NCBI RefSeq assembly: GCF_003054555.1
Contig: NZ_CP026304.1
Span: 7,626,001-7,690,000 of the forward strand
DNA: 64,000 bases
Source: Streptomyces lunaelactis
Lineage (GTDB): Bacteria > Actinomycetota > Actinomycetes > Streptomycetales > Streptomycetaceae
Reading direction: 5' to 3'
The notes beneath the pieces were generated by a model. That model was not told the origin of the DNA, ran no database searches, and was given only the letters and a program-made list of their open reading frames with translations. Numbering within the stretch: position 1 is the stretch's first letter; each line of letters begins with the position of its first letter. Below are positions 1 to 64,000 of this stretch, one piece after another. Made by a program: the position numbers and the translations under genes.

Positions 1-2
1 TC

Positions 3-965
3 TCCGTGGACCTCGCGATGGCGGCCGAGCTCGAGGGCCGCGAACTCGTCCACTCCCACACCTGGTACGCCAGTCTCGCGGGCCATCTCGCCAAACTCCT
101 CTATGGCGTCCCGCATGTGATGACCGCCCACTCCCTGGAGCCGCTGCGCCCCTGGAAGGCCGAGCAGCTGGGCGGCGGCTACGCTCTCTCCAGCTGGGCC
201 GAGCGCACGGCCATCGAGGCCGCCGACGCGGTGATCGCCGTCTCCCGCCGAATGCGCGCCGACATCCTCGCCTGCTATCCCGCCCTCGATCCGGACCGGG
301 TGCATGTCATCCACAACGGCATCGACACCCGTATGTACCGCCCCGACCACGAGACGTCCGCACTGGAACGGATCGGTCTCGACCCCGACCGTCCCTTCGT
401 CCTGTTCGTGGGCCGCGTCACCCGCCAGAAGGGCGTCCCCCATCTGCTGCGCGCGGCCCGCTCCTTCGACCCCGAAGCCCAGCTGGTGCTCTGCGCGGGC
501 GCGCCCGACACCCCGGAGATCGGGCGTGAATTCCAGGAGCTGGTCGAGGAGTTGGAGCGGGACCGGGACGGGGTGCACTGGATCCCCGAGATGCTGCCGC
601 GGCCCCAGGTCATCCAGCTCCTCAGCCACGCCGCGGTGTTCGTCTGCCCCTCGGTGTACGAGCCGCTGGGCATTGTCAATCTGGAGGCCATGGCCTGCGG
701 CACGGCCGTCGTCGCCTCGGCGGTCGGCGGCATCCCAGAGGTGGTGGACGACGGACGCACGGGCCTGCTCGTGCCCTACGACGCGGATCACCCCGAGGAC
801 TTCGAGTCGGGTCTCACCCAGTCGGTCAACCGGGTCCTCGACGACGCCGGAGAGGCCGCAAGGATGGGCGCAGCCGGACGGGAGCGTGCCGTGCGGGAGT
901 TCGGCTGGGACCAAGTGGCCCGGCGCACGTACGAGTTGTACGAGGAGTTGCTCAAGCAGCCATAG
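3..965 (+). CDS. glgA: Glycogen synthase-type GT4 glycosyltransferase (5' end outside the window)
   Basis: Only the C-terminal part, about 320 residues, is present; the reading frame is open at the left edge, so the true start lies upstream. The visible part contains the GT-B nucleotide-binding half: HNGIDT, the [10 protein letters not shown] loop, and the EX7E signature in [15 protein letters not shown] near nt 658-695, followed by GGIPEVV. Actinobacterial GlgA/GlgM enzymes extend alpha-1,4-glucan or make maltose-1-phosphate from ADP-glucose. glgC follows 35 bp downstream on the same strand and would supply ADP-glucose, which supports the call. It could instead be another GT4 enzyme, but the glgC neighbour makes glycogen or alpha-glucan metabolism most likely. 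Confidence 0.85.
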
Positions 966-1000
966 GCCGCAGCAGGCCTGGCACGCAGAGAGGGGGCGCG

Positions 1001-2218
1001 ATGCGCGGTGGACCTTCGGTGCTCGGGATCGTACTGGCAGGCGGGGAGGGCAAGCGGCTGATGCCGCTCACCGCCGACCGCGCCAAACCGGCGGTGACCT
1101 TCGGCGGTATGTACCGCCTCGTCGACTTCGTGCTCTCCAGCCTCGTGAACGGCGACATCCTGCGTATCTGTGTGCTCACCCAGTACAAATCGCACTCGCT
1201 GGACCGCCATGTGACCACCACCTGGCGGATGTCGAGCCTGCTCGGCAACTACGTCACGCCCGTGCCTGCTCAGCAGCGGCTCGGCCGGCGCTGGTATCTG
1301 GGCAGCGCGGACGCCATCCTGCAGTCCCTCAACCTCGTCAATGACGAACAGCCGGACTACATCGCGGTGTTCGGCGCGGACCACGTCTACCGGATGGATC
1401 CGCGGCAGATGCTGCAGCGGCACATCGAGAGCGGCGCGGGCGTCACCGTCGCCGGGATCAAGGTGCCGCGTGCCGAAGCGTCCTCCTTCGGGATCATCAC
1501 GCCCGCCTCCGACGGAGCGCGGGTGGAGCGCTTCCTGGAGAAGCCCACCGACCCGCCGGGACTGCCCGGCGACCCCGGCCGGGTCTTCGCCTCGATGGGC
1601 AACTACCTCTTCTCCACCAAGGTCCTCGTCGACGCGCTCTACCGGGACGCGGAGGACGAGCGCTCGGTCCATGACATGGGCGGCTCGATACTGCCCATGC
1701 TCACCGAGCGTGGTGTGGCCCAGCTCTACGACTTCGATGAGAACCATGTGCCCGGCGAGAGCGCGCGGCAGCACGGCTATTGGCGTGATGTGGGCACCAT
1801 CGACACGTACTACGAAGCCCATATGGATCTGATCCCGGACCGTCCCGTCTTCGACCTCGACAACCGCCGCTGGCCCATCTACACCCACCCCGGCCAGCTG
1901 CCGCCCGCCCGCTTCATCGGCGCGGGCATCGCGAGCGAGTCGATCATCAGCCCCGGCTGTGTCGTCCGCGGCCAGGTCACCCGTTCCGTGCTCTCGCCCG
2001 GTGTCATGGTGGGCGAGGGAGCGGTGGTGCAGGGCTCGGTGCTCCACGACAACGTGCGTATCGGTCGGGGCGCGGTCGTGCGCGGCTCGATCCTGGACAA
2101 GAACGTGGACGTCCCGCCCGGGGCGACGATCGGCGTCAACCCCGAGCGCGACCAGGAGCTTTACACCGTTTCGAAGAACGGGGTCATCGCGCTGGGCAAG
2201 GGACAGCCGGTGCTCTGA
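1001..2218 (+). CDS. glgC: Glucose-1-phosphate adenylyltransferase
   Basis: Encodes 405 residues, the normal size for GlgC, which makes ADP-glucose from glucose-1-phosphate and ATP. The N-terminus has the nucleotidyltransferase signature [12 protein letters not shown] followed by [14 protein letters not shown], and the [11 protein letters not shown] metal-site region follows. The C-terminal part is a left-handed beta-helix of hexapeptide repeats ([20 protein letters not shown]). ATG at 1001 is preceded by the purine-rich site GAGAGGGGG. It lies just downstream of the glycogen synthase gene and is probably co-transcribed with it. No frameshift or missing motif was seen. Confidence 0.95.
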
Positions 2219-2396
2219 GGCTCCCGGAGCAACGAAAAGGGGCGGGCGGCTGATTACCGATCGTGCCCATCGGGCATCACAGGGGTGAGGCGCCTGTCGT
2301 TGCGCGGACGCCGCCAAAGGCTGCCCCACTCGGTTTTCCTGGCCGGATTCCGCGGCACAGAGATGTGGCCGCAGAATGAAGGAGTGGAGTGATTCC

Positions 2397-2813
2397 ATGC
2401 GTGCGCAGAGGCACGTCCCCCGGCGGGCCGCACGCGCGACGTACACCCTGCCGCAGGCGGAGACTTCCGCCCGCTGGGCGCGGCATCTGACGACCGCGTT
2501 CCTCACCAGCGGGTGCGGCGAGGAGGTGTCCGGGGGCCAGGTGGAGGATGCGACGCTCGTCGTGTCCGAGCTGGTCACCAACGCCACCCGGCACGGCCGC
2601 AGTGCCTGCCGGCTGCGGCTGCGCGTCGGCACCGGTCTGGTCACCGTCGAGGTGGAGGACAGCAGTCCGATACCTCCGCGGCTCTGTTCGGCGCAGGAGA
2701 CGGACGAGGGCGGACGGGGCATCGCGATGGTGCGTGAGCTCGCGCAGCACTTCGCCGTACGCGGCGGTCCCGGCGGCGGCAAGACCGTACAGGCCGTGCT
2801 CGCCGCGTCCTGA
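2397..2813 (+). CDS. ATP-binding SpoIIAB/RsbW-like regulatory protein
   Basis: Small GHKL ATPase-fold protein of about 138 residues. The N box is VSELVTNATRHG, followed by VEVEDSSP (G1) and GRGIAMVREL (G2). Such Streptomyces proteins act as anti-sigma or regulatory kinases that partner anti-anti-sigma proteins and SpoIIE-type phosphatases. ATG at 2397 was chosen over the in-frame ATG at 2376 because GGAG lies 7-8 nt before it. It appears monocistronic, with convergent transcription from the GH114 gene downstream. Its partner cannot be deduced from this window. Confidence 0.85.
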   Translation: MRAQRHVPRRAARATYTLPQAETSARWARHLTTAFLTSGCGEEVSGGQVEDATLVVSELVTNATRHGRSACRLRLRVGTGLVTVEVEDSSPIPPRLCSAQETDEGGRGIAMVRELAQHFAVRGGPGGGKTVQAVLAAS

Positions 2814-2846
2814 TGGACCGCGCGTAGGACCCTCAGGCCGGGCGGC

Positions 2847-3641
2847 TCAGCAGGGCTGGCGCCACACCCCCAGATCGAGCTTCTTGCGCATGGAGCTGAA
2901 CCCCAACTGCCGTGCCCGCTTGCAGAACGTGTCGACCGGCAGCGCGTACTCGACATGGAAGACCGCCTTGCCGGCCTCGACGAAGGGCGTCAGCGCCGCG
3001 CAGTCGCCGTACTGTGCGCACTCCTCGTTCACGGCGAAGTCGAAGTCCCCCACCAGCTGCGGCACTTGAGGGAGATCGTTCTTCAGCCCCACCGACAGGC
3101 CGCGGTCGTGCGCGAGGCGCGCGATCATGCGGTTGTACGCGAGCTGGTGTGCCGCGGTCAGCGGAAAGCCGGTCTCGTTGAGATAGGCGTCCAGCAGATC
3201 CGGCTCCACCGCGTCGAAGCCGCGCGCCCGGCAGATGTCGATGCGCTTCGCCATCAGCGGGCGCAGGATGTCGAGACGGCGGATGTCCAGCCAGCGCTCG
3301 CCCGCCCATCCGTTCTCGCCGCCCAGGACTGCGGCGGGGAACTTCCTGTGGTCGGGGCGGAAGGACTCCCACGCACCCGCGTTGATGTAGCAGATGACCT
3401 TGCGGCCGCTGCGGTGGAGCCGGCGGACGGTGGCCGCGTCGTTCTCGAAGCCGTCGATGTCATAGACCGGTACGTCGACGCGGTCGTCGATCCGGCCGTC
3501 GAGCTGCCACTGCCACGCGGTCCCGGGCCGCGGCAGCCACCGTGGCTCAGGCGTGGGTTCCGGCGTCGGCGCCGAGCAGGCGGCCAGCAGGAGGAGAGCG
3601 AGGGCCAGGAACAGGGTCCGCAGGCGTGGCGTGCGGTTCAT
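2847..3641 (-). CDS. GH114-type endo-alpha-1,4-polygalactosaminidase-like lipoprotein (Ega3-like)
   Basis: 264-residue secreted lipoprotein with lipobox LLLAAC (Cys22) and a short proline-rich linker. The TIM-barrel domain carries the landmarks of GH114: PVYDIDGF, KVICYINAGAWESFRPD, ERWLDIRR, FDAVEPDLLDAY, LSVGLKND, FAVNEECAQY and AVFHVEY. The family includes polygalactosaminidase and fungal Ega3, which cleave alpha-1,4-linked galactosamine polymers. The acidic residues in AVEPD and VNEEC are the likely catalytic pair. ATG overlaps the stop of the spherulin-4 gene (ATGA), so the two are translationally coupled. As the last gene of the 2.8-12.3 kb operon, it probably trims or releases the polymer made by the upstream genes. 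Confidence 0.85.
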   Translation of the reverse strand: MNRTPRLRTLFLALALLLLAACSAPTPEPTPEPRWLPRPGTAWQWQLDGRIDDRVDVPVYDIDGFENDAATVRRLHRSGRKVICYINAGAWESFRPDHRKFPAAVLGGENGWAGERWLDIRRLDILRPLMAKRIDICRARGFDAVEPDLLDAYLNETGFPLTAAHQLAYNRMIARLAHDRGLSVGLKNDLPQVPQLVGDFDFAVNEECAQYGDCAALTPFVEAGKAVFHVEYALPVDTFCKRARQLGFSSMRKKLDLGVWRQPC

Positions 3642-4297
3642 GAGGCCTTCCGGAGAGCGGGCGGCAGGGCGGACCAGGGGTTGGGGCCATGGCCGGGGAC
3701 GGCGCAGTGGACTGCGGCGCGGCGGAGTTCGGCGGTCCGGGCCGCGAGCCCGCAGAGCCCCCTCGGAACGCCGTGCACCAGATGGCAGAAGCGCGTCGGC
3801 GGGTGTCCGGCGGTCCAGGAGGGGGCGGCGGGCGCGGCCCGGTAGGTGTCCCAGTCGCCCTCGAAGGTGACCAGCAGATCGGCGAGGGTGGCATAGCCGG
3901 GAGCGGGGTGGACGCCCGGATTGAGCGCCAGGGTCCGCCCGCCCCGGGCGCGGGCGGCCCGGGTCAGCCGCCGGTAGTGACGCAGCCCGGCCGCGTCCGG
4001 GGCGACCTGATCGAGGAAGAACCCGTCCGTGCCGTACCAGTCGCGGTACCGCTCGAAGTCCTGGGCGACCAGCCGGGCCGGCCGGCGCCCGTAGTCGGTG
4101 TCCGCGTACCCCAGCACCCGGACATCCGCCGCCCGCAGCGCGCGTACCACGTCGGCGAACGCGGGGTCGGGGGCGGTGCCGGGCCCGTCGTCGATATTGA
4201 GCACGACGCCGTAGAGGAGGGGCGCGGAGACGACGAGCGCCTGCCAGGCATCGGGGTTGACGGCGGGGTGGACGTACATCGGCACGAGGAGCGTCAT
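3638..4297 (-). CDS. Spherulin-4 domain hydrolase (GH135/Sph3-like)
   Basis: About 219 residues spanning one TIM-barrel domain. Landmarks of the spherulin-4 family are VPMYVHP, VVLNIDDGPG, VLGYADTDYGRR, GTDGFFLDQVAP, LALNPG and LLVTFEGDW. In Aspergillus, Sph3 (GH135) is an endo-hydrolase needed to make galactosaminogalactan. The start at 4297 was preferred because upstream in-frame codons give a short atypical leader and a GGAGG site precedes it. No signal peptide is visible, unlike the adjacent GH114 lipoprotein, so cytoplasmic action or another export route is possible. Its stop overlaps the GH114 start. Confidence 0.85.
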   Translation of the reverse strand: MTLLVPMYVHPAVNPDAWQALVVSAPLLYGVVLNIDDGPGTAPDPAFADVVRALRAADVRVLGYADTDYGRRPARLVAQDFERYRDWYGTDGFFLDQVAPDAAGLRHYRRLTRAARARGGRTLALNPGVHPAPGYATLADLLVTFEGDWDTYRAAPAAPSWTAGHPPTRFCHLVHGVPRGLCGLAARTAELRRAAVHCAVPGHGPNPWSALPPALRKAS

Positions 4298-4379
4298 CCG
4301 CGACAGCCCTCCGGGACACGACAGTTGTCCCGGAGGCGACAATGCTCCGGTCCGGGGCGGATCTTCAGGACGAGGCGGA

Positions 4380-5288
4380 TCATCGCGCCGCCCGGGACGG
4401 GGTCCGGGACTCCCACAGGTCCGTGAGCGAGTCGGTCAAGGTGTGCTCCGGGTGCCAGTCCAGGGCGGCGCGCGCCGCCGCGATGTCCGCGCACTGCCAG
4501 GAGACGGCCGTCGAGCGGGCCGAGCCGTCGCCCGTCTCCTCGAGGTGGCCGCGGAATCCGGCCACCCGCACCAGGGACGCGGCCAGTTCCCGAGCGGCGG
4601 TCGCGCTGCCGCTGCCGATGTTGAGCACCGGCGGCAGCGGTCCCTGCGTGGTCGCCGCGCGGACGGCCGCGGCCGCCACGTCCCGTACATCGACGAAGTC
4701 ACGGTGCGCGGACAGGTCGCCGACCCGGACGACGCCTTCGTCGCCTGCCCGCACCAGCTCCGTGGCGAGCCGGCCCGCAAGGCCCGCGGGGGGCGCGCCC
4801 GGACCGACGGGGTTGAAGACCCGGAGTACGACCGCGTCGAGTCCCGAGGACGTCACGGCGACCGTCCCGGCGAGCTTGGTGGCCCCGTACGGACTCAGCG
4901 GCCGGGTGGCTGCCGATTCGGTGACCGGCTCGCCGGGTGCGGTCGGTCCGTACTCCGCGGCGGATCCGAGATGGACCAGCCGGGCGGCGGGCGCGGCGTC
5001 CCGCAGCGCCTCGCACAGCGCCGCCGGACCGCGTGCGTTGACATCGGTGAGGTGTACGGCGCTGCCGGCCACCAGGCCCGCGCAGTTGACGACGACGGAG
5101 GGCGCGGCCGCGTGCAGCGCGTCCGCGAGGACGCCGGGACCGGCCGTGAGGTCGAGCGGCACATCGGAGGCCGCCGACCGCCCGCCGACGAGCAGCCGCA
5201 CGCCCGGCAGGGCGCGCAGCAGCTCGGCGGTGTGCCCGCCCAGGAATCCGGTGGAGCCCAGGAGGAGGATGCGCACGGGAACCCTCAC
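4380..5288 (-). CDS. NAD-dependent sugar epimerase/dehydratase (extended SDR)
   Basis: 302 residues. The Rossmann motif is LLLGSTGFLGGHTAELL, the catalytic set is LGSAAEYG with PYGATKLAG (YxxxK), and RVFNPVGPG and AHRDFVDVRDVA follow. These belong to nucleotide-sugar epimerases and dehydratases. It starts with GTG at 5288, overlapping the stop of the upstream nucleotidyltransferase by 4 bp. Within the polysaccharide operon it is the best candidate for a UDP-hexosamine C4-epimerase or related reductase. The fungal GAG pathway uses Uge3 for that step, but substrate cannot be read from sequence. Confidence 0.8.
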   Translation of the reverse strand: MRVPVRILLLGSTGFLGGHTAELLRALPGVRLLVGGRSAASDVPLDLTAGPGVLADALHAAAPSVVVNCAGLVAGSAVHLTDVNARGPAALCEALRDAAPAARLVHLGSAAEYGPTAPGEPVTESAATRPLSPYGATKLAGTVAVTSSGLDAVVLRVFNPVGPGAPPAGLAGRLATELVRAGDEGVVRVGDLSAHRDFVDVRDVAAAAVRAATTQGPLPPVLNIGSGSATAARELAASLVRVAGFRGHLEETGDGSARSTAVSWQCADIAAARAALDWHPEHTLTDSLTDLWESRTPSRAAR

Positions 5289-5998
5289 GCTCCCTTGAGG
5301 AGGAGGCCGCGGTGGGTGGTGAACTCCGCGTTCGCCCGGTCGTAGTCGTCGGGCCGGCCGATGTCGAGCCAGTAGCCGTCGAAGTCGTAGGCGTGCGGCG
5401 GGTTCTGGGCCTTGAGCAGGTCCAGTACGAGCTCGTCGAAGCCCAGCGGCAGACCGGGCGTGTAGCCCGCGAGGGTGTCCCGGGTGAGTCCGTACACGCC
5501 CATCGAGACGCGGTAGTCCATGCTCGGCTTCTCGGCGAAGCCGACGACCTTGCCCAGCTCGGTGGTGAGTACGCCGAAGTCGATGGCGACCTTGCGGGCG
5601 TAGGTGGCGACGGTGAGCGGTGCGTCGGACTCGCGGTGCTGCCGGACGACGTCCCCGTAGTCGAGGTCGGTGAGGATGTCACCGTTCATGACGAGGAACT
5701 CGTCGGGCAGCCGGTCCATCATCGTCAGGAGCGGGCCCATGGTGCCGAGCGGGCTCTCCTCGGTGGAGTAGCCGACGCGCAGGCCCCACTGAGAGCCGTT
5801 GCCGACGTACGCGCGGATGATGTGTCCGAGGTGGCCGATGGCGATGGTGCAGCTGGTGAACCCGGACTGGGCCAGCTGGCGCAGCACTATCTCGAGGATC
5901 GCGTGCTGGTCGCCGATCGGCACCAGAGGCTTCGGCAAGGCGGTCGTGTACGGCCGCAGCCGGACGCCCTTGCCTCCTGCGAGGATCACTGCATGCAT
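5285..5998 (-). CDS. Sugar-phosphate nucleotidyltransferase (NDP-sugar pyrophosphorylase)
   Basis: 237 residues. The signature is MHAVILAGGKGVRLRPYT followed by LPKPLVPIG; the catalytic metal site is VMNGDILTD, and FAEKPSM and YWLDIGRPDDY follow. It activates a sugar-1-phosphate to an NDP-sugar. It lacks the C-terminal beta-helix seen in GlgC, so it is of the short RfbA/mannose-1-phosphate guanylyltransferase-like type. ATG at 5998 has GGGGAG 5 nt upstream. It lies between the LegB-like dehydratase and the epimerase, an arrangement reminiscent of Ptm/Leg nucleotide-sugar gene sets. The nucleotide and sugar used are unknown. Confidence 0.82.
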   Translation of the reverse strand: MHAVILAGGKGVRLRPYTTALPKPLVPIGDQHAILEIVLRQLAQSGFTSCTIAIGHLGHIIRAYVGNGSQWGLRVGYSTEESPLGTMGPLLTMMDRLPDEFLVMNGDILTDLDYGDVVRQHRESDAPLTVATYARKVAIDFGVLTTELGKVVGFAEKPSMDYRVSMGVYGLTRDTLAGYTPGLPLGFDELVLDLLKAQNPPHAYDFDGYWLDIGRPDDYDRANAEFTTHRGLLLKGA

Positions 5999-6121
5999 GG
6001 AGACTCCCCTGTGAGTCGCTTGCGGTCGCGGTCGGTCGATCGCGGCCGGACGTGACAGTCGGTTGTGCCAGCCGGTGGTGGCAGTCGGTGGTGGCAGTCG
6101 GACGTGCTCGGACGAGCGCGG

Positions 6122-7123
6122 TCAGATGTTGTAGATGCCGGTCTTGAAGCGGGCGAGGTTCGCCGGGTCGCGGAAGAAGTCGATGGTGTGCGCGAGCCCG
6201 TCCGCGAGTTCGTACTCGGGCTGCCAGCCGGTGGCCGTACGCAGCCGGGTGGCGTCCGCCACCAGCCGCATCACTTCGGAGCCCGCCGGCCGGATGCGCT
6301 CCTCGTCCTCGCGTACGTCGAGGTCGGTGTCCATCAACTTGCCGATGAGCCGGGTGAGTTCACCCACCGAGATCTCGCCGCCGGTCCCGGCGTTGAAGGT
6401 GCGGCCGACGACGGCTTCGGCCGGCGCCGTGCCGACGGTGAGAAAGGCGCGCGCGGTGTCCTTCACGTACAGGAAGTCGCGGGTGGGGCGCAGGTCCCCG
6501 AGGGTGATGACCCGCTCTCCGGCCGCGACCTGGCCGATGACGGTCGGGATGACCGCGCGCATCGACTGGCGCGGCCCGAAGGTGTTGAACGGGCGCAGCG
6601 TGACCACCGGAGTGCCGAAGCTGGCGTGGTAGCTGTCCGCCAGCCGGTCCCCGCCCGCCTTCGAAGCGGCGTACGGGGACTGGGTGTTGATGGGGTGGTC
6701 CTCGGTGATCGGCACGGTCTGCGCGGTGCCGTACGTCTCGCTGGTCGAGGTGTGCACCAGGCGCGGGATCCCCAGTCTGCGCACCACTTCCAGCACATTG
6801 AGCGTGCCCGTGACATTGGTGTCCACGTAACTGTGCGGAGCCTGGTAGGAGTACGGGATCGCGATGAGCGCGGCGAGGTGGTAGACGGCCTCGGCGCCCT
6901 CGGCGAGCTGATGGACGGAGCCCGGGTCGCGGATGTCCCCGAGGACGATCTCGACCTGGTCGAGGACGTCGGGGGAGAGGGTCTCCAGCCATCCGTAGGA
7001 GGAGAAGGAGTTGTACTGGGCCATGGCGCGGACCCGGAAGCCGGAGGCGACGAGCGTCTCGGTGAGATGGGATCCGATGAAGCCCTCGGCTCCGGTGACG
7101 GCGACGAGTGCGTTCGATGTCAC
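6122..7123 (-). CDS. LegB-like NAD-dependent nucleotide-sugar 4,6-dehydratase
   Basis: 333 residues from a GTG start at 7123 with AAAGGAG 9 nt upstream; the open frame runs further 5' but only as antisense-type sequence. Motifs include VTGAEGFIGSHLTE, YHLAALIAIPYSY, the catalytic HTSTSETYGTA with SPYAASKAGGD (YxxxK), LRPFNTFGPRQS and TRDFLYVKDTA. The ALIAIPYSYxxPxSYVDTN stretch is characteristic of LegB-type UDP-GlcNAc 4,6-dehydratases. The product would be a 4-keto-6-deoxy hexosamine nucleotide. This suggests a modified sugar enters the polymer, or that the protein acts here as an epimerase-like enzyme. Confidence 0.85.
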   Translation of the reverse strand: MTSNALVAVTGAEGFIGSHLTETLVASGFRVRAMAQYNSFSSYGWLETLSPDVLDQVEIVLGDIRDPGSVHQLAEGAEAVYHLAALIAIPYSYQAPHSYVDTNVTGTLNVLEVVRRLGIPRLVHTSTSETYGTAQTVPITEDHPINTQSPYAASKAGGDRLADSYHASFGTPVVTLRPFNTFGPRQSMRAVIPTVIGQVAAGERVITLGDLRPTRDFLYVKDTARAFLTVGTAPAEAVVGRTFNAGTGGEISVGELTRLIGKLMDTDLDVREDEERIRPAGSEVMRLVADATRLRTATGWQPEYELADGLAHTIDFFRDPANLARFKTGIYNI

Positions 7124-7164
7124 GAAAGCTGCTCCTTTTGTCGGTGGTTCGGTTGTGGAAGGGG

Positions 7165-8526
7165 TCAGCGGTGTGCGGTGGGCCGGCCGAGCAGCCGGCA
7201 GGCCCCGCCGACCAGAACGGCCGCCGCTGCGATACGAAAGATCAACTGGGTGGGGCCCGGTGGCAGCCCGGCCGACGGGGCGACGGCCTCCGCCGCCGCG
7301 GCGACGAGACATACGGCGGCCGGCATCCAGGCCACCGAGAACGCCTGGAGCAGCAGCGCCGTCCAGAGCACGGCCCCCAGGCCGAGCAGAGGCGCGGGAC
7401 CGGTACCCGCAGCCAGCGCGCCCAGCGCCAGCAGCGCCAGATACGCGCCGAGGCAGAGCGCCAGAGCCCGGCCCGCGCGCAGGGTGAAGCCGCGTGAGGT
7501 GGTGCTCTCGCGCAGCCCTGCGACGGCGAGCGAGCGGAAGCGGTACAGCAGCCACTCGGCGAAGCCCATGCTCAGGGTGAGTACGACGACCGAGCGCGGA
7601 TCATCGGCACCGGCCAGCGCCGCGAGCACGCCGGCGGCCAGCCCGAACAGCCCGTACGGCAGCGAGCGCAGCAGCTTGGGCGTGGCTCCGGCGGCCGTGG
7701 GCGCGGACCGCAGCGCGTCCCGAGTGGCGTGCCCGGCGGCGGCGACCGCGAGAAGCACCGTCGCCAGCAGCAGTCCCAGCGCGAGTGCCGCCGGGAGCCG
7801 CCACAGGAAGGTGGCTCCCGCACCCGCGGCGACGGGCAGCAGGGTGAGCAGCAGGGCCCGTTCACGGCCGAGGACGAGCAGGACGCTCGCCGCGGCGAGA
7901 TAGCAGGACTGCCCGGCGGCGAACGCCGCGCCGGTACCGGGCCCGGAGACGAGCAGGCCCGTGGCGGCGGCCCCGAGCGCACCGAGCGGGCCGCCGATCC
8001 GCAGGGTGCGTCCGGCGGCGGCCCGCCCCCCGGCCGCCAGCCGCAGATACGCCCGGTGGCTGAGCGCCTGGTTCCACGCCCAGGCGGCGAGCGCCGAGGC
8101 GATGAGCCCGGAGACGTCCGCCGTGCCGTGCCAGAGCCCGGCACCCAGGACGTACGCCAGTCCGGGCAGCGCGAAGACCAGACCGCGCAGTGCGCAGCGC
8201 AGATGGTCGGGCCGCCAGGGGTCGGGTGCGGGCGGCGGCTCCGGGTAGTGGCGGGGGACCCGTGCGTAGAGGTCCTCGGCGAGCGTGAACAGATCAGGAC
8301 GCGCGTAGCGTTCGGTGATCTGATCACCAGTCAGGCCATCGGACTCCAGGAGCGCGGCCACCTCGTACGGATGGACGGCGACCGCGACCTGCTCGACCAG
8401 CCGCTCGGCCAGCTCGTCGATCGGGTCCTCCGCCCAGCTGGGCCGGGCGCGGGTCCGGGACCGCGGTCTGGGTATGACGGGCAACGTGTCGCCCTCGCCG
8501 GGCACCAGGCGCAGCGGGCCGCTCAT
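7165..8526 (-). CDS. Polytopic membrane protein of the polysaccharide operon (candidate exporter)
   Basis: 453 residues. The first ~130 are soluble and probably cytoplasmic (PIDELAERLVEQVAVAVH, TERYARPDLFTLAEDLYARV). The rest forms roughly ten to twelve hydrophobic segments rich in Leu and Ala. I do not recognise a catalytic motif. ATG at 8526 overlaps the stop of the PelF-like glycosyltransferase (ATGA), so the two are translationally coupled. In Pel systems the GT4 enzyme PelF works with the membrane protein PelG, and in fungi the GAG synthase Gtb3 is thought to fuse a GT4 domain to membrane helices. By position this protein is the likely export or membrane partner; that is inference. Confidence 0.7.
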   Translation of the reverse strand: MSGPLRLVPGEGDTLPVIPRPRSRTRARPSWAEDPIDELAERLVEQVAVAVHPYEVAALLESDGLTGDQITERYARPDLFTLAEDLYARVPRHYPEPPPAPDPWRPDHLRCALRGLVFALPGLAYVLGAGLWHGTADVSGLIASALAAWAWNQALSHRAYLRLAAGGRAAAGRTLRIGGPLGALGAAATGLLVSGPGTGAAFAAGQSCYLAAASVLLVLGRERALLLTLLPVAAGAGATFLWRLPAALALGLLLATVLLAVAAAGHATRDALRSAPTAAGATPKLLRSLPYGLFGLAAGVLAALAGADDPRSVVVLTLSMGFAEWLLYRFRSLAVAGLRESTTSRGFTLRAGRALALCLGAYLALLALGALAAGTGPAPLLGLGAVLWTALLLQAFSVAWMPAAVCLVAAAAEAVAPSAGLPPGPTQLIFRIAAAAVLVGGACRLLGRPTAHR

Positions 8527-10022
8527 GCGAGAACCCCCGCGGGCTGCTCGGTCGCCCAGGTACCGGCCGCCGACTCGGCTGCCCCCAGGGCGAGTTCGAG
8601 ATAGATGGAGCGGAAGGTGTCGACCGTCTGCCGGAGTGTGAACTGCTCGATCACCCGCAGCCGCGCCGCATCGCCCATCGCCGCCCTGCGCGCGGGATCG
8701 CGCAGCAGCTCCAGCGCCGCACGGGCCATCGCCTCCGGCTCCCGAGGCGGCACGACGAGCCCACTGTCGCCGACGGCCTCGCGCACACCGCCGACATCGG
8801 TGGAGACGGTGGCCCGGCCGCAGGACATGGCCTCGATCAGCGTGAACGGGAAGCCCTCGCTGATGCTGGAGAGCATCACCACGTTGCCGGCCGCGTACGC
8901 GTCCCGTATGTCGTCCACGCGTCCCTCGAAGGTGACGGCATCGCCGTGTCCGAGCTCGGCGGCGAGCTTCTCGCAGCGCTCGCGGTACGCCTCGCCGCCG
9001 CGCGGCGTGCCGCCGAAGAGCCGCAGCCGCGCCCCGGGTATCTCCTTCCGTACGAGCGCGAAGGCGCGGATCAGCGTCTGAAGATCCTTGATCGGGTCGA
9101 CGCGGCCCGCCCAGCTGAGCGTGGGCGCACCGGGCTCGGGTCCCGCGGGCGGGAACGCCGCCGGATCGACGCCGTTGTAGACCGTGCGGATGAGCCGCGG
9201 GTCTGCCCCGCCGCGCTCCTCCCACAGCCGGTTGTAGCGATTGCCCGGCGTCACCAGCGAGGCCACGCGGTACGTCTCCTCGGCGAGCAGCCGGAAGAAG
9301 CCGAGCAGCAGCGCCTTCACCGGCCAGCGGTAGGGGCCGGTGCGGTAGCCGAGATAGCGCTCGCGCAGATAGACCCCGTGCTCGGTGAGCAACAGCGGTA
9401 CGCCGTGCAGCTGCCGGGCCGCCAGACCGGGCAGCGCCGCGATGCCCCCGCTGACCGCGTGCGCGACGCCGTGCTCGGGCGGCGCCGCTGCCAGTGGCCG
9501 CAGCGCGTGCTCCAGCAGGTCGGTGGCGGTCAGCGCGTCGTGCAGGGTGGGCCGGGCCGCGTACACCGGCAGATCGCGCCGGTTCCAGACGCCCACCAGG
9601 GTGCGGACGGCCCGGTCGGTGCGCAGCGCCGGTGCGAGTACGCCGTCACGGGCCAAGTGGGCCAGCTCGTACAGCGCGGGCCCGAAGTGCGCCTCCGCCG
9701 CCGGGTCGAGCAGCGAGGTCAGGAACCTCTCGTAGGCGGCCATCAGCCGCCGCAGCCGACGGCCGCGCGGCGCGGCCCCGGTCGGGTCGGGACCCCACAT
9801 GGGGACGGAGACGGGCGGTGAGACATGGGCGGGCAGCTCCCAGGCGAGGGATTCCCGTCCGGTGCCGGTCACCGCGATGACCTGGAAGTCGAAGTCGGGC
9901 ATTCCGCCGACGAGTTGATCGCACCAGACGCTCACGCCGCCGTGGCTGTGCGGATAGGTGCCTTCGGTGAGGAGGGTGACCATGGGCGCGCCGGACCGCG
10001 GCGCGCGAAGGGACTCGGCCAT
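8523..10022 (-). CDS. PelF-like GT4 glycosyltransferase
   Basis: 499 residues. The N-terminal signature VTLLTEGTYPHSHGGVSVWC is that of the DUF3492/PelF group. The GT-B C-terminal half shows YNGVDPAAF, WAGRVDPIKDL, RLRLFGGTPRG, VTFEGRVDDI and the EX7E region SISEGFPFTLIEAMSCG. PelF polymerises N-acetylhexosamine in Pel exopolysaccharide. ATG at 10022 has GGGGAG 9 nt upstream. It is the only recognisable glycosyltransferase in the operon, so it is the expected polymerase. Sugar specificity (GlcNAc, GalNAc or galactose) cannot be read from the sequence. Confidence 0.88.
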   Translation of the reverse strand: MAESLRAPRSGAPMVTLLTEGTYPHSHGGVSVWCDQLVGGMPDFDFQVIAVTGTGRESLAWELPAHVSPPVSVPMWGPDPTGAAPRGRRLRRLMAAYERFLTSLLDPAAEAHFGPALYELAHLARDGVLAPALRTDRAVRTLVGVWNRRDLPVYAARPTLHDALTATDLLEHALRPLAAAPPEHGVAHAVSGGIAALPGLAARQLHGVPLLLTEHGVYLRERYLGYRTGPYRWPVKALLLGFFRLLAEETYRVASLVTPGNRYNRLWEERGGADPRLIRTVYNGVDPAAFPPAGPEPGAPTLSWAGRVDPIKDLQTLIRAFALVRKEIPGARLRLFGGTPRGGEAYRERCEKLAAELGHGDAVTFEGRVDDIRDAYAAGNVVMLSSISEGFPFTLIEAMSCGRATVSTDVGGVREAVGDSGLVVPPREPEAMARAALELLRDPARRAAMGDAARLRVIEQFTLRQTVDTFRSIYLELALGAAESAAGTWATEQPAGVLA

Positions 10023-10178
10023 GTGGAACTGCTCCCCTGGGTGCGGGTAAGGGAAGGGGGCGCCTCGCCCGTCGGGCGGGCAGGGCGCGTCGAGCGTGCG
10101 GTGCCGGGGCAGGGCTCGGCCGGCCCCGGGACCGCGTGGAGTGGGTGCGTACCGGTGGGTGGCCTCGGGTAGGGGTCG
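10023..10178 (-). other. Intercistronic gap within the polysaccharide operon
   Basis: 156 bp separate the deacetylase stop from the start of the PelF-like gene, the largest gap in the operon. No open frame of its own was seen. It is C/G-rich near the distal end and contains the ribosome-binding site GGGGAG of the next gene. No strong terminator hairpin was seen, so read-through from the deacetylase is plausible, although a secondary promoter cannot be excluded. Confidence 0.4.
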
Positions 10179-12332
10179 TCAGCCCGTCACGCCGTACGGA
10201 ACGTGGCGGAGCACGCCCGACGGCAGCGGCAGCCGTGGTGCGGCGGGCGAGACCTGTGGGGCCTTCGCCGCCTTGCCGGTGCGGGCTCCGGCGGGCACCG
10301 AGGCGGCCGGCAGGGAGAGCGTGACCCGGTCCTGGAGCAGTCCGGGCGCGACCCAGCCGGAGGCCGAACCGGCGTACGGGCTGCCGAAGGCGGCGTCGCC
10401 GAGGAACAGGCTCTGCCGGGTGCCGGCCGGCATGGTGGCGGTGACCCTGACCCCGCTGGGCGCCTGGACGGTGACGTCGTCGCCGATGCGGTACGCGCTC
10501 ACGTGCCCCGCCTTGACGGCGGTGTTCCAGGCGGCGCGGTGGCGCAGCTCCGCCCCGATGTCGCGCTGGCGCAGACTGACCAGCGGGGTGTTGTCCGCGT
10601 ACAGCGCGGTGTAACCGTCGAGGATGCGGTTCAGCACCGGGTAGACGATGCGGTCCTCGGCGAGGTTGGACTGGTGGACGTAGTGCGGCCGGGGGTCGTT
10701 GGCCAGGACATGGCCGAGACCGATGCGGGCCTCCAGCGGCACCACGTAGTCCGTGTACCCGGTGACCGTGTCGAGCGGTTCCTCCAGGCAGGTGGAGTTG
10801 GCCGCGGTCTCACAGATGCCGCTGCCGCCGTCGGCCGCCCGGGTGTAGATCCAGTTGTACTCGTCGATCATCTCGGTCGTGCGGCCCGCGTTGTAGAAGA
10901 CGTTCATCGGGTAGCGGGGCACCGTGAGGGCGGGGCCGACCCGGCGCTGGGCGCGGTCGCGGGAGTTGTCGGAGCCGAGCCAGGTGACGGAGTTGTCGGC
11001 GAGGGCGGGCCCGAGGTTCGGGTTGTCGTCGGGCTGCTGAGGCAGGATCTTCAGCCCGGAGTGCTCACCCGTGACCAACTCGTCGTTCTGCAGCGGGAGT
11101 CCGGCGCGCAGGCCCCAGCCGCGGTTGTCCGCGATCTGCCCGGAGATCTCGGCCCTGGTGACGTACCGCGTACTGCCGTCGGCGTTCTCGGCGCACACCC
11201 AGGGGACTACGGTGACGTTCTGGACGCAGCCGAGGAAGGGGTGGTTGTAGGTGTGGTTCACCCAGCGGTAGGCGTTCTTGTCGGCGATCAGCTGCTGCGC
11301 GAGCGGGTCGCTGCCGCCGTTCTCCTCCTTGAACAGTTCGCTGCCGCCGCCGTTGAAGACCATGTCGAGGGTGAAGCGCTTGGCGGCGGACCACTGGGCC
11401 GCGTACCGCGCGTCCGCGGGCGTCATCCGGATCGGGTCCGGCTCGCCCTGTCCCGGTGGGCAGTCCACGTCGCCCGGGGTGCAGTTGAGCACGGTGTCCC
11501 AGCGGTCGTCGGCGCCGAAGACGTCGTCCACGTGGACGGCGAAGTAGTTGCGGGCCGCGCCGATCCGGACGCCCTGGGTCAGCCAGTTCACGATGCCGCG
11601 GGCGAGCAGCCGGAACTGCTGCTGGTACTGGTTGTAGACGAAGGTGACGACCAGTTCGCGACGGCCGTCGTGCCGGTACTCACCGACGATCGACCCGCGC
11701 TCCTGCGAGCCGGGCAGCGGTGCGTCGACGTAGCTGGTGAAGTCCGCGCCGGCGGCGGGCTTGGCGACGTGGGCGTAACTCTCGCCCACAGCGGGGGAGT
11801 TGTCCTCGAAGGGCACGGCTCCGTCGAGATAGCCGAAGGGACCGGCCTTGCCCGCGGCCGTCACCCCTGCCTGCGCACCGTCCAGCGAGCCGCTGTAGCC
11901 GCCGTTGACCGGGTGGTCCAGACCGACCTCGGGGCGTGCGTAGGTGTACGCGTCGACCTGCGGGATCGCGAAGGTCTTCTCGTACGAGACCAGGGCCGCG
12001 AGCTCAGCGGCGGCCACGCCGGCCGGGCTGTCGTTGGGCAGCACCACTGCCTGGAACTTGGCGCGTTGACGCCCGTCCACGGTGTCGGACAGGAAGCCCG
12101 CGTCGATCACAGGCCGGTTCGTCCGGGTGAGATCGAGCAGGGTGTACGGCGTTCCCGAACCGTCGAGTTCGGCGGCGATGGCCGCGGTGGCGGGCCCCCC
12201 GTCGTCCACCACCAGCACTTTCAGATCGATACGTGGTGACGGTGCCGCGACGGCTCCGGCGGCCGGTGCGGCGAGCGCCAGCAAGAGTGCACTCGCAGTG
12301 GACAAGGCAGCCGTGTGGACGGTGCGCCTCAT
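10179..12332 (-). CDS. Secreted Agd3-like (CE18-type) polysaccharide deacetylase
   Basis: 717 residues with a Sec signal peptide (MRRTVHTAALSTASALLLAL, cleavage near AGAVAAPSP). An N-terminal alpha/beta domain (KVLVVDDGGPATAAIAAEL) precedes the NodB-like catalytic part. That part carries YFAVHVDDVFGADDRWD (metal-binding Asp pair) and VNHTYNHPFLG (HxxxH metal motif), as in fungal Agd3, which partially deacetylates galactosaminogalactan. A proline/alanine-rich tail follows. ATG at 12332 was chosen over the codon at 12359 because GGGGAGG lies 9 nt upstream and it begins the signal peptide. It is the first gene of the operon. Deacetylation would make the polymer cationic and adhesive; that role is inferred. 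Confidence 0.82.
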   Translation of the reverse strand: MRRTVHTAALSTASALLLALAAPAAGAVAAPSPRIDLKVLVVDDGGPATAAIAAELDGSGTPYTLLDLTRTNRPVIDAGFLSDTVDGRQRAKFQAVVLPNDSPAGVAAAELAALVSYEKTFAIPQVDAYTYARPEVGLDHPVNGGYSGSLDGAQAGVTAAGKAGPFGYLDGAVPFEDNSPAVGESYAHVAKPAAGADFTSYVDAPLPGSQERGSIVGEYRHDGRRELVVTFVYNQYQQQFRLLARGIVNWLTQGVRIGAARNYFAVHVDDVFGADDRWDTVLNCTPGDVDCPPGQGEPDPIRMTPADARYAAQWSAAKRFTLDMVFNGGGSELFKEENGGSDPLAQQLIADKNAYRWVNHTYNHPFLGCVQNVTVVPWVCAENADGSTRYVTRAEISGQIADNRGWGLRAGLPLQNDELVTGEHSGLKILPQQPDDNPNLGPALADNSVTWLGSDNSRDRAQRRVGPALTVPRYPMNVFYNAGRTTEMIDEYNWIYTRAADGGSGICETAANSTCLEEPLDTVTGYTDYVVPLEARIGLGHVLANDPRPHYVHQSNLAEDRIVYPVLNRILDGYTALYADNTPLVSLRQRDIGAELRHRAAWNTAVKAGHVSAYRIGDDVTVQAPSGVRVTATMPAGTRQSLFLGDAAFGSPYAGSASGWVAPGLLQDRVTLSLPAASVPAGARTGKAAKAPQVSPAAPRLPLPSGVLRHVPYGVTG

Positions 12333-12774
12333 GGTGTCTGTTCCTCCCCGGAAGGGCATGCCGGACGTCGGTCCGGCATGCCCTGGCCCCCCAGCGGTGG
12401 ACGGTGCGCGTCTCGACGCCCCGCGTGTCCCGCTCTCTGTTGGATCACATAGTGGGGCGCGGTTTGGGGGAACTGTGTGGGCATTGTGAAACCTGGCGCA
12501 AAGTGGCTGCGTTGCTGCTGCGGGGGCGATGGGCGGATTGCGGCCTTCTGGGCCACTGCGAAGCGGTTGTCCGCCCCCGGCCCGGGCCCGGTCATCCAGG
12601 TGGGGACGGCCGAAAGCGATTGCCGGTCCACGGATGACCTTCAGGGGTCTGGACCGAACAAGGTCCGGGAACGCGACTCGCCGGATTCAGCCAAGGGGCG
12701 ATCACTCGGAGACCGGCACAACCGACAAGAGATTCGGTCTGGACAAAAATAGTTGTCGGTGAGAGCGTGGAGCC
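12333..12774. promoter_or_regulatory. Divergent promoter region of the polysaccharide operon and the ArsR gene
   Basis: 442 bp between two divergent starts with no convincing gene. It must hold the promoter for the eight-gene minus-strand operon and that of the ArsR-type gene. AT-richer patches occur near 12425-12500 (CACATAGTGGGG, ATTGTGAAACC) and at 12720-12760. A clear inverted repeat sits close to the ArsR start and is listed separately. I could not assign -35/-10 elements with confidence. Confidence 0.5.
12721..12760. promoter_or_regulatory. Inverted repeat upstream of the ArsR-type gene (possible operator)
   Basis: ACCGACAA at 12721-12728 is matched by a perfect inverted copy TTGTCGGT at 12753-12760, with a 24-bp spacer. 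The second arm ends 14 bp before the ATG at 12775. The position suggests an autoregulatory operator for the adjacent helix-turn-helix protein, or a 5' leader stem-loop. ArsR-type regulators often bind such dyads near their own promoter. Confidence 0.4.
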
Positions 12775-13395
12775 ATGTTGGACGTGACCGTGATCGAGGA
12801 CTCGGCGGCTGCCGCCGTCTCGCTGGACCCCATGCGTTCCCGGCTGCTCGCCGAGCTCGCCACCGGGCCCGCTTCGGCGGCCATGCTCGCCGGCCGGGTC
12901 GGGCTGCCCCGCCAGAAGGTGAACTACCACCTCAAGGCCCTGGAGCGGCACGGCCTGGTCGAGCTGGCCGGCGAGCGGAGAAAGGGGAATGTCACCGAGC
13001 GGCTGATGCGGGCCACCGCCGCCTCGTATGTGATCTCCCCGCTCGCCCTGGCCGCGGTGCAGCCCGACCCGGCCCGCTTCCGTGACCAGCTCTCGGCGCG
13101 CTGGATGCTCGCCGTCGCAGCGCGTCTCGTACGGGATGTCGGCACCCTGATCACGGGAGCCACGAAGGCCCGTAAGCGGCTCGCGACCTATGCGCTCGAC
13201 GGCGAGGTGCGCTTCGCCTCCGCCGCCGACCGGGCCGCGTTCGTCGAGGAGCTGACACAGGGCGTCGGTGCGCTGATCGCCAAGTACCACGACGAGAGCG
13301 CCGAGGGCGGCCGCGACCACCGCATCGTCGTCGCGCTCCACCCCACGGTCAAACCGGACCCCCACGCCACCAGGGCCATCGAGGAGCCGTCATGA
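12775..13395 (+). CDS. ArsR/winged-helix transcriptional regulator
   Basis: 206 residues. The N-terminal winged helix shows SLDPMRSRLLAELATGPASA and LAGRVGLPRQKVNYHLKALE, the recognition-helix region typical of ArsR-like regulators. The longer C-terminal part may bind a ligand. GGAG precedes the ATG at 12775. An SRPBCC protein gene follows 89 bp downstream; such ArsR/SRPBCC pairs are common in actinobacteria. It is divergent from the polysaccharide operon, so it might control that operon as well as itself. This is untested. Confidence 0.85.
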   Translation: MLDVTVIEDSAAAAVSLDPMRSRLLAELATGPASAAMLAGRVGLPRQKVNYHLKALERHGLVELAGERRKGNVTERLMRATAASYVISPLALAAVQPDPARFRDQLSARWMLAVAARLVRDVGTLITGATKARKRLATYALDGEVRFASAADRAAFVEELTQGVGALIAKYHDESAEGGRDHRIVVALHPTVKPDPHATRAIEEPS

Positions 13396-13484
13396 GGAGG
13401 CTCGTCGCCGCCGACCACCCGACCGCCCGCGGGGCCCATCACTACTTCCATGCGCCCAGGAGCGCCTGAGTACCAGGAGTCATC

Positions 13485-14213
13485 ATGTCCAAGGAGTTCG
13501 AGATCGTCCGCGAATTCGAGGTCGACGCCAGTCCCGAGGAGGTGTGGGACGCGATCACCACCGGCACGGCCGGCTGGCTGTGGCCCATGGAGTACGAGCC
13601 GAGGGAGGGCGGCGCCGCGCCCTTCGGCGGCACGGTCGCCGCATGGGACCCGCCGCGGCGTCTGACCGGCCGCACCGAGGACGCGGAGGGCGTCTCCCAG
13701 CAGACCTTCAACCAGCTCGACCACCTCATCGAGCCGCGCGAGGGCGGCGGCTCCTGGGTGCGCTATGTGCACAGCGGCATCCTGGTCGAGGACTGGGACA
13801 ACCAGTACGACGGTGCCAACAAGCACACCGACTTCTATCTGCACACCCTGCGGCAGTACCTCACGTACTTCACCGGCCGCGCCGCCACCTTCGCGACTCT
13901 CGACGCGCCCGGCGCCTCCAATGCCCCTGACGGGCTCGAGGTCGTCAGCCGGGGGCTCGGACTGGCGGACGACGCGAAGGAGGGTACGACCGTACGGGTC
14001 GAGGTGCCCGGCACCGGTCCCGTCGACGCGGTCCTCGACTACCGCAACGCGTACTTCGTCGGTCTGCGCACCGACGAGGCGATGTACCGCGTCTTCGGCC
14101 GTAACCATTTCGGTGCGCCGGTCGGAGTCAGCGTGCACGACTTCGCGGGCGGGGCCGACGCCCGGAAGACCGAGGACGCCTGGCGGACCTGGCTCACCGG
14201 CCTCTTCGCGTAG
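13485..14213 (+). CDS. SRPBCC (START/AHSA1-like) domain protein
   Basis: 242 residues beginning with the typical strand and helix FEIVREFEVDASPEEVWDAI, followed by WEPM-like and W-rich segments (AGWLWPMEYEP) that line a hydrophobic cavity in this fold. A second shorter domain seems to follow from about residue 145. ATG at 13485 has AGGAG 7 nt upstream. It is probably co-transcribed with the upstream ArsR-type gene. Ligand and enzymatic activity are unknown. Confidence 0.8.
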   Translation: MSKEFEIVREFEVDASPEEVWDAITTGTAGWLWPMEYEPREGGAAPFGGTVAAWDPPRRLTGRTEDAEGVSQQTFNQLDHLIEPREGGGSWVRYVHSGILVEDWDNQYDGANKHTDFYLHTLRQYLTYFTGRAATFATLDAPGASNAPDGLEVVSRGLGLADDAKEGTTVRVEVPGTGPVDAVLDYRNAYFVGLRTDEAMYRVFGRNHFGAPVGVSVHDFAGGADARKTEDAWRTWLTGLFA

Positions 14214-14225
14214 GCGGGGGGAGAA

Positions 14226-14265
14226 GGGGCCCGGCCGGGTAAGCACCCCACCCGGGCCGGGCCCC
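14226..14265 (+). terminator. Probable transcription terminator after the SRPBCC gene
   Basis: GGGGCCCGGCCGGGT at 14226-14240 pairs with ACCCGGGCCGGGCCCC at 14250-14265, with one extra G in the right arm and a 9-nt loop. It begins 12 bp after the stop codon. No U-tract follows, as is usual in Streptomyces. Confidence 0.65.
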
Positions 14266-14425
14266 TCGCCATGCCGCGAGCCATGCCGTGAACCGGGCTC
14301 TTCCCCGTGTCCCGTCCCGGTGCGGGTTCCGGCATTTTGTCCGCGCCCCATCACTGCGTAAAGTTGCGCTTTTGGAACGTGGCGTGGGACTACGTCGTAC
14401 GAGTGATCGAGGAACGGCACAAGCG

Positions 14426-15880
14426 ATGACGGTGACAGAGGACAGCCCGGTGTACGGCCGGGGCATCGACCCGGAGCGGTTGGCCGTCTGCCTGAGCGTG
14501 CTCGACGAGCTCGACAAGCTGGACGTCGACCACCCCCACGCGATCGCGGTACGGCGCGCCACCGCCGGTATCTACCGGACCGTGAAGCAGCGCCGCCGCC
14601 AGGAGCGCCGCGCCGCCAAGACCGCCCACGACAAGTCGGTCACCGAGGCCACCGCGACCGGCTCCGCCGAGCGGATCGACGACGAGACCGAGGGGCTGCT
14701 GCCCTCCTCGTCGGTCACCGGCGAGATCGCGGGCATACTCCAGCGCCCCCGGTCCTGCTATATCTGCAAGACCCGCTATGTCGAGGTCGACGCCTTCTAC
14801 CACCAGCTGTGCCAGAAGTGCGCGGCCGAGAACCGCGCCCGCCGCGATGCCCGCACCGACCTCACCGGCAAGCGCGCCCTCCTCACCGGCGGCCGGGCCA
14901 AGATCGGCATGTACATCGCGCTGCGGCTGCTGCGTGACGGCGCCCACACCACCATCACCACCCGCTTCCCCAGCGACGCGATCCGCCGCTTCAAGGCGAT
15001 GTCGGACAGCGACGACTGGATCCACCGCCTCAAGATCGTCGGCATCGATCTGCGCGACCCGGCACAGGTCGTCGCGCTCGCCGACTCGGTGGCCGCCGAG
15101 GGCCCGCTCGACATCCTGATCAACAACGCCGCGCAGACGGTACGCCGCTCCCCGCAGGCCTACAGCGAACTCCTCGCCGCCGAGTCCGCGCCGCTGCCCG
15201 CGGGCGAGCTGCCCAGCTCCCATGTGATCGGCGCGTTCGGCAGCGGCGCCCAGGCCGCGCTGCCCGTCGGCGGCGGCGAGGGCCTGAGCGCACAGGACGT
15301 CACCGATCTCGCGCTGGTCACCGGCTCCGCCTCGCTCGCCCGGATCGAGGCGGGCACCGCCATCGACGCCGGCGGCCTGGTCCCCGACCTGCACGACACC
15401 AACAGCTGGGTCCAGACGGTCTCCGAGGTCGGCCCGGTCGAGCTGCTCGAGGTCCAGCTCTGCAACTCCACCGCCCCGTTCATCCTGATCAGCCGGCTCC
15501 GCCCGGCGATGGCCGCCGCCGTCGGCAAGCGCACCTACGTGGTGAACGTCTCCGCCATGGAGGGCGTCTTCAGCCGCGGCTACAAGGGCGCGGGCCACCC
15601 GCACACCAACATGGCCAAGGCCGCGCTGAACATGCTCACCCGCACCAGCGCCCAGGAGATGTTCGAGTCCGACGGCATCCTGATGACCGCGGTCGACACC
15701 GGCTGGATCACCGACGAGCGCCCGCACCCCGACAAGATGCGCCTCGCCGACGAGGGCTTCCACGCCCCGCTCGACCTGATCGACGGCGCCGCCCGCGTCT
15801 ATGACCCGATCGTGCGCGGCGAGGACGGCGACGACCTCTACGGCGTCTTCCTCAAGGACTACGCTCCGGCGAACTGGTAG
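14426..15880 (+). CDS. SDR-fold oxidoreductase with N-terminal zinc ribbon; catalytic Tyr replaced
   Basis: 484 residues. Residues ~1-110 are charged and helical. A four-cysteine cluster CYICKTRY...LCQKCAAEN (C-x2-C, C-x2-C) near residues 111-134 suggests a zinc ribbon. A Rossmann domain then begins with LLTGGRAKIGMYIAL and has ILINNAAQTVRR. The catalytic serine region is NVSAMEG, but the usual YxxxK reads TNMAK, so the tyrosine is a threonine. A ~90-residue insertion separates NNAA from the rest. ATG at 14426 has GAGGAA 11 nt upstream. Its 3' end overlaps the convergent SDR pseudogene by 29 bp. It may act as a binding protein rather than a dehydrogenase. Confidence 0.75.
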   Translation: MTVTEDSPVYGRGIDPERLAVCLSVLDELDKLDVDHPHAIAVRRATAGIYRTVKQRRRQERRAAKTAHDKSVTEATATGSAERIDDETEGLLPSSSVTGEIAGILQRPRSCYICKTRYVEVDAFYHQLCQKCAAENRARRDARTDLTGKRALLTGGRAKIGMYIALRLLRDGAHTTITTRFPSDAIRRFKAMSDSDDWIHRLKIVGIDLRDPAQVVALADSVAAEGPLDILINNAAQTVRRSPQAYSELLAAESAPLPAGELPSSHVIGAFGSGAQAALPVGGGEGLSAQDVTDLALVTGSASLARIEAGTAIDAGGLVPDLHDTNSWVQTVSEVGPVELLEVQLCNSTAPFILISRLRPAMAAAVGKRTYVVNVSAMEGVFSRGYKGAGHPHTNMAKAALNMLTRTSAQEMFESDGILMTAVDTGWITDERPHPDKMRLADEGFHAPLDLIDGAARVYDPIVRGEDGDDLYGVFLKDYAPANW

Positions 15881-16688
15881 CCCGCAGCTGCTCGTGGACG
15901 GCGTACGAGCCGGTGCCCGCAGCCGCGCGCACCCTCGTACCGCCGTCCACGAGCAGATCGGCCCCGGTCACCCATTCGGCCGCGTCGGAGACCAGCCACA
16001 GCACCGCCCGTGCCACATCGGCCGGCTCACCCATACGGCCCAGCGGCAGACCGTCGGCGATCCGCTGCTCGGCGCCCTCTCAGACGAAGGGCGCCATCTC
16101 GGTGCGGACAAGCCCAGGTGAGACCGCGTTCACCCGTACGCCCGGGGCCAGTTCGCCGGCGAGCTGACGTGTGAGGTGTCCCAGTGCCGCCTTGCTCGTG
16201 CCGTACGCGCCGACCCGCGGCCCCACCCCGTGAGTGCCCTCGGTGCAGATGTTGACCACCGTGCCGCCGTGTTCGCGCATCCAGGCCCGCCAGGCGAGCT
16301 GCACCAGCCGCAGCGCAGCCTCCACATTTACCGCGAACGCCTGCCGCCACTCGTCCGGATCGGCTTCCATCAGCGGACCGTAAGGCGCGTTGGTGGCAGC
16401 GTTGTTGACCAGGATGTCGAGCCGGCCGGACTCGCTCACGGCGAGCGCCACGCACTCCTGAAGGTGGTCCGGGTCGGCGACGCTGCCGGGGCAGCCGACC
16501 GCCCGCGCACCCGTGGCGCGCAGCTCGGCGACGGCAGCGCGCACCCCCTCCGGATCCCTCGCGGTGATCACCACATGGGCCCCGGCCCGGGCCAGAGCGC
16601 CCGCTATCGAGCGTCCAATACCCCGGGACCCGCCGGTCACCAGGGCCGTCCTGCCATCGAGGCTTCCTTGTGCGGGACCGGAAATCAT
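15852..16688 (-). pseudogene. SDR-family oxidoreductase interrupted by an in-frame TGA
   Basis: The frame begins at 16688 with a standard SDR: LVTGGSRGIGRSIAGALARA, ILVNNAATNAPYG, GAYGTSKAALGHL (YxxxK), VRVNAVSPGLVRTEMAPFV. It then meets TGA at 16080-16082. The same frame resumes at once with EGAEQRIADGLPLGRMGEPADVARAV and WVTGADLLVDGG, the normal SDR C-terminus, ending at 15852. Many SDRs have Trp at the interrupted position, so one TGG-to-TGA change explains it. The truncated protein of 202 residues would lack the final helix and strand. Sequencing error or readthrough are the alternatives. No convincing ribosome-binding site is visible before 16688. Confidence 0.8.
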
Positions 16689-16800
16689 CTGCGTACGATC
16701 CCATGAAGCCCCGCACAGGGACAGATCGTTGGCCGGAATTGAGTGGATTTACAGGCCCCATCGAGCGGGGGCGCGCTCATTTGGTTAGTCTGGGGTGACT

Positions 16801-16840
16801 GGACGCCACCAAGGGATCCACGAAACCCCTTGGCCGTCCT
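16801..16840 (+). promoter_or_regulatory. Stem-loop in the leader of the 57-residue peptide gene
   Basis: CCAAGGG at 16809-16815 pairs with CCCTTGG at 16827-16833, and the flanking GGACG and CGTCC extend the imperfect stem. It lies about 100 bp upstream of the peptide gene start at 16939, inside a non-coding stretch that begins at the SDR start. It may be a 5' leader structure or operator. Nothing else recognisable was seen in 16689-16938. Confidence 0.35.
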
Positions 16841-16938
16841 GGGACAAGTCTGCAACCAGGCTGCGGTCCCGCCCGAGTGACGGCGCCACCGCGACCGAAC
16901 TGCCCTTGTCCCAGTTACGCGACACAGAGGAGTGCGCG

Positions 16939-17112
16939 GTGACAACAGAATCAACGAAGCACGAACAGCGACCGCCGGAACGCGACGGCGAACGGTCCGG
17001 CCGGTCCGACGAACTCGGCAGCCTGGAAGTCTGGGCCCGATCGGCACCGATCCGGCTGGCCGGCTACGAGGACGACCTCGCCGAGCCGCATATCCTGCCC
17101 GGCATCGACTGA
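16939..17112 (+). CDS. 57-residue peptide of unknown function (candidate RiPP precursor)
   Basis: GTG start at 16939 with GAGGAG 5-7 nt upstream; 57 residues. The first half is hydrophilic and charged (KHEQRPPERDGERSGRSD). The second half has a different character: LEVWARSAPIRLAGYEDD followed by LAEPHILPGID. There is no cysteine, signal peptide or membrane segment. The leader-like charged half, the compact core-like C-terminus with one Trp and one Tyr, and a dedicated terminator 16 bp after the stop suggest an abundant small product or peptide precursor. No modification enzyme is adjacent: the neighbours are an SDR pseudogene and a lipase-maturation-factor gene. I do not recognise the family. 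Confidence 0.65.
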   Translation: MTTESTKHEQRPPERDGERSGRSDELGSLEVWARSAPIRLAGYEDDLAEPHILPGID

Positions 17113-17128
17113 GCGGATCGCTTCGCAC

Positions 17129-17160
17129 CGTACCCCCTGGCCGCACCGCCAGGGGGTACG
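17129..17160 (+). terminator. Strong terminator hairpin after the 57-residue peptide gene
   Basis: CGTACCCCCTGGC (17129-17141) pairs perfectly with GCCAGGGGGTACG (17148-17160) around a 6-nt loop. The 13-bp perfect stem starts 16 bp after the peptide gene stop. It faces the 3' end of the minus-strand gene at 17213, so it could act in both directions. Confidence 0.8.
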
Positions 17161-17212
17161 GATGGTCCGGGGGCGCGGATGGTTCGACAACTCCCCGAGC
17201 ACGCATGGGTGT

Positions 17213-18619
17213 TCAGAATAGCCTGGTAGGCCTGAGGAACTCCCGTACGTAGGTCCGGTGCCACCAGGCGCCGGTGGCCCGCAGTTCGCGCCAGGTCGTG
17301 TACCGGTAGCGGTACACCCTGGCGCGGACATACGCGGGCGGGGCGTCCGGGAACGGGTTGTGGGCCAGCAGCCGCAGCGTGTCCCGGTCGCCGTCGAGCA
17401 GCCGCTCCATGAAGGGCCCGAACCAGGAGCGTGCGTAGGCGGGGGAGAGCGCGGCGAACCACATCATCCAGTCGAGCCGCAGGTGGTACGGGGCGAACTG
17501 GCGCGGCATCCTGCGCACGTCACCGGGCTTGCCCTTGAACCCGTACTCCCGCCAGACCGTGCCCGGGTGGAGCACCGTCTCCTCGGTTCCCTCGACCACC
17601 AGCTCCTGGCGCACCCGCCCGACGGTGCCGAACGCGCCGTAGGCATTGACCAGATGGAGCGGGTCGTAGGAGCGGTTCATCGACTGGCGCCGGGAGAGCA
17701 GATTGCGCGCCGGACGGTAACTGCGGCCCAGCAGCAGGGCGGTGACGGCGATCACCACGATCTCGTACCAGAGCGGCGGCGCGGGCAGCGCGGGGGGATC
17801 CGCGATCAGCGAGGCGTCCACGGCGGACAGGGCGAGCGTGATGGTGATCCAGTTCAGCCAGGCGAAGTTGCCGGAGAGCACCAGCCACAGCTGGGTCAGC
17901 ACGATCATCCCCGCCGCCGCGCTTGCCACCGGCTGAGGGGTGAACAGCAGGACGGGGATCAGGAGTTGGGTCACATGGTTGGCCGCCACCTCGACCCGGT
18001 GGAGGGGTTTCGGCAGGTGGTGGAAGAACCAGCTCAGCGGGCCCGGCATGGGCTGGGTCTCATGGTGGAAGTACAGGCAGGTGAGCTTGCGCCAGCACTC
18101 GTCGCCGCGGATCTTGATCAGACCCGCGCCGAACTCCACCCGGAACAGCACCCAGCGCAGCAGCCACAGCACCAGCACGGGCGGGGCCGTGCGCTCATTG
18201 CCGAGGAAGACGGCGAGAAAGCCCGTCTCGAGCAGCAGTGACTCCCAGCCGAATCCGTACCAGGTCTGTCCGACATTGACGATCGACAGATACAGCACCC
18301 ACAGCGCCGCCCACCACGCCATCGCGCCCCAGAGCGGGATCCGGTCGGCCGCGCCCGCGACCAGCGCCGCCGAGAGCAGCGCGCCGGTCCAGGCACAGAG
18401 TGCGAAGTAGCGGTCGGAGTAGTGCAGTTGAAAGAGGCTCGGCGCGCGGCGCAGCGGTATCCGTCGTACGTACGCGGGCACGGGCAGCATGCCCCGCTCG
18501 CCGATCAGCGCCCGGAACTGCAGGGCGGCGGTGAGAAAGGCGATCAGATACACACCGGCCAGAGCCCGCTGGAAGACCAGCCGGCTGAGCCAGTAGTCAC
18601 CGTCGCTGAACCACTCCAT
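17213..18619 (-). CDS. Lipase maturation factor (LMF1)-family membrane protein
   Basis: 468 residues with about six to eight hydrophobic segments. Family landmarks are FQLHYSDRYFALCAWTG, WYGFGWESLLLETGFLAVFL, LLRWVLFRVEFGAGLIKIRG, FHHETQPMPGPLSWFFHHLP and LDWMMWFAAL. Vertebrate LMF1 helps fold lipases in the ER; the bacterial role is unknown. ATG at 18619 starts 11 bp after the stop of the DUF1990 gene. It is the third gene of a three-gene minus-strand operon whose first gene is damaged. If transcription depends on the same promoter, this gene may still be expressed. Confidence 0.85.
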   Translation of the reverse strand: MEWFSDGDYWLSRLVFQRALAGVYLIAFLTAALQFRALIGERGMLPVPAYVRRIPLRRAPSLFQLHYSDRYFALCAWTGALLSAALVAGAADRIPLWGAMAWWAALWVLYLSIVNVGQTWYGFGWESLLLETGFLAVFLGNERTAPPVLVLWLLRWVLFRVEFGAGLIKIRGDECWRKLTCLYFHHETQPMPGPLSWFFHHLPKPLHRVEVAANHVTQLLIPVLLFTPQPVASAAAGMIVLTQLWLVLSGNFAWLNWITITLALSAVDASLIADPPALPAPPLWYEIVVIAVTALLLGRSYRPARNLLSRRQSMNRSYDPLHLVNAYGAFGTVGRVRQELVVEGTEETVLHPGTVWREYGFKGKPGDVRRMPRQFAPYHLRLDWMMWFAALSPAYARSWFGPFMERLLDGDRDTLRLLAHNPFPDAPPAYVRARVYRYRYTTWRELRATGAWWHRTYVREFLRPTRLF

Positions 18620-18630
18620 TGCTTCCAGTA

Positions 18631-19161
18631 TCAGCCAGTGGTGACCCGCCGCAGTGTGTGACCGAGCCGCCGGGCGTACCACTTCTGCGCCGCGGGCACG
18701 AGCGGACCCGCGAGCCGGGTGTACCAGGCCGCCGGACGGCTGAACGCCATGACCGTGAACCACACCGAGCCGTCGTCCCGGATGTCGACGACGAACGACT
18801 CCTCACCGCACTCCGGGTGCCCGGCCAGCGTCCCGTAGGCGAAGCCGGTCCGGTCCTTCTCGTACGCCGTCCAGATCACCTCGCACGGCGCGCTGACCCG
18901 CAGCGGTCCGGCGCCGGCCGAGACCTCGAGCCGGACGCCGCGCTCGGCCCGCGCCGCGGTGGCGCGCACCCGGGCGCCCGACTCGCGGTGCGTGCGCCAG
19001 GTGGTGACCGCCGTTCCGGCCGCTTCGAAGTCTGCGCGGCCCCGGCCGATCCTTTCGGTGTGGTGGAGGTGGTGGTATCCGTCGGGCAGCGGGCCGAGCC
19101 GGGTGGCCCCCACCTCGTGGTAGTTGAGCGTGCGGCCGGTCATCCTGCGGACGTTGTTCAT
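18631..19161 (-). CDS. DUF1990 family protein
   Basis: 176 residues: LNYHEVGAT near the start, HTERIGRGRADFEAAGTAV, then TAYEKDRTGFAYGTLAGHPECGEESF and FSRPAAWYTRLAGPLVPAAQ. These match the DUF1990 (YndG/UPF0548) family, a small beta-rich domain of unknown function often found with YndJ. ATG at 19161 overlaps the stop of the broken YndJ-like gene (TGA at 19158-19160), so it is normally translated by coupling. Loss of the upstream reading frame could reduce its translation. Confidence 0.8.
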   Translation of the reverse strand: MNNVRRMTGRTLNYHEVGATRLGPLPDGYHHLHHTERIGRGRADFEAAGTAVTTWRTHRESGARVRATAARAERGVRLEVSAGAGPLRVSAPCEVIWTAYEKDRTGFAYGTLAGHPECGEESFVVDIRDDGSVWFTVMAFSRPAAWYTRLAGPLVPAAQKWYARRLGHTLRRVTTG

Positions 19162-19723
19162 GCGGCCTTCTCCTTGAGTCGTCGCCAGGCCAGCACCGAG
19201 CAGAGCGCGAAGCCGAGGGCGTTGCCGAGGCCGTGGGTGGCGGCCATCCAGGTCAGATTCGGATGGGGCGGTCCGGTGGCCCCGCCGAGCGCCCAGCTCA
19301 GGGCGAGCAGCATCGTCGCCACCAGTACGGCGGCCGAGACGGCCAGCAGGCCGCGGGTGAACCGGTCCCGCTCGCCGGCCCGTACATCGCGCCAGGTCAG
19401 CAGGGCGACGGTCCACATGCCCGCGGTCAGTACGAGTGCCCCGAGCAGCTCGGCCCAGTCGTTCTCGGCGGGTGGGAGCGAGCGCGTACGGGCCAGTCGG
19501 CGCGGTGCGTGGAGGGCGAGGGCGAGCGTTCCGAGGGCGTAGACGGCCGCGAGTGCGGCTGCGGTGGCCAGCGCGGCAGCCAGAGAGCGACGGCTCCGGG
19601 GACGGCGAACACGGGCCATGTCCGCCGAATGGGCGTGAGCTCCGCGGCGTCGATGAGACGGAGTCCCGCCGGCACCACGACGAGCATGCCGAGCATCACG
19701 ATCAGGCTGACCAGTACGGACAT
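19158..19723 (-). pseudogene. YndJ-like membrane protein gene, frameshifted and apparently shortened
   Basis: The 5' part, from ATG at 19723, encodes MSVLVSLIVMLGMLVVVPAG, TPIRRTWPVFAVPGAVALWL and then runs out of frame around 19565-19585. The continuation is in another frame: LATAAALAAVYALGTLALAL, then DWAELLGALVLTAGMWTVAL, LALSWALGG and WMAATHGLGNALGFALCSVL, ending at 19158. Joined, the product is about 188 residues. From memory YndJ-like proteins are about 270-300 residues, so a central block before DWAELLG also seems missing. The two halves in different frames show directly that the gene is broken; the deletion is inferred from family length. Confidence 0.7.
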
Positions 19724-19741
19724 CGCACCCCACCCCTGGAC

Positions 19742-19797
19742 TTGAACGTGTTCAATTTCTCGCGGTCGAGACTAGACCCTTAATTGAACGCGTTCAA
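19742..19797. promoter_or_regulatory. Twin palindromic operators upstream of the YndJ/DUF1990/LMF operon
   Basis: TTGAACGTGTTCAA at 19742-19755 and TTGAACGCGTTCAA at 19784-19797. The second is a perfect 14-bp palindrome; the first shares the TTGAAC/GTTCAA arms with a GT centre. The sites are 42 bp apart start to start, four helical turns, and lie just before the YndJ start at 19723. Short AT-ended palindromes like this are typical TetR-family sites. No TetR gene is present nearby. Confidence 0.7.
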
Positions 19798-19865
19798 GTC
19801 GCGGGGGTGGCTGGGGTCCGGCAGAAATTGAGGAACTACTCGGAGTGAAGAGGCGGGAGATCTTC

Positions 19866-20909
19866 GTGCGTCCACAGATTCGTCGCTGCTACGCGGCCGT
19901 CGCCGCGCTGTCCGTGGGGCTTCTGGTCGCCGGCTGCGGCGGCAATGCGGCGGCGACGGACTCGGAGGTGGTGTTCCTCCAGCCCGCCGCGGCAAGGGGC
20001 CCGGACCCGTACACCGCTTCGACGGCCAGAAACACCGGGACGGTCCCGCCTCCGCCGCCCGGGCCGAGCGCGCCGAGCGGACCCTCCAGCGCACAGCTGA
20101 CGCTGCGCACCATGTCCGGCTCGACACCCGGTCTGTACGGCGGCACGCAGTCCATCGGCAGCTGCGACGTGGAGCAGCAGATCTCCTACCTCAGCGGCGA
20201 CCAGGCGAAGGCGCGTGCATTCGCCCAGGGTGCGGGCACCTCCCAGGCGGACGTTGCCGGCTTCCTGCGCGGGCTGACTCCCGTCGTCGTGCGCGCCGAC
20301 ACCCGGGTGACCAACCACGGTTTCCGCAACGGCTCCGCGATCGGCTACCAGTCCGTACTGCAGGCCGGCACCGCCGTGTTGGTGGACCAGAACGGCGCGC
20401 CCCGCGTCCGCTGCGCCTGCGGAAACCCGCTGAAGCCGCCGGTCGCCGTCAAGGGCGCCGTGGTCCACAAGGGGCAGCCGTGGCCGGGCTACCAGCCCGA
20501 GCGGGTCATCGTCGTCGAGCCCGCCACGACGATCATCAACAACATCGTGATCGTCAACATCGTCGACAACGCCTGGATCGAGCGGAGGACCGGGACCGAT
20601 GGCGAGGAGGACAGGCCGCCCGAGGTGCTCCCGCCCATCGACCCGGACGACGTCTTCACCAACCCGACGGGGCCGAGCGACTCGACAAGTCCGAGCGACG
20701 ACACGCAGAGCAGCCCCACGCCGACGCAGACCTCGCCACCGGTGAATCCGCCGGCCGAGCCGCCCGTGGAGCCTCCGGCGACGCCGGACGAGGTGCAGAC
20801 CCCGCCCGTCGCCCCGGATGTGCCCTCACAGGAGGGGGTCGATCCGTCCCAGCCGGACCTCGTCATCCCCTCCGAGCCGCCGGCCGAGCCGGACACGTTC
20901 CAGGGCTGA
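19866..20909 (+). CDS. Secreted lipoprotein with Pro/Ser/Thr-rich tail (DUF6777-like)
   Basis: About 347 residues. The lipobox is LLVAGC (Cys24 from the GTG at 19866, which has GCGGGAGA 6 nt upstream). An alternative GTG at 19845 would add seven residues. The middle domain contains SGSTPGLYGGTQSIGSCDVE, DVAGFLRGLTPVVVRADTR and VTNHGFRNGSAIGYQSVLQAG, which I associate with DUF6777 lipoproteins. It has four cysteines besides the lipobox and is followed by an acidic Pro-rich tail from about residue 245. It is divergent from the YndJ operon and 52 bp upstream of the SpoIIE-type gene. Function unknown. Confidence 0.7.
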   Translation: MRPQIRRCYAAVAALSVGLLVAGCGGNAAATDSEVVFLQPAAARGPDPYTASTARNTGTVPPPPPGPSAPSGPSSAQLTLRTMSGSTPGLYGGTQSIGSCDVEQQISYLSGDQAKARAFAQGAGTSQADVAGFLRGLTPVVVRADTRVTNHGFRNGSAIGYQSVLQAGTAVLVDQNGAPRVRCACGNPLKPPVAVKGAVVHKGQPWPGYQPERVIVVEPATTIINNIVIVNIVDNAWIERRTGTDGEEDRPPEVLPPIDPDDVFTNPTGPSDSTSPSDDTQSSPTPTQTSPPVNPPAEPPVEPPATPDEVQTPPVAPDVPSQEGVDPSQPDLVIPSEPPAEPDTFQG

Positions 20910-20961
20910 GCGGGCCCACCGCGCGCTCGAGGAATCCGACAAATGATGGCAGAGTGTCCCC

Positions 20962-23037
20962 ATGGTTGATCGGGCAGCGGGTGCCCTGTCGCTTCCCGAT
21001 GATTGGCCGGCCCACCCGGATCTGAGCCTGATCCTCAACCGTATGGGCAGTTTCGACTGGGATCTGGCCAGCGGCCTGATGCACCTGGACCGGACCGGTC
21101 ACGAGGTGTTCGACCTGCGCCCCGGCGAGTACGACGGTCACCCGGAGAGCCTGGCTTTCCGGGTGCCGCACGACGAGGCCATCCGGCTGGACACCCTGGT
21201 GGCGCAGGCGCTGAAGAACGGCAGCGAGCACTACGGCGCGTACTTCCGCATCCGCCGCCGTGACGGAAGCCTGCGCTGGACACACACGCAGGGCTTCGTC
21301 CGGCGCGACGAGACGGGCAGGCCGCTGCGGATCATCGGCATCATCCGCGACGCCACCGAGGAGCTCGCCGACTCCACGACCCGCCGCGAAGTCGATGCGG
21401 AGCGCCGGAGGCAGACCAGCGTCGTCGACAGCACCACCGCCGCCCTCGCCCACGCCAGGACGGTGCAGGACGTCATCGATGTGCTCAAGGACTCGCACGG
21501 TCTGGAGCACTTCGGCGCGACCAGCCTGGTCATGGGGCTGCTGGAGTCGGGCGGCCGGATCCATCTGGTCGCCGACGGGCCCGAGGGGTCCTTCGTGCCG
21601 GGGACCCGCTACACCAGGGTCGACGAGGAGTACCCGATGAGCGAGGTCGTACGCACGCTCACGCCCCGCTTCATCGAGTCCGAACGGGACTTCGCCGACT
21701 CCTATCCGATTCTGTGGCCGAACATCAAAGAGCTCGGCATCACGTCCGCGGTCTATCTGCCGCTCATCGCCCAGGCCCGCCCCATCGGAGCGCTCGGCCT
21801 CCTCTACAGCGACAGGATCGGCTTCAGCTCCGAGGAGCGCAATCTGCTCGTCGCGCTCGGCAGCAGCATCGCGCAGAGCCTGCAGCGTGCCGTGCTCTAC
21901 GAACAGGAACACGACCTCGCCGAAGGGCTCCAGCAGGCGATGCTGCCGCGCCGGATCCCCGATGTGCCCGGCGCGCAGATCGCGGTGCGCTACCGCTCCG
22001 CGCGGCTCGGCCGGGACATCGGCGGCGACTGGTACGACATCATCGCGCTGCCCGGCGGCCGGGTCGGCGCGGTCATCGGCGACGTACAGGGGCATGACAC
22101 GCACGCGGCCGCGGTGATGGGGCAACTGCGCATCGTGCTGCGGGCGTACGCCGCCGAGGGGCACACCCCGGCCACCGTGATGGCGCGTGCCTCGGTCTTC
22201 CTGGACGAGCTCGACACCGAGCGGTTCGCGACCTGCACCTACGTGGAGGCCGATCTGACGACGGGGGTGATGCAGCTGGTGCGCGCCGGCCATGTCGATC
22301 CGCTGATCCGGGACAAGAACGGCAGTACCCGCCGGCTGCCCGTGGAGGGCGGGCTGCCGCTGGGGCTTTCCGCGGAGTTCGGCGGGCTCGAATACCCGGT
22401 CAGTACCGTCGAGCTGGACCCCGGCCAGACCCTGGTCCTCTACACCGACGGGCTCATCGAGCAGCCGGGCGCCGACCTGGACGACGGGATGCAGCTGCTG
22501 ACCTCCCTGGTGCACGGCGGCCCGCGCGATCTGCAGCTGCTCGCCGACCGGCTGTGCAGGGTGGTCGACGAGCGGGGCGGCGACGACGATGTGGCGATAC
22601 TGCTCCTGCGCCGCAAGGGCGCGTACACCCCGCAGACCGGCGGCCGGCTCCAGCAGCATGTCGCACAGAACGATCCCGAGGCGCTGCGCTCGGCCCGGCA
22701 CATGATCCGGGCGGCGGTGGCGGCCTGGGGAGCGCGGGAGCGGGCGGACGAGATCGAGCTGGCCGCCGACGAGATGATCACCAATGCCCTGATGCACACC
22801 GACGGTGGGGCGATCGTGACCATCCGGGTGCTCTCCGGGCCGGAGCGGCGGCTGCGGGTGGAGGTCGAGGACCGCTCCAGCGCGCTGCCCCGGCGCCGCG
22901 AAGCGGGGGAGTCGGGCGTCTCAGGCCGCGGGCTGCTCCTGGTGGACCGGTTGACCGAGGCCTGGGGGGTGGAGTCGAGAGGCAGCGGCAAGTGTGTCTG
23001 GTGCGAGTTCGTGATTCCGGACAGGCCGAAGTCCTGA
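20962..23037 (+). CDS. PAS-GAF-PP2C (SpoIIE)-HATPase regulatory phosphatase
   Basis: 691 residues with four domains in order. A PAS/PAC sensor (about 20-135: RMGSFDWDLASGLMHLD, DGSLRWTHTQGFV) is followed by a GAF domain (about 150-310). A PP2C SpoIIE phosphatase (about 330-550) starts GLQQAMLPRRIPDVPG and shows GGDWYDIIALPGGRVGAVIG and LVLYTDGLIE. A GHKL ATPase (about 570-690) has AADEMITNALMHTDGG and GRGLLLVDRL. Streptomyces proteins of this type dephosphorylate anti-anti-sigma factors and carry a built-in anti-sigma kinase. No partner sigma or STAS gene is adjacent. The ATG at 20962 has no strong ribosome-binding site. Confidence 0.93.
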   Translation: MVDRAAGALSLPDDWPAHPDLSLILNRMGSFDWDLASGLMHLDRTGHEVFDLRPGEYDGHPESLAFRVPHDEAIRLDTLVAQALKNGSEHYGAYFRIRRRDGSLRWTHTQGFVRRDETGRPLRIIGIIRDATEELADSTTRREVDAERRRQTSVVDSTTAALAHARTVQDVIDVLKDSHGLEHFGATSLVMGLLESGGRIHLVADGPEGSFVPGTRYTRVDEEYPMSEVVRTLTPRFIESERDFADSYPILWPNIKELGITSAVYLPLIAQARPIGALGLLYSDRIGFSSEERNLLVALGSSIAQSLQRAVLYEQEHDLAEGLQQAMLPRRIPDVPGAQIAVRYRSARLGRDIGGDWYDIIALPGGRVGAVIGDVQGHDTHAAAVMGQLRIVLRAYAAEGHTPATVMARASVFLDELDTERFATCTYVEADLTTGVMQLVRAGHVDPLIRDKNGSTRRLPVEGGLPLGLSAEFGGLEYPVSTVELDPGQTLVLYTDGLIEQPGADLDDGMQLLTSLVHGGPRDLQLLADRLCRVVDERGGDDDVAILLLRRKGAYTPQTGGRLQQHVAQNDPEALRSARHMIRAAVAAWGARERADEIELAADEMITNALMHTDGGAIVTIRVLSGPERRLRVEVEDRSSALPRRREAGESGVSGRGLLLVDRLTEAWGVESRGSGKCVWCEFVIPDRPKS

Positions 23038-23139
23038 ATACTATCCGTTGTTAACTGTCCGTAAACTGATCGTACTTGACCGTAACCGAGCGAAGACGAT
23101 TGACTGCCCACTCCCGGCCTTCTAGGACATGAGGAACCA

Positions 23140-24519
23140 TTGAGCAGCGAGCTTCTCGCACCTCTCGACCTGGCGTTCTGGCACCTCGAATCCGCCGGTC
23201 ACCCGATGCATCTCGGCGCCCTCGCCTTCTTCGCGCCGGCGTGCACTCCCGCGCCCGCTCCCGAGGCACGGCCCGGCGACCGCGTCCTCGGCCTGCTCGC
23301 CGACCGCGCCGCGGCGATCCCCCGGCTGCGGATGCGGGTGCGGGACGTCCTGCTGCCCGTCGGCGGAGCCGCCTGGATGGTGGCCAAGGACTTCGACGTA
23401 CGGCGGCATGTGCACCACATCCGGCTCCCCGGCGGCGACTTCACCACCGAGGCCACCGCCATCGCCGGTGAGTTGATGGAGCGGCCACTCGAACGTGGCC
23501 TGCCGCCCTGGGAGATGTGGCTCCTCACCGGCGCCGACGAAGGCGAAGGGGGCGCCGGACCGTTCGCGGTGCTGGTCAAGCTCCATCACGCACTGGCCGA
23601 CGGCATGCGCGCGGTCGCCATCGGGGCCGGCATCTTCGACGAGATCGCCGATGCCCGCAGGGTCGGCGTGCGGCGCGCGCGTCCCGTTCCGCCCCGCTCC
23701 TGGCTCCCCGGTCCCGGGAAGGTGGCCGGCTTCGCCCGGAACCGTATCGAGGAGCTCGGCCGCGCCGTCGACATCGGGGCGTCCGTCGTGCGGGCCAGCC
23801 GGTTCGACCCCCGGGGCATGCCCGCGCTCTCCGCCGGATCCAGCGGCACCCGACGGCTCGTCACTGCCGTACTCGACCTGGAGGATGTGCAGCGGGTGCG
23901 CAAGGTGGCGGGAGGCACCGCCAACGACGTACTTCTGGCGACCGTGGCGGGCGCGATGCGGCGGTGGATGGGGGACCGGAGCGAGCGGCTGCCCGTCGCC
24001 GATCCGCGCGCCCTGGTGCCGGTCTCCCGGCGCAGGCCCGGCAGCCCGTCCGGCTCGGGCAACAAGTTCTCGGCGTACCTGGTCCAGCTGCCGGTCTCCG
24101 ACCCCGACCCGCGCTCGCGCCTCGACGCCGTACGTATCGCGATGGACCGCAACAAGGCCGCGGGGCCCTCGCGCGGCGCCGGGGCGCTGGCCGTACTCGC
24201 CGATCAACTGCCGCCGCTGGCGCACCGCTTCGGCGCGCCACTGGCCCAAGGCGCGGCCCGCATCCTCTTCGACGTCCTGGTCACGAGCGTGCCGCTGCCG
24301 CGCTCGGCCCTCTCGCTCGGCGGCTGCCCGCTGCGTGAGGTCTACCCGATGGCGCCGCTGGCCCGCGGGCAGTCCCTGGCGATCGCCATGTCGACCTATG
24401 GCGGTCAGGTGCATGTGGGCCTGGTCGCCGACGGCAAGGCGGTGCCCGATCTGGACCGGCTCGCGCACGGCCTCAAGGAGGAGCTCGCCGAACTCCTCGA
24501 CCTCAGCCTCGCCCGGTAG
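23140..24519 (+). CDS. Wax ester synthase/diacylglycerol acyltransferase (WS/DGAT)
   Basis: 459 residues. The active-site HHxxxDG motif is LVKLHHALADGMRA, near residue 148, and the N-terminal LDLAFWHLESAGHPMHLGAL and PPWEMWLL are family hallmarks. The C-terminal half includes NDVLLATVAGAMRRW. It transfers acyl groups from acyl-CoA to diacylglycerol or fatty alcohol, making storage triacylglycerol or wax esters. TTG at 23140 is used, with GAGGAA 4 nt upstream. It appears monocistronic. Confidence 0.92.
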   Translation: MSSELLAPLDLAFWHLESAGHPMHLGALAFFAPACTPAPAPEARPGDRVLGLLADRAAAIPRLRMRVRDVLLPVGGAAWMVAKDFDVRRHVHHIRLPGGDFTTEATAIAGELMERPLERGLPPWEMWLLTGADEGEGGAGPFAVLVKLHHALADGMRAVAIGAGIFDEIADARRVGVRRARPVPPRSWLPGPGKVAGFARNRIEELGRAVDIGASVVRASRFDPRGMPALSAGSSGTRRLVTAVLDLEDVQRVRKVAGGTANDVLLATVAGAMRRWMGDRSERLPVADPRALVPVSRRRPGSPSGSGNKFSAYLVQLPVSDPDPRSRLDAVRIAMDRNKAAGPSRGAGALAVLADQLPPLAHRFGAPLAQGAARILFDVLVTSVPLPRSALSLGGCPLREVYPMAPLARGQSLAIAMSTYGGQVHVGLVADGKAVPDLDRLAHGLKEELAELLDLSLAR

Positions 24520-24641
24520 GGCCGCATTCCGCCACGGCTGTCCGGCGCTGAAGCAGCTGCCCGCCGAAGGGGTCGTCGGCGCGATCGGCGCCGGCATGCT
24601 TTGAGCCTGCGTCCGCCGCGCCGTTGCGGCACCCTGGATGC

Positions 24642-25502
24642 ATGCCGGAGCTGCCCGAAGTCGAAGCGCTGAGAGAGTTCCTCGACAGCCATCTGGTGGG
24701 ACAGGAGATCGTCCGCGTCCTGCCCCTGGCGATCAGCGTCCTCAAGACGTACGACCCGCCGCTGACCGCGGTCGAGGGCGCCACCGTCACCGCCGTGGAC
24801 CGGCACGGGAAGTGGCTGGACATCAGCGCGGGCGGACTCCATCTCGTCACCCATCTCGCCAGGGCGGGCTGGCTGCGGTGGAAGGACGAGTTCCCGGCCG
24901 CCCCGCCCCGCCCCGGCAAGGGACCGCTCGCCCTGCGCACCGTCCTGGCCGCGGGCGGCGGCTTCGACCTCACCGAGGCGGGCACCACCAAGCGCCTCGC
25001 CGTTCATCTCGTACGCGACCCGGCCGAGGTGCCCGGCATCGCCCGCCTCGGCCCCGATCCGCTCGCCGACGACTTCGACCGCGACGCCTTCGCCGCGCTG
25101 CTCGCCGGTGAACGGCGGCAGATCAAGGGCGCGCTGCGCGACCAGAGCCTGATCGCCGGCATCGGCAACGCCTACAGCGACGAGATCCTGCACGTCGCCA
25201 GGATGTCGCCGTTCAAGCCCGTACAGAACCTCAGCGAGAACGAGACCACCGCGCTGTACGAGGCCCTGCGCTCCACGCTGCGGGAAGCCGTCGAGCGCTC
25301 GCACGGACTGGCGGCGGGCAGACTCAAGGCAGAGAAGAAGAGCGGGCTGCGCGTCCACGGCCGCACCGGTCAGCCGTGTCCGGTCTGCGGCGACACCGTC
25401 CGCGAGGTCTCCTTCAGCGACTCCTCGCTGCAGTACTGCCCCACCTGCCAGACGGGCGGCAAGCCGCTCGCCGACCGCAGACTCTCCCGGCTGCTCAAGT
25501 AG
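24642..25502 (+). CDS. Fpg/Nei-family DNA glycosylase/AP lyase
   Basis: 286 residues starting MPELPEVEALREFL. Pro2 is the catalytic amine in this family, so the ATG at 24642 is fixed by function; the in-frame codon at 24624 is not used. The H2TH helix region has LRDQSLIAGIGNAYSDEILH. A C-terminal zinc finger is formed by CPVCG and CPTCQ. The enzyme excises oxidised bases and nicks the abasic site. The LSENETTALYEAL stretch and overall length resemble actinobacterial Nei-like Fpg paralogues rather than the principal mutM. Confidence 0.93.
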   Translation: MPELPEVEALREFLDSHLVGQEIVRVLPLAISVLKTYDPPLTAVEGATVTAVDRHGKWLDISAGGLHLVTHLARAGWLRWKDEFPAAPPRPGKGPLALRTVLAAGGGFDLTEAGTTKRLAVHLVRDPAEVPGIARLGPDPLADDFDRDAFAALLAGERRQIKGALRDQSLIAGIGNAYSDEILHVARMSPFKPVQNLSENETTALYEALRSTLREAVERSHGLAAGRLKAEKKSGLRVHGRTGQPCPVCGDTVREVSFSDSSLQYCPTCQTGGKPLADRRLSRLLK

Positions 25503-25560
25503 CATCAGCGGCTCCGCGGCGGGCCGCTCACTCATCCGGCCCGATCCGGAGGACAGGGCC

Positions 25561-26229
25561 CTACCCCGTGAGGGAGATCAGACGCTGTCCGTCGAGAGTG
25601 CGGACCTCCCAGCGGCCGATATCGGCGCTCGGCAGGTCCGTACCGCCCTCGATGTCCAGCGGCTCCTCATGGCCCGGCGAGCCCGGAAATCCATAGCCGC
25701 CGGCCGGCACCGACCAGGTGAGGACTGGGTGTTCAATGCCGTCCTTGCCGATGGCGACCAGTCGGCAGGTGCGCGGTCCGGTGAGGCGCGACAGCCGTAG
25801 CGCGACCGATGTGCCCCAGGTCCGGTCCTCCACCGCGGCGGCCGCGGTGACACCTGTCGTGGCGTCCTTCGCCACGATCTGCTGCCCGGCCGCGCTCCTG
25901 CCGTCCTGGAGCGCCACCGCGGCGGCGGGCAGCGCCACGATCAGTGCGGCGGCCGCAGCGACCAGTTGCAGCCGGCGCCTGCGGCTGTGCCGCCGCACCG
26001 CATCGACCTCGCCGGTCAGCCGCTCCAGCAGCCCCTGGGAGGGACGGGCGTCGATCCGGCCGGGTCCGGCGAGTTCGGCCAGCGACGTGGCGACCGCGGT
26101 GAAGTCGGAGAGCCGTACCGCGCAGGCGACGCATCCGGACAGATGCTCCTCGAAACGGAAGGCATCCGCAGGCTCCAGGACGCCCAGCGCATAGGCGGCC
26201 ACGTCCCGGTGCCGCTGCTGCACACTCAT
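25561..26229 (-). CDS. Zinc-finger anti-sigma factor (membrane anchored)
   Basis: 222 residues. The N-terminal ZAS-type motif is FEEHLSGCVACAVRL (H-x3-C-x2-C). One membrane segment lies near residues 85-105 (LQLVAAAAALIVALPAAAVAL), followed by a C-terminal anti-sigma-K-type domain with WEVRTLDG and WSVPAGGYGFPG. It would hold an ECF sigma factor inactive at the membrane. Its cognate sigma gene, normally immediately upstream, is not there: the upstream neighbour is a divergent LytTR regulator. An ECF sigma gene without an anti-sigma lies at 32857-33411. Confidence 0.87.
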   Translation of the reverse strand: MSVQQRHRDVAAYALGVLEPADAFRFEEHLSGCVACAVRLSDFTAVATSLAELAGPGRIDARPSQGLLERLTGEVDAVRRHSRRRRLQLVAAAAALIVALPAAAVALQDGRSAAGQQIVAKDATTGVTAAAAVEDRTWGTSVALRLSRLTGPRTCRLVAIGKDGIEHPVLTWSVPAGGYGFPGSPGHEEPLDIEGGTDLPSADIGRWEVRTLDGQRLISLTG

Positions 26230-26444
26230 GGGGTCCTCGATTCGTTTCCCTTGCGTCGCTCGCGCGGTCTGTCGTCCTGGAATACGGCTCAGGTCACAAC
26301 TGTGCTCAACTTCGGGTGCGACAAGCGCAACATCTGGGGCGGTTCGGCCCGCGCGGGTGTGTGACGGGGCTGCCCGACGCTCTCGACGGTCCGGGGGACG
26401 ACGGGCCGTAGTCCCGGAATCGAGGCGCGCATACACTCCGCAGC
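26230..26444. promoter_or_regulatory. Divergent promoter region between the anti-sigma and LytTR genes
   Basis: 215 bp between two divergent starts. No gene is evident. It contains an AT-richer patch near 26275-26320 (GAATACGG, CACAACTGTGCTCAAC) that may carry promoter elements. I cannot assign -35/-10 boxes firmly. Confidence 0.35.
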
Positions 26445-27296
26445 ATGCTGCGCGTACTGGCTGTCGACGACGAGAAACCGGCACTCGAAGAGCTGCTCTA
26501 CCTCCTCCGCTCCGACGCACGCATCAGGAGCGCGGAAGGGGCCACGGACGCCACCGAGGCGCTGCGCCGCATCAGCCGCGCGCTCGACGCGGGCCCGGAC
26601 GGCGAGGACGGCATCGACGTCGTCTTCCTGGACATTCACATGGCCGGACTCACCGGACTCGACGTCGCCAGACTGCTGGCCGGTTTCGCCCGGCCGCCGC
26701 TGATCGTCTTCGTCACCGCGCACGAGGGCTTCGCCGTCCAGGCCTTCGACCTCAAGGCCGTCGACTATGTACTCAAGCCGGTGCGCAGAGAGAGGCTGGC
26801 CGAAGCCGTACGCCGGGTCCGTGAGCTGGTCGTCTCGGCGCGCGAGACGCGGCAGCCCGAGCCCGTGGGCTCGGCCGTGCCCGGCCCGGCCGTGCCCGCC
26901 CCCGTACTGCACACCGCACCCGCCGTGGCGCCGCCGGGCGCCCCGCCCGCAAATGCCGTCGGTGCCGAGCAGATCCCGGTCGAACTGGGCGGTGTCACAC
27001 GGTTCGTACCGATCGACGACATCGCCTACGCCGAGGCGCAGGGCGACTACGCCCGCCTGCACACCAAGGACGGCAGCCACCTGGTGAGAATCCCGCTCTC
27101 CACTCTCGAGGAGCGCTGGGCCTCCCGCGGTTTCGTACGGATACACCGCAGCCATCTCGTCGCCCTCGCCCGCATCGACGAACTGCGCCTGGACGCCGGG
27201 GCGACCACCGTCCGGGTGGGTGCCGCCGAGCTCGCGGTCAGCCGCCGCCACGCCCGTCAGCTGCGGGATCTGCTGATGCGGCACGCACGCGGCTGA
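26445..27296 (+). CDS. LytTR-family response regulator
   Basis: 283 residues. The receiver domain has LAVDDEKPALEEL, the phosphorylated Asp in VVFLDIHMAGLTG, and VTAHEGFAVQAFD and VDYVLKPVRRE. An Ala/Pro-rich linker of about 45 residues leads to a LytTR DNA-binding domain (FVPIDDIAYAEAQGDYARLH, FVRIHRSHLVALARIDEL, VSRRHARQLRDLL). It is the expected partner of the LytS-like kinase encoded at 30019-31239 and sits in the same cluster as the symporter genes. Confidence 0.93.
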   Translation: MLRVLAVDDEKPALEELLYLLRSDARIRSAEGATDATEALRRISRALDAGPDGEDGIDVVFLDIHMAGLTGLDVARLLAGFARPPLIVFVTAHEGFAVQAFDLKAVDYVLKPVRRERLAEAVRRVRELVVSARETRQPEPVGSAVPGPAVPAPVLHTAPAVAPPGAPPANAVGAEQIPVELGGVTRFVPIDDIAYAEAQGDYARLHTKDGSHLVRIPLSTLEERWASRGFVRIHRSHLVALARIDELRLDAGATTVRVGAAELAVSRRHARQLRDLLMRHARG

Positions 27297-27467
27297 GCTG
27301 GTCCGGCGGTCCCGGCCGACCGTTCGACGGCCGCGGAGAGCCGCTCATCGCCCCGGCACGGCCGTACGGCGACGGGCGTCATCCGCTGACAGAGCCAGGA
27401 CAGGAATCGGCGGTGACCGCCCCCGCCCGCCGCCTAACCTTGATCGGGCATGGGGAGAAGGGGCCTG

Positions 27468-27737
27468 ATGTCCGATATCGAAGCACTGCTGGAGGAGCTC
27501 CGGAGCCTGCCGGCCACCCGGGTTTCCAGCGCTCGTGACCTCGAGGCGCTCCTCACGACGGTGAAGAGCGCCGCGGGCCGCTGGGCCGATGTGCTCTACG
27601 AGATCCAGGAATCGGCCCAGGGACTGGCCGGCCCCCGCGCCGAAGCCGCACTCGAGGTCGCGTTCCGCAGGGCCGAGGAGTCGTACGTCGAGCTGGAGAT
27701 CGCGCTGAGCGACTGCGCCCAGCGGACGGGCCCCTGA
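27468..27737 (+). CDS. Small helical protein of unknown function
   Basis: 89 residues from ATG at 27468, with AGAAGGGG 5 nt upstream. The sequence is largely amphipathic helix (IEALLEELRSLPATR, AARWADVLYEI-like stretch, FRRAEESYVELEIALSDCAQ) with no signal peptide or membrane segment. I do not recognise a family. It sits between the LytTR regulator and the symporter genes on the same strand, with gaps of 171 and 147 bp, so membership in that module is uncertain. Confidence 0.55.
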   Translation: MSDIEALLEELRSLPATRVSSARDLEALLTTVKSAAGRWADVLYEIQESAQGLAGPRAEAALEVAFRRAEESYVELEIALSDCAQRTGP

Positions 27738-27884
27738 CGCGCCTCTGACACGCGAGCCGCTGACGCACGGCTTCTCTGCGGACGGCCACCGAGGCAAGGG
27801 CCACGGTCTCTACCGTCAGTAATCGCTGCTGCGTAGACTCCACACCTCCCGAGGGTCCGACGAGAGACGCTGGAGCGGACGACG

Positions 27885-28265
27885 ATGTCTGCAGAGCAAC
27901 AACCCCGCCGTGAAGTCGTCACCGGAGTGCCGCGCAGCGCCAGGCGGCCGCCCGGACACGCGCCCGCCCGGTCCGAGATCAGCGAGCAGACGACACTCGG
28001 CGCCACCTATGTACGCTCCCTGATGCGCAGCCAGCTGCGGGCCGCGCTCTACGCGCTGGGCACGCTCGCGCTGCTCGTCGGCTCACTGCCGCTGCTCTTC
28101 GCGCTCCCCGCCGCCTTCGACGGCAATGTCTCCTCGCCCGAGCCCTTCGTCTGGGCGGCGCTCGGAGTGGCGGTCTACCCCGTCATGTGGCTGACCGCCC
28201 GCTGGTACGTACGCCGGGCGGAGCGCAACGAGCGGGACTTCACCAGGCTCGTCGAAGGACGCTGA
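27885..28265 (+). CDS. DUF485-like small membrane protein, symporter partner
   Basis: 126 residues. A hydrophilic N-terminus of about 50 residues is followed by two membrane helices (LRAALYALGTLALLVGSLPL and FVWAALGVAVYPVMWLTARW) and a basic tail RNERDFTRLVEGR. The layout and position, 23 bp before a sodium/solute symporter gene, match DUF485 proteins such as YjcH, which accompany ActP-type acetate symporters. ATG at 27885 was taken. Confidence 0.82.
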   Translation: MSAEQQPRREVVTGVPRSARRPPGHAPARSEISEQTTLGATYVRSLMRSQLRAALYALGTLALLVGSLPLLFALPAAFDGNVSSPEPFVWAALGVAVYPVMWLTARWYVRRAERNERDFTRLVEGR

Positions 28266-28288
28266 ACGGTGCTCCCGGGAGAACCGAC

Positions 28289-30022
28289 GTGAACCAGACC
28301 TACGCGGTGACCGCCGTCACCGTCGTAGTGCTCGCCACCGTGCTCATCGGCGCACTCGGCCTGCGAATATCCCGCACCACCTCCGACTTCTACGTCGCCT
28401 CCCGCACCGTGAAGCCCCGCCTCAACGCCGCCGCCATCAGCGGCGAGTACCTCTCGGCCGCCTCCTTCCTCGGCATCGCGGGCCTGGTGCTCCTGCAGGG
28501 CCCCGACATGCTCTGGTACCCGGTCGGGTACACCGCCGGCTATCTCGTGCTGCTGGTGCTGGTCGCGGCCCCGCTGCGCCGCTCGGGGGCGTACACCCTC
28601 TCCGACTTCGCCGAGGCCCGGCTGGAGTCCGCCGCGGTGCGCAGGCTCGCCAGCCTCTTCGTCGTCGGTATCGGCTGGCTCTATCTGCTGCCCCAGCTCC
28701 AGGGTGCGGGGCTGACCCTGGAGATCCTCACCGGTGCGCCCGACTGGGTCGGCGGACTCGTCGTCGCCGTCGTGGTCACCGGGGCCGTCGCGGCGGGCGG
28801 CATGCGCAGCATCACCTTCGTGCAGGCCTTCCAGTACTGGCTCAAGCTCACCGCCCTGCTGGTGCCCGCGCTCTTCCTCGTCGCCGCCTGGCTGGGCGAC
28901 GACGCGCCCCGCGCCCGCTTCGACGCGCCGACGCTCTTCCGTGAACACACCGTCATACGCGTCGACGACACCGTCCGGGTGGATCTCGACGGCCCGCTCA
29001 CCCTCGCCGTCTCCGGCGACATCGACGGCACGCCCTACGAACAGCGGCAGGTCACCCTGGACAAGGGCACCCACCGCATCGAGGCGGGCACCACCCTGCG
29101 CTTCCCGAAGGGCGCCGAGGTACCCGAACGGGCCTATGCCGGAGCCGATCCGTTCAGCTGGTCCCAGCCGCTCTCCGGCGGCCGGGACGGCTACCACCTG
29201 TACGCGACGTACGGACTCATCCTCGCCACCTTCCTCGGCACGATGGGACTCCCGCATGTCGCCGTCCGCTTCTACACCAGCCCCAACGGACGCGCCGCGC
29301 GCCGCACGACCCTCGTCGTCCTAGGACTGATCGGCGCCTTCTATCTGCTGCCGCCCGTCTACGGAGCGCTCGGGCGGATCTACGCGCCCGAACTCGCCCT
29401 CACCGGGGAAGCCGACGCCGCCGTCCTGGTGCTGCCCGAACGCATCATCGGCGGAATCGCGGGGGATCTGCTCGGCGCGCTGCTGGCGGGCGGCGCGTTC
29501 GCCGCGTTCCTGTCCACCGCGTCCGGACTGACCATGTCCGTCGCCGGTGTGATCACCCAGGATGTGCTGCCCGCGCGCGGCGTACGGAGCTTCCGTCTCG
29601 CGACCCTCCTCGCCATGGCGGTCCCTTTCGGTGTCAGTGTCGTCGCCACCAATGTGCCGGTCGCCGACGCTGTGGGGCTCGCCTTCGCCGTATCGGCCTC
29701 TTCGTTCTGCCCGCTGCTGGTGCTCGGCATCTGGTGGCGCGGGCTCACTCCGCCCGGCGCCGCCGCCGGACTCGTGACCGGCGGCGGCGCCGCGCTGACC
29801 GCGGTGATGGCCACCCGCGCGGGGCTCGCGCCCGAGGGCTGGCCGCACACCCTCATGGCCTGGCCCGCCGTGTGGTCGGTGCCGCTGGGCTTTCTGACCA
29901 TGGTGCTGGTGTCGCTGGCCACCCCGCGCCACATACCTCCCGGCGCCACCGCGATCCTCGCCCGGCTGCACCTGCCGGAAGGCCTCGTCGGCAGGCCGCA
30001 GCCCGAAGGAGCGGAACGATGA
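28289..30022 (+). CDS. Sodium/solute symporter (SSS family, ActP/MctC-like)
   Basis: 577 residues from GTG at 28289, with GGGAGA 7 nt upstream. It has about 13 membrane helices with SSS landmarks: SRTTSDFYVASRTV, AAAISGEYLSAASFLGIAGL, GMRSITFVQAFQYW, GTMGLPHVAVRFYT and AFAAFLSTASGLTMSVAGV. It probably imports a monocarboxylate such as acetate or pyruvate. A soluble loop of roughly 100 residues between helices, from DDAPRARFD to GGRDGYHLYATYG, is longer than in enteric ActP. Its stop overlaps the kinase start (ATGA), so transporter and kinase are translationally coupled. Confidence 0.92.
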   Translation: MNQTYAVTAVTVVVLATVLIGALGLRISRTTSDFYVASRTVKPRLNAAAISGEYLSAASFLGIAGLVLLQGPDMLWYPVGYTAGYLVLLVLVAAPLRRSGAYTLSDFAEARLESAAVRRLASLFVVGIGWLYLLPQLQGAGLTLEILTGAPDWVGGLVVAVVVTGAVAAGGMRSITFVQAFQYWLKLTALLVPALFLVAAWLGDDAPRARFDAPTLFREHTVIRVDDTVRVDLDGPLTLAVSGDIDGTPYEQRQVTLDKGTHRIEAGTTLRFPKGAEVPERAYAGADPFSWSQPLSGGRDGYHLYATYGLILATFLGTMGLPHVAVRFYTSPNGRAARRTTLVVLGLIGAFYLLPPVYGALGRIYAPELALTGEADAAVLVLPERIIGGIAGDLLGALLAGGAFAAFLSTASGLTMSVAGVITQDVLPARGVRSFRLATLLAMAVPFGVSVVATNVPVADAVGLAFAVSASSFCPLLVLGIWWRGLTPPGAAAGLVTGGGAALTAVMATRAGLAPEGWPHTLMAWPAVWSVPLGFLTMVLVSLATPRHIPPGATAILARLHLPEGLVGRPQPEGAER

Positions 30023-31239
30023 CCGGGATCGGACTGGCAGCGCTGGCCGCGGCGGGAGCGGTACTGCTCGCGGCGGGCATCGCACTCGGCCGCCTGACCG
30101 CACGACGCGGCGGCAAACCCGACCTCGACCTGGGCACGCCCGTCGAGCGGGCCACCTTCCACACCCTGCACACCGCGTCGCTGGCCGCACCCCCACTGCG
30201 CGCCGGCCTCACCGAGGACACCGCACGCAAGGCCGCCCGGCGGCTGCGCTCCCTGCTCGGCACCGAGGCGCTCTGCCTCACCGACCGCGAGTCCGTGCTC
30301 GCCTGGGACGGCCCCGGCGCCGACCACCATGAGCAGCGGGTGATGGTGCGCGTGGCCGAGATGCTGGACTCGGGGCGCAGCCAGAACGTGCACACCGAGT
30401 GCGAGGACCTGGAGTGCCCGCTGCGCTGGGCCGTGATCGCCCCGCTGACCGGTGAGGAAGGGGTACTCGGCGCGCTGGTCGCCTACGGCTCGCGGGAGTC
30501 GGCCGTCCTGGTGCGAGCCGCCACCGAGGTGGCCCGCTGGGTCTCCGTACAGCTGGAACTGGCCGAGCTCGACCGGTCCCGTACGCGGCTGATCGAGGCG
30601 GAGATCCGTGCGCTGCGGGCCCAGATATCGCCGCACTTCATCTTCAACTCGCTCGCCGCCATCGCCTCGTTCGTCCGCACCGACCCCGAGCGGGCCCGTG
30701 AACTCATCCTGGAATTCGCTGACTTCACCCGCTACTCCTTCCGCCGGCACGGCGACTTCACCAATCTCGCCGACGAACTGCGCTGCATCGAGCAGTACCT
30801 GGCGCTGGCCGGAGCCCGCTTCGGCGACCGGCTCAAGGTGACGCTCCAGGTGGCGCCGGAAGTGCTGCCGGTGACGGTGCCCTTCCTGTGTCTGCAGCCG
30901 CTCGTCGAGAACGCCGTCAAGCACGGCCTGGAGGACTCCCCGAGCGCGTGCCGCATCACCATCGCGGCGCAGGACGCCGGGGCCGAGGCCATGGTGACCA
31001 TCGAGGACGACGGCGTGGGAATGGACCCGGCCGTCCTGAGAGGAATCCTCGCGGGGGAGCGGACGGCCTCGTCGGGCATCGGCCTCTCCAATGTCGACGA
31101 GCGACTGCGTCAGGTGTACGGCGACGACCATGGACTCGTCATCGAGACCGGCGTCGGCGCGGGGATGAAGATCACAGTCCGGATTCCCAAGTACCGGGCG
31201 GGTGTGCACTCCTCGGCGGGGCGCCGGTCCACCGGCTGA
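30019..31239 (+). CDS. LytS-type sensor histidine kinase
   Basis: 406 residues. One N-terminal membrane helix (GLAALAAAGAVLLAAGIALG) is followed by a GAF-like region containing HTECEDLECPLRW. The His_kinase domain follows, with the phospho-acceptor in ISPHFIFNSLAAIASFVRTD, and then a GHKL ATPase (PLVENAVKHGLED, IEDDGVGMDP, SSGIGLSNVDERLR). It lacks the 5TM sensor of classical LytS, so the co-translated symporter may provide the signal. The LytTR regulator at 26445 is its likely partner. Confidence 0.92.
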   Translation: MTGIGLAALAAAGAVLLAAGIALGRLTARRGGKPDLDLGTPVERATFHTLHTASLAAPPLRAGLTEDTARKAARRLRSLLGTEALCLTDRESVLAWDGPGADHHEQRVMVRVAEMLDSGRSQNVHTECEDLECPLRWAVIAPLTGEEGVLGALVAYGSRESAVLVRAATEVARWVSVQLELAELDRSRTRLIEAEIRALRAQISPHFIFNSLAAIASFVRTDPERARELILEFADFTRYSFRRHGDFTNLADELRCIEQYLALAGARFGDRLKVTLQVAPEVLPVTVPFLCLQPLVENAVKHGLEDSPSACRITIAAQDAGAEAMVTIEDDGVGMDPAVLRGILAGERTASSGIGLSNVDERLRQVYGDDHGLVIETGVGAGMKITVRIPKYRAGVHSSAGRRSTG

Positions 31240-31311
31240 GATCTCCCCGTCGGCGTTGCGTCACCTCGCCACCGTTTCGTGTGAACCGGTGACGATGAGC
31301 GACGACAACGA

Positions 31312-31944
31312 TCAGAAGAGGTGGATGGCCAAATGGCCCAGCGGCAGACCCAACTGCCAGGCCGGGGTCCATATCTGCTCGTACTCGTCCACGGCCATGT
31401 TCATCGGACTGGGAGGCGCCCAGAACTCGTTGTCGCCGAGATCGGCGGCCAGCAGCTCGGTCTGGCGCAGCCAGCTCCAGGCGTCCCGCGCGAGCGCGAG
31501 ATCCACATCCGTCCCGCAGCCGAGATCGCGCTCCCGCTCCTCCCGGGCGGCCAGCCGCTCCTGAACCCACTCCTGCCAGGGGTGGCCGTAAGAGGTGAGG
31601 GACAGCCACTCGTCGATCCGGGAGACCACCCTGACGCCGGCGAGTTCGTCCGCGCTGTCGCAGAGATAGATGGTGAGGGCGAGCGTCTGTCTGCCCGCCC
31701 GGAACTCGAGCGAGCCGCTCTCCACGAGAGCACCGGTGCGGAGCATCTCGTCGGCGATGTACTCGGCGCAGAGCCACGCCATGGGGACTGCCAGCCCGCC
31801 TCCGCTGGTGCCGTTCGATCTCTCGGGCTGCACCCTTCCCACCTTCTTCCGGACGATTGCGTGTGCCGACTCGACGACGAGCCTTTCACCGTGAGACACG
31901 GCTACGGGCGCGTCTTTGCTCAACTTGAGCGTGAGGTTTCGCAT
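31312..31944 (-). CDS. Hypothetical protein, no recognised domain
   Basis: 210 residues from ATG at 31944. It is soluble, without signal peptide or membrane helix. Features seen are VSHGERLVVESAHAIVRKKV, LTIYLCDSADELAGVRVVSR, SYGHPWQEWVQERLAAREER and the C-terminal PSPMNMAVDEYEQIWTPAWQ. The Trp-rich C-terminal half is noticeable. I do not recognise the family. It stands alone, convergent with the histidine kinase gene. Confidence 0.6.
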   Translation of the reverse strand: MRNLTLKLSKDAPVAVSHGERLVVESAHAIVRKKVGRVQPERSNGTSGGGLAVPMAWLCAEYIADEMLRTGALVESGSLEFRAGRQTLALTIYLCDSADELAGVRVVSRIDEWLSLTSYGHPWQEWVQERLAAREERERDLGCGTDVDLALARDAWSWLRQTELLAADLGDNEFWAPPSPMNMAVDEYEQIWTPAWQLGLPLGHLAIHLF

Positions 31945-32083
31945 ACGGTCACCCTTTGGCCGTGGTCCGAGAGGGAACAGGTCACCACCGGGGCGTTCGG
32001 GGCGGACGTGACTGGGCCGCGGACAGCCCGGCGGCGTGTCCGGGAGTGCCGGTGGCGCGTCCGGACAGGCCTACGGACCGGAC

Positions 32084-32123
32084 GAAGGGGCCGCCACTCC
32101 CTTTCGGGAGTCGCGGCCCCTTC
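32084..32123 (-). terminator. Probable terminator after the TIGR03086-type gene
   Basis: GAAGGGGCCGCCACTCCC (32084-32101) pairs with GGGAGTCGCGGCCCCTTC (32106-32123) with a single mismatch and a 4-nt loop. It lies 13 bp beyond the stop of the minus-strand gene at 32136. Confidence 0.75.
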
Positions 32124-32135
32124 GGGCGTGAATCC

Positions 32136-32723
32136 TCAGCGGGCCGGGTCGCGCCCGATGAGACCGAGCAGCCGGTCCTGCAGCGAAGCGTCGTCCGGGA
32201 CCATCACCTCCGGCCCGAACACCTCCACGCCCGGGCCGTATGCGCCCGGCGTCCGCAGCTTCTCCATCACCTCGGCCGGAAGCGCTGCCGTGCCCGCCCA
32301 CAGCCGCGCGACATCGTCGGCCGGGATCGTCTCGTCCTGCCCGGTGGCCCGGGCGAGGTCCCACCCGTGAAGGACGAGATCGTCACTGACGACCTGATCG
32401 ATCTGCTGCTCGACCGACATGCGCCCGTTGGGCGTGTCGCAGTCGGCCCCGGCGAGAGCGGGGTCGTCCAACACGGCCTCGACATCGGCACGTACGGCCC
32501 GGAACGCGGCCAGCGGGTCCTCCTTCACCGACGGCGCCGGGCTGGGAGTGCGGTCGACGGGGCGCAGCATGACGCCGTGCATGGACACGATGTGGTCCAC
32601 CACGTCGCGGGCGTCCCAGGCGGCGCAAGGGGACTGATTGGCCCACTGTTCGGGGCGCACCGCTGCGATCTTGTGCTCGAAGGCGTTGGCGTGTCTGCGG
32701 TAACGGTCGGCGATGGCGTTCAT
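32136..32723 (-). CDS. TIGR03086-type DinB/mycothiol-dependent metal-binding protein
   Basis: 195 residues. The N-terminal helix IADRYRRHANAFEHKIAAVR and QSPCAAWDARDVVDHIVSMH are typical of the DinB/maleylpyruvate isomerase fold; the His in VVDHIV and DDLVLHGWDLARA would bind metal. Family members are mycothiol-dependent enzymes or of unknown role. ATG at 32723 follows the ECF sigma stop by 133 bp on the same strand, so the two may be co-transcribed. Confidence 0.82.
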   Translation of the reverse strand: MNAIADRYRRHANAFEHKIAAVRPEQWANQSPCAAWDARDVVDHIVSMHGVMLRPVDRTPSPAPSVKEDPLAAFRAVRADVEAVLDDPALAGADCDTPNGRMSVEQQIDQVVSDDLVLHGWDLARATGQDETIPADDVARLWAGTAALPAEVMEKLRTPGAYGPGVEVFGPEVMVPDDASLQDRLLGLIGRDPAR

Positions 32724-32856
32724 GGTCGGGTTCCTTCCGCATACGGGGGAGGTGGTCGGAGGACATGATCAGCCGAAGGCCGCCTGCACGTACGGCGGTT
32801 ACCGAGGCGAGTGATCACGTTCGAGACATCGTTCGGACCCCGGGGTCAATGACAAG

Positions 32857-33411
32857 CTAGCGGCCGGCGGGCGCCGACGCGCCGGGCCTGGCGTAACCCG
32901 GCAGGCAGCGGGCGAGGGCGCGCAGCGCGTAGTACGAACGCGATTTGACCGTGCCCGGCGGTATCCCGAGCGTCTCGGCCGCCTCGTTCACGCTCAGCCC
33001 GTGGAAGTAGATCTGCACCAGCACCGCGCGGTGCTCAGGGCTCAGTGACTCGACGGCCGCCCGGACGTCGAGCGCGGCGACAGCACTCTCGGTGATGTCC
33101 GCCGGGTCCGCGGTGGTGGCCAGGACGCCGTCGCCGATCTCGGTGGGACGGGCCATCCGGGACCGCCGCGCGTCGATCGCGAGGCGGCGCCCGACCGTGA
33201 AGAGCCACGGCCGCATCGACTCGTACGGACCGTCGAACGCCTCCGGATGCTGCCAGGCGCGTACGAGCGTCTCCTGCAGCAGATCCTCGGCGCGCTGCTG
33301 GTCCCCGTAGGTCAGGCCGGACAGAAAGCTCAGCAGTGCGGGGCCGTGTTCGCGCTGCAACGCCGCCAGGGCCTGCTCATCGGTCGTCGTGGACGCGGTC
33401 GCCGTCGTCAT
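32857..33411 (-). CDS. ECF-type sigma-70 factor
   Basis: 184 residues. Region 2 shows LLSFLSGLTYGDQQRAEDLLQ and RPWLFTVGRRLAIDARR; region 4 has LSPEHRAVLVQIYFHGLSVNE with PPGTVKSRSYYALRAL. The start at 33411 (MTTATAS) was preferred to the codon at 33420, which would sit on the GAAAGG site. It resembles SigK/SigL-type ECF factors that pair with membrane anti-sigma factors, but no anti-sigma gene is adjacent. The orphan anti-sigma gene at 25561-26229 is a conceivable partner. Confidence 0.9.
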   Translation of the reverse strand: MTTATASTTTDEQALAALQREHGPALLSFLSGLTYGDQQRAEDLLQETLVRAWQHPEAFDGPYESMRPWLFTVGRRLAIDARRSRMARPTEIGDGVLATTADPADITESAVAALDVRAAVESLSPEHRAVLVQIYFHGLSVNEAAETLGIPPGTVKSRSYYALRALARCLPGYARPGASAPAGR

Positions 33412-33676
33412 TGCCAACACCCTTTCGCCCGGAGGTCACTGCCACGTGGCGTATACGAACGCATTCGGGCGTGAAGGGACAGACAGCGCACCGTTGTCCT
33501 CGGCGAGCGGTCGCACTGAGCGACGAATGGTGCGGTGAACGGTCAACCGGAAGCGACCGGAGCAGCTGCCTCCATCTCAGCGACTATGTCGGCTTTGCCC
33601 TTGACTCGCCCTCACTTCCGCTATGAATTCGGATTGTCATACTGATGACGCATTACATCCGATATGGAGCTGGTCG

Positions 33677-34870
33677 ATGACACAGCGCACACGGCAGGGG
33701 GCGGTGACGCTCGCCGCCGTACTGCTGGGAACCGCGGCGGGCTGCGCCGGTCAGGCCGACCCGGGCAAGGCCTCGCCGCGCCAGGAGCCCCAGCACCCCG
33801 CACCCTTCGCGGCGGGCGGCACCGTCGCGGCGCGCGGCTTCACGCTCGTCGCGAGCGGAGACGTACTGCCGCACGACTCGGTCATCCGTCAGGCCAGGGC
33901 GGACGCGGACGGCGACGGCTACGACTTCCGGCCCATGCTCGCCGGCGTCCGGCCGGTCATCTCCGGGGCGGATCTGGCGATCTGTCACATGGAGACGGTG
34001 TACGGGGGGAACGGCGACTACACCGGCTACCCCGCCTTCAAGTCCCCGCCGCAGATCGCGAAGGCGCTCGCCTCCACCGGATACGACTCCTGCTCCGCGG
34101 CGTCCAACCACACCCTGGACGACGGAGCCGCCGGAGTACGCCGCACCCTGGACGCCCTCGACGAGGCGGGTATCAGGCACGCGGGCTCCGCCCGCACGGC
34201 CGCCGAGGCCGCGCGCCCCGCCTGGCTGAAGGCCGGCGGAGCCAAGGTCGCCCAACTGGCCTACACCTATGGCACCAACGGCTTCCCGCTCCCCGAGAAG
34301 CAGCCCTGGGCGGTCAGTCTCATCGACGAGAGGAAGATCGTCGCCGATGCCCGCGCAGCCCGGAAGGCCGGTGCGGATGTCGTCGTCGTGAGCCTGCACT
34401 GGGGCACGGAGTGGGAGACCGACCCCGACGAAAGGCAGCTGCGGCTCGGCCGGACGCTCACCGTGTCGACCACCGACGGCCGCCCCGACATCGACCTGAT
34501 CCTCGGCACGCACGCCCATGTCCCGCAGGCGTACGAGAAGGTCAACGGCACCTGGATCGTCTACGGGATGGGCAACCAGATCGCCGGTTCAATGGTCAAC
34601 TACGAAGGGGTCGAGGACCCGCGCGGCCACCAGGGCTCCATCGGCCGCTTCACTTTCGTACCGCCCGCGAGGCCAGGCGAGCGGTGGGCGGTCAAGAAGG
34701 CGGAGTTCATTCCGCAGTGGATGAACGCCGGGACCGGACGCGTCATCAATCTGCCGGCCGCGCTGTGCCGCGACGCGGACCTGGAGGACTGCCTCGCCGC
34801 CCAGTCGGCGATCCGCAAGGCGGTACTCAGCCGCGGCGCCGCCGAGCAGGGGCTCACCATGGGCCGCTAG
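33677..34870 (+). CDS. CapA-family metallophosphatase-fold lipoprotein
   Basis: 397 residues with lipobox GTAAGC (Cys23). ATG at 33677 has GGAG 7 nt upstream. The CapA/PgsA fold is shown by LVASGDVLPHDS, ADLAICHMETVYGG, CSAASNHTLDDGAAGV, VVVSLHWGTEWE and LGTHAHVPQAYEKV, all positions of metal-binding residues in this fold. CapA proteins act in poly-gamma-glutamate capsule systems, but no CapB/C genes are present, so the role may differ. The gene appears monocistronic. Confidence 0.85.
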   Translation: MTQRTRQGAVTLAAVLLGTAAGCAGQADPGKASPRQEPQHPAPFAAGGTVAARGFTLVASGDVLPHDSVIRQARADADGDGYDFRPMLAGVRPVISGADLAICHMETVYGGNGDYTGYPAFKSPPQIAKALASTGYDSCSAASNHTLDDGAAGVRRTLDALDEAGIRHAGSARTAAEAARPAWLKAGGAKVAQLAYTYGTNGFPLPEKQPWAVSLIDERKIVADARAARKAGADVVVVSLHWGTEWETDPDERQLRLGRTLTVSTTDGRPDIDLILGTHAHVPQAYEKVNGTWIVYGMGNQIAGSMVNYEGVEDPRGHQGSIGRFTFVPPARPGERWAVKKAEFIPQWMNAGTGRVINLPAALCRDADLEDCLAAQSAIRKAVLSRGAAEQGLTMGR

Positions 34871-34919
34871 GGTCTTTCGTTTGGATCAGGCCGGAGAGGT
34901 CCTGTCGAGCCCTCCAGGT

Positions 34920-35393
34920 CTACGGAACGACGGTCACCGGCCAGCGCCCGGCCTTCACCAGCCGGACCGCAACCGAACCGATGAACCGGTGGCCCGCAGA
35001 CTCCGAGGCCCCGACCACCACGGCGTCCGCCTTCAGCTCGTCGGCGGCGGTGACCAGGCCGCTGTAGGGGTCGCCGCGGAAGGTGTGGAACTCCCAGCGC
35101 ACCTCCCAGATCCCCTTGACCCGCTCGGCGGCGGCGCGGAGCTCGGCCACCAGGCCCTCGGCGATCTCCCCGGTCGTGTTGCCGACCGGGACGCCGAGAG
35201 CCGCGCCCGCAGCCATCACCGGCTGGACGTACACGATGGCGAGGAGGGCGTTCTGCCGCCGGGCGAGACCACCGGCGTACGACACCGCGCGCAGCGAGGA
35301 GTCGGATCCGTCCAGGCCGGCGACGATCACCTTCGGGCCGTCCGTACCGCGTTCGAATGGGTGGGGTTGCTGCCGGGGCTGCTGCTCTGTCAC
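34920..35393 (-). CDS. Universal stress protein (UspA family)
   Basis: 157 residues from GTG at 35393. The UspA fold is shown by KVIVAGLDGSDSSLRAVSYA, LLAIVYVQP, ADAVVVGASESAGHRFIGSV and WPVTVVP; the G-x2-G-x9-G(S) ATP motif is only partly preserved. The open frame continues 5' of the GTG into a stretch that resembles repeat remnants, so the shorter start was chosen, though its ribosome-binding site is weak. Role in stress physiology is general to the family. Confidence 0.83.
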   Translation of the reverse strand: MTEQQPRQQPHPFERGTDGPKVIVAGLDGSDSSLRAVSYAGGLARRQNALLAIVYVQPVMAAGAALGVPVGNTTGEIAEGLVAELRAAAERVKGIWEVRWEFHTFRGDPYSGLVTAADELKADAVVVGASESAGHRFIGSVAVRLVKAGRWPVTVVP

Positions 35394-35507
35394 ACCATCG
35401 AGGTTAGGCCCTGTCCGGCCGATCTTGCCGGGCTCGCCATCCTCCGCCTTGCTGAGGGGCGCTCGCGCACTGCGCATCACCGCCCGGCGCACAGGCCGCC
35501 CTGCGGA
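35394..35507. repeat. Possible remnant of a dispersed intergenic repeat
   Basis: Between the USP and transferase genes the sequence around 35404-35460 (GGCCCTGTCCGGCCGATC, CTTGCCGGGCTCGCC, CCTCCGCCTTGC) shares short blocks with the MITE-like element at 46644-46805. A similar edge (GGATCCGGAGGACAGGGCCC-like) occurs near 25540-25563. It looks like a diverged or truncated relative rather than a full copy. Confidence 0.35.
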
Positions 35508-36305
35508 TCACGCTGCCCCGAGCCGTTCAGGTGCCGTGACCAGTCGTCGCGCCGGCAACGGTTCCATGGGGGGCGACGGCACTTCGGGTGACGACCGCAG
35601 CATCGCCAGAAACTGGTCTCTCGGGACGGGGGAGAAGCCGATGGCGCGGACCGGCGGGCTGTCCCACTGCGCGTCGAGCAGCTGGACGCCGACGGTCCCG
35701 AACCGGTCGGCGAGATCGGCGATCGCCACTTTCGAGGCACTGGAGCGCCGGTAGAACATCGAGTCCAGACTGAAAACCGCCCCGGTCTGCATGCCGTAGG
35801 CGCCACCGATGAGTTCGTCGCCTTCCCACACTTCCACGCTGTGCGCCCACTCCCGTTCGTTGAGCAGAATCAGGCTCTGTCGCAGTTCCTCGGTCAGCCA
35901 CTGGGGCCGGCGCCCCCGCTGGCACTCGTCCAGAACGTGAGAGAACGCCCGGTCGACCGTGGTGGTCCAGGCCAACCGGTTACGAAGCCGGCGCGCGAAA
36001 CTATGACCGAGGTGGATTCCGCCGGGAGGGGCGACCGGCCGCGGGTCGGGTGACCACCAGGCGACTTCATAGGGATTGCGCTCCCCGCTTCCAACGATGG
36101 CGATCGACCCGGCCGCGACATTCGCCTCGAACAGCGCCTCATTCAGCTCGCACGCGTATGCGTCCTGGGCGGGAAATGGATACAGCCCGGCTCGGTATCC
36201 CTCCAGAATCGTCTCCGGACTCAAGTCCGCACAGAACGCGACGGGTCCGCCCGCCGACGCACTCGAAAGGTCGAGCGATCTCCAGGAGTCACATCGCGTC
36301 ACCAT
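35508..36305 (-). CDS. Leucyl/phenylalanyl-tRNA transferase homologue (biosynthetic, tRNA-dependent)
   Basis: 265 residues of the Aat (LFT) family. Landmarks are GYRAGLYPFP, VAWWSPDPRPV, GIHLGHSFARRL, EWAHSVEVWEGDELIGGAYG and SLDSMFYRRSSASKVAIADL. E. coli Aat moves Leu or Phe from its tRNA to protein N-termini for degradation. Here an insertion of about 35 residues lies between YPFP and WWSPDPR, and the gene begins 15 bp after an NRPS-like gene on the same strand. Such NRPS/LFT pairs were reported in Streptomyces lividans as tRNA-dependent peptide biosynthesis. The likely role is to transfer an aminoacyl group to the carrier-bound amino acid; acceptor and tRNA are inferred. Confidence 0.85.
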   Translation of the reverse strand: MVTRCDSWRSLDLSSASAGGPVAFCADLSPETILEGYRAGLYPFPAQDAYACELNEALFEANVAAGSIAIVGSGERNPYEVAWWSPDPRPVAPPGGIHLGHSFARRLRNRLAWTTTVDRAFSHVLDECQRGRRPQWLTEELRQSLILLNEREWAHSVEVWEGDELIGGAYGMQTGAVFSLDSMFYRRSSASKVAIADLADRFGTVGVQLLDAQWDSPPVRAIGFSPVPRDQFLAMLRSSPEVPSPPMEPLPARRLVTAPERLGAA

Positions 36306-36320
36306 CCAGGGTGTCCTCTC

Positions 36321-39300
36321 TCAGCCGCTCGGGGGCGGGTCGAGATACCCGCTGCCCAGCATCGAGTCGATGTAGCGGTCGAGCAGTCTGTCGTCCACAG
36401 GGGGAATTTCGATGTCCGTGTCGCGCAGCGCTCGTTCGGTGTTCCGCCGGGTGAAGGAAGGGAAGTTCTTCTGGAAGTACATCTCCGCGACCGAGACATC
36501 AGCGTGTGAGGCCCGGTCGACGAACAGCGGGACGAACGGGGTGACCGGGTGGGTCGGGTGGCCTGCGGCGTAACCCACCAAGTTCCGGACCCATTCGTCA
36601 TAGGGCAGCTTCCGTACCGGATACCCGCGTGCGTCCAGCCGGTCCGCCAGGTCGCCGATCATGGCGAGTCCGGGATTGGTGAGGTGGTAGACGTCCCCTG
36701 TGGCCGGCATTTTGGTCGAGACATGGGTGACGGCGCGGGCGAAACAGTCCGCCGGGATGAAGTCCAGTGGCAGGTCGACGTCCGGGAAGAAGGACGAGTC
36801 GGCGATGAACCTGATGAGCGCGCATATTTCCGTGTCCGGGTTCATCACGCCCGTGGTCTGATCCCCCGTGACATCGTTCGGCCGGTAGATCGCGACCGGC
36901 AGTCCCTGTGCCGCGGCTTGGTGGAGTAGTTTCTCGGCCACCCACTTCGTTTCCACATACCCCACCCCCAGATATTCGGCGTGCGAGAGCGGGGTCTCCT
37001 CGGTGGCGTGCCGCACGCCCGCCGCTCCGAGGCCCGCGAGCACCGCCATGCTGGATATGTAGTGAACGGGAATGCCGCGGTGTGCCCCCGCGAGCCGGAT
37101 GACCTCCCGGGTGCCGCTGACATTCGCATCCCGCAACTCGTGGTACGGGTAAATGAAATTGACCTCGCCGCCGCAGTGATACACCAGGTCCACCGTCGCA
37201 GCGAGGTGCTCGAACCGGTCCTGCGGCATCCCCAGGAACGGCTTCGTCAGGTCGCCGACGATCGGCACGACCCGTCCGGGCGAGAGGTCCCTCAGCAGAT
37301 AGCGCTGGTGCGCGCTGCGGATACGCTCCAGGGCGTGGTCCGCGTCCGGTGCGCGCACCAGGCAGTGGATCCGCGCCCGCGTCGATGCCAGCAATGTGCT
37401 GAGCAGGTGTGTCCCGCAGAAACCGGTCGCGCCGGTGAGGAGGATCTCCGCAGGCCGCTCCGTGCGCGGAACGCGTGAGGCTGCCAGGCGGACCGGCACC
37501 CGCAGCTCGGCCTCGGCCCCGAAGTCCACGTGCGGCACGGACACCCCGTTGGCCGCACCGGCCCGCGCCGACCGGGCGACCTCGGTGAAGGCGCTGAGAG
37601 TCGAATTGTGCAGCAGGGAGCGGGTCAGATTCCGGATCTCCGTTACGCCGATGCCGAACATGATGCGGGCGCGCGCGAGCATCTCCATGGCGAGCAGGGA
37701 ATTTCCGCCGAGCTCGAAGAAGTCGTCGGCCGGTCGCACCCGCTCGACGTTCAGTATTTGCGCCCACAACTGCGCCATACCGGTCTGTACCGACGGGTTT
37801 CCCGCATCGCCTTCTCCGACCGGTGTCCTCTCGCGGCGGGACAGGGCCTGGCGGTCGATCTTCCCTCTGTGGGTGACGGGGAGTTCGTCAACGGCGGTGA
37901 GAGTCGCCGGGACCATGTAGTCCGGGACGATCTCGGACACGAACGACCTGATTTGCGCGGTGACTTCGCCCGACGGCGGCAGGGCCGGCGTGTAGTAGGC
38001 GGCGAGTGCCCGGTCCCCGTCTCCGCGGTCACGGAGCACCACTGCCGCCTGGCCGACCGCCGGGTGGGCGGCGACGGCGGACTCGACCTCGGCGAGGTCG
38101 ACCCGGAAGCCGCGCACCTTGGTCTGGTGGTCGGCCCGCCCGAGGACCTCCAGGTTTCCGTCCAGACGCCACCGCCCGAGATCGCCGGTGCGGTACATCC
38201 GCTCGCCGGGGACCGGTCCATAGGCGTCGGGCAGGAAGTGCTCGGCGGTCAGCAGCGGCTGCCGCCAGTAACCGCGTGCGACTCCGCAGCCGCCGATGTA
38301 GATCTCGCCTCTGCGACCCGGCGGCACCGGACGCAGATCCTGGTCGAGGACGTGGATGCGGGTCTCCTCAAGCGGCCGGCCGACCGGTGTCGGCCCGCGG
38401 GCGGCGTGCCCGGGGAGGACGTCCTCGGTCAGGATGCACAGCGTGGAGGTGATGGTCGTCTCGGTCAGCCCATAGGCGTTGACCAGGCGCACGCCGGGCA
38501 TTTTACGGAACGATGTCCGGCAGTCGCCCGGGAGCACCGTGTCGCCGCCCACGATCATCAGCCTCAGGCAGCGCAGCGCCTCGCTGTCCTCCTCCGCGAC
38601 TTTGAGCAGCTGATGCCAGTAGGCGGGCGTGAGATCCGCCACGGTGATCCCGTGTTCCGGCAGTTGGTGCAGCAGCTCAGTCGGCGCCCAGGTGTGCCTT
38701 CCGCCGAGGACCAGCGTCGCCCCGCTGAGCAGCGTCGCGAAGACCTGCTCGAGCGAGGTGTCGAAGCCCAGCGCGGCGAGCTGCAGTACACGGTCGCCGG
38801 GGGACAGTCCGTACTCGGCAGCCACCCGGGGCAGCACGCCCGACAGCGAGTGATGGCTGATCATGACCCCCTTGGGCGTGCCCGTCGACCCCGAGGTGTA
38901 GATCATGTAGGCCAGGTCACCCGACCTGGGGCCTCTCGGCGGCTGCTCGGTCGACCAGGACGCCGCATCCGCGAGGAAGTCCTCCATGAGGACGACACGA
39001 CTCCCGCCGCCCTCGAAGGCCCCGGCGTGCTTGCGGGTGGTGAGCACAACCCCGGAACCCGCATGCTCGGCCAACCGCGCCAAGCGGCGGTCCGGAAATG
39101 CCGGATCAAGCGGCAGGAAGGCTCCGCGGGTCTTGAGCACCGCCAGCATCGCGACCACCATGTCCGCGCTGCGCTCCATACAGACGGTGACCACCGTCTC
39201 GGCGCGCACGCCGAGGGCAAGCAGCTGGTGGGCCAGCTGGTTGGCGCGGCGGTCCAATGCGCCGTAGGTGAGCTTGTGCGCGCCGGATATCACCGCGATC

Positions 39301-39611
39301 GCCTCGGGCTGCCGCGCCGCATGCGCGCGGATGAGTTCGGAGACGGTCGGAGCCGCCGGGGGGCCTTTCGGCCGCCGGGCGGAGGGCCATGTCCCGGCGG
39401 CCCCTCGCGGACGGGAACTGCGCGGGCGCATGTCCGTCCACAGCGTCTCCACTGTGGCCAGGCACTGGGCCCGGGAACCGGGCCAGCCCACGGGGTGCCA
39501 GCCGACCGGAATCTGGAGTTCGGCCGGCCAGATCGAGTACTGCTCCTCCTCGTTCACCAGGACCCTGCAGGATGCGGCGTCCCCCGACAGGAGGCGATGA
39601 CTGTTGCTCAC
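36321..39611 (-). CDS. NRPS-like MbtH-adenylation-carrier-thioester reductase protein
   Basis: 1096 residues from GTG at 39611 with AGGAGG 7 nt upstream. Order: fused MbtH domain (about 15-65: NEEEQYSIWPAE, WTDMRP); adenylation domain (about 90-600: YTSGSTGTPKG, NAYGLTETT, GRADHQTKVRGFRVD); carrier protein (DDFFELGGNSLLAMEM, phosphopantetheine Ser); terminal reductase (from about 735: ILLTGATGFCGTHLL, YISSMAVL, GYVETKWVAE). There is no condensation domain. By eye the A-domain pocket reads about D-T-E-D-I-G-A-I-T-K; the two extra acids suggest a basic amino acid such as Arg. The reductase would release an aldehyde. The transferase gene follows 15 bp downstream. Confidence 0.9.
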   Translation of the reverse strand: MSNSHRLLSGDAASCRVLVNEEEQYSIWPAELQIPVGWHPVGWPGSRAQCLATVETLWTDMRPRSSRPRGAAGTWPSARRPKGPPAAPTVSELIRAHAARQPEAIAVISGAHKLTYGALDRRANQLAHQLLALGVRAETVVTVCMERSADMVVAMLAVLKTRGAFLPLDPAFPDRRLARLAEHAGSGVVLTTRKHAGAFEGGGSRVVLMEDFLADAASWSTEQPPRGPRSGDLAYMIYTSGSTGTPKGVMISHHSLSGVLPRVAAEYGLSPGDRVLQLAALGFDTSLEQVFATLLSGATLVLGGRHTWAPTELLHQLPEHGITVADLTPAYWHQLLKVAEEDSEALRCLRLMIVGGDTVLPGDCRTSFRKMPGVRLVNAYGLTETTITSTLCILTEDVLPGHAARGPTPVGRPLEETRIHVLDQDLRPVPPGRRGEIYIGGCGVARGYWRQPLLTAEHFLPDAYGPVPGERMYRTGDLGRWRLDGNLEVLGRADHQTKVRGFRVDLAEVESAVAAHPAVGQAAVVLRDRGDGDRALAAYYTPALPPSGEVTAQIRSFVSEIVPDYMVPATLTAVDELPVTHRGKIDRQALSRRERTPVGEGDAGNPSVQTGMAQLWAQILNVERVRPADDFFELGGNSLLAMEMLARARIMFGIGVTEIRNLTRSLLHNSTLSAFTEVARSARAGAANGVSVPHVDFGAEAELRVPVRLAASRVPRTERPAEILLTGATGFCGTHLLSTLLASTRARIHCLVRAPDADHALERIRSAHQRYLLRDLSPGRVVPIVGDLTKPFLGMPQDRFEHLAATVDLVYHCGGEVNFIYPYHELRDANVSGTREVIRLAGAHRGIPVHYISSMAVLAGLGAAGVRHATEETPLSHAEYLGVGYVETKWVAEKLLHQAAAQGLPVAIYRPNDVTGDQTTGVMNPDTEICALIRFIADSSFFPDVDLPLDFIPADCFARAVTHVSTKMPATGDVYHLTNPGLAMIGDLADRLDARGYPVRKLPYDEWVRNLVGYAAGHPTHPVTPFVPLFVDRASHADVSVAEMYFQKNFPSFTRRNTERALRDTDIEIPPVDDRLLDRYIDSMLGSGYLDPPPSG

Positions 39612-39876
39612 TATCCGACCTCCTGACAGTGACGTTCACGCACTTCCGATGATGCACGACCCGATGACAATGGGCGCGCCCTACAGGGCGGCCATGAGGA
39701 GTACTGCAAGCCAGGACGCGACAATTGGCCTATTCGGGCATCCCGTGGAACGCTTGATATGGCGCCACTTACGCAGCGAGGCTGCAGACGCCACCGCGCC
39801 TCATCGCATGCCGACCGAGGCTGCGGCGGCTATCCGTCCCACCCCTGGTCAGGGGCAAGGCAGGAGGTGGCTTGGG
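39612..39876 (+). other. Long leader or N-terminal extension before the membrane GGDEF-EAL gene
   Basis: 265 bp separate the divergent NRPS start from the preferred start of the c-di-GMP gene. The downstream frame is open back to 39604, with ATGs at 39649 and 39652, so part of this may be coding. A TTA codon lies in that frame at 39769-39771. The region is less GC-rich than its surroundings and must contain both divergent promoters. Confidence 0.45.
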
Positions 39877-42800
39877 TTGTTGAACAACGAATTGCGATCA
39901 CAGCGGCGGCAGCGTCTCATGGCCGGCTATTTCGCGTGGATGGCCTTGCTCACATCCTTCTATTACGTCTTTCCCGCCCATCGGGTGGTCTGGTGGGGCG
40001 TGATGGGGCTCAGCGGAATCCTCGCCATCTTTGTGGGAATCTTCCTCAATCGGCCGTCCCATTACGTTTCCTGGTTGCTACTGGCCGCTGCGAATCTCAG
40101 CTTCCTCACGGGTGAGGTGATAAATGTCGTCTACACCCAGTATCTGCACCAGCAGAATCCCTTCCCGTCCATTGCCGACGGCTTCTACTTGGCGCAGTAC
40201 CCGCTCTACGCGGCGGGAGTGCTGATCTTCATCCGATGGCGGACGGCAAGCCGCGACCGCGGCAGTCTCATCGACGGTCTCATTCTGACGGTCGGTCTGG
40301 CGCTGCTTTCGTGGATATATCTGATCGTCCCGTATGTGCGCAGTCCTGAACTGACGTGGGTGCAGAAGGCATTCGCCATCGCCTATCCGCTCGGAGACCT
40401 CCTCGTGCTGGCCATGCTGGCGCGACTGCTCGCACCCCGCACGGGGAAAAGCCGCTCCCTGCAACTGCTCACCATTGGCACCGTCGGGATCCTCACCTCC
40501 GACGTCCTCTTCGGACTGATCCAGCTCAACGGCACCTGGCGCATAGGCACCGCCGTCGACCTGGGCTGGGCGCTCCTCTACACCTGCTGGGGAGCCGCTG
40601 CGCTCCATCCGTCCATGGTCACGCTTACCCAGCCGGTCCCGGTGCAGCCTCCGACGCTTGCGCGCGCTCGCCTTGGTGTGCTCGCCCTCGTGTCGCTGAT
40701 CGCCCCATTGATGCTGCTGCTCGACGCGTGGCGGGGCGACAGCGGCAACTTCGGGGTCATCGGCGCGTTCTCCGCCCTGCTCTTCTTCCTTGTGCTCTCC
40801 CGTCTGGCGGGCGTGGTGACGATCCATCGCCGGGCTGTCGCCAGGGAACGGGTCCTGCGGGCCGGCATCGAGTCGCTCGCTGCGGCCCGCACGGTCGAAG
40901 AGGTGGCGGCCGCCGTCGAGTCCACAGTCGCGACTCTGCTGGCCAGTCCGCGGCGCAATGCCGCACTCGCCGTCCGTGACGACGAGGGCAACCTGCGGGT
41001 CGTCCGTGAGAACAGTGACGCGGTCCTGCCTGAACGAGGCCGGATATCCGACGACATACTCACCCTGCCCGCCGTCCGTGAACAGCGCCCCGTGCCCCTC
41101 CCCGAGCTGAGTCCGAGTCTCGCCGCCGGCCTCTCGGACAAGCACAGTGCCCTGCTGTGCCCCCTCGCCCTCGACCGCCCCTCAGGCGATCCACCGATCG
41201 GAGTGCTGGCGGTAGCGGGTGTCGAGAGCGAACTGCTCGACGTACGGACCACGCTGACGACCCTCGCTGAGCAGTCGGCGCTGGCCGTCGAGCGTTTCAG
41301 CCTCAGCCAGGAGATCAACCGCCAGGACAGCGAGGCGTACTTCCGGACGCTGGTGCAGAACACCTCGGACGTCATCCTGATCCTGGATGCCGGCGAACGG
41401 GTTCGCTACGCCAGCTCATCGGCGGTTCCGGTGCTCGGCTACCCCACCTTGGAGGGACGCCGGCTGACGGACCTCGTGCCGCCCGAAGACAGCCAGACAG
41501 TGGTCCGGATGCTGGCCGACATGCGGGCCCACGGCTGGAAGGACCGGCGTGAACACTGGCGGGTGTTGCGCAGCGACCAGACCCGCATCGAGGTCGAGGT
41601 GAGGTGCAGCGACCTGCGGGAGGAGCCCACCGTCCGCGGACTCGTCCTCACCCTGCGGGACGTCACCGAGCGCCGCCAACTCGAGCGCGAACTCACTCAC
41701 CGCGCCTTCTACGACTCCCTGACCGGTCTGGCGAACCGGGTGCTCTTCGAGGACCGGACCGGCCACGCCTTGACGCGCGGTCGGCGCGAAGGCTCCGTAG
41801 TCGGGGTGCTGTTCGTCGATGTGGACGACTTCAAGGTCATCAACGACACGCTTGGTCATGGCGTGGGGGACGAACTTCTCGTCGCCGTTTCCCTGCGGCT
41901 GTCCACCACCATCCGCGCGTCCGATACCGCGGCGCGCATCGGCGGTGACGAGTTCGCCATGCTCACGGGGGACTCGATGACCCCGGGCGACGTCGAGACG
42001 TTCGCCGACCACGTCATCGAGGCGTTCAGAGAACCGTTCAAGCTGACCTCCGGCATGGTCAACGTGTCCGTCAGCGTGGGCATCGCGACAACTGAGGACA
42101 GCGACGACGCGGCCGAACTGTTCGCGCACTCCGACCTGGCGCTGTACTCGGCCAAGACCGCCGGTAAAGGCCAGTGGCGCAGATACAAGCCGGAACTGCA
42201 GACCAACCTCATCGAGCGGCACAAACTGCAGGAAAGCCTCGATGCCACCAATGTCGAAACGTCGTTCGCTGTGCGCTACCAGCCGATCGTCGAACTGGAC
42301 ACCAGCAATCTCGTGGGCTTCGAGGCGCTGGTGCGCTGGCCGCACTCGACGCGGGGAGTGGTGCTCCCCGAACAGTTCATCGCCCTCGCCGAGGAGAGCG
42401 GTCAGATCGTCCCGCTCGGCGCCTGGGTGCTGGGGCAGGCGACCTCCGACGCCGCCGGGTGGCGCAGGGAAGGCGCCCGCCGCGCCCACGAGGACGACAT
42501 GCCGCCCGCGCCGCTCTATGTCAGCGTAAACGTCTCCGCCCGCCAGTTCCGCGACGCCGGGTTCGTCGACATGGCCCGGCGGGCGCTGGAGAGTTCGGGT
42601 ATCGGACCCGAGACACTCGTCCTCGAACTGACCGAGAGCGTGCTGATGAGCCGCGGTGACAACGTACTGGAATGCATGAAAGAACTCACCGACCTGGGCA
42701 TCCGGATCGCCATCGACGACTTCGGAACCGGCTACTCGTCCCTAAGCTACCTGCGCGAATTCCCCATCAAGATCCTCAAGATCGACAAGTCCTTCATCGA

Positions 42801-43044
42801 CGGCCTCGGGGTGTCCAACCAGCAGTACGCCCTCATCGAAGGCATCGTGAACATCGCCGAAACCCTGGGCATCGCGGTGATCGCCGAAGGAATCGAGAAC
42901 ACGATGCAGCGCGACCTCCTGGCATCCATGGGCTGCCCGCTCGGGCAGGGCTACCTCTTCGCGCAGCCCATGAATTCCACCGACGCCGAAAGCCTCGTCC
43001 ACTCTTCGCAGCGGTTGGGCCTGTTGCCGTCGGAGACCGAGTGA
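39877..43044 (+). CDS. Membrane-bound PAS-GGDEF-EAL c-di-GMP enzyme
   Basis: 1055 residues if begun at the TTG at 39877, which has AGGAGGTGG 9 nt upstream; alternative in-frame starts reach 39649 or 39604. Up to ten N-terminal helices (YFAWMALLTSFYYVF onward) are followed by a GAF-like region and a PAS domain (YFRTLVQNTSDVILILDAG). The GGDEF domain has an intact active site IGGDEFAM, and the EAL domain has GFEALVRW, ESVLMSRGDNVLE and IDDFGTGYSSLSYLR. Both synthase and phosphodiesterase motifs look intact. It resembles the Streptomyces CdgF/RmdB-type proteins, but I cannot assign which. Confidence 0.9.
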   Translation: MLNNELRSQRRQRLMAGYFAWMALLTSFYYVFPAHRVVWWGVMGLSGILAIFVGIFLNRPSHYVSWLLLAAANLSFLTGEVINVVYTQYLHQQNPFPSIADGFYLAQYPLYAAGVLIFIRWRTASRDRGSLIDGLILTVGLALLSWIYLIVPYVRSPELTWVQKAFAIAYPLGDLLVLAMLARLLAPRTGKSRSLQLLTIGTVGILTSDVLFGLIQLNGTWRIGTAVDLGWALLYTCWGAAALHPSMVTLTQPVPVQPPTLARARLGVLALVSLIAPLMLLLDAWRGDSGNFGVIGAFSALLFFLVLSRLAGVVTIHRRAVARERVLRAGIESLAAARTVEEVAAAVESTVATLLASPRRNAALAVRDDEGNLRVVRENSDAVLPERGRISDDILTLPAVREQRPVPLPELSPSLAAGLSDKHSALLCPLALDRPSGDPPIGVLAVAGVESELLDVRTTLTTLAEQSALAVERFSLSQEINRQDSEAYFRTLVQNTSDVILILDAGERVRYASSSAVPVLGYPTLEGRRLTDLVPPEDSQTVVRMLADMRAHGWKDRREHWRVLRSDQTRIEVEVRCSDLREEPTVRGLVLTLRDVTERRQLERELTHRAFYDSLTGLANRVLFEDRTGHALTRGRREGSVVGVLFVDVDDFKVINDTLGHGVGDELLVAVSLRLSTTIRASDTAARIGGDEFAMLTGDSMTPGDVETFADHVIEAFREPFKLTSGMVNVSVSVGIATTEDSDDAAELFAHSDLALYSAKTAGKGQWRRYKPELQTNLIERHKLQESLDATNVETSFAVRYQPIVELDTSNLVGFEALVRWPHSTRGVVLPEQFIALAEESGQIVPLGAWVLGQATSDAAGWRREGARRAHEDDMPPAPLYVSVNVSARQFRDAGFVDMARRALESSGIGPETLVLELTESVLMSRGDNVLECMKELTDLGIRIAIDDFGTGYSSLSYLREFPIKILKIDKSFIDGLGVSNQQYALIEGIVNIAETLGIAVIAEGIENTMQRDLLASMGCPLGQGYLFAQPMNSTDAESLVHSSQRLGLLPSETE

Positions 43045-43324
43045 CGACTGGGCGGTGATCAGCAGCACCTCGATGGCCGGCGCCTTGCGGGTCCTTCCGT
43101 GCGACTGGCCGTTACTGCGGAAGGAGTACTTCGCGTCCGGCCGCTTGAGCAGCCGATCGGCGGTCATCCCCCGTCCCCGCCGATCAGCGAGGCCATCGCC
43201 TGCGGCGAGGCAGCCGAGGCGGCAGGCCGCCGGCCTCTTCCTCCGGTCCGCGCGATGACCCGAACGCAACGGCCCAGTTCCTCCCGACAGGCGGGCCGCC
43301 GGTGGTCTCCTTAGAGTGCCAACC
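43045..43324. other. Intergenic region with no assigned feature
   Basis: 280 bp between the c-di-GMP enzyme and lysX. Short open frames exist on both strands but show no coding character or homology I recognise. It must carry the lysX promoter near its right end (AT-richer TTAGAGTGCC before the start). No hairpin of note was seen. Confidence 0.35.
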
Positions 43325-46300
43325 ATGGGTGTCACCGTGGAGGAAGCCACTCCCGCCCGTGGCGGCTTGCTGAGCAGGGTGCCAGGGGCATTCGCGATGT
43401 TCTTCGCCGCACTCGGAGTGTTCTGCGTCGTCCTCGCGCTCATTCCGCCACTGCGCCGGCTACTGCGTCCCGTCGCGATGTTCCTGGACCGCGTCGCCGT
43501 ACCCGTCAGCGCCAACCTCGCCTACGCCGTCTTCCTGCTGCTGCTCGCCGCCGCCATCGGCGCCCGTAAGAAGGCCGCCTGGTGGCTGGTCGTCGGCTAT
43601 CTGGCTCTGCTCTTCATCGCCGACGTACTGGTGCTGATCTTCGACGAGGACTGGACCTGGATCCCGAATCTCGTGGTGTGCACGATCGCCCTCGTGGTGC
43701 TCGTCCTGGCACGCGGGGAGTTCTACGCCAGGACCCGTCGCGGGGCACTGCGCCGCGCGCTCCTCGTCCTGGTTCTCGGGCTCGCCGCCGGCATCCTGGT
43801 CGGCTGGGGCCTCGTCGAGCTGTTCCCCGGCGGACTGCCGCAGCGCCAGCGGCTGCCCTGGGCCGCCAACCGGGTGCTCGGCGGACTCGTCTCGGCCGAC
43901 CAGTTCGACGGCCGCCCGGGGCGCGTGCTCTTCTTCCTCCTGGGTCTCTTCGGCGCGCTCGCCCTGCTCAGCGCGGCCAGCACACTCTTCCGCTCGCAGC
44001 GCATGGAAGCCGCACTCCAGGGCGACGAGGAGCCCCGTATCCGCGCACTGCTCGGCGCGTACGGTTCCCAGGACTCCCTCGGCTACTTCGCCACCCGCCG
44101 CGACAAGGCCGTCGTCTTCTCGCCCAGCGGCAAGGGCGCCGTCACCTACCGCGTCGAGGCGGGCGTCTGCCTGGCCAGCGGCGACCCGGTCGGCGCACGC
44201 GAGGCATGGACCCCCGCCATCGAGGCCTGGCTCGACGTCGCCAAGCGCTACGCATGGGCCCCCGCCGTCATGGGCGCATCCGAGGAGGGCGCCACAGTGT
44301 TCGCGCGCTCCGGGCTCGGCGCCATCCAGCTCGGAGACGAGGCGATCCTCCAGGTTGCCCGCTTCGACCTGGACGGCCGCGACATGCGGGTTACCCGGCA
44401 GGCCGTGAACCGGGTGAGGCGGACCGGGGCACGCACCCTGATCCGCCGGCACTCCGCACTCCCCGACGAGGAGATGAAGCGCATCGTCGACAAGGCCGAC
44501 GCCTGGCGGGACACCGAGACCGAACGCGGCTTCTCCATGGCGCTCGACCGCCTGGGCGATCCGGCCGACGGCGACTGCCTGCTCGTCGAGGCCTTCGACG
44601 GGCACGGCAATCTGATCGCGCTGCTCTCGTTCGTCCCCTGGGGCAGGGACGGCATCTCGCTCGACCTGATGCGCCGTGACCGCACCGCCCCCAACGGTGT
44701 CATGGAGTTCATGGTCGCCGAGCTCTGCGCCCAGGCCCCCAAACTCGGCGTACGACGGATCTCCCTCAACTTCGCCGTCTTCCGCTCGGCCTTCGAGGAG
44801 GGCGCCCGCATCGGCGCCGGCCCGGTCCTGAGGATGTGGCGCAAGCTGCTCCTCTTCTTCTCCAAGTGGTGGCAGCTGGAAGCCCTTTACCGGTCCAACG
44901 TCAAATACCAGCCCGAGTGGTATCCGCGCTTCCTCTGCTTCGGCGACGCGGGCTCGCTCGCCCGGGTCGGCCTCGCATCCGGGATCGCCGAGGGCTTCGT
45001 TTCCGTACCGAGCATGCGCAAGCTCTGGGGGAAGGGGAGAAGCCGCCACGGCGTCGTCAGCCCCGTCACCACCGAGGGGCTGCCGTCCATCGACGCCCTC
45101 GGCCTGGCCGGTCCCGAACCGGGCACGGCGGCGGAGGAGCGGCTTCCCGAGCAGGTACGGATCCGTCACCGCAAGCTGGAGCGGCTGCGCGCCGACGGTA
45201 TCGACCCGTACCCGGTGGGCATCGCCCAGCGCACCGACACCCTCGCCGAGATCCGTGCCGCACATCCCGCGCCCGAACCCGGCACCCGCACCGGCCGGCA
45301 AGCCACCGTCGCAGGGCGCGTGATGGTCGTACGCGACCTCGGCGGCGTGGTCTTCGCCGTACTGCGCGACTGGTCCGGCGACCTTCAGATCGCCTTCACC
45401 CGCGACGGCGCAGGCCGACAGGTGCTCAAGGGCTTCACCTCCGACGTCGACCTCGGCGACCACATCACCGCCACGGGGGAGATCGGCACCAGCGACAAGG
45501 GCGAGCTCTCGGTCTTCGTGACCGACTGGCAGTTGACCGGCAAGTGCCTGCGCCCGCTGCCCGACAAGCGGCGCGGGCTCGCCGACCCCGAGGCCAGGGT
45601 CCGCCGCCGGTATCTGGATCTGGTCGCCAGCCCCGGCGCCCGCGATGTCGTACGCCACCGCTCCACTGCCGTCCAGGCGCTGCGCCAGGGGCTGCTGGAG
45701 CGTGGCTATCTCGAGGTCGAGACGCCGATGCTGCAGCAGATCCACGGCGGCGCCAACGCCCGTCCCTTCACCACCCACATCAACGCCTACGATCTCGACC
45801 TCTATCTGCGCATCGCGCCCGAGCTGTATCTCAAGCGGCTGTGCGTGGGCGGTCTGGAGAAGGTCTTCGAGATGGGCCGCACCTTCCGCAACGAAGGCGT
45901 CTCCTACAAGCACAACCCCGAGTTCACGATGCTGGAGGCGTACCAGGCCTTCGCCGACTACGACGTGATGCTCGATCTGACCCGAGAGCTGATCCAGGGC
46001 GCCGCCACCGCCGCCTTCGGCTCCCCGATCGCGCACAAGGCAGGCCCGGACGGCAAGTTCGTGGAGCACGACATCTCGGGGCCCTGGCCGGTCAAGACGC
46101 TGTACGGAGCGGTGTCGGAGGCGCTCGGCGAGGAGGTCGACGCCGACACCGACGAGGCCACGCTGCGACGACTGTGCGACCGGGCCGGTGTGCCGCACGT
46201 CCCCGACGACACCCGCGGCGACGTGGTCCTCGAGATGTACGAGCGCCTCGTCGAGGAGCGGACCAAGATGCCCACCTTCTACAAGGACTTCCCGACCGAC

Positions 46301-46624
46301 GTCTCCCCGCTCACCCGCCAGCACCGCCATGACCCGCGGCTCGCCGAACGCTGGGACCTGGTCGCCTTCGGTACGGAACTGGGCACCGCCTACTCGGAGT
46401 TGACCGACCCGGTGGAGCAGCGCCGCAGACTGACCGCGCAGTCGCTGCTGGCGGCGGGCGGCGACCCGGAGGCGATGGAGATCGACGAGGACTTCCTGGA
46501 CGCGCTGGAGTACGCGATGCCGCCGACCGGCGGTCTCGGCATCGGGGTCGACCGGCTCGTCATGTTCCTCACCGGGCTGACCATCCGCGAGACCCTGCCC
46601 TTCCCGCTGGTCCGCCGTGGCTGA
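43325..46624 (+). CDS. lysX: Bifunctional lysylphosphatidylglycerol synthetase/lysyl-tRNA synthetase
   Basis: 1099 residues from ATG at 43325. It has N-terminal membrane helices (about 25-230), then a DUF2156-type lysyltransferase domain ([49 protein letters not shown]). An OB-fold and class II LysRS domain follow ([62 protein letters not shown]). LysX charges tRNA-Lys and transfers lysine to phosphatidylglycerol, lowering membrane negative charge and giving resistance to cationic peptides. It is full length with all class II motifs present. Confidence 0.95.
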
Positions 46625-46643
46625 GGGTCGTCGCCTGCGGCCC

Positions 46644-46805
46644 AGGGCGTGTCTTTCGGATCTTGCCGGGCTCGCGTGCCCTGGCACGGCACCTCGCTGC
46701 GTTGTCGTCAGTCGCCTACGCTCCGCGTGGGCTCCTTCCTCCGCCTTGCGATGCACCACACCAGACCCCGCTCACTGATCCGGCCTGATCCCAAAGACAC
46801 GCCCT
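46644..46805. repeat. MITE-like dispersed repeat with terminal inverted repeats
   Basis: 162-bp element bounded by AGGGCGTGTCTTT (46644-46656) and its perfect inverted copy AAAGACACGCCCT (46793-46805); the inverted similarity extends inward to about 26 bp with few mismatches. A second copy in opposite orientation lies at 60177-60300. The inside holds no gene. It fills most of the gap between lysX and the deacetylase gene and could act as a bidirectional terminator. Streptomyces genomes carry many such non-autonomous elements. Confidence 0.8.
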
Positions 46806-46866
46806 ACCACTGCTCCCATCGGGTAGTTTCGCCTGCACTACCGGTGTGGATGAGGCCCCGGGCGCG

Positions 46867-47727
46867 ATGGCCGTGCAGCAGTTGGTCATGAAAAAGGATC
46901 AGATGCTCCGTGGGCGGCGGTCGGTGCTCCGTATCGTCGCCTGCCTCGGTGCGGCCGCCACCGCCGGGCTGCTCGTCAGCGAGCGGGCACAGACCCCCGG
47001 CAGGCCGGCGGCTCCGCGCACGGTCGGCGGTCCCCCGGCGGCCGCGGCTCCGCCGGCGAAGGCCTCGGTGTACCGGCTGCAGCCCATGACCGCGTACACC
47101 CCGCCGCGGTTCCGCCGGGCCGTTCCGCCGGTGCGCCGGCGCCCGTTCCTCAGGATGTCCGGGGCGGGCCGCACCATGGTGCTCACGTTCGACGACGGAC
47201 CGGACCCCCGCTACACCCCAGGCATCCTCAGCACATTGCGCGAGTACGACGTACGGGCGATGTTCTTCGTCTGCGGCGAAATGGCCACCGACAACCGCGA
47301 TCTGCTCCGCGAGATGGCCGATGCCGGCCATGTCGTCGGCAACCACACCTGGTCGCACCCGCTGATCCCCAAGCTCCCGCCGTCCAGGATCCGCGAGGAA
47401 CTGGGCCGTACCAGCGAGGTGATCGAGAAGACGCTGGGCACCCCGCCGCTCTGGTACCGGGCCCCCTTCGGCGCCTGGAACAGGCACTCCTTCGAGATCG
47501 GCGCGGAGCTCGGCATGGAGCCCCTGGCCTGGACCGTCGACAGCCGCGACTGGACGGAGCCCGGCACCAGGACGATCGTCCGGCGGGTGCTGGACGGCGC
47601 GGGGCCCGGAGTCGTCGTCCTCTCGCACGACGCGGGCGGCGACCGTTCGCAGAGCGTCGCGGCGCTGCGCGACTATCTGCCCGAACTGCTCGGCGCCGGC
47701 TACCGCATCACCGTCCCGCGCCGCTGA
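46867..47727 (+). CDS. Secreted polysaccharide deacetylase (NodB/CE4)
   Basis: About 286 residues; in-frame starts at 46846 (GTG), 46867 and 46888 are possible, and none has a strong ribosome-binding site. The signal sequence (RGRRSVLRIVACLGAAATAGLL) is followed by a Pro/Ala-rich linker. The NodB motifs are VLTFDDGPDPRYTP (catalytic Asp pair), GNHTWSHP (HxxxH metal site), YRAPFGAW and VLSHDAGG. It probably removes N-acetyl groups from peptidoglycan or another extracellular glycan. Confidence 0.87.
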   Translation: MAVQQLVMKKDQMLRGRRSVLRIVACLGAAATAGLLVSERAQTPGRPAAPRTVGGPPAAAAPPAKASVYRLQPMTAYTPPRFRRAVPPVRRRPFLRMSGAGRTMVLTFDDGPDPRYTPGILSTLREYDVRAMFFVCGEMATDNRDLLREMADAGHVVGNHTWSHPLIPKLPPSRIREELGRTSEVIEKTLGTPPLWYRAPFGAWNRHSFEIGAELGMEPLAWTVDSRDWTEPGTRTIVRRVLDGAGPGVVVLSHDAGGDRSQSVAALRDYLPELLGAGYRITVPRR

Positions 47728-47781
47728 GTCACGCGGCGGCTGCTCGGCCGCGGTTCGGTGGGAGCCCGGTGGGGCCGGGGA

Positions 47782-48435
47782 TCAACGGATCTTGACCATA
47801 CGCGCGAAGACCACGACGTTCCCGTTGTAGCCGCCCGCCTTCGAGTAGCCGCCGCCGCATGTGATCACGCGCAGCTCCGCCTGCCCCGTGTCGCCGTACA
47901 CCCGGGCACCGGGGAAGTTCTCCTTGGAGAAGACCTCGACGCCGTACACCTCGAAGACCGCGGTACGGCCGTCGAAGCGTTCCACCTCGATGTGCTGACC
48001 CGTCCGAATGGAGCCGAGGCCGTAGAAGACGGCGGGCCCCGACAGATTGTCGACATGGCCGACGACGACCGAAGTGCCGCGCTGGCCCGGGGAGATGCCG
48101 TTCTGGTACCAGCCGGCGATATTGGGGTCCTGCGGGGGCGGCGCCTCGATCCAGCCGTCCTGGTCCAGACCCACGTCCATGACCGGCGTATCGACCTTGA
48201 TCGAGGGGATCCTCACCCGTGCCGCGGGGGCGTACGGAAGCGTCTCCAGGGGGACGATCGGGGCGAACGTCTCGCCCGTGGCGCGGCTCAGCGAGACGGC
48301 CGCCGCCGGCTGGGGCGGGCCCAGGGCCACATCCGCCCCGTTCCTCATCAGAGCGATCCCGCTGAGCATGACGAGGGCCAGTACGCCCCAGGGCGAGCGT
48401 TTCCTCCACTCCGAGCCGCTGTGGTCCTGCCCCAT
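47782..48435 (-). CDS. Class F sortase
   Basis: 217 residues. One N-terminal anchor helix (WGVLALVMLSGIALM) precedes the sortase barrel: RVRIPSIKVDTPVMDVGLD, the catalytic His in VVVGHVDNLSGPAVF, Cys in LRVITCGGGYSKAGGY and Arg in VVFARMV. Class F sortases of actinobacteria are small single-domain enzymes. ATG at 48435 has GAGGAG 6 nt upstream. Two predicted surface proteins are encoded just upstream, but neither has an LPXTG signal. Confidence 0.88.
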   Translation of the reverse strand: MGQDHSGSEWRKRSPWGVLALVMLSGIALMRNGADVALGPPQPAAAVSLSRATGETFAPIVPLETLPYAPAARVRIPSIKVDTPVMDVGLDQDGWIEAPPPQDPNIAGWYQNGISPGQRGTSVVVGHVDNLSGPAVFYGLGSIRTGQHIEVERFDGRTAVFEVYGVEVFSKENFPGARVYGDTGQAELRVITCGGGYSKAGGYNGNVVVFARMVKIR

Positions 48436-48746
48436 GATTCTCCTCTTCTCGGCGCCTGTGGGCACGCTAAGTGAGCCGTGCCCGAGCGGCGAGGAGAGAA
48501 GGGCGAACGGGTGGTGGGACCTGCGCTGATGACCCATCCGAGTAATCGGCGGATAAAAATTCTGACGGTCTGTGACCTGCGCCTCCGTCAGATCCCTCGG
48601 CGCGTCGTCGGCGTGTCGTCTCACCGGGGTGGACCAGCGCCGAAATGCGGCGGCTGCGGGACCCGGTGAGGGTTCGTCATGGAAGACGTACTCGTCGAAA
48701 TTCCCGGAGCGCCCGCTTTGGGGCGTCTTCCGCTGGAGGTTCAACG

Positions 48747-49250
48747 ATGCGTGCTTCACGCGCTCTCGCAGTGGCTGCTGCCGCGTGCGTGGCCGTCGGG
48801 CTCTCTGCCCCGCTGGCCGCCGCGGGCGGCGACAACAACCAGAACACCGGTCCGATCAACATCAGCGTCAATCCGCAGGCGGTCCACCCGGGCGGCATCC
48901 TGACGATCACGGTCCAGGGCTGCAACCGCGGTGGCACGGTCTCGTCCAGTGTCTTCCCGACCACCAATCTCTCCGGGAACCAGGGAGGCCGCGCCACCGC
49001 CACCGCGCGGGTCAACGACAATGCCACACCGGGGCAGTACCACCTGTCCGTCAGGTGCAACGACAACCCGCAGGTGGCGACCCAGCAGTTCACCGTGCTG
49101 CCGGCGCGGGGCGCGCAGGGTGGTCTCGGTGGCTCGGTCGGCCCCAGCTCCACCGAGATGGCGCTCGGCGGTGGACTGGTCGCCGCGGCGGCCGTCGGCG
49201 GCACTCTCTTCATCGCCCGTCGCCGCCGTGTGATCAGCGGAAAGGTCTGA
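48747..49250 (+). CDS. Surface protein with C-terminal anchor, paralogue A
   Basis: 167 residues from ATG at 48747 with GGAGG 8 nt upstream. Order: Sec signal peptide (ALAVAAAACVAVGLSAPLAAA), an Ig-like extracellular domain with two cysteines (VQGCNRGG, VRCNDNPQ), linker GAQGGLGGSVG, then a membrane helix (GGGLVAAAAVGGTLFIA) and basic tail RRRRVISGKV. This is a cell-wall-anchor layout without an LPXTG motif. It is convergent with a paralogue at 49367-49888, and the class F sortase gene is adjacent. Confidence 0.75.
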   Translation: MRASRALAVAAAACVAVGLSAPLAAAGGDNNQNTGPINISVNPQAVHPGGILTITVQGCNRGGTVSSSVFPTTNLSGNQGGRATATARVNDNATPGQYHLSVRCNDNPQVATQQFTVLPARGAQGGLGGSVGPSSTEMALGGGLVAAAAVGGTLFIARRRRVISGKV

Positions 49251-49280
49251 CCGGCCGAACCTCCCGGTCGGCCCCAACCG

Positions 49281-49320
49281 CCCGTCGCCCCGAGTCCTGG
49301 CCAGGACTCGGGGCGACGGG
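49281..49320. terminator. Perfect 20-bp-arm hairpin between two convergent genes
   Basis: CCCGTCGCCCCGAGTCCTGG (49281-49300) is followed directly by its exact inverted copy (49301-49320), so the palindrome is perfect over 40 bp; the loop would form from the central bases. It starts 30 bp after the stop of paralogue A and 47 bp before that of paralogue B. It is well placed as a bidirectional terminator. Confidence 0.85.
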
Positions 49321-49366
49321 CGTACAGAGGCGCTACGGGCCCAGGAGGTGGTAGGGGCGGGACGCG

Positions 49367-49888
49367 TCAGTGCTGATGGCTCCCGGAGCGGCGGCGTACG
49401 ACATAGACGGTGGCGGTTGCCGCGGCGACGACCAATGCGGTGCCTGCGGCGAGCTCCCCGGCGTTCATTCCGCCGATGCTGCCGCCGAGACCGCCCCGGA
49501 CGGCCCCGGGTGACGTGGAGACGGTGGAGCTGATGGTCGGCGTGGACCGTCCGCCGGCGATGGTGATATCGAAGTTCCCCGACGCCTGTCCAGTGCAGAT
49601 GAACCGCACCGTGTACACGGCGCCCGGCCTGGCGTCCGTGTCGACCGAGGTCGAGGTGGAGGTGCCCTGGTTGATGGTGACGGCGTCGAAGACCCCGGAT
49701 GTGGCCGTGGCCGGTCCGTTGCATCCGCTGGCGGACAGGGTGACCCGCCCGCCCGGGGAGACCGTCGAGGGGATGACAGTGAAGAAGGGCGTCGTCTGCT
49801 TGCTGTCGGTGGCTGCCGCGAGGGGAGCGGTCAGGGCGAGTGAGGCCACTCCCAGCAGAGCGGCGGATGCGGCACGTATCGCGCGCAT
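49367..49888 (-). CDS. Surface protein with C-terminal anchor, paralogue B
   Basis: 173 residues from ATG at 49888 with GGAGG 7 nt upstream. Layout as in paralogue A: signal peptide (AALLGVASLALTAPLAAA), an extracellular domain with two cysteines (LSASGCNGPA, VRFICTGQAS), Ser/Thr-rich stretch, linker GAVRGGLGGSIGG, membrane helix (AAGTALVVAAATATVYVV) and basic tail RRRSGSHQH. The shared GGLGGS(I/V)G linker and overall plan show a paralogous pair. No LPXTG motif is seen. Confidence 0.75.
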   Translation of the reverse strand: MRAIRAASAALLGVASLALTAPLAAATDSKQTTPFFTVIPSTVSPGGRVTLSASGCNGPATATSGVFDAVTINQGTSTSTSVDTDARPGAVYTVRFICTGQASGNFDITIAGGRSTPTISSTVSTSPGAVRGGLGGSIGGMNAGELAAGTALVVAAATATVYVVRRRSGSHQH

Positions 49889-50140
49889 GGACAATCCTCC
49901 GGGTCTCCGAGGAGCAGCTGTGGAACCGTTTCCACAAAGAGCAGGGAATGCACCTCGATGATCGAAAAGCTATGAGCGGCCGTTTTCGCCCGCGATCGCT
50001 GTCGTACGAATGGGGCATCGATGTCCCCCGGGCGGGCGACAGCCAGGGCGTGTCAGGCTGTCGGTTCCGGCGGCGGAAGAGATGGGGGCGCCGCGTCGGC
50101 GATCCGGGAACGGCAGTCGGCCCCGAAGGGAGTCCGGAGC

Positions 50141-51106
50141 ATGGACGTGCGGTATCCGCCGATTGAGCCGTACGAGCAGGGGATGCTCGATGTGGGCGAC
50201 GGCAACCGCGTGTACTGGGAGGTCTGCGGCAACCCCGGGGGCAAGCCCGCACTCGTCGTCCACGGGGGACCGGGATCGGGGTGCACCGATGGCGTACGCA
50301 GATACTTCGACCCGGACCGGTACCGCGTCGTCCTCTTCGACCAGCGCGGCTGCGGACGCAGTACGCCGCACGCCGCCGATCCAGCGGCCGACATGCGCCA
50401 CAACACCACCGGCCATCTGCTCGCCGACATGGAACGGCTGCGGGAGCACCTCGGGATCGAGCGGTGGCTGCTGTTCGGTGGATCGTGGGGGTCGACGCTG
50501 CTCCTCGCTTACGCCGAGCGGCATCCGGAGCGTGTCTCCCAGATCGTCGTCAACGGAGTCACCACGACCCGGCGGTCGGAGACCGACTGGCTCTACCGGG
50601 GAGTGGGACGGTTCTTCCCCGAGCAGTGGGAGCGCTTCGGGGCAGGTGTCCCGGAGACCGACCGAGCCGGTGACCTGGTGGCCGCGTACGCGCGCCTGAT
50701 GGAGGACCCGGACAGGGGCGTACGGGAGAGGGCCGCCAACGACTGGTGCGCCTGGGAGGACGCCGTACTGTCCCAGGAGCCGAACGGCGCCCCGCATCCC
50801 TACGGCGACCGCCCACCGGCCGCGCGCCTCGCTCTCGTACGGATCGCCTCCCACTACTTCGCGCACGGCGCATGGCTGGAGGAGGGCGCGCTGCTGCGGG
50901 ATGCCGGCCGGCTGAAGGGAATCCCGGGTGTGCTCTTCCACGGCCGCCTGGACCTGAGCAGTCCGCTCGACACCGCCTGGGAGCTGAGCCGCGGCTGGCC
51001 CGAAGCGGAACTGGTCGTGATCGACGACGCGGGACATCAGGGCAGCGATGCGATGCGTGCGCAGCTGCTCGGCGCGCTCGATCGCTTCGGTTCCCTGAGT
51101 GACTGA
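50141..51106 (+). CDS. pip: Proline iminopeptidase (alpha/beta hydrolase)
   Basis: 321 residues. Family motifs are ALVVHGGPGSGC (oxyanion region), VVLFDQRGCGRSTPHA, the nucleophile in LFGGSWGSTLLLAYAE, and the acid and His in FHGRLDLSSP and DDAGHQG. It removes N-terminal proline from peptides. ATG at 50141 is favoured by AAGGGAG 8 nt upstream; the longer open frame to 50021 lacks support. No signal peptide, so it is cytoplasmic. It is probably monocistronic. Confidence 0.93.
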   Translation: MDVRYPPIEPYEQGMLDVGDGNRVYWEVCGNPGGKPALVVHGGPGSGCTDGVRRYFDPDRYRVVLFDQRGCGRSTPHAADPAADMRHNTTGHLLADMERLREHLGIERWLLFGGSWGSTLLLAYAERHPERVSQIVVNGVTTTRRSETDWLYRGVGRFFPEQWERFGAGVPETDRAGDLVAAYARLMEDPDRGVRERAANDWCAWEDAVLSQEPNGAPHPYGDRPPAARLALVRIASHYFAHGAWLEEGALLRDAGRLKGIPGVLFHGRLDLSSPLDTAWELSRGWPEAELVVIDDAGHQGSDAMRAQLLGALDRFGSLSD

Positions 51107-51307
51107 CGGAGCCAGTGGTGCAGTTGAGATCAAGCCATTCTGTCGTGGGGTGAATTCCCCTGGTGGAAGAGGGATTTCAACCGTTCGCGTTTGCGACTCC
51201 GAAGATTTTTTCGGACGCGTTGAACACAGCGCGCCCTCCCGTCCGTACCTAGAGCCAGGAACGGCGCACTGGCGCCGCAACAGGCTCGAAGGACTACGGG
51301 AGTGGAC
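51107..51307 (+). promoter_or_regulatory. Leader of the SCO0930-type lipoprotein with possible ECF-type promoter
   Basis: 201 bp with no gene. The patch TTGAACACAGCGCGCCCTCC followed by CGTCCG near 51219-51246 resembles an ECF sigma promoter, which commonly has GAAC at -35 and CGT at -10. AT-rich GATTTTTTCGG lies just upstream. The assignment is by eye only. Confidence 0.3.
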
Positions 51308-52276
51308 ATGAACACCTGGCGTAACGCCTCGCTCGCGGTTACTGCGGCGGCCGTACTCGCGCTGACGACGGCGTGCGGTCAGGACAAGGGCAACGAGACC
51401 CCCAATGGTCAGGCCGTCGGCGCGGCCAACCCGGCCGCGCCCGGCAATGGCGGCTACGGATCGGACTACGGCTCCGGCACCGCGAACCAGGCGGCGGCCA
51501 AGCCCGCCGGTCAACTCGCCGTCTGGGACAGCAAGGAACTCGGCAAGGTCGTCACCGACAGCGCCGGCTTCACCCTCTACCGCTTCGACAAGGACACCGC
51601 CAGCCCGCCGAAGTCGAATTGCGAAGGCGAGTGCGCGAAGGCCTGGCCCGTTGTGTCCGCCGGCGGTGCCTCGGCCGCCCCCGGCACCGACGCCTCCCTG
51701 ATCGGCGAGGTCACCCGGACCGACGGCACCAAGCAGCTCACCATCGGCGGCTGGCCGATGTACCGCTTCGCCAAGGACGCCAAGCCCGGTGACGCGAAGG
51801 GCCAGGGCGTCGGCGGCACCTGGTTCGCGGCGGCCCCCGACGGCAAGAAGGCCCAGGGTGGCGCGGGCGGCGACGACGACGGCGGCGAAGAGGCCGGCGG
51901 CCAGCCCGCCGACCTCGCCGGACTCTCCGTCCGCAAGGACCCCAAGCTTGGCGAGATCGTCGTCGACAAGAACGGTATGACGGTCTACCGGTTCAAGAAG
52001 GACTCCGCCTGGCCGATGAAGACGGCCTGCACCGGCGACTGCCTCAAGAAGTGGCCTGTTGTCGCCCCGGTCGACAAGAACGACACCGAGGGAATCCTCA
52101 AGAAGGGCTTCGTGACCTTCGACCGTCCCGACGGAATCAAGCAGCAGACGATCGACTGCTGGCCGATCTACACCTTCTCGGGCGACGCGAAGCCGGGCGA
52201 CACCAACGGCCAGGGTGTGGGCGGCACTTGGTTCGCCGTCTCGCCCACGAGCAAGCTGGTCGGAGCGCCCAAGTAG
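51308..52276 (+). CDS. Lipoprotein with two COG4315 repeats (SCO0930 family)
   Basis: 322 residues from ATG at 51308, with GGGAG 5 nt upstream and lipobox ALTTAC (Cys23). Two related modules each show a repeat pattern: LGKVVTDSAGFTLYRFDKD with CEGECAKAWPVV and GGWPMYRFAKDAKPGDAKGQ, then LGEIVVDKNGMTVYRFKKD with CTGDCLKKWPVV and CWPIYTFSGDAKPGDTNGQ. A Gly/Asp-rich linker separates them. Function is unknown. It is followed by a methyltransferase and an RmdA-type gene, the same order I recall for SCO0930-0929-0928 in S. coelicolor. Confidence 0.88.
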   Translation: MNTWRNASLAVTAAAVLALTTACGQDKGNETPNGQAVGAANPAAPGNGGYGSDYGSGTANQAAAKPAGQLAVWDSKELGKVVTDSAGFTLYRFDKDTASPPKSNCEGECAKAWPVVSAGGASAAPGTDASLIGEVTRTDGTKQLTIGGWPMYRFAKDAKPGDAKGQGVGGTWFAAAPDGKKAQGGAGGDDDGGEEAGGQPADLAGLSVRKDPKLGEIVVDKNGMTVYRFKKDSAWPMKTACTGDCLKKWPVVAPVDKNDTEGILKKGFVTFDRPDGIKQQTIDCWPIYTFSGDAKPGDTNGQGVGGTWFAVSPTSKLVGAPK

Positions 52277-52509
52277 TCCCCACGCTGCGCCTCCGGCCCA
52301 GCCGGCCCGTCTCACGCCCCCCGCGTGATGGCGGGCCGGTTGCTTGCCACCGGTCTGTGACGAACACAAGTGCCCAACACGTGTGACCAAGAACGGACCG
52401 CTAATTTCCGTTTGGGCTCGCTCTCTTGGCGGGCGATCAGTAGCCTCGGCTCGAACAACTGGCCATGGACATGGCCGAACTCCCCCGTGGCGACTTGTTG
52501 GAGACATCG

Positions 52510-53322
52510 ATGGAGCGTCCCGCCTGGGCCCCGCAGGGCATCGACATATCGTTGCCGAGCGTGTCCCGCATCTATGACTACTACCTGGGCGGCTCGCACA
52601 ACTTCGAAGTCGACCGGGAAGCCGCGCGCAAGGCCATGGAGTTCATGCCGGGCCTCCCCAAGATCATGCAGGCGAACCGGGCGTTCATGCGCCGTGCCGT
52701 GAATTACGCGGTGGGCGAGGGCGTCACCCAGTTCCTCGACATCGGCTCCGGCATTCCGACCTTCGGCAATGTCCATGAGGTTGCGCAGAAGGCCAGCGAC
52801 GAGTCCCGCGTGGTCTATGTCGACCACGATCCGGTGGCCGTGGCGCACAGCCGGGCCGTCCTGGACGGCGACGAGCGGGCCGCCGTCCTCTCCGCCGATC
52901 TGCGCAAACCGCAGCAGATCCTCGACAGCCCCGAGGTCGCCGGACTGCTCGACCTGGACCGGCCCGTCGCGCTGCTCCTCGTCGCCGTACTCCACTTCAT
53001 CGAGGACGAGGACGACCCGCAGAGCGCCGTCGCCGAACTCCACGACGCACTCGCGCCCGGCAGCCTGATCATCCTCACGCACGCCTCGTACGAAGGAATA
53101 CCGCTGACCCAGGAGCAGGCGGGCGGCGCGGTCGGCGTCTACCGGAACATACGCAACCCACTGGTCATGCGCTCGCGCGAGGAGATCGCGCGGTTCTTCA
53201 AGGGATACGGGATGGTCGAGCCCGGTCTGGTGTCCATGCCGCACTGGCGGCCCGACGCACCCGCCGAGCAGGAGGACCCATATGCCTTTTCGGGCTTCGC
53301 CGGGGTGGGGCGCAAGGCGTGA
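52510..53322 (+). CDS. SAM-dependent methyltransferase (DUF574/Methyltransf_19)
   Basis: 270 residues starting MERPAWAPQGIDI at 52510, with TTGGAGA 6-8 nt upstream; an in-frame ATG at 52465 is the alternative. Family hallmarks: SRIYDYYLGGSHNFEVDREA, FLDIGSGIPTFGNVHEVAQ (SAM site), VVYVDHDPVAVAHSRA, LLVAVLHFIED. The family is expanded in Streptomyces and its substrates are unknown. Its stop overlaps the start of the rmdA gene, so the two are co-translated. Confidence 0.9.
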   Translation: MERPAWAPQGIDISLPSVSRIYDYYLGGSHNFEVDREAARKAMEFMPGLPKIMQANRAFMRRAVNYAVGEGVTQFLDIGSGIPTFGNVHEVAQKASDESRVVYVDHDPVAVAHSRAVLDGDERAAVLSADLRKPQQILDSPEVAGLLDLDRPVALLLVAVLHFIEDEDDPQSAVAELHDALAPGSLIILTHASYEGIPLTQEQAGGAVGVYRNIRNPLVMRSREEIARFFKGYGMVEPGLVSMPHWRPDAPAEQEDPYAFSGFAGVGRKA

Positions 53323-55487
53323 TGGCGCCGTCGCAGGCGACGGGTTCCGCGACGGACCCGGACAGCCTGGAGGACAGACTCCGGCGGTTCGCGACGATCT
53401 GGAGCCGGGCCATCTTCCCGGTGACGGCCACGTCGTTGACCCGGCCCGAGCTCGAACAGCATCTGCTGCCGCTGGCCCGGCAGTTGAGCGAGTCGCTGCA
53501 CGCGCGTCCCTTCGACCCGCAGGCCGCCCAGCGGATCGGGGCCGCTCTGATGGAGGCCCACTGCACGGACCCCGAAGCGCTCAGCCGCACGCTCGGCGTC
53601 GTCGACGCCTATCTGGTCCTGTACTGCGGCAGCGGCGATCCTGAGCAGACTTCCGAGGAGAGCCGCGCCCGTTGCGCCCGGCTGCAGCACGCGCTGGCCG
53701 CCGGCTTCGCCCACGGGCTGCGCGAGCGGACGCTGGCCGAGCAGGAGTCCATCGCACGCTCCTCGCTGCTGGCCCGCAGCGACGCGGTGCAGGCGCTGCA
53801 CGCCACCGAGGCCCGCTTCCGTGCGGTGTTCGAGGGCGCAGCGATCGGCATCGGGATCGCCGACCTCGACGGCAATGTGCTCGAGGTCAACGAGACCCTG
53901 ACGCGGATGTTCGGCGGGCTCGAGCACCATGTGCGCGGCCGCAAGGTGACCGACTGGGCCCACCCCGAGGACCGGCCGCACGTCTGGCAGTTGTACCGGG
54001 AACTGGTGCGTGGCGAGCGCGACCACTTCCGCGTGGAGAAGCCGTTCTTCCGCAACGACGGCACGGTGCTCTGGACCAATCTGACGGTCTCTCTGCTGCG
54101 GGACCCCGACGGTCGGCCGGAGTACCAACTGGCGCTGATGGAGGACACCACCGAGCGCCGGCTGCTCAATCTGCGGCTGCGCTACGAGGCCACGCACGAC
54201 GCGCTGACCGGACTGCCCAATCGCACGCTCTTCTTCGAACGGCTGGAGAAGGCGCTCTCCGCGGGCGACGGCGCCCGCTTCGGCCTCTGCTACCTCGACC
54301 TCGACGGGTTCAAGGCGATCAACGACAGCCTGGGCCACGCGGCGGGGGACCGGCTGCTGGTGGAGGTCGCGGACCGGCTGCAGAGCTGCGCCACCGCGCC
54401 CGGCGAGATGGTGGCCAGGCTCGGCGGCGACGAGTTTGTGGCGCTGACCACCGGACCCGACACCCAGCGTGAGGTCCACGACCTCGCCGCCCGTATCCTC
54501 GGCGTGCTCGGCTCACCCATCCGTGTGGACGGCCGGGAGTTCACCGTACGCGGGAGCATCGGCATCGTCGAAGGTCCCGCGGGCGAGCGCACCACCGCCG
54601 AGGTGCTGCGCAGCGCCGACATCACCATGTACCGGGCCAAGTCGGCGGGCGGCAACCGCTACGAGCTCGCCGACCCGGAGGCGGACGCGCGCGCCATCAC
54701 CCGGCACGGACTGACCACCGCGCTGCCCGCGGCCCTGGAGCGCGGTGAGTTCTTCATCGAGTACCAGCCGCTGGTGCACCTGGGCGACGGAAGTGTGCAC
54801 GGCGCCGAGGCGCTGGTGCGCTGGTGCCACCCGCAGCACGGCGTCCTTGGCCCGGACCGGTTCATTCCGCTCGCTGAGCACACCGGACTGATCGTGCCGC
54901 TCGGCCGCTGGGTGCTCCAAGAGGCCGTACGCCAGGCCCGGTTCTGGCAGAGACGCCACTCCGACGGCGGCCCGCTGCGGATCAACGTCAACCTCTCGCC
55001 CGCCCAGCTCCACCACCCCGGCCTGGTCGCCGACACGGTCGACGTCCTCGAGCGCTCCGGCCTCGAACCGGGCGCGCTCTGCCTGGAGGTCACCGAGTCC
55101 GCGCTGATCGGCGCCGACGCGGATCTGCTCAAGCCGCTGCGTCAACTCGCCGAGATGGGCGTGGACATAGCTCTCGACGACTTCGGCACGGGCTACTCCA
55201 ACCTCGCCAATCTGCGCCGGCTGCCGGTGAGCGTGCTCAAGCTGGACCGCTCCTTCACCCAGGGCATGCAGCGGCATCCGGCGGACCCCGTCGATCTGAA
55301 GATCGTCGAGGGCATCGTCTCGCTGGCGCACAGCCTGAAGCTGGCGGTGACGGTGGAGGGCGTGGAGACGGGTGCGCAGGCGGAGCAGCTGCGGGAGCTC
55401 GGCTGCGACACCGCACAGGGCTGGTACTACGCCCGCCCGGGCGCGCCCGACCGGATCCACGCGCTGGTGCTGGCGGACGCGGTGTAG
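53319..55487 (+). CDS. rmdA: Soluble PAS-GGDEF-EAL c-di-GMP enzyme (RmdA-like)
   Basis: 722 residues from GTG at 53319 (or ATG at 53322), overlapping the methyltransferase stop. An N-terminal helical region (about 15-150) is followed by a PAS/PAC domain (FRAVFEGAAIGIGIADLDG, NDGTVLWTNLTVSLLRD). The GGDEF domain has LGGDEFVAL and the EAL domain has GAEALVRWCHP and LDDFGTGYSNLANLR. There are no membrane helices. Domain order, size and the lipoprotein/methyltransferase neighbours match RmdA (SCO0928), which degrades c-di-GMP and affects sporulation. The gene name rests on this synteny from memory. Confidence 0.9.
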   Translation: MMAPSQATGSATDPDSLEDRLRRFATIWSRAIFPVTATSLTRPELEQHLLPLARQLSESLHARPFDPQAAQRIGAALMEAHCTDPEALSRTLGVVDAYLVLYCGSGDPEQTSEESRARCARLQHALAAGFAHGLRERTLAEQESIARSSLLARSDAVQALHATEARFRAVFEGAAIGIGIADLDGNVLEVNETLTRMFGGLEHHVRGRKVTDWAHPEDRPHVWQLYRELVRGERDHFRVEKPFFRNDGTVLWTNLTVSLLRDPDGRPEYQLALMEDTTERRLLNLRLRYEATHDALTGLPNRTLFFERLEKALSAGDGARFGLCYLDLDGFKAINDSLGHAAGDRLLVEVADRLQSCATAPGEMVARLGGDEFVALTTGPDTQREVHDLAARILGVLGSPIRVDGREFTVRGSIGIVEGPAGERTTAEVLRSADITMYRAKSAGGNRYELADPEADARAITRHGLTTALPAALERGEFFIEYQPLVHLGDGSVHGAEALVRWCHPQHGVLGPDRFIPLAEHTGLIVPLGRWVLQEAVRQARFWQRRHSDGGPLRINVNLSPAQLHHPGLVADTVDVLERSGLEPGALCLEVTESALIGADADLLKPLRQLAEMGVDIALDDFGTGYSNLANLRRLPVSVLKLDRSFTQGMQRHPADPVDLKIVEGIVSLAHSLKLAVTVEGVETGAQAEQLRELGCDTAQGWYYARPGAPDRIHALVLADAV

Positions 55488-55519
55488 TTTCCCCCGGGCT
55501 CCGCCCCGGACCCCGCGCC

Positions 55520-55581
55520 TCAAACGCCGGCGGGGCTGGATTTTCGGGCGCCCGAAAATCCAGCCCGTCCGGCGATTGAGG
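55520..55581. terminator. Very long hairpin downstream of rmdA
   Basis: GGGCTGGATTTTCGGGC (55533-55549) is followed directly by its perfect inverted copy (55550-55566). The flanks CGCCGG and CCGGCG, and TCAA and TTGA, extend the imperfect pairing to about 55520-55581. It starts 32 bp after the rmdA stop. This hairpin type recurs in Streptomyces intergenic regions and probably terminates rmdA transcription. Confidence 0.8.
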
Positions 55582-55670
55582 ACAACGGCCGAAGGCCGTG
55601 CCCGTCGACGGCGGTCAGCGGGCCGACACTCCCACCCCTGGTGGTCTATGGGCGCGCCTCAGCGTCCCGG

Positions 55671-55916
55671 TGGTGAAGGACCTGGTCGCGACGATGGACG
55701 CGGAGGGAGTTCGGTGTCTGCACTCTGACCGGCGAGTGCGCCACGGCCTGCCCCAAAGGCATCCCGCTGCCGTCGATCTCGGCGATGAACAAGGAGTGGC
55801 TGCGCGCGACGCGCAAGGCCGGCGCTGAGAAGGCTGTTGAGAATGCTGATGAGGCTGGGGCCATGAGAATCAGGACAGCTTTCCGGTGTGAGGACGCGCA
55901 CGTCTTCCCGACCTGA
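55671..55916 (+). pseudogene. C-terminal remnant of a succinate dehydrogenase iron-sulfur subunit (SdhB)
   Basis: One frame reads VVKDLVATMDAEG up to 55708. After one extra base at 55709 the next frame continues FGVCTLTGECATACPKGIPL, then SAMNKEWLRATRKAGAEKA, ending at TGA 55914-55916. The CTxxGEC/CPKGI cysteine pattern is the second iron-sulfur cluster region of SdhB. Only about 60-80 codons survive and they are frameshifted, with no upstream domain. It is a decayed gene fragment between rmdA and melC1. Confidence 0.8.
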
Positions 55917-56161
55917 GCAACAAACTCTTCACTCAACTGTCACATCCACCGCAGAATTTACGTCTGCAGCAGCAGCGGGACGCACGGACAGCAAGATCAC
56001 TCTTGTTCAACGCTGCACTGTCTATCGCGACATGTCCGCATAGCAGCCAACCAAATCCCGGAGATTTCGCCGGAGTTCGGGTGAGCCGATAGGTATGGCC
56101 AGGTCACGGGCGCCGACCACGCCCGTGACCTGCCGAACCACTGCCATCTCTGGGGGTTGCC
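55917..56161. promoter_or_regulatory. Leader of the melC operon
   Basis: 245 bp before melC1 with no gene. It is less GC-rich than its surroundings around 55915-56060 (AACAAACTCTTCACTC, AAGATCACTCTTGTTCAACG), which fits a promoter region. I could not assign specific boxes. Confidence 0.35.
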
Positions 56162-56551
56162 ATGCCTGAACTCACCCGCCGACGCGCCCTGGGCGCCGCC
56201 GCAGGAGCGGCCGCCGCTCTCGCCGTAGCGGGCACCGCCGCCGCCGCGGCCGCCGCACGGAAGGAACACACCGCAGCCGATCCCGCGTCGTTCGACGAGG
56301 TCTACAAGGGTCGCCGTATACAAGGCACGCCGTCGCACGGCGGCGGACATCACGGCGGCCACGGTGGGGGACACGGTGGCGGCTACTCCGTGCACATAGA
56401 CGGCGAAGAGCTGCATGTGATGCGCAACGCCGACGGCACCTGGATCAGCGTCGTCAACCACTACGAGCCGTTCGCCACGCCCCGCGCGGTGGCCCGCGCC
56501 GCCGTCGCCGAACTCCAGGGCGCCGACCTCGTCCCGCTCGTCACCGTCTGA
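56162..56551 (+). CDS. melC1: Tyrosinase copper chaperone MelC1
   Basis: 129 residues with a twin-arginine signal peptide ([20 protein letters not shown]). A histidine/glycine-rich stretch ([17 protein letters not shown]) follows, then the conserved core [20 protein letters not shown] and [18 protein letters not shown]. MelC1 binds MelC2, delivers its copper and carries it through the Tat system. The His-rich run is consistent with copper delivery. melC2 follows 15 bp downstream. Confidence 0.95.
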
Positions 56552-56566
56552 TCCCGGAGCACCGTC

Positions 56567-57391
56567 ATGACCGTACGCAAGAACCAGGCCCAGCTGACTT
56601 CAACCGAGAAGCGGCGCTTCGTCGACGCGCTGCTCGAGCTCAAGCGCACCGGGCAGTACGACACATTCGTCACCACCCACAACGCCTTCATCATGAGCGA
56701 CACCGACAACGGGGACCGGGTCGGCCACCGCTCCCCGTCCTTCCTCCCCTGGCACCGCCGATTCCTCATACAGTTCGAGCAGCAGCTCCAGGCCGTGGAT
56801 CCCGACGTGGCGCTGCCGTACTGGGACTGGACGGCGGACCGCACCGCCGCCTCCTCGCTCTGGGCGGCGGACTTCCTCGGCGGTACAGGCCGCAGCAGGG
56901 ACGGCCAGGTGATGGACGGCCCCTTCTCGGCGGCCTCCGGCAGCTGGCCGGTCAATGTAGGGGTCGACGGGCGCACCTATCTGCGGCGGGCCCTCGGCGC
57001 CGGCGGGCGACAGCTGCCGACCCGGGCCGAGACCGACTCCGTACTCGCCATGTCCACCTATGACGCGCCGCCGTGGAACAGCGCGTCGGACGGCTTCCGC
57101 AACCACCTGGAAGGCTGGCGCGGCGTCAATCTGCACAATCGGGTGCATGTCTGGGTGGGCGGCCAGATGGCCACCGGTGTCTCCCCGAACGATCCGGTGT
57201 TCTGGCTGCACCATGCCTTCATCGACCGGCTCTGGGCGCAGTGGCAGGCCCGCCACCCCGGCTCGCCCTACCTCCCGGCCGCCGGCACCCCGGACGTCGT
57301 CGACCTGCGCGACACCATGCGCCCGTGGAACGACGTGACCCCCGCGGACATGCTCGACCACACCCGCCACTACACCTACGACGCGGCCTAG
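56567..57391 (+). CDS. melC2: Tyrosinase MelC2
   Basis: 274 residues. The six copper-ligand histidines are in VTTHNAF, RSPSFLPWHRRFLIQF (with GHRSPS), NLHNRVHVWVGG and DPVFWLHHAFIDRLW. It oxidises tyrosine to dopaquinone for melanin. It has no signal peptide of its own and depends on MelC1 for export. Length is typical. Its stop overlaps the end of a convergent uvrA fragment by 4 bp. Confidence 0.96.
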   Translation: MTVRKNQAQLTSTEKRRFVDALLELKRTGQYDTFVTTHNAFIMSDTDNGDRVGHRSPSFLPWHRRFLIQFEQQLQAVDPDVALPYWDWTADRTAASSLWAADFLGGTGRSRDGQVMDGPFSAASGSWPVNVGVDGRTYLRRALGAGGRQLPTRAETDSVLAMSTYDAPPWNSASDGFRNHLEGWRGVNLHNRVHVWVGGQMATGVSPNDPVFWLHHAFIDRLWAQWQARHPGSPYLPAAGTPDVVDLRDTMRPWNDVTPADMLDHTRHYTYDAA

Positions 57392-57896
57392 AGGCCGAGG
57401 GACCTCGCCAGATACGGCGCCGTGCGGCTCCCGGCCGCCGACGCCACATCCGGCGGGGTACCGGCGGCGACGATACGACCGCCCTCGTCGCCGCCCCCGG
57501 GCCCCAGGTCGACGACCCAGTCCGCGCCCGCGACCACATCCATGTCGTGCTCGACGAGCACCACCGAGTGGCCCGCGTCGACCAGACCGTTCAACTGCCG
57601 CATCAACACCTCGACATCGGCGGGATGCAGCCCGGTCGTCGGCTCGTCCAGGACATAGAGGGTGTGGTCGCGGCGCAGCCGCTGCAGCTCGGAGGCGAGC
57701 TTGATGCGCTGGGCCTCGCCGCCGGAGAGCTCGGTCGCGGGCTGGCCGAGACGCAGATAGCCGAGCCCCACATCAAGCAGGGCGCGGAGGCTGCGTACGG
57801 CGGCGGGGACACCGTCGAAGAAGTCCGCGGCGGCTTCGACGGTCAGATCAAGCACCTCGGCGATGCTCAGCCCCTGGTAACGGACGCCGAGCGTTA
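57388..57896 (-). pseudogene. C-terminal fragment of a UvrA-type ABC excinuclease
   Basis: About 170 codons match the UvrA C-terminus: YQGLSIAEVLDLTVEAAADFF, VGLGYLRLGQPATELSGGEA (ABC signature), YVLDEPTTGLHPADVEVLMR (Walker B) and SVVLVEHDMDVVAGADWVVD. The N-terminal ABC domain, zinc fingers and Walker A of the second ABC are absent. The open frame runs on to 58110 but that part has no UvrA character. UvrA proteins are 750-1000 residues, so this is a truncated remnant. It abuts melC2 on one side and a DUF6461-type gene on the other. Confidence 0.87.
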
Positions 57897-58091
57897 CTGG
57901 CGCAGAGCACTTGTTCCGTGAGTGCGGTATTCCTGGCTGGCCTCGGGCGCACGGACAGGCAGCGGGCAGCGCCTGAGCGCTGGTTCGGGAGGCGTTCGCC
58001 AGCCGCAGCCGACGCGGAATGTGTACGGGCTGCGACAGCACCGAGCCTGATTCACGGGCCCTTGTCAGTGGTGGCAAGCAGACTGTGGTGC

Positions 58092-58895
58092 ATGACTTCG
58101 GTAACCGCACATGACTACGCCTGGATACGTTCCTCCCCGTTGTTCCGCCACGCGCTGGAGACCGGGTACACCCTGACCCTGGTGCGGGGCGTCACCCCGG
58201 TGGATGTGCTACGGGTGATGGAGGCGGAGCCGCAGGGCACGTGCACAGGGGCGGACGCGCTGATCGAGCGGCAGGAGGAACTGCTTGACGCGACGGACTA
58301 CTGGGACGAGTCCTTCATCTCGGGTGCGTTCACCGTGCCAGGCGTCGGCGGCGACTGGACGCTTGTCCTGCACTTCGACGGTGGCGTGGGGATGCGGCCA
58401 CGCTTTCTGGAGGCCTTGTCGGCAGGCGGGCGTGCCGTGGTGCACTCCAGCAACGGAGGCAAACCCATCCACCTGTTCCACTGGTACGAGGACGGGGAGC
58501 TTCGGACCACCTTCGAGTGGCCCACGGCCAGGGACGGCAGCACCCCCGACGCTCTCAACTCGGTGATGCGTGAGGTCGGTTTCGATCTCTCCGACGACGA
58601 GGGCGACACTGGCGCGCGAGTCGACACCAAGGCGGTGGTCCTCGCCCTCGCCGAGCGGCTGACCGGTGTGCGGGTGACGGAGGAACTGCTCCGGGATGCC
58701 GAGTACCACCTCGGGCACCTGCCCGAGGAGCCCGCCGAGGAGTGGACCGGCATCGTCATCGACATCACCGACGCCCACGGGGAACGCCTCTACAAGGAAG
58801 TCACACGCGAGGAGGTCGAGGCCGCCGTGGCGCGCGCCCGCGCCGAGTCCGCGGAACCGATTGTCATCCTCGGGCCCTCGTCACCCGCTCCCTGA
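58092..58895 (+). CDS. DUF6461-type hypothetical protein
   Basis: 267 residues from ATG at 58092. Features seen: SPLFRHALETGYTLTLVRGV, PVDVLRVMEAEPQGTCTGAD, GGDWTLVLHFDGGVGMRPRF, KPIHLFHWYEDGELRTTFEW and DALNSVMREVGFDL. These match my recollection of DUF6461 proteins, common single-gene features of Streptomyces with no known function. There is no signal peptide or membrane helix. The ribosome-binding site is weak. Confidence 0.72.
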   Translation: MTSVTAHDYAWIRSSPLFRHALETGYTLTLVRGVTPVDVLRVMEAEPQGTCTGADALIERQEELLDATDYWDESFISGAFTVPGVGGDWTLVLHFDGGVGMRPRFLEALSAGGRAVVHSSNGGKPIHLFHWYEDGELRTTFEWPTARDGSTPDALNSVMREVGFDLSDDEGDTGARVDTKAVVLALAERLTGVRVTEELLRDAEYHLGHLPEEPAEEWTGIVIDITDAHGERLYKEVTREEVEAAVARARAESAEPIVILGPSSPAP

Positions 58896-59113
58896 CCCTC
58901 TCAAAACCACTCGTCTGTGAGCCCGTGGATTGGGCACCTGGGTTGTCGTTGCGACGGATCGCGACGCTCGGCGCCCTCGGGATACTCGCCCGCCCGCGAG
59001 AACAGCATCCGCAGCGAATTGGAGTCCTCGGACGCGGACATACGAGTCGTGGGGGCTGTGCATAGCGGACGATTCTAGGTTCTGTCCGGACACGCCCTGC
59101 GCGTCCGCGCTGG
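58896..59113. other. Intergenic region without a confident gene
   Basis: 218 bp between convergent genes. A minus-strand open frame of 46 codons (59041 to 58901, containing SLRMLFSRAGEYPEGAERRD) has some coding look but no ribosome-binding site and may be a fragment. The right end, GTCCGGACACGCCCT at about 59084-59098, resembles the edge of the dispersed repeat seen at 46644 and 60300. Confidence 0.3.
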
Positions 59114-60139
59114 TCAGACCTGCGCGGCGGGCGGGGTCAGCCCCGCGATCCGGGCGAGCCGGCGGAAGGAGTCCAGCAGGGCTTCACGGTCGTACGTACT
59201 CGTCGTGACCAGCACCTCGTCGGCGGCGCTGTCCTTCACCACAGCCTCCAGCGCGTCCGTGACCTGCTCTTCGGTGCCCGCGATGTGGCCGGTCAGCCCG
59301 GACTCGTAGAACTCGCGCTCCTTCGCCGTCATCGCCAGGGCCTCGATGCGCTCGGGCGGGGCGAGTGGCGGGAACACGCCGTGCGTACGCGAGTAGGCCA
59401 TGGACCAGGCCTCCGGCATGAGCAGCCGGTGGGCCTCCGCCTCCGTGGCGGCGACCGCGACCGTGCCCGAGACGACCACATAGGGCCGCTCGGACCAGGT
59501 GGACGGCCGGAAGTCCTGCCGGTAGCGGTCGACGGCGGCCAGCATCCTGTCGCGGCCCCGGATGTCGCCGATGACCAGCGGCAGCCCGGCCTCGGCAGCG
59601 ATCGTCGCTCCTTCGCCGGTGGCCAGGAGATACGGCGGGACGCGCAGGCCCTCCGCCGGGCGGGCGTGGACCTGCGGATGCGCCCTCTGCCCGCCTGTGA
59701 ACCAGCCGAGGAGCTCGTCGAGCTGCGCGGCGAAGTCCACGGCGTCCTGCTTGTCCCGGCCCAGCGCCTTGCGTATCCCGTCGGTGAAGCCGACCGAGCG
59801 GCCGAGCCCCATGTCGATCCGGCCGGGGAAGAGCGACTCCAGCACCCCGAACTGCTCCGCCACGACCAGCGGTTGATGGTTCGGCAGCATCACACCGCCC
59901 GTACCGACCCGGATCGTCGAGGTCGCGGCGGCGACGGCCGCGGCGAGGACGGTCGGCGCGGAGCCCGCCGCTCCCGGCACGCTGTGGTGCTCGGAGACCC
60001 AGAAGCGGTGATAGCCGAGCGCCTCCAGCTCCTGGGCGAGACGCACGGTGCCGCGCAGGGCCTCGGGCCCGTCGTGCCCCTCGCGGGTGCGGGAACGGTC
60101 GAGTACGGAGATCCGGGTCGATTCGATCAATGCGCTCAC
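59114..60139 (-). CDS. Luciferase-like (LLM) flavin-dependent oxidoreductase
   Basis: 341 residues from GTG at 60139 (MSALIESTRISVLDRSRTRE). Landmarks are ELEALGYHRFWVSEHHSVPG, VGTGGVMLPNHQPLVVAEQF, GLGRSVGFTDG, GTVAVAATEAEAHRLL and HIAGTEEQVTDALEAV, typical of bacterial LLM proteins of the MsnO8-like group. It would use reduced FMN or F420. The truncated dispersed repeat begins 38 bp upstream of this start, so the native promoter may have been altered. The ribosome-binding site is weak. Confidence 0.88.
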   Translation of the reverse strand: MSALIESTRISVLDRSRTREGHDGPEALRGTVRLAQELEALGYHRFWVSEHHSVPGAAGSAPTVLAAAVAAATSTIRVGTGGVMLPNHQPLVVAEQFGVLESLFPGRIDMGLGRSVGFTDGIRKALGRDKQDAVDFAAQLDELLGWFTGGQRAHPQVHARPAEGLRVPPYLLATGEGATIAAEAGLPLVIGDIRGRDRMLAAVDRYRQDFRPSTWSERPYVVVSGTVAVAATEAEAHRLLMPEAWSMAYSRTHGVFPPLAPPERIEALAMTAKEREFYESGLTGHIAGTEEQVTDALEAVVKDSAADEVLVTTSTYDREALLDSFRRLARIAGLTPPAAQV

Positions 60140-60176
60140 GTCTGCTTCAACGTCAGCACCGCGCGAGGATTCCCCA

Positions 60177-60300
60177 GGTCTGGCGTGGTGCGTCGCAAGG
60201 CGGCGGAAAGAGCCGACGCGGAGAGTCGGCGACTGACGACAACGCAGCGAGGCGCCGTGCCAGGGCACGCGAGCCCGGCACGATCCGAAAGACACGCCCT
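60177..60300. repeat. Second copy of the MITE-like repeat, truncated and inverted
   Basis: The reverse complement of this stretch matches 46644-46805 from its left end for about 124 bp at roughly 90 percent by eye. It ends at 60300 with the terminal sequence AAAGACACGCCCT. The other terminus is missing: similarity stops near GGTCTGG at 60177. It lies between the divergent LLM oxidoreductase and HAD phosphatase genes. Confidence 0.8.
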
Positions 60301-60311
60301 AGGCTGGGGGC

Positions 60312-60803
60312 GTGACGCGAAACAGCAGGCCACTGGCCATATTCGACCTGGACGGGACACTCGCCGACTCCGGACACCGACAGCACTTCCTGGAGCGCAA
60401 GCCGCGTGACTGGGACGCCTTCTTCGCCGCGGCTCCCGAGGACCCGCCGCTGGCGAAGGGCGTCGAGCTGTGCCTCACGGCGGCCGAGGCGTGCGAGGTC
60501 ATGTACCTCACGGGCAGGCCGGAGCGGTGCCGCAGGGACACCCTGGCCTGGCTGGCCGAACAGGACCTCCCCGCGGGCAAGGTGTTCATGCGGCGCAACG
60601 ACGACCGCCGGCCCGCCCGCACCACCAAGCTGGAGATCCTGCGGCGGCTGGGCCGGGACCGCGAGATCCGGATGCTGGTGGACGACGACGAGCTGGTGTG
60701 CGACGAGGCCGAGCGGGCCGGCTTCCCGGTCGTACGGGCCCGGTGGGCGGCCGGTACGACCGAGGCGCTGAAGGACGCGCAGGAGCGGGAGGGCCGTACC
60801 TGA
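60312..60803 (+). CDS. HAD-superfamily phosphatase domain protein
   Basis: 163 residues. Motif I is LAIFDLDGTLADSGHRQHFL (DxDGT), motif II VMYLTGRPERCRRDTLAWL, and the acidic motif is MLVDDDELVCDEAERAGFPV. The layout resembles the phosphatase domain of bacterial Pnkp or the AphA-type hydrolases. It starts at 60312 right after the repeat element. Substrate unknown. Confidence in the fold is high and in the substrate low. Confidence 0.87.
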   Translation: MTRNSRPLAIFDLDGTLADSGHRQHFLERKPRDWDAFFAAAPEDPPLAKGVELCLTAAEACEVMYLTGRPERCRRDTLAWLAEQDLPAGKVFMRRNDDRRPARTTKLEILRRLGRDREIRMLVDDDELVCDEAERAGFPVVRARWAAGTTEALKDAQEREGRT

Positions 60804-60824
60804 TCCCGGCACTCCTCAGGAGGG

Positions 60825-60886
60825 TCGCCGACGGGCTCAGTCGCCGCCCTGCCCGCTCGCCGACGGGCTCGGTCGCCGCCCTGCTC
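60825..60886. repeat. Two tandem copies of a ~31-bp repeat
   Basis: TCGCCGACGGGCTCAGTCGC and CGCCCTGCCCGC (60825-60856) are repeated with few changes at 60857-60886. The unit falls in the gap between the HAD gene and the end of the dodecin gene. It is probably a small local duplication. Confidence 0.5.
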
Positions 60887-61100
60887 AGTCGCCGTCCTCG
60901 AGGCGGAAGCCGACCTTGAGGCCGACCTGGTAGTGCTGGATCTGCCCGTCGACGATCTGGCCGCGGACCTGGGTCATCTCGAACCAGTCGAGTCCCCGCA
61001 GGGTCTGGGCCGCACGGGTGATGCCGTTCTGGATGGCCTGGTCGACGCCCTCCGGTGAGGTGCCGACGATCTCGGTGACCCGGTAGGTGTGATTCGTCAT
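60885..61100 (-). CDS. Dodecin (flavin-binding small protein)
   Basis: 71 residues. The family core is TYRVTEIVGTSPEGVDQAIQ, LRGLDWFEMTQVRGQIVDGQ and HYQVGLKVGFRLED; the Trp in DWFEM stacks on the flavin in dodecins. Dodecins form dodecamers that store or buffer flavin or CoA. ATG at 61100 has GAGGAG 10 nt upstream and lies 25 bp after the GntR stop, so the two are probably co-transcribed. Confidence 0.92.
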   Translation of the reverse strand: MTNHTYRVTEIVGTSPEGVDQAIQNGITRAAQTLRGLDWFEMTQVRGQIVDGQIQHYQVGLKVGFRLEDGD

Positions 61101-61125
61101 GGGTGGCGCACTCCTCTCGATACGT

Positions 61126-61914
61126 TCACTCAACGGTGCCCCACCAGGACGCGCTGCGCGAGGCGTCGGGCGCCGGACGGTCGTCCCCGGCGGGCCCCAG
61201 GGCCAGCCGGGAGACGATGCGGTAGCGGTCGCCGCGGTAGAGGGAGCGCACGTACTCCACCGGACGGCCGGCGCTGTCCGAGGTGACACGGTCGAAGAGC
61301 AGGGCAGGGGAGAGTTCCGGGACGCCGAGCAGCTGCGCCTCGCCCTCGCTGAGCACGGTCGGCTCGATCGACTGCACGGCCCGGGCGGTCGTGACCCGGC
61401 GCTCCTTGTGCAGATAGGCGTAGAAGCCCGTCTCCATCTGCTCCGGGGTGAGCCCCGGCACGAGGTCGGCGGGGATGTGCAGATACTCCAGCGCGATGGC
61501 CGCACCGTCGACCAGCCGCAGCCGGGCCACGTACACCAGCTCGGCGGCGGGGGAAACGTTCAGCTTGCGGCCGACGCGGGCGCCGGCGGTGACGGCACGG
61601 AATTCAAGCACCCGGCTTGTCCAGGAGCCCGGGGCGTGCGGGGCCGTGGCCGGGCGGCTCTCGGCGACGAGTTCCTGGGTGATCTTGGCGGGGGCGACGA
61701 ACATGCCGCGGCCGTGTTCGCGTACGAGTCGTCCGGTGGCGACGAGTTCGTCGACGGCGGCGCGCAAGGTGGGGCGGGACACGCCGAGTTGGGCGCTGAG
61801 GGTGCGCTCGGAGGGGATCGCGTCCCCGGGACGCCGGTCCTCGACCAGGGCGAGCAGATGCGCGCGCACCCGCTCCCGCTTGAGCACCGCTCTGGGTGAG
61901 CGGTTGTCGTGCAT
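61126..61914 (-). CDS. GntR-family (HutC/UTRA type) transcriptional regulator
   Basis: 262 residues from ATG at 61914 with GGGGAGG 5 nt upstream. The N-terminal winged helix has LALVEDRRPGDAIPSERTLS and SRPTLRAAVDELVATGRLVR; the UTRA domain follows (RVLEFRAVTAGARVGRKLNV, VYVARLRLVDGAAIALEYLH, VEYVRSLYRGDRYRIVSRL). HutC-type regulators respond to sugars or amino-sugars. The dodecin gene follows in the same transcript. The effector is unknown. Confidence 0.92.
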   Translation of the reverse strand: MHDNRSPRAVLKRERVRAHLLALVEDRRPGDAIPSERTLSAQLGVSRPTLRAAVDELVATGRLVREHGRGMFVAPAKITQELVAESRPATAPHAPGSWTSRVLEFRAVTAGARVGRKLNVSPAAELVYVARLRLVDGAAIALEYLHIPADLVPGLTPEQMETGFYAYLHKERRVTTARAVQSIEPTVLSEGEAQLLGVPELSPALLFDRVTSDSAGRPVEYVRSLYRGDRYRIVSRLALGPAGDDRPAPDASRSASWWGTVE

Positions 61915-62251
61915 GCTTGCCTCCCCAACAGGGCGCCCCCACGCCGGATCCTGCGGGTCAGTATGCATCTCCGCTCGCCGGAGAGGGCCCCTGCCGAATC
62001 CGGCCGGACGCAGTGTTCAGGCCATTCACGTGGTGCTGATTGACCGTCATACTCCGTGGTGTGCGGTCCGACGGCCGGAGCCGCCCGATCGGCGAGGTTC
62101 GGACGCACGGCCGCGTGTTCCGCACCCAGCTGCTGCATATACGCACCGAGGGCGGGGCGTTGCGTGTGACCCGGAATGCCCTGCTGGGCAAGATATGGCT
62201 GGTGCGGGGCGGGTTCGGGTCGGTGGCCTTTTCAGATGTGAGGGGGAGCGG
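61915..62251. other. Divergent intergenic region between gntR and the TPR gene
   Basis: 337 bp between divergent starts. A plus-strand open frame crosses it but shows no recognisable domain. It must contain both promoters; AT-richer TGATTGACCGTCATACTCC near 62036-62056 is a candidate. No operator dyad was identified. Confidence 0.35.
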
Positions 62252-63967
62252 ATGGGGGCGGTGTGGATCCTGCTGCCGCTGCTGCGGACGCTGGCCCGGG
62301 TCAGCGTCCGGGCGGGTGGGCAATTGCTCGGGGTCGCGCTGCTGCGGTGCCTCACACCCATGTGGGTGCTGGTGCGGCCGCAGGCGATGGCGCGGCGCCT
62401 CGCTTGGGGCGAGGAGGCCGTCGCGGTGTACCGCGCCCTCATGGTCGGCGGGCGCCCCCGTCAGGGACATCGGAACGGATTGGCCCGCTCCCTTGCCCTG
62501 TACGCCCATGTGCTGCAGCTGAGCGGCCGTTACGAGGAGGCGCTCGCCGCTGCGGACGAGTCCCTGGCCGTCCCCGGCGCCCGTGCCTCCGCGACGCAGA
62601 ACGCCTACACCCTCCACGTCCGCGCGCAGGCGCTTGCCGAGACCAACCGGCTCGACGAGGCGCTCACCGTGGCCCGGGAGTGCGTGGCGGCGTACCGGCA
62701 CGCTGTGCCCAGGCGCCGGGACAGGTCGTTGGGGAGCCACCTCGGTGCCCTGCGCACGTACGCGTGGGTGCTGGGCCGCTTGCCCCGCGTGGCGGAGTCC
62801 GTGGCCGTCTACCTCGAGTGCCACGCGCTGCTGCGGGACATGTCCCTGTGGCAACTGATCCGCATCCAGTCGGTGCAGGCCCGCGTGCGGATCGAGCTGA
62901 CCGGCGGACTGTGCGACCTCGGCCGGTACGACGAGGCGGTCGCCGCCGGTACCGACGCCCGGGAGTGGACCGACGGCCTCGGCCCACGGCTCTACCCCGA
63001 GCTCCAGCCGCTGCGCGCCCAGCTCCTGACCGACCTGGCATGGAGCTACGGCGCGACCCGCGACCTCCCCCGGGCGTGCGACACCGCCGAGCAGGCCGTC
63101 GCCCTGTGCCGAGCCCTGGCCGAGCGCGATCCGGCAACCGGCGAACCCTGCCTCGTCCTCGCCCTGGAATGCCTGGCACACCACCTCGGCGAACTGGAAG
63201 TCCCCGCGGGGGAACGGCGGGTACTGGGTGAGTTGGTCGACCTCTGCGCCCGGCTCGCCCGCACCCTCCCCGACGACTACGAGCCGCGGCTCGCCACAGC
63301 CCTGGATGTCCTGGCCTTCCGCCACTGGAGGCAGGGCGCCCACCGCAAGGCCGTTGAGGCCGCCGAGCGCAGTGCCGACGCCTACCGCAGCGCCGCCGGG
63401 CGCAATCCCCAGGCGTACGAACCCGAACTGGCCCGGGTGCTGGCCGACCTCAGCGCCCGGCAGTGCGGCAGGGGCAACGCCGACGCCGCCGTGGCCAACG
63501 GCCGCGAGGCACTGGCGATCACGCGTCGGCTGGCCGAGTCCGAGGGGGACACGTACCAGCCCCTCATCGCCGAACGCCTGCAGTTCCTCGCCCAGGCCCT
63601 GCGCCGCACCGGCGACGGCCCGGGGGCGCTGGCCTGCTACGAGGAGGCCGAGACCGTCCTTCGGGCGCTCATGGCGGACGCCGACCCGGAGTCCCATGAA
63701 GCCGAGCTCGCCGCCACCCTCTCCGCCCTTGCCGCCACCCTCCGCACGACTGCCGAGGCCCACCTCACCGCGGGCCGCGCCGACGAGGCCGTCACCGCCC
63801 TGCGCCGCCTGCTCGCCCTCGCCCTGCGTGCCGACCGGAGCGATGTCCACGCGGCCTGCCTCACCGCCTTCGCCCGGGCCCGCGCGCAGGCCCCCGACGA
63901 GGTCGGGGAGGCCTGGCAGCGGGCCACGACGGACCCGTTCCCGTCGTTCGTCTATCGGGCTTCCTAG
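62252..63967 (+). CDS. Tetratricopeptide-repeat protein with N-terminal membrane segment
   Basis: 571 residues from ATG at 62252, with GGGGGAG 5 nt upstream. A hydrophobic N-terminus (WILLPLLRTLARVSVRAGGQ and LGVALLRCLTPMWVLV) precedes helical repeats: YEEALAAADESLAVPG, LDEALTVARECVAAYRHAVP, YDEAVAAGTDAREW, HRKAVEAAERSADAYRSAAG, ADAAVANGREALAITRRLAE, PGALACYEEAETVLRALMAD. These are TPRs of the kind found in Streptomyces scaffold and regulatory proteins. The stop at 63965-63967 is inside the window. Function unknown. Confidence 0.82.
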   Translation: MGAVWILLPLLRTLARVSVRAGGQLLGVALLRCLTPMWVLVRPQAMARRLAWGEEAVAVYRALMVGGRPRQGHRNGLARSLALYAHVLQLSGRYEEALAAADESLAVPGARASATQNAYTLHVRAQALAETNRLDEALTVARECVAAYRHAVPRRRDRSLGSHLGALRTYAWVLGRLPRVAESVAVYLECHALLRDMSLWQLIRIQSVQARVRIELTGGLCDLGRYDEAVAAGTDAREWTDGLGPRLYPELQPLRAQLLTDLAWSYGATRDLPRACDTAEQAVALCRALAERDPATGEPCLVLALECLAHHLGELEVPAGERRVLGELVDLCARLARTLPDDYEPRLATALDVLAFRHWRQGAHRKAVEAAERSADAYRSAAGRNPQAYEPELARVLADLSARQCGRGNADAAVANGREALAITRRLAESEGDTYQPLIAERLQFLAQALRRTGDGPGALACYEEAETVLRALMADADPESHEAELAATLSALAATLRTTAEAHLTAGRADEAVTALRRLLALALRADRSDVHAACLTAFARARAQAPDEVGEAWQRATTDPFPSFVYRAS

Positions 63968-64000
63968 CGCCTGGATTCCGACCGCAATCGGTCAGTACGC

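Follow-up and report, generated by a model that had tools for sequence, protein, structure and literature searches.

We found that eight minus-strand genes at positions 2847-12332 of the analysed stretch of Streptomyces lunaelactis DNA (64,000 nucleotides of NZ_CP026304.1, here called the window) form a predicted operon of exopolysaccharide type, a bacterial counterpart of the Aspergillus cluster for an adhesive, positively charged sugar coat. With moderate confidence we read it as a streptomycete operon of the Pel or galactosaminogalactan (GAG) type, with a partly deacetylated hexosamine exopolysaccharide as its product and a cassette of dehydratase, nucleotidyltransferase and SDR feeding in a 6-deoxy sugar, where the substrates, the directions of the steps and the sugar itself are what we infer. 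Two related types of this operon occur in Streptomyces: type A, to which that of the window belongs and which carries the cassette, and type B, which does not. All of the genes listed in the initial annotation were found at their place, as follows.

10179..12359, minus strand: CE18 (Agd3-type) polysaccharide deacetylase, secreted, with a signal-like N-terminus (726 aa)
8523..10022, minus strand: PelF-type GT4 glycosyltransferase, putative polymer synthase (499 aa; NCBIfam PelF, PF11997)
7165..8526, minus strand: polytopic membrane protein with predicted MOP/MATE flippase fold (453 aa; 4-bp overlap with the GT4 gene)
6122..7123, minus strand: LegB-type NAD-dependent 4,6-dehydratase (333 aa, GTG start; TIGR04180)
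5285..5998, minus strand: sugar-1-phosphate nucleotidyltransferase (237 aa; PF00483)
4380..5288, minus strand: extended SDR of 4-ketoreductase or 4-epimerase type (302 aa; PF01370)
3638..4297, minus strand: GH135 (spherulin-4/Sph3-type) hydrolase, no signal peptide (219 aa; PF12138)
2847..3641, minus strand: GH114 (Ega3-type) endo-galactosaminidase lipoprotein (264 aa; PF03537; 4-bp overlap with the GH135 gene)

Three of the gene junctions are 4-bp overlaps, and the remaining four leave 156, 41, 123 and 82 bp between the genes. The deacetylase gene has an alternative ATG start at 12332, which would give 717 aa and fits the end given earlier for the gene set, and the GH135 gene has a possible alternative TTG start at 4342. 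A tRNA called at 4385-4473 overlaps the SDR gene and was taken as spurious.

The product of the first gene had been described as an Agd3-like secreted deacetylase, and this was borne out by a family profile and by conserved motifs. When a profile built from 17 deacetylase sequences (the window protein and 16 relatives) was compared with the PDB, Agd3 (6nwz) was the top match at E 4.3e-14, and PF25115 (Agd3_CE) was matched by 10 of the 17 members of that alignment and CBM87_Agd3 by 3 of them. The window protein alone had no significant match in Pfam or NCBIfam, with a chance-level hit to TrmO_C (E 0.21) as the sole result at E up to 10, and Agd3 was found in the PDB neither by a single-sequence search nor by a narrower profile. 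A Foldseek search with the predicted structure also gave 6nwz as top match (E 5e-17), which we use as supporting evidence only because the model is of low confidence (mean pLDDT 58). All four CE18 catalytic motifs (Asp-Asp, HxxxH, Arg and His), as defined in PMC7229062, are present, and the residues D278 D279, H369, H373, R482 and H562 were invariant in 110/110 sequences of types A and B, these being the ones that passed a 60% coverage filter, by which gutted copies were excluded. The catalytic Arg is not conserved in the deacetylase of one distant locus (L141), and some type A loci keep the synthase with the deacetylase gene gutted or absent. Judged by its sequence, the window protein is of the CE18/Agd3 type, a putative metal-dependent deacetylase of alpha-1,4-GalNAc.

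Family models likewise confirmed the spherulin-4 (GH135-like) protein and the Ega3-like GH114 lipoprotein. The former matched PF12138 (E 2e-33, 116.6 bits versus a cut-off of 30.2) as well as Sph3 (5c5g, E 1e-13), and its D96, N126 and E146, conserved in 97/97 sequences, align with the Asp, Asn and Glu of Sph3. A hydrophobic, signal-like N-terminus was lacking from GH135 in 72 of 73 type A loci and in 24 of 25 type B loci, and the enzyme is therefore probably cytoplasmic. Sph3, in contrast, is membrane-bound and proposed to act where the polymer exits the cell (PMC12054363), so that the bacterial protein differs from it in location, with its membership of the GH135 family unaffected. GH114 matched PF03537 (E 8e-83, 277.6 bits versus a cut-off of 27) and Ega3 (6oj1, E 6e-53), and a lipobox-like motif was seen in 52 of 54 type A proteins. 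Its D148 and E206, conserved in 70/70 sequences, are by alignment and numbering taken for D189 and E247 of Ega3, the catalytic residues of which are named in PMC12054363. Since Sph3 prefers acetylated GAG (PMC12054363) and Ega3 deacetylated GAG (PMC7229062), a placement of GH135 inside and of GH114 outside the cell would fit.

The GT4 protein scored 167.2 bits with the NCBIfam PelF model NF038011 (cut-off 100) and matched PF11997 at E 8e-58, in agreement with its earlier assignment as PelF-like. The membrane protein matched no family model, with nothing in Pfam even at E up to 10 and no match to PF16933 (PelG) by hmmscan; genome-wide, no protein exceeded the cut-off of PF16933, one weaker match being found elsewhere (21.3 versus 29 bits). 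Its predicted structure had a MOP/MATE flippase fold, i.e. that of the MOP superfamily, of which PelG is a member. Judged by this predicted fold the protein may fill the role of PelG, and because it looks like a MOP-type flippase the synthase appears more Pel-like than first stated. PelA, PelB, PelD and PelG had all been reported as missing; models for PelA, PelB, PelD and PelE indeed matched none of the eight operon proteins, nor did that for PelG, but the predicted flippase fold qualifies the statement as far as PelG is concerned. The combination of CE18, GH135 and GH114 with a PelF-type glycosyltransferase, and with conserved catalytic residues, makes a partly deacetylated hexosamine polymer likely, as had been proposed.

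With regards to the cassette, the dehydratase came just under the cut-off of the LegB model TIGR04180 (448.7 versus 475 bits; next family 171.9), and its T127-S128-E129, Y151 and K155 (TSE and YxxxK motifs) were conserved in 78/78 sequences. The nucleotidyltransferase matched PF00483 (E 3e-39), its nearest NCBIfam family being mannose-1-phosphate guanylyltransferase at 130 bits, far below the cut-off of 440. The SDR matched PF01370 (E 1e-36), with S109, E112, Y113, Y134 and K138 conserved in 77/77 sequences, and its best PDB match, 6wjb, is named as an NAD-dependent epimerase/dehydratase, with GDP-4-keto-6-deoxyhexose reductases and UDP-glucose 4-epimerases as further matches. The operon had no clear equivalent of a Uge3/GalE-type epimerase, as the galE model scored the dehydratase at 146 and the SDR at 58 bits versus a cut-off of 262. 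A complete set of GAG pathway genes, as claimed in the initial annotation, is thus not supported; the three cassette genes are present instead. Campylobacter LegB dehydrates GDP-GlcNAc (PMC7439481), and legionaminic acid synthesis likewise pairs a nucleotidyltransferase with a LegB-type dehydratase in its GDP-linked first half (PtmE, LegB; PMC4481668, PMC7439481), whereas the operon has an SDR in place of the LegC aminotransferase and lacks the later legionaminic genes. We infer that the cassette provides the operon with a nucleotide-activated sugar of its own, of 6-deoxy type and most likely a 6-deoxy-hexosamine, and the type A polymer would therefore probably be unlike plain galactosaminogalactan, which is composed of Gal, GalNAc and GalN.

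The distribution of the operon was evaluated in 68 loci. The 80 top-ranking of 528 matching stretches had been fetched, and these 68 are the ones that extend 10.5 kb or more from the start of the deacetylase gene, a selection by which they lean to the type of the window. Dehydratase, nucleotidyltransferase and SDR lay inside the operon in 68/68, a count that describes the close relatives of the window and not CE18 operons overall, and all eight genes were found in the same order in 47/68, where GH114 was missed or beyond the stretch in 17/68 and the gaps at CE18 (L033) and at the membrane gene (L026) were artefacts of ORF calling. A chance grouping of the genes can thus be set aside. Among 199 Streptomyces genomes, 88 had a deacetylase match and 48 a nucleotidyltransferase orthologue of at least 74% identity. 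For 42 of these 48 orthologues, as counted by eye and including partial or split matches (G824, G668 and G765), a deacetylase match lay up to about 7 kb away on the same contig; for the other six it was on a different contig in G746, G797 and G792, presumably due to contig breaks, and none was nearby in G101, G771 and G695. Type B loci were without dehydratase or SDR in 28/28; as 20 of the 28 had been picked for having no nucleotidyltransferase nearby, its absence from those 20 is a circular result, whereas that of the other two genes is not. Ten Streptomyces loci picked by lower deacetylase score, regardless of the cassette, comprised nine without it (one of which, L132, with nothing but the deacetylase, was left out of type B) and one with it (L133). 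Of the loci fetched from outside these clusters, those named in the text are the ones used. A GT4 tree of 61 rows, with 24 of the 87 type A members included, placed type A in one clade (96/93) and type B in another (100/98). Of 1986 matches 120 were listed, and no fungal name was seen in these rows, some of which were nameless.

In the mechanism that we propose, the PelF-type GT4 would polymerise an N-acetylated hexosamine from its nucleotide sugar in the cytoplasm and the MOP-fold protein would carry the chain across the membrane, while cytoplasmic GH135 would trim or clear still-acetylated chain inside. Secreted CE18 would then remove acetyl groups outside, giving a cationic, adhesive polymer, the GH114 lipoprotein would cut deacetylated stretches at the cell surface, and the cassette would supply the nucleotide-activated 6-deoxy sugar. 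More tentatively, and at somewhat less than even chance, the core of GT4, flippase, CE18, GH135 and GH114 might be a chassis into which actinobacteria feed different C-6-altered amino sugars: plain GalNAc in type B and the GalE-bearing locus L138, in type A a fucosamine- or quinovosamine-like 6-deoxy-hexosamine, and in L141 and L197, where the operon type includes a nucleotide-sugar dehydrogenase, an amino sugar that is uronic or shortened at C-6, with cytoplasmic GH135 editing the acetylated type A chain before export. If true, type A would to our knowledge be the first 6-deoxy member of the cationic Pel/GAG class.

It is possible, though we think it rather unlikely, that the product is an ordinary GAG- or Pel-like polymer of GalNAc, GalN and perhaps Gal, in which case the SDR would be the 4-epimerase making UDP-GalNAc in the role of Uge3, and the dehydratase and nucleotidyltransferase would serve a minor decoration or another glycan. 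The PDB matches of the SDR agree with this, from 6wjb down to the UDP-glucose 4-epimerases, as does L127, where GT4 and GH135 occur with an SDR relative in a genome without dehydratase or nucleotidyltransferase, and L138, where a true GalE adjoins GT4 (336 bits versus the cut-off of 262). Few fixed sites were found to differ between types A and B, a scarcity that gives no help to the 6-deoxy reading, and their complete lack in GH114 speaks for the ordinary polymer. Against it, dehydratase and nucleotidyltransferase were kept in every one of the 68 loci and were by median identity to the window the best conserved two operon genes, which is much for a minor decoration, and three GalE proteins above the cut-off are already encoded elsewhere in the S. 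lunaelactis genome. That the cassette instead makes a sugar for some other glycan of the cell wall or for a natural product, its place in the operon reflecting chance or mere co-regulation, is highly improbable: it was inside the operon in all 68 close relatives, and in a distant actinomycete (L140) GT4 and CE18 again have a related cassette next to them, with nucleotidyltransferase and SDR fused, even though type B operons manage without it and a second LegB-like gene of the genome adjoins that of a MurG-like glycosyltransferase, which does not settle the substrate.

We consider it highly improbable that the locus is a scavenging or competition system, with hydrolases and deacetylase that mainly attack, or defend against, foreign GAG or Pel of moulds and bacteria. 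An endogalactosaminidase has been described from Streptomyces griseus, as PMC7229062 and PMC12054363 note, and a remnant locus in the S. lunaelactis genome itself (L126) retains GH135 and GH114 after loss of the synthase. In the operon of the window, however, synthase, predicted flippase and nucleotide-sugar cassette are encoded together, with the three overlapping junctions, and GH135 is without the signal-like N-terminus, so that it would be unlikely to act on an outside polymer by the usual routes. The biosynthetic reading, with a 6-deoxy sugar fed into a partly deacetylated polymer, is the one that we favour.

In fungi and bacteria alike, cationic galactosamine polymers serve in the matrix and in adhesion, and a possible bacterial origin of the fungal cluster is part of the interest of this locus. 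A widespread Streptomyces family having two paralogous operons, with and without the cassette, offers a natural comparison for polymer composition, and a bacterial GH135 without signal peptide becomes open to direct tests. In streptomycetes, a polymer of hexosamine might furthermore matter for the formation of pellets and for attachment to surfaces, processes with which MatAB-made PNAG has been linked in Streptomyces (PMC5972031).

Agd3 homologues in bacterial operons together with a glycosyltransferase, a membrane protein and GH114, and in some Actinobacteria also spherulin-4, were reported by Bamford et al. 2020 (PMC7229062), with the glycosyltransferase cytoplasmic and the membrane protein multispanning. 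The window locus is a member of that kind, so that the possibility of an undescribed locus falls away, and the earlier interpretation was partly right and mostly not new. The text of the bacterial-operon section of that paper makes no mention of the cassette, of two types per genus, of a flippase fold or of a cytoplasmic GH135, and neither the cassette nor the split into types A and B was described in the search listings and passages of open-licence PMC papers that were covered, the text of PMC7229062 among them. Added here are the predicted flippase fold, the two operon types, the signal-less GH135 and the gutted deacetylases beside a kept synthase.

The Pel system consists of pelABCDEFG. Its Gram-positive form is pelDEADAFG (PMC7112168), and the likeness of the present operon to Pel lies in a PelF above the NCBIfam cut-off, a MOP-fold partner probably playing the part of PelG, and deacetylation of a hexosamine polymer; in contrast to Pel, its deacetylase is CE18 and its hydrolases are GH135 and GH114, not GH166. 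With the Aspergillus cluster, listed in PMC4817252 as uge3, gtb3, agd3, ega3 and sph3 only, it shares CE18, GH135, GH114 and a glycosyltransferase, that of the fungus being thought to both make and export the polymer, whereas the bacterial operon, with no clear Uge3, has a separate GT4 and membrane protein together with its 4,6-dehydratase cassette.

The operon lies in a genome of 8.57 Mb, and all eight genes that had been listed in the initial annotation were present on the minus strand, with 4-bp overlaps at three of the junctions and a biggest gap of 156 bp. The observation as a whole was confirmed. A further gene is found on the opposite strand, just beyond the operon end.

12359 (or 12332) to 2847, minus strand: deacetylase, PelF-type GT4, membrane protein, LegB-type dehydratase, nucleotidyltransferase, SDR, GH135 and GH114, in that order
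1001 to 2218, plus strand: sugar-1-phosphate nucleotidyltransferase that also carries a GlmU-like hexapeptide domain

The GH114 and GH135 proteins had clear Pfam assignments, with fungal Ega3 (E 5.6e-53) and fungal Sph3 (E 1.1e-13) as their respective best PDB matches, and the GT4 scored above the NCBIfam PelF cut-off. The deacetylase, when searched as a single sequence against Pfam, NCBIfam and the PDB, gave no significant family or PDB match. A profile of 17 deacetylase sequences had Agd3 (6nwz) as its top PDB match (E 4.3e-14), with Agd3_CE matched by 10 and CBM87_Agd3 by three of these 17, and 6nwz was still the top match when Foldseek was used with a low-confidence predicted model (pLDDT 58). 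The Agd3 catalytic residues, as defined in the text of PMC7229062, were moreover invariant in 110 of 110 deacetylases that passed a 60% coverage filter, taken from operons with (type A, as in the window) or without (type B) the cassette of dehydratase, nucleotidyltransferase and SDR.

When one genome per species was scanned by pattern, relatives of the deacetylase were encoded in 528 stretches. The best 80 were kept, every one being Streptomyces or Actinacidiphila by title. Genes were counted in those 68 of the best 80 that reached 10.5 kb or more from the start of the deacetylase. In this sample, biased to the operon type of the window because its loci are the closest relatives, GT4, dehydratase, nucleotidyltransferase and SDR were each found in 68/68 loci, deacetylase and membrane gene each in 67/68 (the single absences being ORF-detection misses), GH135 in 65/68 and GH114 in 51/68, with all eight genes in order in 47/68. 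In the best 80 of the 528 loci, the neighbouring nucleotidyltransferase at 1001–2218 had no more than weak local matches. A deacetylase match was found in 88 of 199 Streptomyces genomes, and the family is therefore common, though not universal; class-wide and phylum-wide samples gave matches in 18 of 296 genomes (narrow profile) and 13 of 396 genomes (broader profile), respectively.

Further Streptomyces CE18 loci had the cassette-free order deacetylase–GT4–membrane protein–GH135–GH114 (type B). GT4 and CE18 were present in all 28 such loci, the membrane protein and GH135 each in 25 and GH114 in 16. Dehydratase, nucleotidyltransferase and SDR were each found in 0/28, with 20 of these loci having been selected for absence of the nucleotidyltransferase, so that the independent test there concerns the dehydratase and SDR only. 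The GT4 tree had 61 rows, among them 24 of the 87 from type A, and types A and B each formed a clade of their own (96/93 and 100/98, respectively); in the CE18 tree type A was weaker (94/93) and type B unresolved (57/9). Both types occurred within one genome in some cases (G057 and G143), and fixed differences between them were few (GT4 12, CE18 three, GH135 and membrane protein two each, GH114 none). One locus (L132, genome G243) had a type-B-like deacetylase alone, with GT4, membrane, GH135 and GH114 genes not found in the 20-kb stretch.

Deacetylation has been lost repeatedly: in four type A loci that kept GT4, cassette and GH135, the deacetylase was either gutted (L143 and L194) or not found by tblastn (L192 and L193). 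The genome of the window itself carries a type B remnant (C1:2373890-2375987; L126:7890-9987), in which a 159-codon deacetylase stub, having portions of both gene ends with the middle gone, is followed by GH135 and GH114, with GT4 and membrane gene not found.

Among other actinobacterial loci the cassette genes varied, which makes the nucleotide-sugar module variable and the core steadier. One locus (L138) had a true GalE adjoining GT4 (336 bits, cut-off 262). Another (L140) had a LegB-type dehydratase (63% identity) near GT4/CE18 genes, beside a nucleotidyltransferase–SDR fusion of 581 aa (L140:11804-13549). In the CE18–GT4 operons of L141 and L197, the nucleotidyltransferase and SDR are accompanied by a nucleotide-sugar dehydrogenase and a second SDR, the latter bearing the TSE motif in L141, in place of the LegB-type dehydratase. 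No cassette gene was found by tblastn in L139, L164–L167 or L169. Two additional loci were seen in the genome of the window. A third PelF-like cluster (L127:9559-14508; C1:5657559-5662508) has GT4 (45%), membrane protein, SDR (45%) and GH135, with deacetylase and GH114 not found in the 20-kb stretch. At L212:6485-8961, a MurG-like glycosyltransferase (246 bits, cut-off 250) and a second LegB-like dehydratase, the latter 50% identical to that of the operon, have a 4-bp overlap.

With regards to the sugar made, the dehydratase scored 449 bits against the LegB model, slightly under the cut-off, and its TSE and YxxxK motifs were found in 78 of 78 sequences; Campylobacter LegB dehydrates GDP-GlcNAc, according to the text of PMC7439481. 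Given the dedicated nucleotidyltransferase and SDR beside the dehydratase, the simplest product would be a nucleotide-linked 6-deoxy sugar, which, if N-acetylated, would suit the presence of a deacetylase. Against a 6-deoxy product stand the PDB neighbours of the SDR, which include 4-epimerases as well as GDP-4-keto-6-deoxyhexose reductases, its relatives in L127 and L141 that lack a LegB-type dehydratase, and the scarcity of fixed differences that separate the two operon types.

The two hydrolases differed in their N-termini. Using a mean hydropathy of at least 1.8 over 15 residues, GH135 lacked a hydrophobic N-terminus in 72/73 type A and 24/25 type B loci, and with upstream starts permitted one was seen in just 1/73 and 1/25. 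As controls, CE18 passed the same threshold in 73/82 and 24/28, GH114 in 37/54 and 16/16, and GH135 of L165 and L166 with upstream starts permitted; GH114 had a lipobox-like motif in 52/54 type A and 14/16 type B loci. Sph3 acts on the acetylated (PMC12054363) and Ega3 on the deacetylated polymer (PMC7229062), as given in the text of these papers. GH135 may act in the cytoplasm ahead of deacetylation and GH114 at the surface after it, which would be a coherent division of labour.

The initial annotation had proposed a full fungal GAG parts list and a cationic, partially deacetylated galactosamine-type exopolysaccharide. That interpretation was supported in part, and its main claim is already covered by the text of Bamford et al. 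2020 (PMC7229062), which describes Agd3 homologues in 45 bacterial species, 30 of the 35 in its tree having the gene within or near carbohydrate-active-enzyme operons, with a GT and membrane protein in all of these operons, highly consistent GH114 and, in some Actinobacteria, spherulin-4; transfer to fungi is also considered there. In the text passages of the literature searched, no report was found of the cassette, the two operon types, the predicted MOP/MATE flippase fold of the membrane protein or the GH135 location. Compared with the text of that study (PMC7229062), the operon is a previously unreported variation on the kind of operon that it describes.
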